A stretch of 41,489 bases of DNA from Acidobacteriaceae bacterium (GTDB lineage: Bacteria > Acidobacteriota > Terriglobia > Terriglobales > Acidobacteriaceae). Below the pieces are notes generated by a model. The model saw only the letters and a program-made list of their open reading frames with translations. It was not told where the DNA came from and ran no database searches. The DNA lies in contig JASHOY010000503.1 in assembly GCA_030038435.1 (NCBI GenBank), positions 1-41,489 on the forward strand, given 5' to 3'. This document shows positions 1 through 41,489 of this stretch, piece by piece; within the stretch, counting starts at the first letter, position 1; every line of letters begins with the position of its first letter. A program made the position numbers and the translations under genes.

Positions 1-1
1 G

Positions 2-130
2 ACGCCGGAAGAGATCGCGGCCACCTTGGATGCACCGCTGGCTACGGTGAAGAGCCAGTTGCAGCGCGGTTTGAAGCTGCTGCGCGCCAAAGCCGGCAGC
101 CACTTAAAGGAGTACGTGCGTGGAACCTGA
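2..130 (+). CDS. RNA polymerase sigma factor, ECF type (C-terminal fragment)
   Basis: Only the last 42 residues lie in the window; the gene begins upstream. They form the sigma-70 region 4 helix-turn-helix, seen as TPEEIAATLDAPLATVKSQL followed by a basic helix with the usual RGLKLLRAK pattern, which contacts the -35 element. The stop overlaps the GTG start of the next gene by 11 bases, so the two are probably translationally coupled. The next product has a single membrane helix, so a sigma/anti-sigma pair is the natural reading. Region 2 is not visible, so the ECF subgroup cannot be assigned. Confidence 0.85.
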   Translation, partial: TPEEIAATLDAPLATVKSQLQRGLKLLRAKAGSHLKEYVRGT

Positions 131-485
131 AAGCACAGACGACTTCGAGCGCGACCTGCACACGGCGCTGGAACGGATACCCGCTCCGCCCGCACTGAAG
201 CGCAAGCTGATGGAACGCAGGCAGGCGCGATATGTGGCGCGGCGGCGGCGGGTGGTCTGGTGGCAACGCATGGCAACCGCAGCAGCGTTGTTGTGTGTGC
301 TGGCTGGCGCGTTGATGTGGCGTAGCGCCGAGCGTCGCCGCCAGGGCGAGGAAGCACGCCGCGAAGTGATTGTTGCCCTGCGCATCACCAGCCGCGCACT
401 GAAGCAGATGGAGTCGCAACTCGCGGCTCACAACCAGAACCTGCTGAGCCGCGCTCAAATGGGGAAAAGCAACAACCAGGAGTGA
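120..485 (+). CDS. single-pass membrane protein, probable anti-sigma factor
   Basis: A 121-residue protein from a GTG start inside the end of the sigma factor gene. Residues 1-40 are charged and probably cytoplasmic. A basic/aromatic stretch ending VVWWQ precedes one hydrophobic helix at about residues 50-66, and the rest (about 67-121) is an extracytoplasmic, helical, Gln/Asn-rich tail. No zinc-binding HxxxCxxC anti-sigma motif is visible, so the anti-sigma role rests on position and topology only. It is followed after 23 bases by two exported DUF4252-like proteins, probably in the same operon. Confidence 0.6.
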   Translation: MEPESTDDFERDLHTALERIPAPPALKRKLMERRQARYVARRRRVVWWQRMATAAALLCVLAGALMWRSAERRRQGEEARREVIVALRITSRALKQMESQLAAHNQNLLSRAQMGKSNNQE

Positions 486-508
486 GGAGCAGGAGTAAGG
501 AGTAGGCC

Positions 509-1117
509 ATGAAAATACGCATCGCAACATGGATCTTGGGCGCAGCGACCCTGGCCGCAGCGGCCTGGGCGCAGAGTTCACCGCTGCCGATACCGTCGCC
601 TCTTGAAAAACAACTGGCCGCGCGCGCTTCCAACGTAACCGAGGTGACGCTGGGCAAGAACATGCTCGGCTTTGCCGCCAAGTTCATGGACGGCGACAAC
701 CGCGATGATGTTGCCGCGCGCCAGTTAATTGAAGGCCTCGACGGTATCTATGTCCGCGATTACGAATTCGACAAGCCGGGGCAATATTCGATGGCCGAAG
801 TCGCGAGCCTGCGCAAGGCCTTTGAAACACCGGAATGGACGCCGATTGTGCGCTCGCGCGACCTCAAGAGCGGCGAGACCACTGACGTGATGATGAAGAT
901 GGTCAACGGCGAATCGCAGGGCATGTTCGTTCTCGACGCCGAGCCCAAGGAATTGTCGATTGTCCTGATCCTGGGGCCGATCCGCATGGACAAACTGGGC
1001 ATGCTGAAGGGCCTCGGCGGCCTGGGCGAGCTGGATTCCCTGCCGAAATTGCAGCAGCGCGATCCTGAATCAAACGCCTCGGCAAAGCCTGGCGGCGCGA
1101 AAGGTGGCAAGCAATGA
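509..1117 (+). CDS. exported DUF4252-like protein
   Basis: A 202-residue protein with a clear Sec signal peptide (MKIRIATWILGAATLAAAAWA, probable cleavage after AWA). The mature part has the DUF4252 pattern: a GKNMLGFAAKF-like segment, a 'GLDGIYVRDYEF' strand, a central 'EWTPIVRSR' block and a C-terminal 'KELSIVLILGPI' strand. The function of this family is not established. The last 30 residues are Gly/Lys-rich and low in complexity. The stop overlaps the next start as ATGA, which indicates translational coupling. In other bacteria DUF4252 proteins often sit beside ECF sigma/anti-sigma pairs, as here. Confidence 0.75.
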   Translation: MKIRIATWILGAATLAAAAWAQSSPLPIPSPLEKQLAARASNVTEVTLGKNMLGFAAKFMDGDNRDDVAARQLIEGLDGIYVRDYEFDKPGQYSMAEVASLRKAFETPEWTPIVRSRDLKSGETTDVMMKMVNGESQGMFVLDAEPKELSIVLILGPIRMDKLGMLKGLGGLGELDSLPKLQQRDPESNASAKPGGAKGGKQ

Positions 1118-1596
1118 AACTCTGGCTGTGGCTTCCTCTCTGCATGGTGGTCGCGGTGGTGACACTGATGGCCATGGCTCCTCGCGGAAACGGTTTTGAG
1201 GGCGTGGTCAACTCCATCCAGAGCCAATATCACGTGCATGCCACACAAATCCCCATGATGGGACTGGTGAGCATCATGGCGCTCGGCGCCACGCATGGCG
1301 GCGTGGGCGACGTGCACGTGGCGCAGTTCGAGCATTTTCGCGGCCCTGTGGACGGCGACCAATTGAATCGCATGGTCCAGGAGAAACTCGGACAGGGCTG
1401 GGACAGGATGATCCGCGAGAAAAACGGCAGCGGACGTGAGCTGACACTGATTTTTTCCCGGCCCGAAGGGCGTCGCATGGGCCTCTTTGTGGTTGACCTC
1501 AATGGCCATGAGCTGGACGTCGTCCAGGTTTCCGTCGATCCCGATCATCTCAACGAAAGCATCACCCGATACGATCACCACGACCTCTCCGACTGA
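1114..1596 (+). CDS. second DUF4252-like envelope protein
   Basis: A 160-residue protein with an N-terminal hydrophobic segment (residues 3-21) that is a signal peptide or anchor. The C-terminal two thirds align by eye with the preceding protein: 'QFEHFRGPVDGDQLNRMVQE', a 'GWDRMIREK' block matching 'EWTPIVRSR', then a 'RMGLFVVDLNGHELDVVQV' strand pair. The two genes are therefore probably diverged tandem duplicates. Translation is coupled through an ATGA overlap. After the stop there are 57 bases before the next gene, which is functionally unrelated. Function unknown. Confidence 0.7.
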   Translation: MKLWLWLPLCMVVAVVTLMAMAPRGNGFEGVVNSIQSQYHVHATQIPMMGLVSIMALGATHGGVGDVHVAQFEHFRGPVDGDQLNRMVQEKLGQGWDRMIREKNGSGRELTLIFSRPEGRRMGLFVVDLNGHELDVVQVSVDPDHLNESITRYDHHDLSD

Positions 1597-1653
1597 AAAA
1601 TGCGCTTTTGCATACCTCTGGAAGTCTCCGCGAACTGGGCTAGACTTATTTGA

Positions 1654-2613
1654 GTGACCGCTCCTTTTTCGCCGGATAGATCCCCTTATCGCGGACGCCT
1701 TGCGCCTTCGCCCACAGGCTATCTGCACGTGGGACACGCGCGCACTTTCTGGATGGCAAGCCGGCGGGCGTGCGAGGCTGGCGGCACGCTGCTCATGCGC
1801 ATGGAGGATCTTGATCCGGACCGCAGCCGCGCTGTTTACGCCCAAGCAGCGCTCGAAGATTTAAGGTGGCTTGGCATCCGCTGGCAAGAGGGGCCGGACC
1901 TCGGCGGCCCATTTGCGCCCTACGAGCAGAGCAGACGGCGCGCGGTATATCTGAGCTTGTGGCGCGAGCTTCTGCGGCGTGGGTCCATCTATCCTTGCCG
2001 CTGTTCGCGCAGAGACCTGGCCGGCGCCGTCTCTGCGCCGCATGAGGGCGGATCACCAGCAGGACGGGGTTCCGTGGAGAGCAACCCCCTCGATGATGAG
2101 CCGGTGTACCCGCGGACCTGCCGGAGACTCCAGGACAAAATCCCGGAAACACTTTCTTCCCTGGGACTCGACATTGATTCGCCCGATGGAATCAACTGGC
2201 GCTTCCGCGTACCTGACGGAGAAGCAGTTGAGTTCGTGGATACGAACCTTGGCCCGCAGAGCTTTGTCGCGGGAGTTGACTTCGGAGACTTTGTCGTGTG
2301 GCGCCGCGACGGTGTGCCCAGTTATCAGCTTGCCTGCGTAGCCGACGATGCCGCCATGGCCATTACGGAAGTGGTGCGCGGCGCCGACCTGCTCAAATCG
2401 ACCTCGCGGCAGGTTCTTCTTTATCGTGCCCTGGGCCTGAAACCGCCGGCCTGGTACCACTGCGATCTGGTCGTCGACAAATCCGGCCGCCGCCTGGCCA
2501 AGCGCCATGACGCGCTCAGCATTCACGCCCTGCGCCAGCGCGGCCTCACGCCGGAGGAGGTGCTATCGGCGCAGGCAACATCGCCGATCGACACCTCCAA
2601 GTCATTTTGTTGA
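1654..2613 (+). CDS. gluQ: glutamyl-Q tRNA(Asp) synthetase
   Basis: GluQ-RS activates glutamate and attaches it to the queuosine base at the wobble position of tRNA(Asp). The 319 residues match the family length. The class I signature HVGH follows RGRLAPSPTGYL near residue 25, and the KMSKS-like loop is present as GRRLAKRHDALS near the C-terminus. A short zinc-site pattern (YPCRCSRRD, later YPRTCRR) is present. There is no C-terminal anticodon-binding domain, which separates it from a full glutamyl-tRNA synthetase. The start is GTG; a clear Shine-Dalgarno is not obvious. It is transcribed toward a minus-strand gene only 40 bases away. Confidence 0.92.
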   Translation: MTAPFSPDRSPYRGRLAPSPTGYLHVGHARTFWMASRRACEAGGTLLMRMEDLDPDRSRAVYAQAALEDLRWLGIRWQEGPDLGGPFAPYEQSRRRAVYLSLWRELLRRGSIYPCRCSRRDLAGAVSAPHEGGSPAGRGSVESNPLDDEPVYPRTCRRLQDKIPETLSSLGLDIDSPDGINWRFRVPDGEAVEFVDTNLGPQSFVAGVDFGDFVVWRRDGVPSYQLACVADDAAMAITEVVRGADLLKSTSRQVLLYRALGLKPPAWYHCDLVVDKSGRRLAKRHDALSIHALRQRGLTPEEVLSAQATSPIDTSKSFC

Positions 2614-2653
2614 TGACCCGGGGTGTCTTGGGGCTTCCATGGGGTGGGCTGAG

Positions 2654-3793
2654 CTACCGAAGGGTCGCACCCACGAAGCGCGGGAAGTAAATATTCATGT
2701 CCGTCGCCAGCCGCTCATCGCTGCCGTTGGCGGTATAGGTAATAACGAGATCGGCTCCTTGCAATTCGGAATGCGCTTTGGCTCCGTAGACGAACGCATT
2801 CGGCGTATTCGATTCCGGCGGCGTGTAGACAAACTGCGCCGCGCTCCACGGCCCTTCAAGGCGCGACGCGTGACGCAGCACGATCCTGGATGCGCCGAAG
2901 CCGCGGCCGCCGATCTTCTGCCCACTCACCTGCAGGAATCCGCCGCGAGAGTCGCGCTGCACACTGAACTCGCTGCCTGCGTCTGGGATGACGACTTCCC
3001 GCATGGCAGCATTCGCCATCCAACCGCGGCCTGTGCCGCACCACCATTGCGGCGCGTCAAGCCGGCCTTCCGCCACCTCCGCCGCCGGCCAGCGCAAGAG
3101 GTAGGCATCGTGGCTTACGTCGTTCAGCGCAAATGCATACACAAATCGCTCCTCACTCAGGACCGCCATCCCTATCAGCAGTTTCCCCCGGCTTTCAGGC
3201 CCAGTCAGCTCGCGGAGTTTCCATTGCCACGGCGGTTGGCCGGGATTGGGAACCAGGAATGCACTCCAGCCGACAGACTGAAATCCAAGCGAACGCTTGT
3301 CCGCATCGCGCGTTTCGCGCATGTAGAAAAGCAGCAGCCGATTTCCCAGGCGAATGCCCTGCATCGGCCAGAACCAGTCAGCGCCTTGCGAGGATACGAA
3401 AGATGAAGGTTCGCTGTGACGATGACCGGAAAAGAAGTGGATAGAAGCGTGCGCCGGATCATAGCCGTCTTCAATGGCCACGCTGTTGCGCACGAATGTA
3501 GCCTGCCGGCGCGTCTCTCCCGGTTTAGTGGCGATGAACGAGTCGCCGAACAGCCACAGCACCCGACCGTGTCCCAGATCGACGGAGAACGCTCCGTCGC
3601 CTCCCAGCCACAATGGATCGGACCGGAAGAGGCGGTCAGCCTGCGTCCACGGAGCGGCTTCAATCGCTGTCCGCCCGCTTTGCGCGGCGCAACGAGACGA
3701 TTGGCAGGAACAAAGTCCGGCGGCGAGGAAAATTAGAATTGTGGAGATCGTTCCGCAGACGCAACGTGCCGGAGGCTGGCCCCGCTTTGGCAT
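2654..3793 (-). CDS. secreted DUF4185/DUF5005-like propeller protein
   Basis: A 379-residue protein with an N-terminal export signal (hydrophobic residues 16-28 ending GLCSC, an imperfect lipobox, so lipoprotein status is uncertain). The mature part shows beta-propeller blades: 'GGDGAFSVDLGHGRVLWLFGDSFIA' at about 64-88, then repeated Trp/Gly-rich strands. The 'WLFGDSFI' block and the closing 'LVITYTANGSD' resemble DUF4185/DUF5005 proteins, which look like glycoside-hydrolase propellers but lack a known activity. It lies 80 bases downstream of the oligogalacturonate lyase on the same strand, so a carbohydrate role is plausible but unproven. Confidence 0.65.
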   Translation of the reverse strand: MPKRGQPPARCVCGTISTILIFLAAGLCSCQSSRCAAQSGRTAIEAAPWTQADRLFRSDPLWLGGDGAFSVDLGHGRVLWLFGDSFIATKPGETRRQATFVRNSVAIEDGYDPAHASIHFFSGHRHSEPSSFVSSQGADWFWPMQGIRLGNRLLLFYMRETRDADKRSLGFQSVGWSAFLVPNPGQPPWQWKLRELTGPESRGKLLIGMAVLSEERFVYAFALNDVSHDAYLLRWPAAEVAEGRLDAPQWWCGTGRGWMANAAMREVVIPDAGSEFSVQRDSRGGFLQVSGQKIGGRGFGASRIVLRHASRLEGPWSAAQFVYTPPESNTPNAFVYGAKAHSELQGADLVITYTANGSDERLATDMNIYFPRFVGATLR

Positions 3794-3873
3794 GGGAACA
3801 GTATCCTACACCGCAGACCGGGAAACCGGCGAACCGGATTCCTTCCCGGCTCGTCCCGTCGCTCGCTGGCCTT

Positions 3874-5346
3874 TCAGTGTCCCGGCTGCGGCTTGCCGCC
3901 CGTGGTCAGAGGAGACTTCGGGTTCCACTGCCGCGCCAGCTCCGGCGTCGACTTCACCTCGTCCGCCGGCGGATTCACCGCCTTCGCCGCTTCCACTCCG
4001 AAGAGGTAGCTGGGCCCGAACATGTTGCTGGTGAAGAACACCATCTTTGCGTCGGGAGAAAAGCGCACATTCGGTTCTTCGCGGTAGTACTGGTGCGCCA
4101 TATTCACAAGGTGCTCGGCGTGAAACACTCCCGGCTGCCAGAAATCGGGCTGATTGAGCGCGCCATCGAGGGGAATCATCTCCGGGTGCAGCAGTTCGAT
4201 CCACTCGCCATCGGTGGCGTGCGCTACCTGCCCCGGGTCGCCGCCGTCGTCGCAGAACAGCGTAGCGCCATGGTTCACATTGAAGTGAATGCCCCACGCA
4301 TTGCGCGGCATATGATAGGCGACGCGCTGATGGGTTTTGAGGTTGTAGCCGGCGAGATAAAAGACCTGGCTCTTGGGGTACTGCCAGTCATACCAGATGG
4401 TTTCGCCGTCCAGTCCCCAGAACTCGTGGCCGGCAATTTCCATGGCCATGGTGCGGTGGTGAATCATCATGTTGTGCGTGCCGTCAGTATGAATCGTCCA
4501 GATGCGGTTCACTTTCTGCCAGGGTCCCTCGTGGCAATACATGAGCAGATCGGGATCGGTGGGTGAGAAGAGAAAGTGATTGAGCCAGGCGGTGGAGTGC
4601 AGCAGAATTTTGATCGTGCCCGGCTCTTCGCCGCCGGGGCCCGGTTCCAGGCGAATGGTGAAGAGCACCATGGGCAGGTGCGCGGCCAGGCGCCGCTCCA
4701 TCATTTCGCCCTTGTCGAAAGGTTGAAAGTGCGGTCCCTGCGTGGCGCTGGCCACGCGGTTGTCGGGATGCTGCTGCGCCCCGCGCATGGCGGCGCCGTA
4801 GGCCTCGCCCCGGGGTCCGCCGACGATGTAAGCGCCGGCAGCCAGGGTCTCATCGGCATTCACCGTCACCACCATGTGGTTGCGGGGCAGATCGATGAGC
4901 TTGCGGATCTTTCCGGTATTGGTGTCGGCCTTGTAAACGGAGACGATATGGGTTTCAGGATTCATCTCCGTGTAGAAGACGCTGTCCGTCTTGTGGCCCA
5001 CGACCATGGCGTGAACGCCGTACATGAAACGCGCGCGCGGGTTGCTCCCGACTCCCGGCGGCAGCGGCGGATTGGGCACCAGCAGCCGGGTCTGGCGGGT
5101 GGCCAGGTCGAGCACATGAATCCCGTCGGGCGCGGTGTAGATCATCTGCTTTTCGTCCGGGGTGTAGGCATTCACGTTGAAATAAAAGCCGCCCGAGTTG
5201 GGCTCGTTGCTGATCCGCCAGATGCGATGCCCCGTGTCTTTATCCACCCAGGTGCGCGGCGGCGCTGGCATGCCCGGCGCGGTTTGAGCCACGGCGGGGA
5301 GAGAAACGGCAGCGAAAACCATTGCGGCAAGCACGCGAAAACCCAT
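3874..5346 (-). CDS. ogl: oligogalacturonate lyase (PL22), exported
   Basis: A beta-propeller lyase of family PL22 that cleaves unsaturated oligogalacturonides from pectin to 5-keto-4-deoxyuronate. The start is ATG at 5346, preceded by AAGGAG at 5354-5359 with 7-base spacing; the frame stays open further upstream but without such support. The protein has 490 residues. Residues 1-20 are a signal peptide ending AVAQ. The family hallmark PPRTWVDKDTGHRIWRIS follows, then 'FNVNAYTPDEKQMIYT' and a His-rich metal-site region ('LFSPTDPDLLMYCHEGPW', 'IHFNVNH'). Export is notable because the Erwinia and Yersinia enzymes are cytoplasmic. No kduI, kduD or pectate transporter is nearby. Confidence 0.88.
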   Translation of the reverse strand: MGFRVLAAMVFAAVSLPAVAQTAPGMPAPPRTWVDKDTGHRIWRISNEPNSGGFYFNVNAYTPDEKQMIYTAPDGIHVLDLATRQTRLLVPNPPLPPGVGSNPRARFMYGVHAMVVGHKTDSVFYTEMNPETHIVSVYKADTNTGKIRKLIDLPRNHMVVTVNADETLAAGAYIVGGPRGEAYGAAMRGAQQHPDNRVASATQGPHFQPFDKGEMMERRLAAHLPMVLFTIRLEPGPGGEEPGTIKILLHSTAWLNHFLFSPTDPDLLMYCHEGPWQKVNRIWTIHTDGTHNMMIHHRTMAMEIAGHEFWGLDGETIWYDWQYPKSQVFYLAGYNLKTHQRVAYHMPRNAWGIHFNVNHGATLFCDDGGDPGQVAHATDGEWIELLHPEMIPLDGALNQPDFWQPGVFHAEHLVNMAHQYYREEPNVRFSPDAKMVFFTSNMFGPSYLFGVEAAKAVNPPADEVKSTPELARQWNPKSPLTTGGKPQPGH

Positions 5347-5602
5347 GGGGAAGCTCCTTGAGAAAATGAGTGGAGAAGATGACGGCCGGCGATGCGGGAG
5401 CCGGCGGACAAAGACCCTTATACACCTCCACGCTATCGATTGGAAAATTGTTTGCGGTTGGAAACACGGGGTTGTCTGCGCGATGCAAGGCGCCAGCACT
5501 CGCCGCGGCGAAAGAAAGGGGCGGAAGAGTCCTGGCGGCGATCTTGAAGTGCCTTTTGCGGCCATGCGGCGATAGGATATGGTTTCTGAGGAAGAGCAAA
5601 CC

Positions 5603-6628
5603 ATGCGAACAGCGGAACTGATTGCGCCCCGGACCTTTCAGCTAGCCGAAATGGCCATTGAAGATCCCGGACCAGGGGAAGTGCAAGTTCGGGTTGAAGC
5701 GGTAGGGGTGTGCGGGTCCGATCTGCATGCCTATTCCGAGGGCGCAGTGGGCAGCATGCCCAATGTCTATCCCATGATTCTGGGCCACGAGCCCGCGGGC
5801 CGCATCGTGAAAACCGGTCCGGGCGTGACCGGATTGGCTGCAGGCGACCGGGGAGCGCTGGAGCCGGCGCTTTATTGCTATCACTGCGAGTTCTGCCTGA
5901 GCGGGCACCATAATGTGTGTGCGAATATCCGCTTTTTGAGCAATCCCAACTATCCGGGCTTTTTTCGCGAACTGGTGAATCTGCCGGTAGTGAATTTTGA
6001 ACCCATCCCCCCAACCATGCCCTTTGCAATGGCGACTCTCGCCGAGCCCCTCGCCATCGCCATTCACTCCCTGCGCCTGGCGTCGATTCGCCCCGGCGAA
6101 ACCGTGGCCGTGATCGGCGCCGGCCCCATCGGGCTATTGACCATCGCCGCGCTGCGAGCCGCCAAAGCGGGAAGGGTTTGGGCCGTAGAACCGCTGGCGC
6201 ACCGGCGCGAACTGGCGCGCGGAATCGGCGCAGACGTCGCCCTCGATCCCGAAGAAGCCATCCGTGAAATCCTGCGCGACTCCGGGCAGCGCGGCGTTGA
6301 TTGTGCAATTGATTGTGCCGCGGGGGAAAATACGACCAGCCAGGCGATCCAGTTAGCGCGCAACGCCGGCCGCGTGGCTCTGACCGGCATTCATTCCACT
6401 GCCGCGGTGTCGGTGGACGGCTCCTCGATGCGACGCAAGGAGCTGACGATTTTCAACGTCCGCCGTTCCAATCATGAGACCGAAGAAGCTCTGCAACTGC
6501 TTGAGGCCGAGCCCGGCTGGTTCGCTCCGCTGCTCACCCACTCGCGCGCCATCGATCGCATCGATGAGGCCTTCACCATCGCCAGCCAATATCAGGACGG
6601 CGTGGGAAAGATGATCGTCAGGCCGTAA
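5603..6628 (+). CDS. zinc-dependent medium-chain alcohol/polyol dehydrogenase
   Basis: A 341-residue MDR-family NAD(P)-dependent dehydrogenase. The start ATG at 5603 is chosen because GAGGAAG lies 8 bases upstream; an ATG at 5579 in frame has no such site. Catalytic zinc ligands are visible as C37 in GVCGSD and H62-E63 in GHE. The structural zinc site is C92, C95, C98 and C106. The Rossmann motif is VIGAGPIGLL at about residue 165. The overall pattern is close to threonine/sorbitol dehydrogenases, but the substrate cannot be read. It is divergent from ogl across about 256 bases, so a role in uronate or sugar oxidation is possible but only contextual. Confidence 0.88.
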   Translation: MRTAELIAPRTFQLAEMAIEDPGPGEVQVRVEAVGVCGSDLHAYSEGAVGSMPNVYPMILGHEPAGRIVKTGPGVTGLAAGDRGALEPALYCYHCEFCLSGHHNVCANIRFLSNPNYPGFFRELVNLPVVNFEPIPPTMPFAMATLAEPLAIAIHSLRLASIRPGETVAVIGAGPIGLLTIAALRAAKAGRVWAVEPLAHRRELARGIGADVALDPEEAIREILRDSGQRGVDCAIDCAAGENTTSQAIQLARNAGRVALTGIHSTAAVSVDGSSMRRKELTIFNVRRSNHETEEALQLLEAEPGWFAPLLTHSRAIDRIDEAFTIASQYQDGVGKMIVRP

Positions 6629-6753
6629 GTTGGCCGGATTCGCTGGCAAACCAAAAGGCCGTATTTGCCTCAGCCCGGTAATTTCCAAAGCGATGAGGCA
6701 CGGTGCCGGAATCCCTTGACGAATATGCTCACCGGCCTTGACGGTTTTTGTCT

Positions 6754-7740
6754 TCAGGCTGCGGCCTTTGCCTCGGCGCGCGTGAGGAAGGCTACCACTT
6801 CAGGGCCGAGGCGGCGGGCGCCGTCGAGTGGCGCCAGATGCCCGCAACCGGCAACCACGTGCAGTTCGGAGTAGGGAATGAGCTGGTGCATCTGTTGTCC
6901 CTGCTGAAGTGAGATGCACTCATCTTGTTCTCCCCAGCCAATGAAGACCGGCATTTTAAGTGTGGGCAGCAGCGTGTTGGTCACGTCCCGGGCGGTATAC
7001 ATTTCGTTGAGCGCGCGGCGAATCACCCAGCCCCTGGGGGCGCAGGCGCGCAGAATGCCGCGGGCAAGAAAGCCGGGAATGGGCATGGGATCGGGCTCCA
7101 GGATCCGGTGCAGACGTTCCAGTTCATCCGCAGTGGATGGAGTGAAGATCTGAGTATCCCATTTCGGATGAACGTGGAGGCCGGCCGAATCGAAGAGCAT
7201 CAGGTGACGGACCAGCTCCGGGGCGCGAACGGCGATGAGCTGGGCGACCCATCCCCCCATGGACCAGCCGCCAAGCTCGACGCTGCGGTAGCCGAGGGCG
7301 CGGATAAAAGCGATCATCTGGTCGGCTTCATCGCGCACCGAGTAGGAGAAATCCTCCGGCGCTTCGCTTCGCCCGTAGCCCAGCAGGTCAGGCATGTATA
7401 CACGGTAACCGGCCTTCACGAAGTAAGGAGCCAGCCCCCGCCAGTTCTCAGCGCGGCCGCCGAGCCCGTGCAGCAGCACTACCGGCGGCCCGGCAATGGG
7501 ACCGCCAACGAGATAATGGAGCCGGTGGCCATTGACTGAGATCCTGCGGCTGCGGAAGCCGCGAAGCCAGATCCAGGCGCCGGTAAAGCCGTCATAGCAG
7601 GTGACCGGCCATTGCCAGAATCCCGCGCCGGCCGCAACCAGCAACGTCGCGCCGGAAAGAACCAGTGCAGCTTTGCGCCGGGTAGCAGTCAGAGCGCCTC
7701 CTTTTGTGTGGCAGGCCACAGCTTCGCCGCGCGCCGCCAT
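6754..7740 (-). CDS. alpha/beta hydrolase with N-terminal membrane anchor
   Basis: A 328-residue alpha/beta-hydrolase fold protein. An N-terminal hydrophobic segment (about residues 24-46) anchors or exports it. The oxyanion region is VVLLHGLGGRAENW, the nucleophile elbow is GGWSMGG (Ser), and the acid and His appear as GWGEQDECIS and GCGHLAPLDGAR. The Cys after E in GEQDEC is unremarkable. The ATG at 7740 overlaps the upstream Nudix gene by 52 bases. A GTG at 7719, or a CTG at 7692 that overlaps the Nudix stop as CTGA and follows GGAGG, may be the true start. Substrate unknown; related sequences include lipase/esterase and haloalkane-dehalogenase-like hydrolases. Confidence 0.85.
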   Translation of the reverse strand: MAARGEAVACHTKGGALTATRRKAALVLSGATLLVAAGAGFWQWPVTCYDGFTGAWIWLRGFRSRRISVNGHRLHYLVGGPIAGPPVVLLHGLGGRAENWRGLAPYFVKAGYRVYMPDLLGYGRSEAPEDFSYSVRDEADQMIAFIRALGYRSVELGGWSMGGWVAQLIAVRAPELVRHLMLFDSAGLHVHPKWDTQIFTPSTADELERLHRILEPDPMPIPGFLARGILRACAPRGWVIRRALNEMYTARDVTNTLLPTLKMPVFIGWGEQDECISLQQGQQMHQLIPYSELHVVAGCGHLAPLDGARRLGPEVVAFLTRAEAKAAA

Positions 7741-8159
7741 CCCTGGTCGATCACCCGCGCCGTAATCGGGTCAATGCGAAGCGCGGAGTGGCTGCTCCAC
7801 TCCGGCGGCGAAACCCAGCGCACCTCGGCGGCATCCGTAGCCGCACCGAGCGCCCCGCCCGTCACGCGGCAAAGATAGTCGGCGATGACATAGTGGTAAC
7901 GGATGCGGTCGCCGTCGCGGTGGATCCGGTCGAGCAGTTCTATGAGCTCGGCGGGCTGGACGATGAGGCCGGTTTCTTCGCGCACTTCGCGAACCACGCC
8001 CTCGGTAAGCGATTCGCCCAGTTCCAGCGCGCCGCCCGGCAGCGACCAATGGTCCTTCAGCGGCTCGGTGCCGCGGCGCACCAGCAGCACACGGCCCCCG
8101 TCGACAATTACGGCGCCGACGGCGACCATCGGAGCGGTTGGATATTCCCGGCGCATCAT
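7689..8159 (-). CDS. Nudix hydrolase
   Basis: A 156-residue Nudix protein that hydrolyses a nucleoside-diphosphate-linked substrate with Mg2+. The complete Nudix box GX5EX7REUXEEXGU is present: G43, E49, R57-E58, E61-E62 and G64. The protein begins with two adjacent ATGs (8159 and 8156). The compact size and the 'AVGAVIVDGGRVLLVRRG' strand fit MutT/ADP-ribose-pyrophosphatase-like enzymes, but the substrate cannot be inferred. It is followed directly by, and overlaps, the alpha/beta hydrolase, so the two form an operon divergent from the copper genes. Confidence 0.9.
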   Translation of the reverse strand: MMRREYPTAPMVAVGAVIVDGGRVLLVRRGTEPLKDHWSLPGGALELGESLTEGVVREVREETGLIVQPAELIELLDRIHRDGDRIRYHYVIADYLCRVTGGALGAATDAAEVRWVSPPEWSSHSALRIDPITARVIDQGWRRAAKLWPATQKEAL

Positions 8160-8273
8160 GTTCCATCGTAAATGGTTGCGCGCAAAAGCCGGATTCAGCG
8201 GGTGGTCCGCCGGCGGCGCCTGATTGCATCCCTGGCGCGGGACTATCATCAAAAAGGAGAAACGGGGGACGGG

Positions 8274-8483
8274 ATGGCGGAATTCGAGCTGCACATCGAT
8301 GGCATGCATTGCGGGTCGTGCGTAAAACGGGTGACCCAGGCTCTGGCGGCAACTGAAGGCGTGGAAGTGAAGGAAGTGAACATCGGGTCGGCGCGGCTGA
8401 GTTCCAGCCAGGCGCCGGCCCCAATCGATGCGGCAGTTGCGGCGCTGGCCAAAGCCGGTTACAGCGCGCACCTGCAGGTCTGA
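8274..8483 (+). CDS. heavy-metal-associated (HMA) copper chaperone, CopZ-like
   Basis: A 69-residue protein made of one HMA domain. The metal site is GMHCGSC (residues 9-15), followed by the usual 'CVKRVTQALAATEGVEVKEVNI' helix-strand and a closing 'AVAALAKAGYSAHL'. The start ATG at 8274 is chosen because the domain begins at once and GGGGGA lies upstream; the open frame upstream to 8172 is Arg-rich and not homologous. It lies 21 bases upstream of the copper ATPase and probably delivers Cu(I) to it. No CueR- or CsoR-type palindrome was recognised in the 114 bases upstream. Confidence 0.87.
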   Translation: MAEFELHIDGMHCGSCVKRVTQALAATEGVEVKEVNIGSARLSSSQAPAPIDAAVAALAKAGYSAHLQV

Positions 8484-8504
8484 GGGTAAGGGCAGAGGCA
8501 GAGA

Positions 8505-10805
8505 GTGGCTGCGAGCGGCACAGAATCGGTAACCTTGCCGGTGCTGGGCATGACCTGCGCATCGTGCCAGCACCATGTGGAAGAAGCGTTGCGTGCGACG
8601 CAAGGCGTCGAGTCGGCGCGCGTCGACCTGATGGCGCATCGGGCCACAATTACCTTCGACCCGGCGAAATCCGCGCCTGAAGCGTTGGTCGAGGCCATCC
8701 GCGGCGCGGGCTACGATGCGGTTTTGCCCCGCGCCGGCGAGCAGGGCGCGCAGCGTCAGAGCGACGATGTAGCGGAATCGGCGCAGAAGGCCTGGGTGAC
8801 GCTGATAGCCGGCGCCGCGGCCATGGTGTTGGCCATGCCGCTGGGCGGCGATATGGGCGTTGCCGGTCGAATTCAAATGCATCTTCTGCCCTGGCTCTAT
8901 GCCGCCAGCCCCAATGAGCTGCGCTGGGCGCTGCTGGCCATCACCACGGCGGTGGCCGCATGGGCGGGCCGCGGCATCTACCTGAGCGCGATTCGTGCTT
9001 TGCGTCATGGCTCGACCAACATGAATACCCTGGTAAGCCTGGGGACGGCGGTGGCCTATGCGTATTCGGCGTTTGCCACCCTGCGGCCGGCTCCGGGGCG
9101 CAGCGTTTATTTTGATGCGGTTCTGCTGATCCTGGGCTTTCTGTTGCTGGGCAAGGCGCTGGAGGCGCGGGCGAAACGCCGTGCCCTGGAGGCGCTGAAT
9201 TCGCTTTCCCGCTTGCGGCCGGTTACGGCGCGCCGCGTGGTCGATGGCGTCCAGACGGTAGTTCCGCTCGAAGAGATTCGCCCCGGCGACGACGTGCTGG
9301 TGCTGCCCGGCGAGCGCTTCCCGGTCGACGCCGCGATCGTCGAAGGACGCACCACGGTCGACGAATCGATGCTCACCGGCGAATCGACGCCGCTGGAGCG
9401 CACGGTGGGCGGCAAAGTGCTGGCCGGCTCGCTGAACTACGACGGCGTGGTGGTCTGCCGGGCGCAGTCCCTGGGCGAGGCCACGGTGCTGGCGCAAATA
9501 ACCCGCATGGTCGAGCAGGCGCAGGGCTCGCGCGCGCCCATGGAGCGGCTCGCCGACCGCGCCAGCGCCATCTTCGTGCCTACGGTACTGGGGCTGGCGG
9601 TTGCGACTTTCGCGGGATGGATGCTCGCCTCGGGCTCCCTGGAACTGGCGCTGGCCAACACGGTTGCGGTGCTGGTGATCGCCTGCCCCTGCGCCATGGG
9701 ATTGGCGGTGCCGGCGGCGCTTACGGTTGCCGTCGGACGTGGCGCGCAGCTCGGCGTGCTGCTCAAAGGTGGCGAGGCGCTGGAGCGCCTCGGCAAGCTG
9801 GACGCCGTAGTGCTGGACAAAACCGGTACCCTCACCATTGGGCGGCCAGTGCTGCAGGCGGTGCATTCACTGGACGCGGTTGAGAAATCCTCTGCGGCCG
9901 ATAACTTAAACTCTTCCACCGCGGTCGCCGCAGCAAGCTCCGCTTCTGAAGACGACCTGCTCCGGCTCGCAGCGGCAGCCGAAGAGCGGTCCAACCATCC
10001 GCTGGCGCATGCCGTGGTGGATGCCGCGCGCCAGAGGGGACTGAGCTGGAAAGCGGCGGAAGAGGTGCAGATTCTGCCCGGTCGTGGCCTGAGCGCTCGC
10101 GTCGAGGGCCGCCACTGCCTGCTGGGCAATCAAGCGCTCTTCGCCGAATTCATGGTCAAGCTGCCCGCAGCCATCGCGCCGCCCGATCCCGGCGTAACCC
10201 GGCTCTGGATGACGCTGGATCGCCAGCCCGCCGGGTATTTCGATGCCAAAGACGCCCTGCGGCCCGAAGCTGCCGAAGCCGTTGCGGAGTTGCAGCGCGC
10301 GGGGCTGCGGGTGGTCATGCTCACCGGCGACTCCAAGGCCGCGGCAGAACCCATCGCGCGGCAAGCGGGCATCAGCGAGGTGGAAGCGGGCCTCGACCCG
10401 TCGGGCAAGCTGGAGCGGATACGCGCTCTGCAGAAGCAGGGGCTGCGCGTGGCTATGGTTGGCGACGGCATCAACGACGCGGCGGCGCTGGCACAGGCCG
10501 ATGCGGGAATCGCCATGGGCAGCGGCGCGGACCTGGCGCAGGAGGCTGGCGATGTGCTGCTGCTGCGCACCCAGCCCAAATCGATTCCCGCAGCGCTGGG
10601 GCTGGCCAAATCAACCCTGCGCATCATGCGGCAGAACCTGGGCTGGGCCGTGGGATACAACATCGTCGGCATTCCCCTGGCCGCGGGGGTGCTATATCCG
10701 GCCTTTCACATTTTGCTCACGCCGTGGATTGCCGCGGCGGCGATGGCCATGAGCTCGGTCTGCGTGGTCACCAACAGCCTGCGCCTGCGCGCCTGGCAGC
10801 CGTAA
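8505..10805 (+). CDS. copA: Cu(I)-translocating P1B-type ATPase
   Basis: A 766-residue copper efflux ATPase of normal family length, starting at GTG. One N-terminal HMA domain carries GMTCASC (C18, C21). Membrane helices flank the actuator motif TGEST, the transmembrane metal site CPC is at residues 394-396, the phosphorylated Asp is D438 in DKTGTLT, the nucleotide domain has SNHPLAHA, and the hinge is GDGINDAA from residue 653. The last two helices contain YN and MSS, which mark the Cu(I) P1B-1 subgroup. A Ser/Ala-rich insertion at about residues 460-485 in the nucleotide-binding domain is not conserved. Paired with the CopZ-like gene. Confidence 0.95.
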   Translation: MAASGTESVTLPVLGMTCASCQHHVEEALRATQGVESARVDLMAHRATITFDPAKSAPEALVEAIRGAGYDAVLPRAGEQGAQRQSDDVAESAQKAWVTLIAGAAAMVLAMPLGGDMGVAGRIQMHLLPWLYAASPNELRWALLAITTAVAAWAGRGIYLSAIRALRHGSTNMNTLVSLGTAVAYAYSAFATLRPAPGRSVYFDAVLLILGFLLLGKALEARAKRRALEALNSLSRLRPVTARRVVDGVQTVVPLEEIRPGDDVLVLPGERFPVDAAIVEGRTTVDESMLTGESTPLERTVGGKVLAGSLNYDGVVVCRAQSLGEATVLAQITRMVEQAQGSRAPMERLADRASAIFVPTVLGLAVATFAGWMLASGSLELALANTVAVLVIACPCAMGLAVPAALTVAVGRGAQLGVLLKGGEALERLGKLDAVVLDKTGTLTIGRPVLQAVHSLDAVEKSSAADNLNSSTAVAAASSASEDDLLRLAAAAEERSNHPLAHAVVDAARQRGLSWKAAEEVQILPGRGLSARVEGRHCLLGNQALFAEFMVKLPAAIAPPDPGVTRLWMTLDRQPAGYFDAKDALRPEAAEAVAELQRAGLRVVMLTGDSKAAAEPIARQAGISEVEAGLDPSGKLERIRALQKQGLRVAMVGDGINDAAALAQADAGIAMGSGADLAQEAGDVLLLRTQPKSIPAALGLAKSTLRIMRQNLGWAVGYNIVGIPLAAGVLYPAFHILLTPWIAAAAMAMSSVCVVTNSLRLRAWQP

Positions 10806-10977
10806 AAACCGGGGCCGGGATCAGTGGCCGCGCTGCGGTCAGTGAGTTACCCGGCGGCTCATGCCCAAATCAACCGGCGGCAGAGATTGCGGAAACGAAG
10901 CCCGTTTGCACTAAGCCGCTGCGCGGCGGCTGCTACATCTGCGGCTGCCGAGTAGTTTGGTGGCTGGGATAGCGTTT

Positions 10978-11003
10978 GGGTCACAAGGATGTCTCTGTGA
11001 CCC
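10978..11003. repeat. 8-bp perfect inverted repeat at the recombinase fragment start
   Basis: GGGTCACA (10978-10985) and TGTGACCC (10996-11003) form a perfect inverted repeat with a 10-base loop. The right arm covers the GTG start of the recombinase remnant. It could be a translation-blocking hairpin, an operator or part of a recombination site; nothing in the sequence chooses between these. Confidence 0.6.
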
Positions 11004-11152
11004 GACTCCGTCAGATGATGCTGGACGAGCTCCAGCGCCGCAACTATTCACCGAACACTGCTCGCAGTTATATCCACGCCATTGAGGATTTCGCCAAGTA
11101 TTTTGGCCGATCCCCACTTCGTCTCGGGCGGGTGGCCCGGCCAAGTCGTTAG
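10997..11152 (+). pseudogene. tyrosine recombinase (integrase) N-terminal remnant
   Basis: A 51-codon frame from GTG whose first 42 residues match the N-terminal SAM-like DNA-binding domain of phage-type integrases: LRQMMLDELQRRNYS, then 'TARSYIHAIEDFAKYFGRSP'. Intact members continue with the rest of the core-binding domain and then the catalytic domain bearing the R-H-R-Y residues. Here the frame runs into unrelated sequence (RVARPSR) and stops. Closely similar N-termini are known in integrases that accompany IS91-like elements, so this is probably the scar of such an element. No transposase remains in the window. Confidence 0.8.
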
Positions 11153-11182
11153 CGATGCAGGCTCTTCCACGACCGGGGGTGC

Positions 11183-11207
11183 CCCGTCCTAGCTTTGCTA
11201 GGGCGGG
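11183..11207 (+). repeat. 11-bp stem, 3-base loop hairpin
   Basis: CCCGTCCTAGC, loop TTT, GCTAGGGCGGG. All 11 positions pair in RNA from the plus strand (one is a U-G pair); the minus-strand transcript has one mismatch instead, so a plus-strand transcript is favoured. No T-tract follows, so it is not a standard intrinsic terminator. The flanking GGGGTGCCCC/GGGCGGGATT composition looks like a dispersed intergenic repeat. No second copy was noticed in this window. Confidence 0.65.
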
Positions 11208-11226
11208 ATTGGCCAACGTTCTCAGG

Positions 11227-11478
11227 TCAATCCTCGCAATCCAGTATCGCGCCAATTGATCCGCTACCGGTAGAAACAGCGTCCTGAACACAGCAAGCGC
11301 CCGTATCACCGCCAAGTGTGACCTTTTCCGAAATTTCGTCTAGTTCAAGCTTCTGCCTTGAGCCAGAATGAGACTCTCCCCTCTCCCATCCCAAGATTAG
11401 TAATGATAAGGCGCCTAAGCCGCAGCAACCTTCCTTCAACCCGATCATCATTCGTCGTAAACAGATCATCGCGCTCAT
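11227..11478 (-). CDS. small Cys-containing protein, unknown function
   Basis: A candidate 83-residue protein from ATG 11478, with GGGAG 6 bases upstream. The N-terminus is basic (LRRMM), followed by a short hydrophobic segment with a Cys-Cys pair (residues 18-19) and a leucine-rich run to residue 30. The rest is acidic and then Gly/Ser-rich, with a second Cys-Cys pair (62-63) after a Gly-Gly at 56-57 and a Cys three residues from the end. Codon third positions are near 50% GC, unlike the neighbouring genes, which suggests foreign origin or non-coding sequence. No family is recognised. It lies between the recombinase scar and the glycosyltransferase. Confidence 0.4.
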   Translation of the reverse strand: MSAMICLRRMMIGLKEGCCGLGALSLLILGWERGESHSGSRQKLELDEISEKVTLGGDTGACCVQDAVSTGSGSIGAILDCED

Positions 11479-11523
11479 GAACGGCTCCCGGGCGATGATC
11501 GCGCGCCAGCCCGGCGGATTATA

Positions 11524-13215
11524 GTGGCCATAAGGGAGCTCGGTTTGAACTGGAGACGGGTGTTTCTTCCGCGGCCGGATGCGCCGCTGCCGCTGTGGAT
11601 GATCTTCCCCGTCATCTTCGCAGCGCTTTATGCAACCCATGCCACGCTCCTGCGCTTGCCCTACTATTGGGACGAGGCTGGCTACTACATTCCCGCCGCC
11701 TGGGATTTTTTCCGCACCGGCACGCTGATTCCAACCACCACTCTGAACAACGCGCATCCGCCGCTGCCCAGCATTTACCTGGCTCTGTGGTGGAAGGCTT
11801 CCGGGTTTCATCCCGCGGTCACGCGCGAGGCGGTGCTGATGGTGGCCTCGCTGGGGCTGCTGGCGGTGTGGCGGCTGGCGGTGCGTGTGGTGGGTGTCCC
11901 GTCTGTGGCCTTCTGGACGGTGCTTCTCACCGGGCTCTACCCGGTGTGGTTTGCGCAGAGCACCTTGGCGCAGGCCGATATCTTTGCCGCCGCATGCTCG
12001 CTTTGGGGCATGGTCTATGCGCTTCCCGAACGCGGGCGAAGACCATGGGCTGCGATGATTTGGTTTTCCGCCGCTGCCCTTTGCAAGGAGACAGCGATCG
12101 CGATTCCCCTGACGCTGGCCGCGGTGAGTTTTGCCGAGGGGTTGCGCGACAAACTGGCGCGGCGCGGACTTTGGCGCGAAGCCGCGTGGCTGGCCTCCTC
12201 CGCGCTTCCCCTTGCGGCCTGGTACGGGTGGCATTATGCCAAAACCGGTTCGCTGCTGGGCAATGCCTCGTATGTCAGGTATAACGTTCAAGCGACCATG
12301 GCGCCTTTGCGGATCATCGCCGCCTTAGGGCACCGCATATTACACCTGACGGCAAACATGAACATGTTCGTGCCGGTGATGATGGCGCTCGCCAGCCTCT
12401 TGCTGGCGCCGCGGCGCGAAGGGGACGGAAACCAGCGGTCATCCATCGCCGCGAAAACCGGGAAGCGGATCTTTTTCCTCCTGCTTGTGAATGTGGTGAT
12501 GTTCAGCGTGCTCGGCGGGGCGCTGCTCACCCGCTATCTGCTGCCCATGTATCCCCTGGTGCTGCTCATGGCGGTGACCGCCCTCTACCGTCGGGTTCCC
12601 TACTGGTACGCGCTGGCGGCAGTTGCCGCGGGAGCCTTTGCGGCCGGGCTCTTTATCAACCCGCCGTATGGAATTGCGCCCGAAGACAATCTGCTTTATG
12701 CCCACGTGGTGCGCATGCAGCAGGCGGGAATCGCGGAACTCGGCAAGTTCGATCCGGGCGCGACGGTGCTGACAGCATGGCCGGCCAGCGACGAGTTGAC
12801 GCATCCCGAGCTCGGATACGTGAGCCACCCGTGGAAGATTTGCGCGATCGATGATTTTGCTTCCGGCGCTATCGGCCAGGCTGAGGCTGAGCCCGGGAAA
12901 TACACGGCGGCGCTGGTCTTTTCCACCAAATACGATCCGCCGCCCCTGCTCAATGTGTGGCCCTTCAGCCAGACGATGGACGAACGCTACTTCGGACTGC
13001 ACCACGATCTGCTCCCCGGCGAAATCGCTCTCCGGCTGGGAGGCAAAGTAGCGTGGCGCATGGACGATGCCGGAATGTGGATTGCGGTGATTGGGTTTGA
13101 CCGGCCGGTGGAAGCGCGTGCGGAAGCCGGTGACTTTGGAGAGCCGCACAACCCGGCGCATCCGTTTGAAGGGATTCAGATCTTCTCGCCCCACTCATTC
13201 GCGGCAGTGCCTTAG
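11524..13215 (+). CDS. GT-C membrane glycosyltransferase (GT39/ArnT-like)
   Basis: A 563-residue polytopic protein of the dolichyl-phosphate-mannose mannosyltransferase/ArnT superfamily, which transfers sugars from a polyprenyl carrier on the outer face of the membrane. The first periplasmic loop carries the Asp-Glu signature in PYYWDEAGYYIPAAW (about residue 50). About ten hydrophobic helices follow to residue 385, and the last 180 residues are a soluble domain. The GTG at 11524 is the outermost start. A TTG at 11545 has GGGAG at 11534-11538 with 6-base spacing and may be the real one. Substrate and acceptor are unknown. Confidence 0.85.
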   Translation: MAIRELGLNWRRVFLPRPDAPLPLWMIFPVIFAALYATHATLLRLPYYWDEAGYYIPAAWDFFRTGTLIPTTTLNNAHPPLPSIYLALWWKASGFHPAVTREAVLMVASLGLLAVWRLAVRVVGVPSVAFWTVLLTGLYPVWFAQSTLAQADIFAAACSLWGMVYALPERGRRPWAAMIWFSAAALCKETAIAIPLTLAAVSFAEGLRDKLARRGLWREAAWLASSALPLAAWYGWHYAKTGSLLGNASYVRYNVQATMAPLRIIAALGHRILHLTANMNMFVPVMMALASLLLAPRREGDGNQRSSIAAKTGKRIFFLLLVNVVMFSVLGGALLTRYLLPMYPLVLLMAVTALYRRVPYWYALAAVAAGAFAAGLFINPPYGIAPEDNLLYAHVVRMQQAGIAELGKFDPGATVLTAWPASDELTHPELGYVSHPWKICAIDDFASGAIGQAEAEPGKYTAALVFSTKYDPPPLLNVWPFSQTMDERYFGLHHDLLPGEIALRLGGKVAWRMDDAGMWIAVIGFDRPVEARAEAGDFGEPHNPAHPFEGIQIFSPHSFAAVP

Positions 13216-13239
13216 CGGGCGAATAAGGCCGCAAACGCC

Positions 13240-13245
13240 TATAAT
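13240..13245 (+). promoter_or_regulatory. candidate -10 element (TATAAT)
   Basis: A perfect TATAAT lies 10 bases before the GTG start of the TPR gene. No good -35 hexamer is found 16-18 bases upstream. If used, transcription would start about 4-6 bases before the GTG, giving an almost leaderless mRNA. Confidence 0.4.
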
Positions 13246-13255
13246 CAGGGCTGTC

Positions 13256-14938
13256 GTGTTCAATTTATTTTCATCGCGTTTGGGGCGCGTGTTTCGGTTG
13301 GCCGCTGCGGCCGGCACGGCCTTTGCGTTGCTGTTTGCCGCGGTTGCATTCGCACAGGAAAAACCCGCCGCAGAAGCCCTCAGCAGCGAAGCGGCGATGG
13401 GCGGCCATGGCCGCATTCTGCTGGTGTTGCCTTTCGACAACCGCAGCGGGCAGATGAGCCTCGACTGGGTGCGCGAGGCGGCGGCCGAACTTCTCAACAG
13501 CCGCTTCAGCTCGGCTGGATTCGCGCCGCTGAGCCGCGAAGACCGCATGTATGCTTTGGATCATCTGGGACTGCCGCAGGGATTTCAGCCCTCGCGCGCC
13601 AGCGCCATCAAGTTGGCGCAGACGCTGGATGCGGACGAGATCGTGGTGGGCAGCTTTTCCATGAGCGGCAGCGACCTGGTGGCCGAAGCGCAACTGGTGG
13701 ATGTGCCGCACCTGAGCATGAGTCAGCCGGTGACCACGCGGGGCAAGCTGACGGACATGATTGCCATCTTCGATTCCCTGGCCTGGGAGCTGACCAAGGA
13801 ACTCGATCCCGGCTTCAACGTGGCGGAGAAAACTTTCGTCGCTGCCGGAGCGGGGTTGCGGCTCGATGCCTTCGAGCAGTACATTCGCGGTATCACCGAA
13901 CCCGACCAGCAGGAGCGCCTTCAACATCTGGAGACCGCCGTCAAACTGAGCCCCGCCTTCAGTCCGGCTTGGATGGCGCTGGGCCGCGAGGATTACGGCA
14001 CGCAGCAGTACCAGAAAGCGGCCGCGGCCTTTGCCAAGGTCGAGCCGAGCGGTCCCGATGGCCCGGAAGCGGGCTTCTACCGCGGGCTCTCGCTGCTCTT
14101 TTCCGGCGACTACGCGGGAGCCGAGAAGTCCTTTGCCGCGGTGGCGCGGGTCTTACCGCTGGCGGATGTTTTGAACAACGAAGGCGTAGCCGTCAGCCGC
14201 CAGGGACACGATGGGACTTCGCTTTTCGTGCGCGCGGTAGCGGCCGATCCCAACACCGCGGATTATCACTTCAACCTGGCCGTCAGCCTGAAACAGCATG
14301 GAAACCCCGCGGCGGCGCTGAGCGAAATGATGGAGTGCGTCAAATTGCATCCGGGAGACGCTGAGGCGCAGACTCTACTGGCCGCTTGGAAGACTGCCCC
14401 GGCTTTGGCGAAAACGGCTGCGGGAACGGGCGCCGCTTCCGAGTCTGCAGAGGCTAATCCTGATCCGCTGGAACGTATTGTGCGAACCTTCGATGCCGCA
14501 GCCTTCCGGCAGGCCGGGGCGGTGGTGGACGAGATGGATGCGGCGCGGCTCGCCGCGCTGCCCGCTCCCGAACGCGCGCGCAAGCTCTGCGCTGAAGGCG
14601 AGGATTACCTCAACCGCGGACTGGTGCTGGAGGCCGAGCGGTTCTACCAGTCGGCCATTGCCGCCGATGGCGATAGTGCCGAGGCCCACGCAGGGCTGGC
14701 GGAGGTGCGCCGGCGAACCGGCGATACGGCAGCTGCCCGCGAAGAGGCGAACCTGGCCCTGAAGCTCGATCCTTCGGCCCAGGCCTATGTGGTGCTGAGC
14801 CGCCTCGATCTTGCCGCAGGCAATTTGAGCCAAGCCGGGAATGAAGCCGGCGAAGCGCTCAAGCTCGAGCCCACAGACCCCGTTGCGCAGCAGTTGAGCC
14901 GCGAAATTGAAATGAAGACAGGCGCAAAAAAGGAGTAG
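13256..14938 (+). CDS. exported TolB-like/TPR-repeat protein
   Basis: A 560-residue protein. The GTG at 13256 is chosen because a signal peptide follows at once (basic residues, hydrophobic run, AVAFAQ); the frame upstream overlaps the glycosyltransferase and is spurious. Residues about 55-190 form a TolB-N/FlgO-like alpha/beta domain ('ILLVLPFDNRSG', 'EIVVGSFSMSGSDLVAEAQL'). From about residue 215 on there are tetratricopeptide repeats in two blocks separated by an Ala-rich linker (about 380-410). Such proteins act as periplasmic scaffolds, but no partner is identifiable. The next gene, nfeD, starts 28 bases later. Confidence 0.8.
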   Translation: MFNLFSSRLGRVFRLAAAAGTAFALLFAAVAFAQEKPAAEALSSEAAMGGHGRILLVLPFDNRSGQMSLDWVREAAAELLNSRFSSAGFAPLSREDRMYALDHLGLPQGFQPSRASAIKLAQTLDADEIVVGSFSMSGSDLVAEAQLVDVPHLSMSQPVTTRGKLTDMIAIFDSLAWELTKELDPGFNVAEKTFVAAGAGLRLDAFEQYIRGITEPDQQERLQHLETAVKLSPAFSPAWMALGREDYGTQQYQKAAAAFAKVEPSGPDGPEAGFYRGLSLLFSGDYAGAEKSFAAVARVLPLADVLNNEGVAVSRQGHDGTSLFVRAVAADPNTADYHFNLAVSLKQHGNPAAALSEMMECVKLHPGDAEAQTLLAAWKTAPALAKTAAGTGAASESAEANPDPLERIVRTFDAAAFRQAGAVVDEMDAARLAALPAPERARKLCAEGEDYLNRGLVLEAERFYQSAIAADGDSAEAHAGLAEVRRRTGDTAAAREEANLALKLDPSAQAYVVLSRLDLAAGNLSQAGNEAGEALKLEPTDPVAQQLSREIEMKTGAKKE

Positions 14939-14966
14939 CCTGGAGAGTTCTCCAAGGAGCACATTT

Positions 14967-16361
14967 ATGCTTCAGCGCTTATGTAGGTTGGCGATTGGGG
15001 CTGCTTTGGTGGTGACAGGGGCGCTCGGATGGAAGGGGGCGGTTCTGCGGGCTGCAACGCCATACCCCGCGCCCATCGTGGACAAATTCGTATTCGACGA
15101 GACGGTTCAGCCGGTGAGCGCGGCGGAGATGAAACGGGCAATTGACCGGGCCGCCAGCGACGGCGCCCAGGCCTTGCTGGTGCAGATGGACACCCCCGGC
15201 GGCTTGGTAGACTCCATGCGCCAGATCGTGCAGGCCATCCTGGGATCGAAAGTGCCCGTGATCGTGTATGTCTCACCATCAGGGGCGCGGGCCGGCTCGG
15301 CGGGATTCTTCATTCTCGAATCGGCGGATATTGCCGCCATGGCGCCGGGAACCGAGGCGGGCGCGGCGCACGTTGTCTTTGAGGGCATGAAGCCAGATTC
15401 CACCGAAATGACCAAGGTGGAAAACGATGCCGAAGCCTTTCTCCGTTCCTATGTGACCAGGCGGGGACGAAATGCGCAGGCGGCCGACGAAGCGGTTAAG
15501 TCATCGCATTCCTATACCGCCGAAGAAGCTCTGAAGGCGAACCTCATCGACGCCGTGGCCAACAGTGATCAGGAACTTCTGAATCAGTTGAATGGACGGC
15601 AGATTACCCGCTTCGACGGCTCAAAAGCCACTCTCAATCTTGCCGGGGCGCGCATTCGCGTCCTGAGTGTCTCCCTTCGCGACGAGCTGCTGGGCTGGCT
15701 GGTGGATCCCAATATCGCACTGCTCTTCCTGGTGGCTGGAGCTCTGCTGATTTATCTCGAATTCAATATTCCGGGAACCATCGTGCCCGGCGCGCTGGGC
15801 ACGCTGATGGTGTTGCTGGGAATCTTTGGATTGAACCTCCTGCCGATCCGGTTTACCGCTGTCCTGCTGCTGCTGGCCGGTCTGGGATTCCTGGTGCTGG
15901 AAGCCAAATTTGGCGGTCATGGAGCATTGGCAACGGCAGGCATCATCTGCCTGACCTTCGGGGCATTAACGCTGGTCGCCGCGCCCATTCCGCAGATGGG
16001 AGTGAGCCCGGCGGTGGCCATCGCCCTCAGCTTGGGTTTCGGCTTGATTACGGTCTTCCTGGTACGCCTCGCCATACGGGCGCAGAAGCGAAAGGCCCGC
16101 ATCGGCGCCGATGCCATGGTGGGCAGCCGGGCTACCGCGATGGAGCCGCTCGACCCGGAAGGACACGTGCTGGTCGAGGGCGAGATCTGGCAGGCCGTAT
16201 CGTCCAAACCTGTGCCCAAGGGTACGTTTCTGCATGTCGTGGGCTGTGATGAGATGGTTCTGCGGGTCGAACCGGCGTCGCCCATGGAATCAAAAGCCGA
16301 GTATGCATCTGCCCGCCAGTCTGGTGCGGAAAGTCACACCACGGAGCCGCAGGCGCATTGA
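14967..16361 (+). CDS. NfeD family membrane-bound serine protease, long form
   Basis: A 464-residue long-form NfeD. After a signal-like helix comes a ClpP/SppA-like protease domain: '[20 protein letters not shown]', the nucleophile S111 in ARAGSAGFF and the probable general-base K150 in MTKVEND, matching the Ser-Lys dyad of archaeal 1510-N proteases. Four or five membrane helices follow (about residues 245-370), then a C-terminal OB-fold (about 385-440). Members cleave hydrophobic stomatin tails. The slipin gene follows after 142 bases, the expected partner. Confidence 0.92.
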
Positions 16362-16503
16362 TGGGTGCGTCGGCAACCGGCTGAAGCGCGAACTCAGGTT
16401 ACCGCGGCAATCACACCATGTTACCTCCGCGATCTCGCCGGCTTGCACCACCCGCCGGTCCTGTGCACGTAGAGTACAATCCCTGCTGAGTGAGGAAAGT
16501 CCC

Positions 16504-17295
16504 ATGTCCGTCGGTGATCTGCCTATTCCAGCTCTGATTTTCATCGCCATCATCATCCTTTACCTGCTCAACTCCATCAAGATCCTGCGCGAATATGAAC
16601 GCGCCGTGATCTTCCGGCTGGGCCGCGCTTTGCCTGAGCCCAAGGGCCCGGGCATCATTCTCGTCTTCCGGCCTCTGGACCAGTACGTGCGCGTTTCGCT
16701 GCGCCAGGACGTGCTTGAAGTGCCGCCCCAGGATGTGATCACTCGCGACAACGTGACCATTAAAGTGAACGCGGTGGTGACGCTCTATGTGGTGAACCCC
16801 ATCGATACCGCCATCAAGGTGGTGAACTACGTCTACCAGACCTCCCAGTTCGCGCAAACCACTTTGCGTTCGGTGTTGGGCGAGGTGGAACTGGACGAGG
16901 TGCTCAGTCATCGCGACAAGCTGAACCTGAGGATTCAGACCATCATCGACCAGAGGACAGAGCCTTTCGGCGTTAAAGTCACATCCGTCGAGATCAAGCA
17001 GGTCGATCTTTCCGAGCAGCTGTTGCGCGCCATGGCCAGACAAGCCGAAGCGGAGCGCGACAAGCGATCGAAGATTATTCATGCCGAGGGCGAATACAAT
17101 GCCGCGCAGAAGCTGGTGGATGCCGCGACCCTGATGTCCACGCAGCCCATGACCTTGCAATTGCGCTATTTGCAGACCTTGGCCGATATCGGCGTGGAGA
17201 AGAATACTACCATCGTCTTCCCCCTGCCCTTGGAAATGCTGACCATCCTGAACAAGATGAGCAGTCTGCAGACAGCGCCCCCGGAAAAAACCTAG
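16504..17295 (+). CDS. slipin (stomatin/prohibitin-type SPFH protein)
   Basis: A 263-residue SPFH membrane scaffold. The ATG at 16504 is preceded by TGAGGA at 16491-16496. Residues 9-24 are the membrane hairpin, followed by the slipin block '[20 protein letters not shown]' and '[16 protein letters not shown]'. The C-terminal helix carries '[19 protein letters not shown]', typical of stomatin coiled coils, and the tail has the hydrophobic '[11 protein letters not shown]' that NfeD proteases recognise in archaeal stomatin. A TACAAT at 16475-16480 could be a -10 box for a promoter between nfeD and this gene. Probably organises membrane microdomains. Confidence 0.93.
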
Positions 17296-17524
17296 AGAGC
17301 ACCCCCTGCCGCAATTGCGTCTTTTGAGTGCGGAAACGCGAAGGGTGCGTGCCAGGCAGGTGGAAGACCGGTATTCTGAATGTGTCAGTCTGCGACGGGA
17401 CCGGCTTCGAAGTGCTTGGTTTCATTTCCGCTTCCAGGGGCGTAGTACGCCCGCTGCCCGCCGGGAACTGAGGGTTGCGGTTCCGTGCTCATCCATCCGG
17501 GACCGGCTATGCTGAAGGCGGTTT

Positions 17525-18268
17525 ATGAAGTCTTATTTTGACGAAGATGCGCGGCCATCAACACGCGGCAAGGGCGACACCGAACTCACCTTGGGTTCCG
17601 GCATGCTGCTGGGTGTCTTCTTTGGACTGGTGGTTCTCTGCGGACTTTGCTTCGGATTCGGATATGCGGTGGGCAGTCGCAGTTCCAAAGGGCCGGTCTT
17701 CCAAAGCCAGCCCCCGGCGGCTGGCCCGGCGCCGCAGTTGCCGCTGAATTCACCCCAGGGGAAGCCTTCGGCCGGAGCCCAGCCGCCGGCCCCCCTCGTG
17801 CCATCGACGGCGGGATCGGACCAGGCCGCGGTAGCCGCGTCGGAAACCGTGCCGGCAGCCGCTCCGGGCGTCGCGGCAACAATCACCGCGCCTCCAGGAA
17901 CGGCACCTTCGCCAACCGCACAGCCGGTTGCCGCACCCGGCAATGCAAGCTGGCACGCAGTAGAGCCGGCGATGCCGGGCGGGTACGGCAACACACCGAA
18001 CGGGCAGCCGATTCCGGCCACCGCCGTGCAGTCGGCCATGCCCGCGCAGGGTTCATTGATGGTCCAGATTGCCGCGCTTTCCAACCAGCAGGATGCGGAT
18101 GTGCTGATCGGCGCGTTGCGCCGGCGCGGTTACGCGGTTTCCGCGGTGCGCAATCCAGCGGATAACCTGATTCACGTATGCATCGGTCCATTCGGCAATC
18201 AGATGGACGCGAATTCGATGCGTCAGAAACTGCTCAGCGATGGCTACAATGCGGTAGTGCTGCCGTAG
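17525..18268 (+). CDS. SPOR-domain cell-division protein
   Basis: A 247-residue protein with a short cytoplasmic N-terminus, one membrane helix (about residues 27-50, GVFFGLVVLCGLCFGFGYAV), a Pro/Ala/Gly-rich linker of about 120 residues, and a SPOR domain at about 175-247 ('MVQIAALSNQQDADVLIGAL', 'VCIGPFGNQMDANSMRQKLL'). SPOR domains bind denuded glycan strands at the septum, so it probably localises to division sites. The upstream 229 bases hold no gene. A co-promoter with slipin is possible but not visible. Confidence 0.9.
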   Translation: MKSYFDEDARPSTRGKGDTELTLGSGMLLGVFFGLVVLCGLCFGFGYAVGSRSSKGPVFQSQPPAAGPAPQLPLNSPQGKPSAGAQPPAPLVPSTAGSDQAAVAASETVPAAAPGVAATITAPPGTAPSPTAQPVAAPGNASWHAVEPAMPGGYGNTPNGQPIPATAVQSAMPAQGSLMVQIAALSNQQDADVLIGALRRRGYAVSAVRNPADNLIHVCIGPFGNQMDANSMRQKLLSDGYNAVVLP

Positions 18269-18419
18269 CCATCGCCTCTTGCCGAGACCGGAACGACACG
18301 GTTCATCCGCCTCGTGACGATTCGCTTACGCTTCGAAGAAAGCTCTGTTAAACGTCCATATCGCCGTTTGACGACGACTCGGCGCAGATGCAGCGAAAAT
18401 CCTTCGACCGAATGGGTCT

Positions 18420-19418
18420 CTACCGGCGCGCCGCCCAGCCCAACCCATCCGTGCTTCGGCCCGTAGCAATCAGCCGCGTCGTTTTCCAGGTCGCCAGATC
18501 GATCTCCGCCACCTGGTCGCTGTGCTCGCACGACACATACGCCGCCTTCCCGTCCGGCCGCATCAGAACTTCCTGCGGATAAGCGCCCACGGCAACCGCC
18601 CGTGCCACCTTCATGGTGCGCAAATCAACCACGTCCACTTCGTTCTTGTCGGGGATCGCCACCAGCAGCCAGCGTCCGTCAAGGGTAGGTGCCGCGCCAT
18701 AGCCAACGCCGTCGAGCGCAATCCATCCGCCCAGCTTCTCCCTTCGCGCGTCGATCACCGCCATGCGCGGACTGGTCTGGTCGGCTGTGAAGACCCAACG
18801 ATCGTCCATCGAAACTGAGATGCGCTGCACATTGCTGGAGACATGGATGATGGCCAGCGTCTTACGCGCTTTCATGTCCAGCACCGAAACCGTGCCCGGC
18901 CCGACATTCGCCGTGTAGCCACGCAAGCCGTTGTGCGAAATGGCGAGCATATGGCTCTGCGGCTGCCCGGTAGGAATCTGACCGACGATCTTCAGCGTCC
19001 TGGGGTCGATGATCGTTACCGCTTGATCCAGTTCGGTGGTTACGTAGAGCAATCCGTCTTTGGGTCCGAAAATCGCGCAGTGAGGCCGCACTCCGTGGCT
19101 GAATTCGATGTTGCCCACCACCTTGTGCTCGGCAATGTTAATGACCACAATATTGCGGCCATCCGTGCCCGGGCTGCCCACGCCGGAGTTGCCGTAAATG
19201 GGCACGAACGCCAGCCGGCCGTCGGGCGATGCTGCCACTTCATGCCCGGTCACGCCGCCCTCCGGCACATCGGCAATCACTTTTCCGGCCACCGGATCGA
19301 CGATCGCCAGGCTGCGGTCGCCCTTCTGCGCAACCAGCAGGCGCGCGTGTTGCGCCGCGGCGCGGGAAAAGGAGAGAGACGCCACCGCAATGGCGATAAG
19401 CGCTAGAAAAGTGCGCAC
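18420..19418 (-). CDS. exported YVTN-family beta-propeller protein
   Basis: A 332-residue protein. The GTG at 19418 is chosen because it gives a signal peptide at once (RTFLALIAIAVASLSFSRAAA-Q) and has GCGAGG 6 bases upstream; the frame extends further upstream to 19499. The rest is a propeller of about seven blades with the YVTN pattern: 'LLVAQKGDRSLAIVDPVAGK', 'GLLYVTTELDQAVTIIDPRT', 'NEVDVVDLRTMKVARAVAVG'. Such proteins are seen in surface layers, nitrite-reductase-like and lactonase-like families, but no catalytic residues could be recognised. Function unknown. Confidence 0.8.
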   Translation of the reverse strand: MRTFLALIAIAVASLSFSRAAAQHARLLVAQKGDRSLAIVDPVAGKVIADVPEGGVTGHEVAASPDGRLAFVPIYGNSGVGSPGTDGRNIVVINIAEHKVVGNIEFSHGVRPHCAIFGPKDGLLYVTTELDQAVTIIDPRTLKIVGQIPTGQPQSHMLAISHNGLRGYTANVGPGTVSVLDMKARKTLAIIHVSSNVQRISVSMDDRWVFTADQTSPRMAVIDARREKLGGWIALDGVGYGAAPTLDGRWLLVAIPDKNEVDVVDLRTMKVARAVAVGAYPQEVLMRPDGKAAYVSCEHSDQVAEIDLATWKTTRLIATGRSTDGLGWAARR

Positions 19419-19480
19419 CGGGAACCTCGCTGAAACTACTACGCAATGACTATACAGGACCGGTATCGCCGAAGACAGAT

Positions 19481-19903
19481 CTATGCGTGTGCCTTCCACG
19501 GATCATAAGTTCCCACACCCCATGAATGCCCCTCCGGATCTATTACCGTAAATTCGCGGCTGCCGTAATTCGTATCTTGTATCGGGCGCAGAATCGCCGC
19601 TCCGGCCGCCTGCGCGCGGGCGTAAACGGCATCAGCGTCCGGCACCACAATGTACGCGCTCCGCGTTTCAAGATTGCCGGCCTCGTCAGGCGACCGGAAG
19701 CGGCGGCCATACTCGTCGTCCTTCACCGATCCCAGCATGATCATGCCGCCATCGAGGGCAAGTTCAGCGTGCGCAATGCTTCCGTCCGGATTCTCATAAA
19801 CGGCGTGCCGCGTGAAACCAAGAACTCCGCAAAGCCACTCCATCGCGGCGGGCGCATTGCGATAGCGCAGCGCGGGAATCACGGTGCTATGGGATTCAGC
19901 CAT
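19481..19903 (-). CDS. VOC family (glyoxalase/bleomycin-resistance-like) protein
   Basis: A 140-residue VOC-superfamily protein. The ATG at 19903 has GGAGG 5 bases upstream. Paired beta-alpha-beta-beta-beta modules are visible: 'TVIPALRYRNAPAAMEWLCG' at the start and a C-terminal 'EFTVIDPEGHSWGVGTYDP'. The E/H metal ligands are only partly evident, so catalytic activity is uncertain. The sequence resembles PhnB/YybH-like cytosolic proteins rather than glyoxalase I. It ends close to the GTG of the minus-strand YVTN gene and is divergent from alr. Confidence 0.85.
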   Translation of the reverse strand: MAESHSTVIPALRYRNAPAAMEWLCGVLGFTRHAVYENPDGSIAHAELALDGGMIMLGSVKDDEYGRRFRSPDEAGNLETRSAYIVVPDADAVYARAQAAGAAILRPIQDTNYGSREFTVIDPEGHSWGVGTYDPWKAHA

Positions 19904-20069
19904 AAGTGCCTCCGCGGGCAGACTAACGCAGCGGCCCGACTGTCGGCAACGCTTCTGCCATGAAAATCGCGCCACCATGCTCTACCCTCCACCGTCCCTG
20001 TTGGCGCTCCTGCCCGGGAGATGGCGGCAATCGGCGCCCGATGTCTTAAACTGGCTGTTGGAAATCCCC

Positions 20070-21260
20070 ATGCCAATGCGCCCCTGCCGGGTCGAGATCA
20101 GCACTCGAGCCCTCGAACATAACTTCCGCTTTCTGCAAAGTCTCGCCGCTCCCGACGCCGAGCTGCTGGCCATCGTCAAAGCCGACGCCTATGGTCACTC
20201 GCTCAAGCTTTGTGCGCCCGCTGCCGTATGCGCCGGTGCGCGCTGGCTCGGCGTTACCAGCGTCGAAGAAGGCGTTGCCGCACGCGGCGTCGGTTTCGGC
20301 CCGGAAACCCGCATCCTGGTCATCGCCGGCGTTTTTCCCGGTCAGGCCGCCGCGGCCATCGCCGATAATCTCACCGTTGTCGCGTGGGAGCCGTGGCACC
20401 TAGATGAATTACAGGCCGCGGCGCGCGCCGCAGGAGCGCACCCCGGCTCGGTTCCCATCCATCTTGAAATCGACACCGGCATGAGCCGCCAAGGCGCTAC
20501 TCCCGAAGCCCTGGCCGGCTTATTCACGCGCTTCGCGCCGGCTTCGCCGCTTCGCCTCGAAGGCGTAATGACTCACCTGTTCGCCGCCGATGAAGCCGAC
20601 GGCCAGGTCACTGCGGAGCAGCTCGCCCGCCTCGATCAGACGCTAAGCCGAATTGCCGCCGCCGGACTTTTTGCCGAGTGGCTCAACGTAGGCAACTCCG
20701 CCGCCCTGCTTGCCGGCCAGGCCCGCACCATCGCTGAACTGGCCGCCACCCACGGCATGAAGGCTCTGCTGCGCCCCGGCCTGGCCCTCTACGGACTGGT
20801 CCCGCGCTTCGATCCCGGCTTTGAGACTGAACCCGCGCCGTTGCAAGCCGCGCGCGCAGCTCTCCAGCCCGTTCTCAGCTGGAAGTCGCAGATCGTCAGC
20901 GTCCGCAGCGTTCCCGCCGGCACCGTCGTCGGCTACAACGGGACATTTGTGGCCACCGAGCCCATGCGCCTGGCGCTGGTGGCCGCAGGATATGGAGACG
21001 GGCTTGACCGCGCCCTCGGCAATCGCTTCAGCCTGCTGGTGCGTGGCCAGCGCGCGCCCCTGGTGGGGCGTATCAGCATGGATCAGGCGGTTCTCGATGT
21101 CACTGAGATTCCCGGCGTCCAGGCCGCAGATGAAGTGGTGCTGATCGGCGCACAGGGTGCTGAGACTATCACCGCTTTCGATCAAGCCGACGCTGTGGCT
21201 ACAATTCCCTGGGAAATCTTCACCCGTATCGCGGCGCGCGTAGAGCGCATAGCCATTTAA
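20070..21260 (+). CDS. alr: alanine racemase
   Basis: A PLP enzyme that interconverts L- and D-alanine for peptidoglycan. It has 396 residues from ATG 20070; an ATG six bases on is equally possible and the site upstream is weak. The lysine that forms the PLP Schiff base is K37 in IVKADAYGHS. The catalytic tyrosine of the second domain is Y289 in VGYNGTF, equivalent to Y265 of the Geobacillus enzyme. The C-terminal domain shows 'GYGDGLDRAL' and 'GRISMDQ'. An insertion of about 25 residues (about 245-270, around RFDPGFETEPAPLQ) separates the domains. Transcribed toward a minus-strand kinase-like gene 15 bases away. Confidence 0.93.
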   Translation: MPMRPCRVEISTRALEHNFRFLQSLAAPDAELLAIVKADAYGHSLKLCAPAAVCAGARWLGVTSVEEGVAARGVGFGPETRILVIAGVFPGQAAAAIADNLTVVAWEPWHLDELQAAARAAGAHPGSVPIHLEIDTGMSRQGATPEALAGLFTRFAPASPLRLEGVMTHLFAADEADGQVTAEQLARLDQTLSRIAAAGLFAEWLNVGNSAALLAGQARTIAELAATHGMKALLRPGLALYGLVPRFDPGFETEPAPLQAARAALQPVLSWKSQIVSVRSVPAGTVVGYNGTFVATEPMRLALVAAGYGDGLDRALGNRFSLLVRGQRAPLVGRISMDQAVLDVTEIPGVQAADEVVLIGAQGAETITAFDQADAVATIPWEIFTRIAARVERIAI

Positions 21261-21275
21261 CAACTCAGCCGCGAA

Positions 21276-21941
21276 TCATCCCGCGTGTTCAGACGGTACC
21301 GTCTCCGGCACAGCCGGGCATAACCCTGCTGCGCACTGCACCGCCGCGATCATGGCTTCGCTTCCAATGCAGGAATTCAGCAGCATGTGATAGAGGTTGC
21401 GTGAGCACCATTCCTGCTGATAGAACTTCCGGATCACCGCGGCGCGTCGCCGGTCAAAGGCCATCAGTCTATGCTCGGCGTCGTGGGCCTGCTCCGGAAA
21501 GGCGCGCATGAACCACTCTTTTTTGGCGCTGGAGGTGGCATACACAAAAATATGAAAGCATCCGGGACGTCCCGCCAGGGCGCAAGCCGAGCCGCGTCCC
21601 ACCAGCACGCAGTGGCCCACCTTCGCGGCGTCCACAATTTCTTTCCGGATCAGCTCCAGCATGCGCTCGGAGTCGAAGACGTGCTCATCGGGCGGGCCGG
21701 CGGTGGAGTAAGAGGTGTCTTGCCAGAAAATCTTGCCGTAACGGTAATACCAGGGATCGAGCCGCTCATCAAACCTCGCCGCGACCTGCGGGTCTACCCC
21801 GGCCATCCGCGCCGCGCCCGTAACCAGCTCCGAATCCAGCAGCCGCCATCCCAGCCGTTTCGCCAGGTCGTGCGCAAATTCCCCCCCGTGCGAACCGTAT
21901 TCCCGCTCTACCGTGATCACATTGATTGGCGTGTGCGTCAT
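21276..21941 (-). CDS. cytidylate kinase-like family protein
   Basis: A 221-residue protein of the cytidylate-kinase-like family (Cytidylate_kin2). The start at 21941 (MTHTPINVITVEREYG) is chosen because the conserved N-terminal strand begins at once; an upstream ATG at 22049 would overlap rlpA. The P-loop variant EYGSHGGEFAHDLA follows, then 'RLGWRLLDSELV', a LID-like segment and 'GHCVLVGRGSACAL'. Members bind nucleotides but true CMP kinase activity is not shown. A separate cmk may exist elsewhere. The upstream GGGGGAG is 13 bases away, which is long for a Shine-Dalgarno. Confidence 0.85.
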   Translation of the reverse strand: MTHTPINVITVEREYGSHGGEFAHDLAKRLGWRLLDSELVTGAARMAGVDPQVAARFDERLDPWYYRYGKIFWQDTSYSTAGPPDEHVFDSERMLELIRKEIVDAAKVGHCVLVGRGSACALAGRPGCFHIFVYATSSAKKEWFMRAFPEQAHDAEHRLMAFDRRRAAVIRKFYQQEWCSRNLYHMLLNSCIGSEAMIAAVQCAAGLCPAVPETVPSEHAG

Positions 21942-22032
21942 CTTCGGCGTTGCTCCCCCGCCGACTGGAGAATACAACGAAGCCGATGAAATGTTAAGCC
22001 CGAAACCGGCCTCCCACGCAGGCCCCTGGGCA

Positions 22033-22650
22033 TTATTCGCTGGGTTCACTCAGTTGCGGGTGGTGATAACGGTCCTTGCCCCAACGCAGCACGTGTACGC
22101 GCACGCGGGCGACTCCAGGCTTGACCATGGCGAGTTTACGCGCCGCGCCATAAGACAGATCGAGAATGCGGCCGCGCGGCAGCGGCCCCCGGTCGGTGAT
22201 GCGCACTACCACCGAGCGGCCGGTGTGGCCGTCGATGACGCGCACTTTGGTGCCCAGCGGCAGCTCGGGATGGAATTCCGTGGTAGCCGCGGTCATGGCG
22301 TACATGTCGAAGACCGTGCCGTTGGCGGCAATGTGGCCGTTGAACGAGGGCCCGTACCACGAGGCCACGCCGCGGAGCCAGTTCGAGAATCTGTGGAGGG
22401 GCTGAGTTGAATCCTGGTCATCCGCCTGCAGAAGGCGAGGCGGCTGCGGCGCGACAGTGAACTGGGGAAAGGTTGCCATTTTGGCGACTGCGGGCTGGGA
22501 AGCGGGGAAGATCGCATCGGCCTGCACTGCGGAGGTGGCGAAAAATGCACTCCCTGCGGTAAGGAAGATGATCACCAGAACGCCGGCGATGAAATGAATC
22601 CCTCGCGGGTTATCTGGGTGCAAGTTATTTTTTTTGTGTGGCTTGTCCAT
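22033..22650 (-). CDS. RlpA-family septal ring protein (DPBB domain)
   Basis: A 205-residue exported protein. A basic N-terminus and hydrophobic stretch (FIAGVLVIIFLTAGSAFF) form the signal peptide or anchor. Residues about 90-195 are a double-psi beta-barrel with the RlpA signature: GVASWYGPSFNGHIAANG, then 'LGTKVRVIDGHTGRSVVVRI', and 'DRGPLPRGRILDLSYGAA'. RlpA proteins cleave naked glycan strands in some species. No SPOR domain is present here, unlike E. coli RlpA; the SPOR protein of this window is a separate gene 4 kb away. TTG at 22662 is an alternative start. Confidence 0.9.
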   Translation of the reverse strand: MDKPHKKNNLHPDNPRGIHFIAGVLVIIFLTAGSAFFATSAVQADAIFPASQPAVAKMATFPQFTVAPQPPRLLQADDQDSTQPLHRFSNWLRGVASWYGPSFNGHIAANGTVFDMYAMTAATTEFHPELPLGTKVRVIDGHTGRSVVVRITDRGPLPRGRILDLSYGAARKLAMVKPGVARVRVHVLRWGKDRYHHPQLSEPSE

Positions 22651-22955
22651 TGAATTGTTCAAAACCTCATCCCAGCTCAGATGCGTTTTTAGAAGCGCGG
22701 GAAGGTGCGATGAAGGGGATTTATTTCGAAAATATTAAAGCGAAACAAACCTTTTAAATTCAGCGAATTATAGTCTCGGTCGCAGCTTGATTTTTGGTTG
22801 TATGCGGCGCCTCGCCGCGGCTTACACGCCTGGGAAAGCTTGAATTCGTCGAACGCCAGCTGGCTCCGGCCGGTCTCCCCCATGCGGCGCGACCCGAGTC
22901 TTCGAGCCCCCGCTGGCGATCGCTCCATCATGAAAGGCTGAAATATCAGCGATTT
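22651..22955 (-). other. intergenic region upstream of rlpA (no gene seen)
   Basis: About 305 bases between ffh and rlpA. The part nearest rlpA (22690-22780) is AT-rich, unlike its surroundings. A TATAAT on the minus strand at 22772-22767 could be the -10 box of rlpA, with a leader of about 110 bases; the -35 position (AAAAAT) is poor. The conserved SRP RNA core (a GGTCAGGTCCGGAAGG-like string) was looked for and not found. The 80-codon minus-strand frame at 22689-22931 has no start support and no protein-like pattern. Confidence 0.45.
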
Positions 22956-24350
<1,395 letters not shown>

Positions 24351-24425
24351 AGGTCATTTTCAGTTTATCGGAAGTCCTGCGGACGGCAGGGCTTCGGATG
24401 GGCGTTAAGGCAGCTTGACGCGTCC

Positions 24426-25604
24426 TTATCGAACGAGGCGCATGCCGCCGCCGTCGAGAAGCTCGTAAACGCGGCCGCGCCAGAGAATGCGACGGCTGGT
24501 GTAACTGGCTGCCCAGAATCCGAAACCCATCAGGTCGCGAATCGGATAGAGGACGAGCAGATTGAACCAGCTCGGGTCGCGCACCACAGCCCGGCCGACA
24601 GCGATGGAAAGCACCAGTCGCGTGGCCACACTCCAGCTCAAGAGCGCAAAGCCCCACCAGGGATGATGGAGCGCGGCGAAGGCGCCCCAGGCGAGCAGGC
24701 CGTAAGGGACGGCGAAGGTGAGCGCAGTGCCGAAATGGCCCTTGGGACGCGAGAAGCGGGTCGATTTCATCCACCGCGTCTGGTGCTTCAGCGAGGCGAT
24801 GAAACGCACATTGAGCACGATGTGGTCGATGGCGTGGTGGCTGAGAATGACGGTTTCACCGAGCTTGTGGGTCTCGTTGCCGAGAATGAAGTCGTCGGAG
24901 CAGAGATCGGCGGTGACGCGGAAGCCGCCCATGCGGCGAATGGTTTCGCGCCGGAAGGCCATGGTTGGACCCAGGGTGAACTGCATGCCTTCCAGAAACC
25001 GGGCGACCAGGACCCCGGCAGTCATTTCCACGCTCATTCCGACGGCTTCGAGACGCGACCAGAGGCCGCCCCCGACCGCGACGCCCCGGTAAGGACAGGT
25101 GACGGCGCCGACCTTGGGATCCGCAAATGGCAGGGCAACGCAGCGCAGGTAATCAGGGGCGACGCGCACATCGCTGTCGCTGATGACCAGGATGTCATGG
25201 GCAGCGGCGGCTTCCATCCGCTCCATCGAGGCGACTTTGTCGTTGATGTAGGACGGCTGGCCGCCGGTGGAAAAAAATCGCGCGGCAATCTGCGGATTGC
25301 GGGCGGCGACGCGGCGCGCGGTTTCCAGGCCCGGATCGGCGGGATCGCGGGTGCAGAACAGAATTTCGTATGCGGGGTAGTCCTGCTCAAAAAAGGTGGC
25401 GAGATGAGCCTCGAGGCCCGGCTCATCGCCGTGGAGGGGCTTGAGCAGCGTGAGCGGCGGCGTAAATCCCGGCCGGTTGGCAAGCTGCGCACGGGCATGG
25501 CGCCGTTCGCGCAGGTAGCCGGGGATGGCGGCCAGCGTCATGCCGGTAACGATGCTGGAGGTGAGAAGGCCGAAACCGGCCAATGCAAGAAGGACGTACC
25601 ACAT
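24426..25604 (-). CDS. hpnI: hopanoid glycosyltransferase HpnI-like (GT21)
   Basis: A 392-residue membrane GT21 enzyme related to ceramide glucosyltransferase and HpnI, which adds N-acetylglucosamine to bacteriohopanetetrol. An N-terminal membrane helix is followed by the GT-A domain with the D,D,D,(Q/R)XXRW signature: 'LVISDSDVRVAPDYL', 'CSDDFILGNET' and HQTRW near residue 275. Four more membrane helices fill the C-terminus. Other hopanoid genes (shc, hpnH, hpnK) are not in this window, so ceramide-type or other lipid acceptors cannot be excluded. Confidence 0.85.
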   Translation of the reverse strand: MWYVLLALAGFGLLTSSIVTGMTLAAIPGYLRERRHARAQLANRPGFTPPLTLLKPLHGDEPGLEAHLATFFEQDYPAYEILFCTRDPADPGLETARRVAARNPQIAARFFSTGGQPSYINDKVASMERMEAAAAHDILVISDSDVRVAPDYLRCVALPFADPKVGAVTCPYRGVAVGGGLWSRLEAVGMSVEMTAGVLVARFLEGMQFTLGPTMAFRRETIRRMGGFRVTADLCSDDFILGNETHKLGETVILSHHAIDHIVLNVRFIASLKHQTRWMKSTRFSRPKGHFGTALTFAVPYGLLAWGAFAALHHPWWGFALLSWSVATRLVLSIAVGRAVVRDPSWFNLLVLYPIRDLMGFGFWAASYTSRRILWRGRVYELLDGGGMRLVR

Positions 25605-25672
25605 GCAGAATTAAGCATACCGGCTGCGGGAAGGAGTGCGGTGACTGCCCCGGGGGTGCGGACCAGAGTCTC

Positions 25673-26095
25673 TCAAGACTTGTTGTTCGCTGAAGATGAT
25701 CGCGCCCCCGGCTGGGGATGCTCCACCGGCGCTTTGCGCAGCGGGACAATAGCCCCTGAAGCGCTTGGCGCCGACTGCTGGAAGCGCGAGAGCATCTCCG
25801 AGCGCACGTATTCGACAAACCTCTGCATCTGCCGATTCATCTCTTCCATGCGCTCGCGCATCTGCAGGATGATCGCGATGCCGGCGATGTTGACGCCCAG
25901 ATCGCGCGCGAGATTGAGGATGAACTCGAGTCTCTCCAGGTCCTCGTCCGTGTACAGCCGGGTGTTGCCCTCCGTGCGCGAGGGCTTGAGCAGCCCCTCG
26001 CGCTCGTATAGACGCAGCGTCTGCGGGTGAATTTCGTACATCTCGGCGACGGCCGAGATCATGTAGGCGCCTTTGGATTTGCGTTTTGCGGGCAT
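25673..26095 (-). CDS. HspR-like MerR-family heat-shock regulator
   Basis: A 140-residue MerR-family protein of the HspR type, which represses the dnaK/dnaJ/clpB regulon in actinobacteria and others by binding HAIR sites. The HTH reads 'YMISAVAEMYEIHPQTLRLYEREGLL', where 'HPQTLRLYE' is the HspR hallmark; 'TEGNTRLYTDEDLERL' follows as wing and second helix. The tail is low-complexity and Ser/Ala/Pro-rich. It lies 33 bases downstream of an uncharacterised gene, so it is transcribed with it. No HAIR palindrome (CTTGAGT-N7-ACTCAAG) was seen upstream of dnaJ or here. Confidence 0.85.
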   Translation of the reverse strand: MPAKRKSKGAYMISAVAEMYEIHPQTLRLYEREGLLKPSRTEGNTRLYTDEDLERLEFILNLARDLGVNIAGIAIILQMRERMEEMNRQMQRFVEYVRSEMLSRFQQSAPSASGAIVPLRKAPVEHPQPGARSSSANNKS

Positions 26096-26128
26096 GTCAA
26101 CTCGCGTGATGCACTCCGGTTTGCAATC

Positions 26129-26614
26129 TTACCGAAAATCCGACCCCTGCGGTGTGCCGGTAAAAATCGTGGGAACCATCTCCTCCATGGTCACATTTCC
26201 CTGAGCGATGCGCCGGGGAAGAACCGGCCAAAGCTGTCCGCCATAGATCCGGTAGGGCACGGTCACTTTGACTGCGTACCCGCCCCTCCGCTCAATCTGA
26301 AACACGATGGCATCCGAGTAGCCTTCTTCCGATGGCTGAGCCAGGGTCACGTCGGCCGCTATCGCCATTGCTTGGATCTCGCCGCGATCCGCTCGCTTAC
26401 TTCCATGATCATGCACCATCTTCCACAGCCTCGCCGGGTCGGCCGGTAGCTGCGGCAGTTCCAGCATCTCGCGGGATACGCTACCGTCCGCCTGCATAGA
26501 AAAGGCAAACGGGCTGATTTCGCCATAGCGCCGAAGCACCCGCCGCGCAAATGACATCGCAGTGCTCAAAAGCTCATTGGCTGCCGCCCGATTCTGCTCC
26601 TCGACATTCTTCAT
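26129..26614 (-). CDS. hypothetical protein, uncharacterised family
   Basis: A 161-residue protein from ATG 26614, with AAAGG upstream. No signal or membrane helix. The pattern 'SFARRVLRRYGEISPFAFSMQADG' near the N-terminus and 'SDAIVFQIERRGGYAVKVTVPYRI' later resembles a widespread group of small uncharacterised bacterial proteins. No catalytic motif stands out. It sits between the composite DFS/PD-(D/E)XK gene (63 bases) and hspR (33 bases) on the same strand, so it could belong to the inserted block or be an older neighbour of hspR. Confidence 0.65.
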   Translation of the reverse strand: MKNVEEQNRAAANELLSTAMSFARRVLRRYGEISPFAFSMQADGSVSREMLELPQLPADPARLWKMVHDHGSKRADRGEIQAMAIAADVTLAQPSEEGYSDAIVFQIERRGGYAVKVTVPYRIYGGQLWPVLPRRIAQGNVTMEEMVPTIFTGTPQGSDFR

Positions 26615-26677
26615 GCGGCCTTTTGTCTCCGGGCACGGTAACGGCAAGAGCCAAAAATGCGGCGGGACCGCCCTACG

Positions 26678-27289
26678 TCAGCCAACTGCCGGAACCTTTT
26701 CCTGCCGGTTTTGGAACCGCATTCGATACGGTTTCAAGAGCTCCTTCAATTCCTTGCCCGCGCTGCGCACAAAGTAATACCCGTCCTTCGTCCACGAGTC
26801 GGTCTTGGAATAACCCTTTGCATCCATTACCTTCAATGCCTGATCGAACGTGAGCAGGTAAACGTCGCCTTTGTCACCGGCATGCACATTCCAGACGTAA
26901 GCAATCAGCAGGTTCGGGAATCTTGCGTATTTACGGTCCAGCGAGAAAGACTCCTGCCTTGACGCCTTCATCTGCACGGGCTTGGCACTGAAGTCACTGT
27001 CGTCCTGGTAAACAATCAGATCGATCCCTTTGTCCCGCAGTGGCTCGGCGACTTCAAATCCCGCGGCAAGCAACCGCGAAATGAGCAGATGCTTGCCGGC
27101 AATCTCGACCAGCTGCGGATCACTTTCGGAAGATACAAGGGGATCGTCATGGTCCGGCTCCCCGGGAAGCAGCGCGAGGGAGTGGCCTTTCCTGTAACGC
27201 TCATAATATTTTCCGCGACTTGCCTTCGAAAAATCGAATCTTCTCCGCAATTCAATTTCCTGTTTGCTTTTCCCAGCCGCTGATCTCAT
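26678..27289 (-). CDS. composite protein: BrnT-associated DFS-type module plus PD-(D/E)XK nuclease-fold domain
   Basis: A 203-residue protein. Residues about 17-42 (RRRFDFSKASRGKYYERYRKG) carry the DFSxxxRGKYY pattern of short proteins often encoded beside BrnT toxins and thought to be antitoxins. From about residue 58 a second, different domain follows: a helix beginning VEIAGKHLLISRLLAAGFEV, then GIDLIVYQDD, VQMKAS and a tail with 'LLIAYVWN'. The order Glu-helix, Asp (GID) and Q-x-K matches a PD-(D/E)XK nuclease-fold core, DUF4365-like. Whether it is an active nuclease cannot be read. The start ATG overlaps the brnT-like frame by 38 bases, so the two are coupled. Confidence 0.7.
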   Translation of the reverse strand: MRSAAGKSKQEIELRRRFDFSKASRGKYYERYRKGHSLALLPGEPDHDDPLVSSESDPQLVEIAGKHLLISRLLAAGFEVAEPLRDKGIDLIVYQDDSDFSAKPVQMKASRQESFSLDRKYARFPNLLIAYVWNVHAGDKGDVYLLTFDQALKVMDAKGYSKTDSWTKDGYYFVRSAGKELKELLKPYRMRFQNRQEKVPAVG

Positions 27290-27563
27290 ATATCCTCCTT
27301 TCCCACGGCTCTGCGAGCCTGGCGCTTATGATTCGAATGCGATCTTTGCGTTCAGCGAAACACATCGTAAGCAAGCGCCGCTTCTCAGAGAACCCAATCG
27401 CAAGGCATCTTTCCTCGTCGTAGCTGTGCAGCCGGTCAGGCACCACCAGGTGCCGTTTGTCCCCAAATACTGTCGTCGCCTCTTGAAATGAGACTTTGTG
27501 CTTCTTCAGATTCGCAGATGCCTTTGATCGGTGCCATTCAAATTTGTGGTCGTCGATGTTACT
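27252..27563 (-). pseudogene. BrnT-family toxin frame without a canonical start codon
   Basis: A frame of 103 codons plus stop, open from after a TGA at 27566-27564. It matches the BrnT ribonuclease fold: KFEWHRSKASANLKKHKVSF, then 'EERCLAIGFSEKRRLLTMCF', and 'ERKDRIRIISARLAEPWERR'. BrnT is an RNase toxin of type II TA systems. No ATG, GTG or TTG begins the N-terminal portion; the first is GTG at 27446, after the first domain strand. An ATG at 27567-27565 is one base out of frame; removing one A near 27559-27560 would restore an MKYIDDHKFEW start. It is either a 1-base inactivation, an assembly error, or a non-canonical start. Confidence 0.75.
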
Positions 27564-27624
27564 TCATTCTTCGGTGTTGTACTCCAATTCCCACCGCTTT
27601 CAGGTCCAATCTTCGCCACTCGCG

Positions 27625-28809
27625 CTAGAGCTTATCAAAAAGCGCTACCCGCGGGTCCTGCGGGTTGAGGCGCGCCAGCTCCCGCATGATCTCGCGACTG
27701 CGCTCGTCCTGCAGATGAGGAACCGCAACTTCAACGGTCACGATCTGGTCCCCGCGCTGGTCGGGGTGCTGGGCGCTCTCCACGCCGCGTTCCCGCATGC
27801 GCAGCTTCTGGCCGCTCTGCGTGCCCGGGGGAATCTTCAACTGCGCGCGGCCGTCGATGGTGGGCACGTCCACCTTAGCCCCCAGCGAAGCTTCCGCGAT
27901 GGTCACCGGTATGGTGATATTGATGTCGTCACCGGAGCGCGTGAACACCGGGTGCGTGCCGGTGCGCACAATGAGAAACAGATCCCCGGCGGGTCCGCCG
28001 TTGAGGCCGGCATTTCCTTTCCCCTGCAGGCGAATGCGCTGGCCATCGCGGGTGCCGGCCTTGATGCGGAATTCAATGCTTTCTGAACGTCCCACTACGC
28101 CCTCTCCGTGGCAGGTAGGGCAGGCGTTGGAAGTGCGGCCGGTGCCGTTGCAGCGCGGGCAGGGAATGTTGAATTTCATGCGCCCGCCCATCTGCGTAAC
28201 CTGGCCGGTGCCGTTGCACTCGGGACAGGTGCTGGAACCGCCGGTGTAGGCCTGGCCATGGCATGTGGGGCAGGTTTCCTGCCGATTGACCTGAATGCGC
28301 ATCTGGCCGCCGCGAATGGCGGTCCAGAAGTCAACCGTCACCTGGTATTCGAGATCGGTGCCGGGCTGCGGCCCGCGCGGGCGCTGTGGCTCGTGGGCCC
28401 CCGTAAAAATGCCGGAAAAGATGTCCTTGAAGCTTCCCCAGCCGCCTGATCCGGCTCCCTGCTGGTTTCCTGCTCCGGAAAAATTGGAAAAATCGAAGCC
28501 CTCGAAATCGACCCGCGGCTTGCTGCCGCCCCCTGCCTGCTGCCGCGCGTAGGCCTCGGCCTGGGCGGGATCGATCTGGTCGGAATAGAAGCCCAACTGG
28601 TCGTAAATCTTGCGCTTCTTCTCGTCGCTCAGCACATCGTTGGCTTCCGAGATTTCCTTGAACTTTTCTTCGGAGCGCTTGTCCCCGGGATTCACGTCAG
28701 GATGGTATTTCCGCGCAGCTTTGCGGAAAGCCTTGCGGATCTCCTCCTGCGTGGCCGTCTTCTTTACTCCGAGGGTGGCGTAATAGTCCTTGTTGGTGGT
28801 CGTCGGCAT
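27625..28809 (-). CDS. dnaJ: chaperone DnaJ (zinc-finger type)
   Basis: DnaK co-chaperone of 394 residues, normal for type I DnaJ. The J domain (residues about 6-72) has the HPD motif in [11 protein letters not shown] Gly/Phe-rich stretch follows (about 95-140, with '[20 protein letters not shown]'). Four CxxCxGxG zinc motifs are visible, CPTCHGQA (the first slightly altered), [16 protein letters not shown] and CPTCHGEG, then the C-terminal substrate domain and 'LFDKL' end. dnaK and grpE are not in the window. dnaJ ends 61 bases before the brnT-like frame. Confidence 0.96.
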
Positions 28810-28925
28810 GGTCTGGGTCGATTCGTTGTTCCGGTTGCTGAATCAGGTTTTGTAACTCGGCTCAATTCCCCTTTTGCCCGGTTCCCAAATTGCATCTCGG
28901 AAATGGCCGCAATTTCAAAGCGGCA

Positions 28926-29306
28926 TCAGGCAATGGCGCGATTTGTATTTACCTGTGGCCGGTAACCTGGCCGGGGACGAATCTCCTCTCGAATCGCCGC
29001 CCGCTCGGCATTGGAAGCCGATTCCAGATCGTAATCCATTTGCAATCGCATCCAGAATTCCGGCGTCATGTTGAAGTAGCGAGCCAGGCGCAAGGCTGTG
29101 TCCGCGGTAATGCCACGCCGCTCACGCACAATTTCGGAGATGCGCGTGACCGGGACGCGCAGGGCGATGGCCAATGCATTTGCCGACAGACCAAGCGGCT
29201 TCATAAATTCTTCGCGCAGCATCTCGCCGGGATGCTGTGGCGGCAGCAATGCACCGTCATGCATCGCAACCCGTGAGGGAATCGACGATTTGGACTTGGT
29301 AGACAT
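28926..29306 (-). CDS. higA: HigA-family antitoxin
   Basis: A 126-residue XRE-type antitoxin of the HigBA system. The start ATG at 29306 is preferred over 29312 because GGAG at 29318-29315 is 8 bases upstream. The HigA hallmark HPGEMLREEFMKPLGLS is followed by the HTH 'ANALAIALRVPVTRISEIVR' and 'RGITADTALRLARYFNMTPE'. Its cognate toxin is encoded just upstream but is broken (see higB remnant), so this antitoxin appears orphaned. It lies 116 bases before dnaJ on the same strand. Confidence 0.92.
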   Translation of the reverse strand: MSTKSKSSIPSRVAMHDGALLPPQHPGEMLREEFMKPLGLSANALAIALRVPVTRISEIVRERRGITADTALRLARYFNMTPEFWMRLQMDYDLESASNAERAAIREEIRPRPGYRPQVNTNRAIA

Positions 29307-29564
29307 CGCCATTGCTCCATCGTAAACAAATTCTGGACGGGTCTTTGCAGAGATTCGAGACCGGTCCTTGATTCGCAGCCGCGATTGACCCTCCCCACCG
29401 CCTTCAGCGTCTCCAGCCTATTGCCTGGAAATGCAAACAATTCCTGGACCGTGGAGTCGCCCGAACTCCGGCGCATCTTCCGAACCCCAACCCGCTCCTC
29501 TGCCGCATGCCGTGCCTGTGATGGAAAATCCGCTCCGTTTTCGAATTGCAAAGCGGCGTTTCAT
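29278..29564 (-). pseudogene. higB: higB toxin remnant (frameshifted)
   Basis: Pieces of a HigB RNase-toxin gene lie upstream of higA in three or more frames. Frame one carries NSKTERIFHH (about 29512-29545). A second frame at about 29399-29513 runs HAAEERVGVRKMRRSS to PGNRLETLKA. A third (about 29361-29393) reads GQSRLRIKDR. A fourth (about 29279-29332) gives ICLRWSNGDVYQVQIVD. Together they are in the HigB order, but each junction changes frame, so no functional toxin is made. The 3' end overlaps the higA start, as in intact modules. Confidence 0.85.
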
Positions 29565-29667
29565 GCTTATCGTTTATCGTAACACGGAAAGCGATGCGCG
29601 TAAAGCGCAGGCAATTGCGGTGCCGCGAGTACAGGCCCGCAGATAAAGGTGCCGCGAGTATGTGCCT

Positions 29668-30645
29668 TCAGATGCGGTGCGCCAGCAGCAGCATCAACAT
29701 CAGCACTGCCACCGGTATCAGCGCCAGCGAGGTGTAAAGAAGGATGCGCTGGGAGAGAAAGGATTTCCGCTTGTGCCAGTCGCGGATCTCATCCCGCTCA
29801 TCTTCCACGCCCACCTGGTCCAGGTGCTCGAGATCCCACTTGAACTCGTGCGCATCGGCGTAGCGGTTGCGCGGATCGCGCTCCAGGGCCCGGTAAAGCA
29901 CCTCCTGCAACTGCGGAGAGAGCGAAGGGTCGGCAACGCGCGGCGGCACGGGATGGTTCAGCACCCGGTCGTTCATGATCGCCAGCGGCGAGGGACCGGT
30001 AAATGGCAGCTTCCCGGTGAGCATCTCGTAGAGCATCACCCCCACGGAGTAAATATCGGATCGGCCGTCGCCGCGCTTGCCCTTGACCTGTTCGGGCGAG
30101 ATGTAATCGGGGGTGCCCAGCGTGGGTGTGAAATTGGTATAAGTAAGGCGGCGCGCAGCGGAGTCGCTGGCAATTCCGAAGTCGATCAGTTTGACCTCGT
30201 CATTCTCGCCGACCATGATGTTTTCCGGCTTCAGGTCACGGTGCACTACGCCATGCGCGTGGATGTAGTCGAGGGCGTCGAGGATGCCGATTGCGATGTG
30301 CAGGGCGCGCTCGCCGGAGATGCGGCCCTCGTTGAGGATCTGCCGCAGCAGGCGCCCCGTGCACCACTCCATGACCATGTAAACGCGGGAATGCTCCTCG
30401 CCGCCATACACGCGCATCACGTTGGGGTGGTCGAGCTTTTCGCCAATGCCCGCCTCGCGCTGGAAGCGATCGAAAAGGATGGGATCGGCTTCCATGTCGG
30501 GGTGCGGGATCTTGAGCGCGACGGTGCGGTTGTCGCGCAGATCGGTGGCGCGAAAAATCGAAGCCATGCCGCTGCGCGCGATGGGCTCGTCGATGCGGTA
30601 GTGGTCGATTTTTGCTCCAGCCTCAAGCGTATCGAGGAAAGCCAT
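29668..30645 (-). CDS. membrane-anchored Ser/Thr protein kinase
   Basis: A 325-residue Hanks-type kinase. Conserved elements are VALKIP (lysine), HRDLKPENI (catalytic loop), LIDFGIASD and a modified APE as YISPEQ. The Gly-rich loop is unusual: where GxGxxG is expected it reads ARSGMAS, with only one glycine. A C-terminal hydrophobic helix (about residues 301-325) anchors it with the catalytic domain in the cytoplasm, and no extracellular sensor domain follows. The PP2C phosphatase gene lies 82 bases upstream on the same strand, so the two form a kinase/phosphatase pair. Confidence 0.9.
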   Translation of the reverse strand: MAFLDTLEAGAKIDHYRIDEPIARSGMASIFRATDLRDNRTVALKIPHPDMEADPILFDRFQREAGIGEKLDHPNVMRVYGGEEHSRVYMVMEWCTGRLLRQILNEGRISGERALHIAIGILDALDYIHAHGVVHRDLKPENIMVGENDEVKLIDFGIASDSAARRLTYTNFTPTLGTPDYISPEQVKGKRGDGRSDIYSVGVMLYEMLTGKLPFTGPSPLAIMNDRVLNHPVPPRVADPSLSPQLQEVLYRALERDPRNRYADAHEFKWDLEHLDQVGVEDERDEIRDWHKRKSFLSQRILLYTSLALIPVAVLMLMLLLAHRI

Positions 30646-30727
30646 GGATCAGCAGTCGCTCCGAAAAGGGGACTAATTCAAATGTACCGGGAAACTCGCA
30701 GGTTTGGATAAGGATTCCGTAAGTCAT

Positions 30728-31534
30728 TCATAGTGTGGGAAGCCGGTAAGGGCGTCCCCGGTACATGCCCACGCGCTCCACCGAAGAAACGCGTATGACC
30801 TGCGCCGTGGTATTGTCTCCGCCGTCGATCTCGACGGCGCGGGCCACAAGCTCCGCCGCCAGGTCGCCAGGGCTCTGCTTCCGCGAAACGATGGCCGCGA
30901 TCTCCGAGTCTTCCATCTCGTCGTGAAGACCGTCTGTGCAAAGGACGAAAACGTCGCCCGGCTGCAGGGTCAGAGTGGTGGTCTCGGCGGAGACAAACAT
31001 CTCCGGCCCCAGCGAGCGGATCAGCGCGTGCCGCGAGACGGCATCGGGGATCTCTGCGGAGGAGATGAGGCCGAGTTTCTTCTGTTCATTTACCCAGGTG
31101 TGATCCTGCGTCACCTGCCGCGCCTTGCCATCGCGCACCAGATAGCAGCGGGAGTCGCCAACGTGAGAGACCACCGCCTGATCGTAGCGCATTGCACACG
31201 CGACGATCGTGGTGGCCATTTTCTTCCCCTCGTACTGGGGATCGAGTGAACAGTTGTGGACGGCCGTGTTGGCCTGCTGGATGAGACGGGGAAGAAGGCC
31301 GTTGAGAGTGGCGCCCGCCTGGGCGTGAGCAAATTCCCCGGTCAGGACCGAAATCGCCTTTTCCGAGGCCACTTCGCCTAAATCCATGCCGCCCACCCCG
31401 TCGGCAACCGCGAAGAGATAGCCGTGAGACCGCTTCTGTCGGCGCGAAGCAGGGACGAAAGAGCCCATCGCGTCTTCGTTGTTTTTGCGAACCTTGCCGA
31501 AATCCGTTGCCTGGCCGAATTGAACTTCCAACAT
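30728..31534 (-). CDS. PP2C-type Ser/Thr phosphatase
   Basis: A 268-residue PP2C (PPM) phosphatase, metal-dependent. The metal-site motifs are present: 'TDFGKVRKNNEDAMG', 'VADGVGGMDLGEVAS', 'SHVGDSRCYLVRDG', 'LCTDGLHDEM' and 'DGGDNTTAQVIRV'. It matches the PrpC/Stp1 type found with Hanks kinases. The kinase follows 82 bases downstream on the same strand. The likely start is ATG at 31534; its Shine-Dalgarno is weak. No membrane segment. Confidence 0.93.
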   Translation of the reverse strand: MLEVQFGQATDFGKVRKNNEDAMGSFVPASRRQKRSHGYLFAVADGVGGMDLGEVASEKAISVLTGEFAHAQAGATLNGLLPRLIQQANTAVHNCSLDPQYEGKKMATTIVACAMRYDQAVVSHVGDSRCYLVRDGKARQVTQDHTWVNEQKKLGLISSAEIPDAVSRHALIRSLGPEMFVSAETTTLTLQPGDVFVLCTDGLHDEMEDSEIAAIVSRKQSPGDLAAELVARAVEIDGGDNTTAQVIRVSSVERVGMYRGRPYRLPTL

Positions 31535-31618
31535 GGGCGCGACCGCCTGGAAATATCTTTTCCCCTGCGGCGTGCGAGCTGCCGCAAAGACAATGGTGAA
31601 GCACTTACGCGAAAATGA

Positions 31619-31680
31619 CCACTGGGGGGGATCTCCTGCTCCGGTTCGCGCCGTGCGTCCGGAAAGATTCCACCCAGTGG
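31619..31680. repeat. 8-bp perfect inverted repeat, 46 bases apart
   Basis: CCACTGGG at 31619-31626 and CCCAGTGG at 31673-31680 are perfect inverted arms. They lie between the permease start side (its 3' end at 31705) and the PP2C start, so in the 5' leader of the phosphatase mRNA or in the permease-PP2C intergene. Between them, TCCGG recurs at about 31640 and 31657 (plus strand). The structure could form a large hairpin; function unknown. Confidence 0.4.
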
Positions 31681-31704
31681 CTGTGATGTTTGCCTCGAAA
31701 GCCG

Positions 31705-33498
31705 CTATCTCGATTCCAGCTTGGACTCGAGCTTAGATTCAATGAGCACGCTTTTGCCTTTGGCCTTGGACGAGCGCAGGAAGTAATAGGCTCCGTATGC
31801 GCCCCAAATGGCGGAAATGCCCAACGCGATCAAAGGCTCCTTAAGAGTTCCCAGGCCAAAGATCGGGCTGATAAGGTAAAAGGCCATACAGACCAGGTTA
31901 GCTACTAGGCCAAAGGCGGGAATGAGCGTGTGTACCAACAGGTTGTGATCTTCACGTTTGTGGTAGGCCACGATGCATAGAAAACAGCTCAACCCGTAAA
32001 GGATAAAGGTGCCGAAGTTGGAGGTCAGCGTCAACGCCAGCAGGGAGTTGGGCAACGCTGCAAGAGCCGCATGTGAGGGATAGCCGAAGCTGGAGAAGAT
32101 TCCCTTAGGCAGTGCGGCAATGGTGGCATCGGAAAGCGCGCCGGCGTCGCCAAAGCAGAGCGAAACAGCTACGCAGCCGATGACCGCCGAGATGCCTGCC
32201 AACGTCCAGATGGCTCTATGCGGGGTAAGCGACTTGGTGTGCAACATACCGAAGTGCTCGGGAACTTCCTCGTCCTTGCCCATAGCGTACGTAACGCGGG
32301 CGCCGGTATTCATGCAGGCCAGCGTGGTGCCGATCAGCGCCAGGAATACGGTGAAGGCTTCCGCCAGCATGAAGTACTTGCCGTTGCCCTGCCCCAGCAG
32401 CGCGTCCCCGACGATGATCATCATGTCGCCGATGGGCGCCGCCGAAGTTACGGCGCTTTGCATGGTGTACCCCGAGTTGAGAAAGTAGTTGGCGCAGAAA
32501 TACTCAAACAAGTAGCAGAACAGCCCCTGGATCAACAGCGAAGCGATGACCGCAATGGGAATATGTTTCGTAGGGTTTTTGGCCTCCCCACCCATCGAGG
32601 TTACCGATTCGAAACCCACCAGGATGAGAATGGCCACCGTGGCCTGGATAAACATCCAGTTGAAGTTGTGGATGGAGATGACGGAGGCAGCGTCCTTATG
32701 GGTGAGGAAGTTGCCGCTCGCATCCTTCTCCGGGTAGGTGATGGTGTAGGGCACCGGCTTGCCATCCGCGCCCAGCAGAGGCTGAGGCACACCTGCGGCG
32801 TCGCGGACGATCGAGCCATCCTTGGCGGTGGCGAACTGGTAGGTGTATGTGGAGAGTGTCTGCTCGTCGTATTGGAAGCCCTTGGCGCCCGCTGGGTGGC
32901 TGGCACGATAACCGAGGGCGAGCACGCTAAAGAGCACCAGCGCGGAGATCTGGACGATGTTGACCGCGATATTCACGGCCGTAGATGCGCCCGCGCCGCG
33001 GGTTGCGATCCAGGCCACGAAGAAGGAGAAAAGGATCGCCACCAACCCCATAAAGACCGGCCCCGGGTTAGCGCCGCTCATAAAGGTCGGAAAGAAGAAG
33101 CCGACAATGTAGCCCACGAAAATGCCAGTGACCGCGACCATCACGCCGGGATAGACCCAGTAGTAAAGATGCGAGCCCCAACCCACCACAAACTTGGCCA
33201 CGCGGGCGTACTTGAAAGCTTTCTCTTTGGAGAGCATCGCCTGCTCTGCGTAGTAATAGCTGGAGCCGGTGCCGGGATAGAGCTTTGAGATCTCGGCGTA
33301 GGCGACGGCGGTGGCCAGGCAGAGCAGCAACGCGGCGAAGATGCCGATCCACATCGCCGGAGCCGTACTTCCGGTGCCGGCCTGGATGACGAAGGTGAGC
33401 CAGAGGAAGGCGCCGGGCGCGATGAGCGCCATTGCGTTTGCCGTCAGCCCAGTGAGGCCGAGAGTGGCCTGCATCTGAGGTGCTTTTTGTTCTGCCAT
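31705..33498 (-). CDS. APC-superfamily amino acid permease with an unusual long loop
   Basis: A 597-residue transporter, long for the usual 450-500. The start ATG at 33498 is chosen for the AGGAG 7 bases upstream; the frame runs on to 33681 without support. The TM1 signature is 'TANAMALIAPGAFLWLTF', and about twelve to thirteen hydrophobic helices are visible. Between two helices is a hydrophilic loop of about 80 residues ('GYRASHPAGAKGFQYDEQTL' to 'ASVISIHNFNW') that is not normally present. The C-terminus ends in a small KLES repeat (ESKLESKLESR). The substrate is not recognisable. Confidence 0.88.
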   Translation of the reverse strand: MAEQKAPQMQATLGLTGLTANAMALIAPGAFLWLTFVIQAGTGSTAPAMWIGIFAALLLCLATAVAYAEISKLYPGTGSSYYYAEQAMLSKEKAFKYARVAKFVVGWGSHLYYWVYPGVMVAVTGIFVGYIVGFFFPTFMSGANPGPVFMGLVAILFSFFVAWIATRGAGASTAVNIAVNIVQISALVLFSVLALGYRASHPAGAKGFQYDEQTLSTYTYQFATAKDGSIVRDAAGVPQPLLGADGKPVPYTITYPEKDASGNFLTHKDAASVISIHNFNWMFIQATVAILILVGFESVTSMGGEAKNPTKHIPIAVIASLLIQGLFCYLFEYFCANYFLNSGYTMQSAVTSAAPIGDMMIIVGDALLGQGNGKYFMLAEAFTVFLALIGTTLACMNTGARVTYAMGKDEEVPEHFGMLHTKSLTPHRAIWTLAGISAVIGCVAVSLCFGDAGALSDATIAALPKGIFSSFGYPSHAALAALPNSLLALTLTSNFGTFILYGLSCFLCIVAYHKREDHNLLVHTLIPAFGLVANLVCMAFYLISPIFGLGTLKEPLIALGISAIWGAYGAYYFLRSSKAKGKSVLIESKLESKLESR

Positions 33499-34285
33499 GT
33501 GCATTCTCCTGAAAAGTGTGTTTCGGATGGCTGTTCCCTGCGGCGGCTGCCCGGGAGTCCTGTGAGGCCCGCTGGCGAGAATGTCTGTTGGGCCGGTTGG
33601 GCGAGGCGAGGGATGCAGATCGACTAAGCTCGCGTCGCGTGTTGACGTTGATGCAAGCTGGTCCGGCGGTAGCACTGCCATCGCCCTGCCGGGCCACTAA
33701 GCTGATAGCGATGTTGAGAGCCTATCCTGCACGACATGAGGGAACGATAAAGATGCAAGATACAAATCAGCGCCTGGGTCCGAGCGGTGCGGCAGAAGCC
33801 GCATAAACATGAACCGGCGATCGGCCCGGGACCAGATACCCTGCGCGCCCCTTGGGTTTGTTCTCATGGGCGCTTTCCCAGCAAATACCTCGCCGCACTG
33901 ATTCAATCTGAAACCTCGCAGGGCGCGCCGGCGGCTGATTTGCAGCGATATGGCCAATCCGCCCTTGGGGGAAAAGCGAAAAGGCCAGCTCCCGCTGCAT
34001 GTTGCGCATCCCTGCATTCTTGCGGCATCAGCGTCTAGGTTCATTAATGCAAAGGAAACATAAAGAACATATGAGGATTAAAAAAAGATGGAAGAGTGTT
34101 GCGAAGAGGCCTCCTTTTTCCCTCCCGAATGCGGTTTTTTGCTTGATTTTTCAATATGTTTGGCGCCTCGAACCCGGAAAATTGAGACGCGGTTTCGCGA
34201 ATCCGCAAGCGCTTTCGCAGGCAGTTTCCTATATATTTTTGTTGCGGACGATGAAATTAGAGTGGGGTTGGCAAGAAGGGAACTC
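33499..34285. other. intergenic region between permease and phzF (no gene seen)
   Basis: About 790 bases between divergent genes. The 33510-34000 half has normal GC and no coding frame with protein-like content. From about 34050 on it becomes AT-rich (poly-A/T runs at 34080 and 34135-34155), as expected of a promoter and leader region for phzF. A TATATT is present near 34232. No riboswitch consensus was recognised by eye. Confidence 0.5.
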
Positions 34286-35182
34286 ATGCGCACGCTCGAC
34301 TACCACATCGTGGATGTATTCGCTGTCTCGCCTCTCCAGGGCAACCCGCTGGCGGTGGTGATGAATAGCTCCGGTCTCACCGCGGAGCAGATGCAGGCGA
34401 TCGCGTGCGAATTCAATCTCTCCGAAACTACCTTCATTGAGCGCCGCGCGGCCGCCCAGGAGCGCTCCGACGGCGTTCGCGTGCGCATCTTCACTACCCA
34501 GGAAGAGTTGAACTTCGCCGGCCATCCCACGCTGGGCACGGCCGCGGTGCTCAAACAGCATGCCCGGCAAACGATGCAGGGTAACACCGTCACGCTGGCG
34601 CTCAACGTCGGCCCAATTTCGGTGCGTTTTGCCAATGACGATCTGTTCGGCGAGATGAGACAGCGCGATCCGCAATTTGGCGAGCAGCTCGACCCCTCGG
34701 AAGCAGCGCGGCTGATCGGTTTGTCTCAAGAGGATCTGGATGCGGCTCTGCCCCCGCAGGTGGTTTCGACAGGAACCCCTTTTGCCATCGTCGTGCTGCA
34801 TGCTGCGCAATCGCTGGCCCGTCTCAAGGTGAACCATGACCAAGCCACGCCCTGGCTGCGAGAACGCGGTGCGCGCTGGTTTTATGTGCTTGCTCGCGAT
34901 CCGTCGCAAGGCAGCGACTCAGATCCGATGTGGCGGGCGCGTATGCAGTTTTACGGCGGTGAAGATCCGGCCACCGGCTCGGCGGCGGGTTGCGCAATCA
35001 GCTACCTTGCGCGCCGCGACGCCGTGCCTTCGGGCGTTCGCGTCCACCTTCGTCAGGGCGTGGAAATCGGCCGCCCCAGCGATATCTTTCTTTGCGCAGA
35101 TACGAGCGGTCCCCAGGTCACCAATGTGCGCGTCGCGGGCAGCACCGTTTTCGTAGCAAAGGGACAGCTTTTCCTGCCTTGA
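34286..35182 (+). CDS. PhzF-family epimerase/isomerase
   Basis: A 298-residue PhzF-family protein (diaminopimelate-epimerase fold). The ATG at 34286 has AAGGG 5 bases upstream; the frame is open from 34088 but with no homology. The two conserved halves are 'YHIVDVFAVSPLQGNPLAVV' with 'FNLSETTFI' and 'RIFTTQEELNFAGHPTLGTA', and the C-terminal 'GGEDPATGSAAGCAISYL'. The active-site Glu in SETTFI is present. PhzF proper makes phenazine precursors, but this class is widespread and no phenazine genes are near, so the function is unassigned. Confidence 0.92.
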   Translation: MRTLDYHIVDVFAVSPLQGNPLAVVMNSSGLTAEQMQAIACEFNLSETTFIERRAAAQERSDGVRVRIFTTQEELNFAGHPTLGTAAVLKQHARQTMQGNTVTLALNVGPISVRFANDDLFGEMRQRDPQFGEQLDPSEAARLIGLSQEDLDAALPPQVVSTGTPFAIVVLHAAQSLARLKVNHDQATPWLRERGARWFYVLARDPSQGSDSDPMWRARMQFYGGEDPATGSAAGCAISYLARRDAVPSGVRVHLRQGVEIGRPSDIFLCADTSGPQVTNVRVAGSTVFVAKGQLFLP

Positions 35183-35635
35183 TACACACGCTTTCAACAG
35201 GAATTCATCTTCGCAAGTGACGAAAGGTGTTCGCTCTAGCTCTCACCTGTTTGTTTCAGAGGGATTTTCAGCGCCTTTTTCGCCTCTCTTTCCCTCTTTT
35301 CAGGGCCTTCCGCTCACTTTAGTCTTCGGATTCGTTGAGGCAAACAAATCCGGCGCAATCGCCGGTATGACTCAAGCGATCGAGCACACAATCGACCGCG
35401 AGACCGCTTCCTCGTGTTGTGATAATCCGTTGCTGTTTCTGCTTGCATGCACCAGGCCAGGAGCTTGGTGTGCGCCTCGCCGATTCGGCAACCGGAATTC
35501 GCGACGGCGTGAAGCGGATTCGACGTGGTCGCTGGTTTCAATTTGGCAAAGCCCATCCTGCCGCGGCGGGAGAGCAATTTTTATTGCCAAAACACAACCA
35601 TCAATCTCATTCAAAAAAGGAGCAAAGCCCAAGTC
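35183..35635. other. intergenic region upstream of the response regulator (no gene seen)
   Basis: About 450 bases without a convincing frame (the 145-codon plus-strand frame at 35217-35654 is not protein-like and ends inside the next gene). A TGTGATAAT at 35418-35426 resembles an extended -10 element, though no good -35 is found. A hairpin (35450-35470) lies downstream of it. Confidence 0.45.
35450..35470 (+). repeat. 8-bp stem, 5-base loop hairpin in a leader
   Basis: CACCAGGC, loop CAGGA, GCTTGGTG; all eight positions pair if one G-U is allowed. It lies 166 bases upstream of the response regulator, and no T-tract follows, so a terminator is unlikely. Possibly a leader structure. Confidence 0.4.
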
Positions 35636-36061
35636 ATGCGGCCCAAAAAAGTGATTCTTTGCGTAGACGACAACGAGCAGGATCTTTCCGTGCTGAGCTT
35701 CATGCTCGTTACCAACGGCTATCGGGTAATGCCCGCCGTCACCGGCGACGAGGCCCTTGGTATTTTTGTCAAGACTCCGGTCGATCTGGTGCTCGCGGAT
35801 TTTGCCATGCCGCAGATGAACGGGGCGCAACTGGTGAGGCGATTGAAACAGATTGCAGCGCACGTGCCGATGATTCTGCTCGGTGATCCGCAGTCCATGG
35901 GCGGAGATATTCACGCCGCAGACGCCTTGCTGGCTAAGAAAAACTGCTCGCCGCTGGAACTGCTGGAGAAAATCAAAATCATGAGCGCCCGCAAGCGCGG
36001 GCCGCGCAAAGGCGCCCACCGCGTCGCCCCGGTGGTTGAGGAGCTGGCCGCGGTCTCGTAA
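35636..36061 (+). CDS. receiver-only response regulator (CheY-like)
   Basis: A 141-residue protein from ATG 35636, with AAGGAG about 13 bases upstream. It is one receiver domain with no output domain. The acidic pocket is D11-D12 (VDDNEQ), the phosphoacceptor D55 (LADFAMPQMNG), and the conserved lysine K101 (LLAKKNC). The usual Thr/Ser after strand 4 is Gly (G83, MILLGDP), which may change phosphorylation signalling. The last 25 residues are basic (ARKRGPRKGAHR). No histidine kinase is adjacent, so it may be an orphan phosphorelay component. Confidence 0.85.
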   Translation: MRPKKVILCVDDNEQDLSVLSFMLVTNGYRVMPAVTGDEALGIFVKTPVDLVLADFAMPQMNGAQLVRRLKQIAAHVPMILLGDPQSMGGDIHAADALLAKKNCSPLELLEKIKIMSARKRGPRKGAHRVAPVVEELAAVS

Positions 36062-36402
36062 TGGCAGAAAGCCGGGATCAGAGAAACAGGATCAGCGGCT
36101 GCAGGCCGGCGGTCCGAGAACAGGGTAGCGGAGGATGGGCTGCAATCCCGGAGGATCTCGGCATAGGACAATTTTGCGAAAGGGTCAGCCGATCTCAGCC
36201 GGCAGGGAAACGCCCGACCCCGATCCTTTGCCCCTGACCCCCGGTCCCTGATCCCCGACCTCCGACCCCTTCCCGCACCGCCCCGGTTCGCTGTTCTTGC
36301 AGGCTGCTTTTCCCCCCTTGACGGCGGCGGTGCGGTATAGGCATACTCGCCAGCAGCCTAAACTGGAGCGTTTTTCCCAGCGGCAGCCGGAAGTTGGCTC
36401 AT
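36062..36402. other. intergenic region with C-rich short repeats
   Basis: 341 bases with no gene. From about 36213 to 36274 the plus strand is built of imperfect GACCCC / CCTGATCCCC / GACCTCC units, a simple-sequence tract. The region upstream contains GGATCAG at 36069-36087 in two copies. No promoter could be pinpointed. Confidence 0.6.
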
Positions 36403-37413
36403 ATGGACATCGGCCTGATACGTCTTCTTTTTGTCATTGTGCTTGCAGCGGTTTGCTACTTTCTTCACCCCTTCGGGATCGGGGAAGGGTGGCTTGCGGC
36501 GATTGTGGGCGCTGCCGCGGCGGGCGCAGTTATCATCTTCGAACTGCGGGTCCGGGCTCTGACCCTGCGCCGGCTGATCGGCGCCGTGGCGGGCAGTGTG
36601 CTGGGCATCATCGGCGCGGCGCTCTTCTGCCTGGTCCTGCGCTCCGCGCCCCTGCCGGGCCCGACTCTGGCCACGCTGCAGATTTTCGTGCTCATGCTCA
36701 TGACCTACGTGGGCCTGCTGGTGGGCGCCAACAAAGGCGATCTGCTCAACCCCGCCGCGCTGGGCGTCATCTTCTCCGGCGACAAGCCCGCCCGGCGCAG
36801 CGCCAAGGTCCTCGACACCAGCGTCATCATCGACGGCCGCATCGCCGATATTGCAGAAGCCGGCTTTATCGACGGCAACATCGTGGTCCCGGAGTTCGTG
36901 CTCCGCGAATTGCAGGTGGTCGCAGATTCGACCGACAGCTCCAAGCGGCAGCGCGGCCGGCGCGGCCTCGATATGCTGCAGCGCATGCAGTCCAATGCCG
37001 GCCTGCAGGTGCAGATCGTGCCCGACGATTTTCCCTCCATCCGCGAAGTCGATCTGAAGCTCCTCGAGCTGGCCAAGAAGTGGGAAGCCAAAGTGGTCAC
37101 CAACGACTTCAACCTCAACAAGGTCGCTCACCTGCATCATGTCGACGTGCTGAACATCAACGACCTGGCCAACGCTCTCAAACCCGTCGTCCTGCCCGGC
37201 GAACGCATGGGCGTCGTCATCCTGAAAGAAGGCAAGGAGTACAACCAGGGCGTAGGTTACCTCGACGACGGCACCATGGTCGTGGTCGATCACGCCCGTC
37301 GCCTCATCGGCAAGAACGTCGACATTTCCGTCACCAGCGTCCTGCAGACGGCCAGCGGCAAAATGATCTTCGGCAAGCTCGACGAGAACGGGAAAGTGGC
37401 GGAGACGCAGTGA
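36403..37413 (+). CDS. membrane PIN/TRAM domain protein, YacL type
   Basis: A 336-residue YacL-family protein. The ATG at 36403 has GGAAG 9 bases upstream; TTG at 36394 is an alternative. Four hydrophobic helices (about residues 3-110) are followed by a PIN domain with 'KVLDTSVIIDGRIADI' (first acidic residue), 'PEFVLRELQVVAD', 'RRGLDMLQ' and 'VVTNDFNLNKVA', and a C-terminal TRAM domain ('LPGERMGVVILKEGKEYNQG', 'DGTMVVVDHARRLIGK'). PIN domains are Mg2+-dependent RNases, and TRAM binds RNA, so a membrane-tethered RNase is likely. The 15-base gap to the convergent GNAT gene is short. Confidence 0.9.
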   Translation: MDIGLIRLLFVIVLAAVCYFLHPFGIGEGWLAAIVGAAAAGAVIIFELRVRALTLRRLIGAVAGSVLGIIGAALFCLVLRSAPLPGPTLATLQIFVLMLMTYVGLLVGANKGDLLNPAALGVIFSGDKPARRSAKVLDTSVIIDGRIADIAEAGFIDGNIVVPEFVLRELQVVADSTDSSKRQRGRRGLDMLQRMQSNAGLQVQIVPDDFPSIREVDLKLLELAKKWEAKVVTNDFNLNKVAHLHHVDVLNINDLANALKPVVLPGERMGVVILKEGKEYNQGVGYLDDGTMVVVDHARRLIGKNVDISVTSVLQTASGKMIFGKLDENGKVAETQ

Positions 37414-37428
37414 ACGCTGCCGGCGCCG

Positions 37429-38079
37429 TTATTCCCCTGTTTTCTGCGACAGCTCTGTACTGGCGCAGGCCAATCGACTCACAAGGCGGGCTTTTACCGC
37501 TGGCCATTCCGCGGCGATGATGGAATAGCGGTACGAGTTGCGCGCGATGAAGTCAGCCGCCATGCGGTGGGCGCGCAGTACGCCTTCGAATTTGCCGCCG
37601 ATGCGCTCAATGGCCGCCTGCGATCTCTGGTTGCGCGCGTCCGTGTGCAGGCAGACGCGCAGCACCTGCCAGCTTTCAAAGGCATGCTGAAGCATCAGGA
37701 ACTTGGCTTCCGTGTTGGCCGCGGTGCGAATCGCGGATTTCGTGAGCCAGGTGTAACCAATCTCGCAAACGTCGGGATCGGCGCGGCCCTGGCGCGCATG
37801 CCCCGGCGGCCACCCCCAGCGCTCCATATCGAAAAAACGCGTCGATCCGATGATCGCCCCGTCGCTCCTGCGCACCGTCGCAAATGGCACGGCGGTTCCG
37901 GCCTCGCGCCAGGCGATGGCCCTGGCGATGTAGGCCTCAACAGCGTCTTTGCCCCGCGGGACTGCGCTCCACTCATAGAGCGAGGGATCGGCGGCAGCGG
38001 CCGCATGCAGCGCTTCGGCGTGGGAGCGGTCTAGCGGGACAAGGTTGATGTACCTGCCGATGAGGGTGATTGGTTCCAC
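37429..38079 (-). CDS. GNAT-family N-acetyltransferase (RimJ/RimL type)
   Basis: A 216-residue acetyltransferase from GTG 38079, with GGAGA 7 bases upstream. The RimL-like start 'LIGRYINLVPLDRSHAEALH' is followed by 'AIIGSTRFFDMERW', the acetyl-CoA site region 'EIGYTWLTKSAIRTAANTEA' and 'LHTDARNQRSQAAIERIGGK'. The substrate is probably a protein N-terminus or amine, not readable. The GC-rich spacing to moeZ is 65 bases, on the same strand. Confidence 0.9.
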   Translation of the reverse strand: MEPITLIGRYINLVPLDRSHAEALHAAAAADPSLYEWSAVPRGKDAVEAYIARAIAWREAGTAVPFATVRRSDGAIIGSTRFFDMERWGWPPGHARQGRADPDVCEIGYTWLTKSAIRTAANTEAKFLMLQHAFESWQVLRVCLHTDARNQRSQAAIERIGGKFEGVLRAHRMAADFIARNSYRYSIIAAEWPAVKARLVSRLACASTELSQKTGE

Positions 38080-38144
38080 TCTTCGATCTCCGCGCAGAAA
38101 CCATCATCCGCGCTTATCTCCTACCTCAGTCCTCATGACGCGAT

Positions 38145-39323
38145 TCAATACTTCGGCACCGACGGATCGATCTGCTCGCTCCACGCCTTGATGCCGCCGC
38201 TCAGGTTCGACACCTTCTCGTATCCGTTCTGCACCAGGAACTCGGCGACCCTCTGGCTGCGCCCGCCCATGAGACAGTGGACGATAATCTCGCGGTCGCG
38301 ATCGATTTCGTTGAGGCGCTTGGGCACCTCGTTCATGGGGATCAGCTTTCCGCCAATGTTGGCGATCTGGTACTCGTAGGGCTCGCGAACATCGAGCACC
38401 AGCAGCTTGTCGCCGGAGTCGATGCGCCGCTTCAGTTCCTGAACACTCATTTGCGGGATGCCGTTTGTCAATGCCTTCTCCTCTGGGGTGGGCGGCGCGA
38501 TGCCGCAGAATTGCTGGTAGTCGATCAGTTGCGTGACGGTGGGATGCTCGCCGCACACCGGGCAGTCAGGGTTTTTGCGTAGCTTGAGCTCGCGGAAACG
38601 CATGGCCAGTGAATCCACCAGCAGCATCCGCCCAATCAGCGGCTCGCCGCGGCCGAGGATGAGCTTGATGGCTTCTGTGGCCTGGATGACGCCGACGAGG
38701 CCGGGAAGAATGCCGAGGACGCCGCCCTCGGCACAACTGGGCACCAGGCCGGGAGGCGGAGGTTCGGGATACAGGCAGCGGTAGCAGGGGCCGTCTTTGG
38801 CCGCGAAGACGCTGGCCTGGCCCTCGAACCGGAAGATCGATCCGTAAACGTTGGGCTTGCCCAGGAGTACGCAGGCGTCATTGACCAGATAGCGGGTGGG
38901 GAAGTTATCCGTGCCGTCAGCGACGATGTCGTAGTCTTTGACGATTTCAAGCGCGTTGGCGCTGGTAAGCATGGTCTCGTGCTTGACCAGGTTGAGCGCG
39001 GGATTGAGCGCGCTGAGCTTTTCGGCCGCCGAGTCCACCTTCTTGCGGCCGACATCCGGCGTCGAGTGAAGGATCTGGCGCTGCAGGTTGCTCGAGTCCA
39101 CCACGTCGAAATCCACCAGCCCCAGCGTGCCAATGCCCGCCGCGGCCAGATAAAAAGCCAGCGGCGAGCCCAGGCCGCCGGTGCCCACGCAGAGCACGCG
39201 CGCCGCTTTGAGCCGGCGCTGGCCTTCGATACCCACTTCCGGCAGGGTAATGTGCCGCGAATAGCGTCCCAGCTCTTCAGGGCTGAGCTCGGGCAGCGCG
39301 GAGATGTCGATAACCGTGCTCAT
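38145..39323 (-). CDS. MoeB/ThiF-type adenylyltransferase with C-terminal rhodanese (MoeZ-like)
   Basis: A 392-residue E1-like enzyme that adenylates the C-terminus of a ubiquitin-like sulfur carrier and can load sulfur via its rhodanese domain. The Rossmann ATP site is 'LCVGTGGLGSPLAFYL'. The zinc site is CYRC and CPVC. The second ATP region is 'IVADGTDNFPTRYLVND'. The rhodanese domain (about 290-385) has the active Cys in IVHCLMGGRSQR. The JAMM peptidase is upstream on the same strand, as in the CysO/Mec+ or ThiS pathways, but no MoaD/ThiS/CysO-like carrier was found in the 170-base gap. Confidence 0.92.
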   Translation of the reverse strand: MSTVIDISALPELSPEELGRYSRHITLPEVGIEGQRRLKAARVLCVGTGGLGSPLAFYLAAAGIGTLGLVDFDVVDSSNLQRQILHSTPDVGRKKVDSAAEKLSALNPALNLVKHETMLTSANALEIVKDYDIVADGTDNFPTRYLVNDACVLLGKPNVYGSIFRFEGQASVFAAKDGPCYRCLYPEPPPPGLVPSCAEGGVLGILPGLVGVIQATEAIKLILGRGEPLIGRMLLVDSLAMRFRELKLRKNPDCPVCGEHPTVTQLIDYQQFCGIAPPTPEEKALTNGIPQMSVQELKRRIDSGDKLLVLDVREPYEYQIANIGGKLIPMNEVPKRLNEIDRDREIIVHCLMGGRSQRVAEFLVQNGYEKVSNLSGGIKAWSEQIDPSVPKY

Positions 39324-39363
39324 GCGAAAAATAAGTCCTTAACCAGCAGCCGCGGGGCCCACC

Positions 39364-39401
39364 GCCACGTCTCTCTGACCATGCCACGTCTCTCTGATCA
39401 T
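39364..39401. repeat. two-copy 19-bp tandem repeat
   Basis: GCCACGTCTCTCTGACCAT (39364-39382) and GCCACGTCTCTCTGATCAT (39383-39401) differ at one base. They lie in the gap between the JAMM and MoeZ genes, within the leader of moeZ. Possibly a slippage product or a tandem binding site. Confidence 0.85.
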
Positions 39402-39493
39402 TATGATGAATCACCACCCGGGTAGGGCGAAAGGTCCATTTTGCAGAAGGCGCAGAGGCTAGGAAGCGGCGACATTGCGCAGTGCCGGCAGGT

Positions 39494-39937
39494 TCATGGC
39501 TCGAACACCTCCAGGGTCTGGGTTTCAAAGCGCTTGTCCTCTTCGACGGCGCCGGCGAGCAAAAAAGAGTTGGTCTTGACCGCCTTGCCGTGGTCAATCT
39601 CGGTGATCACGTAGCAGCAGCCGATCCAGTGGGCTTCTTCCAGGTCCGTGGCTGACCAGCGCGCCGGATGGCCGGGATGGGAGTGGTAAAACCCGCCGAT
39701 TTCCAAGCCCAGATTGCGGGCCTCGCGCTCGATGCGGACCAGTTCATCGGCGGCGATCGAGTAACGGTTATGCGCCGAATCCGTGCGGCTGTTTTGCGCG
39801 CGCATCCCCACTTCAATCTCCCACCCGTCTTCTATGCGACGGCCAAGCAGGGCTCCGCAGCACTCAAAGGGATAGGTCTCCTCGCCGTGGGCGCAAACGG
39901 CCTCATACACCGCCCGAGGTAAACGCAGTCGGCTCAT
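39494..39937 (-). CDS. JAMM/MPN+ metallopeptidase (M67, Mec-like)
   Basis: A 147-residue JAB1/MPN protein from ATG 39937. The zinc site is complete: E25 in PFECCG, H85-S-H87, S95 and D98 in HSHPGHPARWSATD. It is a single-domain, bacterial Mec+-like protease that trims small ubiquitin-like sulfur carriers to free the Gly-Gly end. It precedes the MoeZ-like gene on the same strand with a 170-base gap. Alternative start at 39967. Confidence 0.92.
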   Translation of the reverse strand: MSRLRLPRAVYEAVCAHGEETYPFECCGALLGRRIEDGWEIEVGMRAQNSRTDSAHNRYSIAADELVRIEREARNLGLEIGGFYHSHPGHPARWSATDLEEAHWIGCCYVITEIDHGKAVKTNSFLLAGAVEEDKRFETQTLEVFEP

Positions 39938-40183
39938 CGCTCCCCGCAAAGCCGCCTGCCGCGGCATCTGTCCGCAGCCACCGCGCTGCATGGCGCGCTG
40001 CCGACGGATGAATCCCACGCCGGGTTGCGATGGGCTGCCGAGATTCGATGGCTCATGGATAATTGCGAAGCCTGCTCCCGGTGTGCGAGATTGGATTCAG
40101 AGCCTGCCCTGATGTCAATCCCAGGCTCCCGGAAAGCTTCCACGGGAAAGCTTATCCCAATCCTTGCAGACTGGATGGCGGCC

Positions 40184-40636
40184 ATGGCAAAAAAAACCCG
40201 GAAACCGAACTTCAACGAGGCGCTGGACGCTCTCCGCTCCCATTCCTTTGACGTGCAGTCTTACAGCGGCGCTCTGGGCGGCATGCTGGTCGCCAAATAC
40301 GGAGCCGCCGCGGTGATGATTCCGGCCACCGACAAAAGCGCTCCCGGTGTGCTCATGATCAGCCCCGGCATCATGGTCCGCGGCGAAGTTGCCCGTCTCG
40401 TCGATCGCGGTTATCAGAAATTCATTAAATCCGCCCAATACGAACTTCCCGCAACGGCTGCTCACCTGCAAGCGGTACATAAGTTCAGTGAGGAGCTGAA
40501 GGAGCTGACCGGCATACAGAGCCTCTACAACGAGGCCCTGGGCACAGTCAGCGACATCTATCTTTACGACCGGCTCCAAGACCGCGAGGACCTGGAACCG
40601 GACGCCGGGCAAAAGCAGTTGGCTGCGGACCATTGA
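40184..40636 (+). CDS. hypothetical protein
   Basis: A 150-residue soluble protein. The ATG at 40184 starts a conserved-looking basic N-terminus (MAKKTRKPNFNEALDALRSH), and the open frame upstream (to 40025) is not homologous. Central segments read 'GGMLVAKYGAAAVMIPATDK' and 'VLMISPGIMVRGEVARLVDRG', predicted alpha/beta. The last 20 residues are acidic and Gln-rich (DLEPDAGQKQLAADH). No family is recognised. It sits between the JAMM operon and the PilZ gene with 112 bases to the latter. Confidence 0.7.
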   Translation: MAKKTRKPNFNEALDALRSHSFDVQSYSGALGGMLVAKYGAAAVMIPATDKSAPGVLMISPGIMVRGEVARLVDRGYQKFIKSAQYELPATAAHLQAVHKFSEELKELTGIQSLYNEALGTVSDIYLYDRLQDREDLEPDAGQKQLAADH

Positions 40637-40748
40637 TCTTTTGATCATTCCAGCCCGCGTCCATGCCCCGCGGAGTACCGTCGGCAGGCCGTCCTCGCCG
40701 CAGCCGACTACAGATTTTGCTCCGCCCGCCGATGGAGTTGACTAGACC

Positions 40749-41150
40749 ATGGCCTATGAAAGCACCGGCGGCATGCATACCGTGCGCATCGAGCGCCGCA
40801 CCTATGAACGCCGCGGCGTCGACGACCGCGCTACCGTCATTCTGGTCAGAAGCGGGGCGCAGGTCGATGGAAAGATCCTCGACGTCAGCCTCGGCGGTTG
40901 CCGCATCCAGACCGACCAGGATTTTCCCCTGGGCATCTACACCAGAGTCGAGACGGAATTTCGCCTGGCCGGACTCACCTTCCGCCTCGGCGGCGTGGTC
41001 CAGGCCCTGCACAACCGCCGCGGGCTGGGCATCCGCTTTCTCGAAGTGACCGAGCGCAAGCGCGGGCAGTTGGTCGAGCTGATCGAAGAAATTGACGCCA
41101 TGCGCAGACACGCCTTTCCGGCAGAACCGCCGCAGGATGCCAGCGCCTGA
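40749..41150 (+). CDS. PilZ-domain protein (c-di-GMP binding)
   Basis: A 133-residue protein of a single PilZ domain plus a helical tail. The c-di-GMP motifs are present: R17-T-Y-E-R21 (RxxxR) and D45-V-S-L-G-G (DxSxxG). The strand 'RVETEFRLAGLTFRLGGVVQ' follows, and the C-terminus ends 'AEPPQDASA'. It probably senses c-di-GMP. No diguanylate cyclase or motility gene is in the window. Confidence 0.9.
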   Translation: MAYESTGGMHTVRIERRTYERRGVDDRATVILVRSGAQVDGKILDVSLGGCRIQTDQDFPLGIYTRVETEFRLAGLTFRLGGVVQALHNRRGLGIRFLEVTERKRGQLVELIEEIDAMRRHAFPAEPPQDASA

Positions 41151-41284
41151 CCTTCTGCATCCGCAGTCCCGCAAAATCCCCCCGCCGCCCGCCTCGCCGT
41201 TCTCCGCTCACCGCGGCAGCAGGCTGAACTCCTCAATGGCAATCTTCGGCCCCACCGTCCCATGCCACCGATCCGTAAGAAACA

Positions 41285-41488
41285 TCACCACAATCTGAGC
41301 GCGTTGCCGTTGGCATCGACGTTGCGGCTATAGCTGTCCAGAATTGCTGCCGCCACCTGCCGCCAATACCACCCCGCCGAACGCCCGGTGCGGAACTCCT
41401 CCAGCAGATCGCTGGCCAGCGCCTCGTTGCGCTCGCCCGGCGTCAGATGCCGCAGCATCCATGTATGCAAGAGGGAATGGGCTGTCAA
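41285..41488 (-). pseudogene. truncated permease-prefix-like N-terminus (gene may run past the window edge)
   Basis: A 67-codon frame reaching the right edge, starting TTG at 41488 or further on. It resembles the N-terminal region of acidobacterial and planctomycete ABC-permease-like proteins ('LRHLTPGERNEALASDLLEEF', 'AGWYWRQVAAAIL'). These normally continue to about 200 residues with membrane helices, but here it ends after LDSYSRNVDANGNALRLW. The next bases read in another frame as a protein-like tail (see findings), so this looks like a broken or chimeric gene. Confidence 0.6.
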
Positions 41489-41489
41489 T

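Follow-up and report, generated by a model that had tools for sequence, protein, structure and literature searches.

An antitoxin fused with a PD-(D/E)XK-like nuclease domain is encoded beside the toxin gene brnT in the window (the whole stretch of DNA analysed here, 41,489 nucleotides from an Acidobacteriaceae bacterium). This architecture is real and beyond chance, since it recurs beside brnT in 12 other species with pN far below pS. According to the explanation that we favour, with a probability of roughly 0.55, the N-terminal DFS segment holds BrnT in check, and the nuclease has been kept as a second, DNA-directed effector in place of the DNA-binding half of the antitoxin. The features of the window used below are as follows.

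26678–27289, minus strand: antitoxin-nuclease fusion, 203 amino acids (open reading frame list; homologues in 12 other species)
27125–27289, minus strand: residues 1–55, putative DFS toxin-binding segment plus remnant β-strand of the ancestral antitoxin (profile-profile match)
26711–27124, minus strand: PD-(D/E)XK domain, residues 56–193 (AlphaFold2 and structural alignments)
27104–27106, minus strand: E62, first-helix acidic residue, presumed active site (residue counts)
27020–27022, minus strand: D90, presumed active site (residue counts)
26966–26974, minus strand: Q106-M107-K108, (D/E/Q)XK element (residue counts)
27252–27563, minus strand: brnT toxin frame (PF04365, E 7.9e-26, 90.6 bits against a cut-off of 34.5)
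27625–28809, minus strand: dnaJ, upstream flank of the module (PF00226, PF01556, PF00684)
26129–26647, minus strand: conserved accessory protein of 172 amino acids in the dnaJ-hspR interval (homologues in many other dnaJ-hspR intervals)
25673–26095, minus strand: hspR-like MerR regulator, downstream flank of the module (PF13411, E 4e-20)

The fusion gene overlaps brnT

The sequence-only reading had proposed that a 203-residue protein encoded on the minus strand at 26678–27289 joins an antitoxin to a nuclease-like domain. The open reading frame is found there, with the BrnT frame immediately upstream and overlapping it, and the quoted motifs are present (DFSKASRGKYY at residues 19–29, GIDLIV at 88–93 and VQMKAS at 105–110). 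The two genes share a strand, the toxin gene comes first, and the fusion frame starts inside the 3′ end of the BrnT frame; a ribosome-binding site (AGGAGG, 27294–27299, minus strand) stands just 5′ of its ATG. Searches of the fusion protein against Pfam and NCBIfam returned no family above its cut-off, and PF14384 (BrnA, ribbon-helix-helix) gave no match in Pfam.

A residue check showed that the window BrnT retains the catalytic K-H pair and the ISAR motif. Residues K16, H17 and R72 have been listed for BrnT (PMC13284704), and we equate the K-H pair and ISAR motif with them. No ATG, GTG or TTG was found upstream of the conserved part of the window brnT frame; brnT of relatives has an ordinary start codon. 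The toxin of the window may therefore be silent or be translated from a rare start codon; alternatively, the draft assembly (512 contigs, 7% contamination) may contain an error at this point. Within 27540–27640 (minus strand), an out-of-frame ATG lies just upstream of brnT and is followed by a stop after two codons.

The fused domain has a predicted PD-(D/E)XK fold and a conserved candidate active site

The nuclease domain was modelled with AlphaFold2 from a nine-sequence alignment, and residues 61–190 mostly reached a pLDDT above 90. The best Foldseek matches of the model were PD-(D/E)XK enzymes (E down to 1.3e-4), and structural alignment (VIA-align) gave Z 11.1 to I-Ssp6803I (3.1 Å, 120 residues), Z 10.7 to the SPARDA nuclease and Z 9.3 to Hjc. 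The confident model thus bears out the fold that had been called from motif order, with no indication of a different one. The families named beforehand as templates (DUF4365, Mrr and VRR) fared less well: the domain is a Pfam member of none of them, with Mrr_cat reaching 12.3 bits against a cut-off of 21 and the other two unlisted. A sequence comparison of the fused domain with solved structures gave no match.

Residues E62, D90, Q106 and K108 of the window protein match what we take to be the active site of I-Ssp6803I (E11, D36, Q49 and K51). Among the fusions, E62 is present in 10 of 13, Q106 in 11, and both D90 and K108 in all 13; among stand-alone homologues, the glutamate, glutamine and lysine are each found in 37 of 38 and the aspartate in 38 of 38. 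The complete set is retained in ten fusions, the window protein included. Only L003, L004 and L243 show losses, all three lacking E62 and two also Q106, which indicates that catalysis is dispensable in some copies.

The nuclease half is clearly under purifying selection. Between the window protein and its nearest relative (L235), the nuclease part has pN 0.103 and pS 0.62 and the N-terminal part pN 0.254 and pS 0.55, and among nine copies from the genus the nuclease part has a median pN of 0.24 against a pS of 0.83; these ratios are rough because synonymous sites are near saturation. The PADLOC defence candidate PDC-M02A matches the window protein weakly (E 5.7e-4, 47 of 169 profile positions) and gives a weak partial match in all five A3 members scanned (best 3e-6). 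The likeness extends over some 40–60 residues of the nuclease core and takes in under half of the profile.

The N-terminal segment is homologous to short BrnT-linked antitoxins

The N-terminus had been recognized as carrying the DFS pattern usual for short neighbours of BrnT. A profile built from the first 53–56 residues of 12 fusions was compared with a profile of ten short antitoxins that stand beside BrnT at other loci, and the two matched over 37 columns (probability 98.7%, E 1.5e-16), which establishes that homology. The aligned pattern is DFS..RGKYY.RY..G..V.LL, and the homologous part comprises the first ~45 residues of the fusion protein. AlphaFold2 gives residues 1–55 a pLDDT mostly below 60 and predicts them to be disordered alone. 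From the homology, the DFS segment would bind and silence BrnT.

C-terminal to the DFS segment, the short antitoxins have a strand-helix-helix-like stretch (LDPDVA..FPDS..VN.ALR), a putative small ribbon-helix-helix, on which Pfam makes no ribbon-helix-helix call. Other BrnTs of this bacterial family have ribbon-helix-helix-type partners that PF14384 does match, one of them scoring 1.3e-11. The nuclease fusions keep the strand after the DFS segment, and the helices are gone.

The fusion recurs beside brnT and the nuclease alone does not

Searches of 250 genomes of the family and 80 of the genus yielded 12 further fusions (L002–L004 and L235–L243), full-length in 12 other species and 36–76% identical to the window protein. 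The fusion is therefore carried by 13 species of one family of soil acidobacteria, which rules out an assembly artefact joining two genes in one genome. All 13 fused copies adjoin brnT (PF04365), which lies directly upstream, and have hspR downstream; dnaJ lies upstream of the module in all but L002, where the contig stops before reaching it.

A pattern scan of 84,980 species genomes returned 42 loci, six fused and 36 stand-alone. The six match fusions already found in the family and genus searches, and the 36 come from Pseudomonadota, Planctomycetota, Chloroflexota, Cyanobacteria, Actinomycetota and other groups. Flanks examined for 38 stand-alone sequences contained brnT in none, so that linkage to brnT differs between fused and stand-alone forms (13/13 against 0/38; Fisher test 2e-12, on copies that are related and not independent). 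Separate halves unlinked to brnT, the pattern that would speak against a genuine fusion, thus occur for the nuclease half only, and an unlinked nuclease is what would be expected if that half was captured. Predicted fold, N-terminal homology and brnT linkage agree with the proposed joining of an antitoxin to a PD-(D/E)XK-like domain.

No homologues were found in phages or viral contigs, and a plasmid search returned only distant nuclease-like matches. Several neighbours of the stand-alone nuclease were recorded. By eye, it adjoins a HicB-like frame in L006 and another small PD-(D/E)XK-like frame in L007; an Abi_C gene (Pfam) is nearby in L009, and a PDDEXK_9 gene follows it in L005. Tyrosine-family, integron-integrase-like genes stand divergently beside it in L255 (1873–3468) and L263 (1870–3468), as for a first cassette.

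The dnaJ-hspR site carries exchangeable antitoxin tails

An hspR orthologue is present in 236 of 250 genomes of the family. In seven members of the window's genus the site is empty, with a dnaJ-hspR gap of 31–73 bp; in other genomes the interval holds the 172-residue protein, an acetyltransferase-like gene (by eye) or a BrnT module. The window interval contains only brnT, the fusion and the gene for the 172-residue protein; the latter has no Pfam family and recurs across the bacterial family in this interval with or without a toxin-antitoxin pair.

The antitoxins at this site end differently. A plain short antitoxin accompanies BrnT in five genomes (G202, G242, G236, G158 and G140). In G246 (L010, 1486–1986) the BrnT antitoxin N-terminus is followed by two DUF1508 repeats (PF07411, E 1.4e-45). 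In G220 and G249 (L247, 1453–2166; L248, 1501–2214), beside a different BrnT lineage, the antitoxin carries a second type of fused domain, marked by an invariant TPDF...CExK pattern, and G124, from the window's genus, has a decayed copy of this type (remnant in L250/L252). The second domain is called nuclease-like by motif only, because its model is too poor to serve as fold evidence (pLDDT 39) and a search of the PDB by sequence gave no match of nuclease kind. Finally, in G662, also of the window's genus, dnaJ and hspR flank a lone nuclease gene with no BrnT (L244, 1459–2004). Differing tails at one site indicate that the C-terminal half of the antitoxin is exchangeable.

In a tree of BrnT, the toxins of 12 nuclease fusions and of the DUF1508 fusion form one clade (support 100/99), so the tail was exchanged within one toxin lineage. 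The toxins of G195, the second-domain fusions and the short-antitoxin modules fall outside that clade, and the starred branches require five or more changes of site; modules thus reached the dnaJ-hspR site more than once.

Upstream of dnaJ in the window lies a HigA-family antitoxin gene (28926–29312, minus strand; TIGR02607, E 8e-33). The frame adjoining it upstream (29201–29551, minus strand) resembles a degraded HigB by eye; the HigA-family gene may therefore be an orphan antitoxin.

A proposed second effector in the antitoxin

Type II antitoxins usually combine a toxin-binding segment with a DNA-binding autorepressor. In the mechanism that we propose, the DFS segment would bind and silence the BrnT RNase, and the nuclease domain, its catalytic residues kept in most copies, would be a second DNA effector in the same complex. 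Heat-shock control of the operon would replace autorepression, making a DNA-binding autorepressor unnecessary: lying inside a dnaJ-hspR operon, the pair probably relies on the control of that operon and not on a repressor of its own. This control is assumed: a search of the window for the HspR operator (HAIR) gave a single match with three mismatches, as expected by chance, and that match is not near dnaJ. Degradation of the antitoxin, or its engagement elsewhere, would then free BrnT. The most likely use of the pair would be defence against foreign DNA, a weakly supported proposal for which the Abi_C and PDDEXK_9 genes and integron-like integrases near stand-alone homologues and the weak PDC-M02A matches give a hint.

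The main rival, which we consider unlikely, is that the nuclease fold serves as a scaffold only: an inactive or barely active DNA-binding or dimerizing module that replaced the ribbon-helix-helix and yielded a larger antitoxin. The loss of E62 from three of the 13 fusions, and of Q106 from two of these, fits such a role, as do the short ribbon-helix-helix-like antitoxins at the same site elsewhere and the DUF1508 tail, which can occupy this position on the toxin lineage of the nuclease fusions and is, to our knowledge, not known as an enzyme. However, ten fusions have the full E-D-Q-K set, the domain is under strong constraint, and the same four residues are almost invariant in stand-alone homologues. 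A rather improbable alternative starts from a defence nuclease that was first in the dnaJ-hspR interval; a brnT-antitoxin pair inserted upstream would have been fused to it in frame, so that the toxin would now punish loss or blockage of the nuclease. Although the nuclease is a widespread stand-alone gene and stands alone at this very site in G662, the branch of that copy (L244) is long and attaches at an open node of the tree; being unplaced, it may equally reflect a later loss of BrnT. This alternative also has less to say on the parts than on their origin and trigger, and it partly coincides with the explanation that we favour. That the nuclease instead acts on RNA and clears the mRNA of its own toxin is very improbable. 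There is a precedent in the Acidovorax citrulli BrnT-partner antitoxin Aave_1719, for which RNase activity on the toxin mRNA has been reported (PMC10714953), but Aave_1719 is a BrnA-family protein of 107 amino acids and the closest folds of the window domain are mostly DNA enzymes.

We retain the reading of a DFS segment that restrains BrnT and a nuclease that acts as a second effector. A broader statement, which we advance tentatively and at slightly less than even odds, is that the pair is a two-effector toxin-antitoxin in which the DNA-binding half of the antitoxin is an exchangeable slot: here it would contain an active DNA nuclease, kept in one complex with the RNase toxin, and in other modules at this heat-shock operon site it would be filled by DUF1508 repeats or by the second nuclease-like domain. 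An enzyme fold has taken the place of the second half of an antitoxin, with toxin pairing kept across 13 species, which suggests that antitoxins can swap their regulatory half for a second weapon. One site offers a natural series that comprises the empty interval, a lone nuclease, a short antitoxin, fusions with the nuclease, with DUF1508 or with the second nuclease-like domain, and a decayed remnant. The system tests whether autoregulation is dispensable for a toxin-antitoxin pair in a host stress operon, and whether the antitoxin itself can be an effector.

Comparison with known systems

In the literature searched, with most subscription journals outside its coverage, we found no report of a BrnT antitoxin fused to a PD-(D/E)XK domain. 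I-Ssp6803I, Hjc and the SPARDA nuclease share the fold of the window protein over residues 55–203, and I-Ssp6803I presumably also has glutamine at the (D/E)XK position. In contrast, identity in the best structural alignments is 9–18%, and no intron or Argonaute adjoins the fusion; the Argonaute partner of SPARDA is absent from the window dnaJ-hspR interval, and the other fusion loci have no room for one.

The pair resembles BrnT/BrnA (PF04365 plus PF14384) in its K-H and ISAR toxin, in the toxin-first order with an overlapping antitoxin gene and in an N-terminal DFS motif of the antitoxin, which BrnA-type partners in the family's genomes share. It differs in that the fusion lacks the ribbon-helix-helix that defines BrnA, leaves PF14384 unmatched and has a PD-(D/E)XK domain instead; we therefore call it a BrnTA variant and not a member. 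Published cases include proteins in which BrnT is fused with BrnA (PMC11980606). The Aave_1720–Aave_1719 pair of A. citrulli likewise has a BrnT-like toxin gene followed by an overlapping antitoxin gene, and nuclease activity of the antitoxin has been reported there (PMC10714953). In that double-ribonuclease pair, however, the published RNase antitoxin is the BrnA-family, RNA-acting protein considered above, with no PD-(D/E)XK fusion described. Also comparable is RelS-RelI of Mycobacterium tuberculosis, with a BrnT-like toxin, toxin-first order and some antitoxin homologues fused to further domains, namely DUF3887 or DUF2812 (PMC13284704). Those fused homologues are reported to be typically stand-alone (PMC13284704) and are non-nuclease, whereas fusions of the window type stay beside their toxin.
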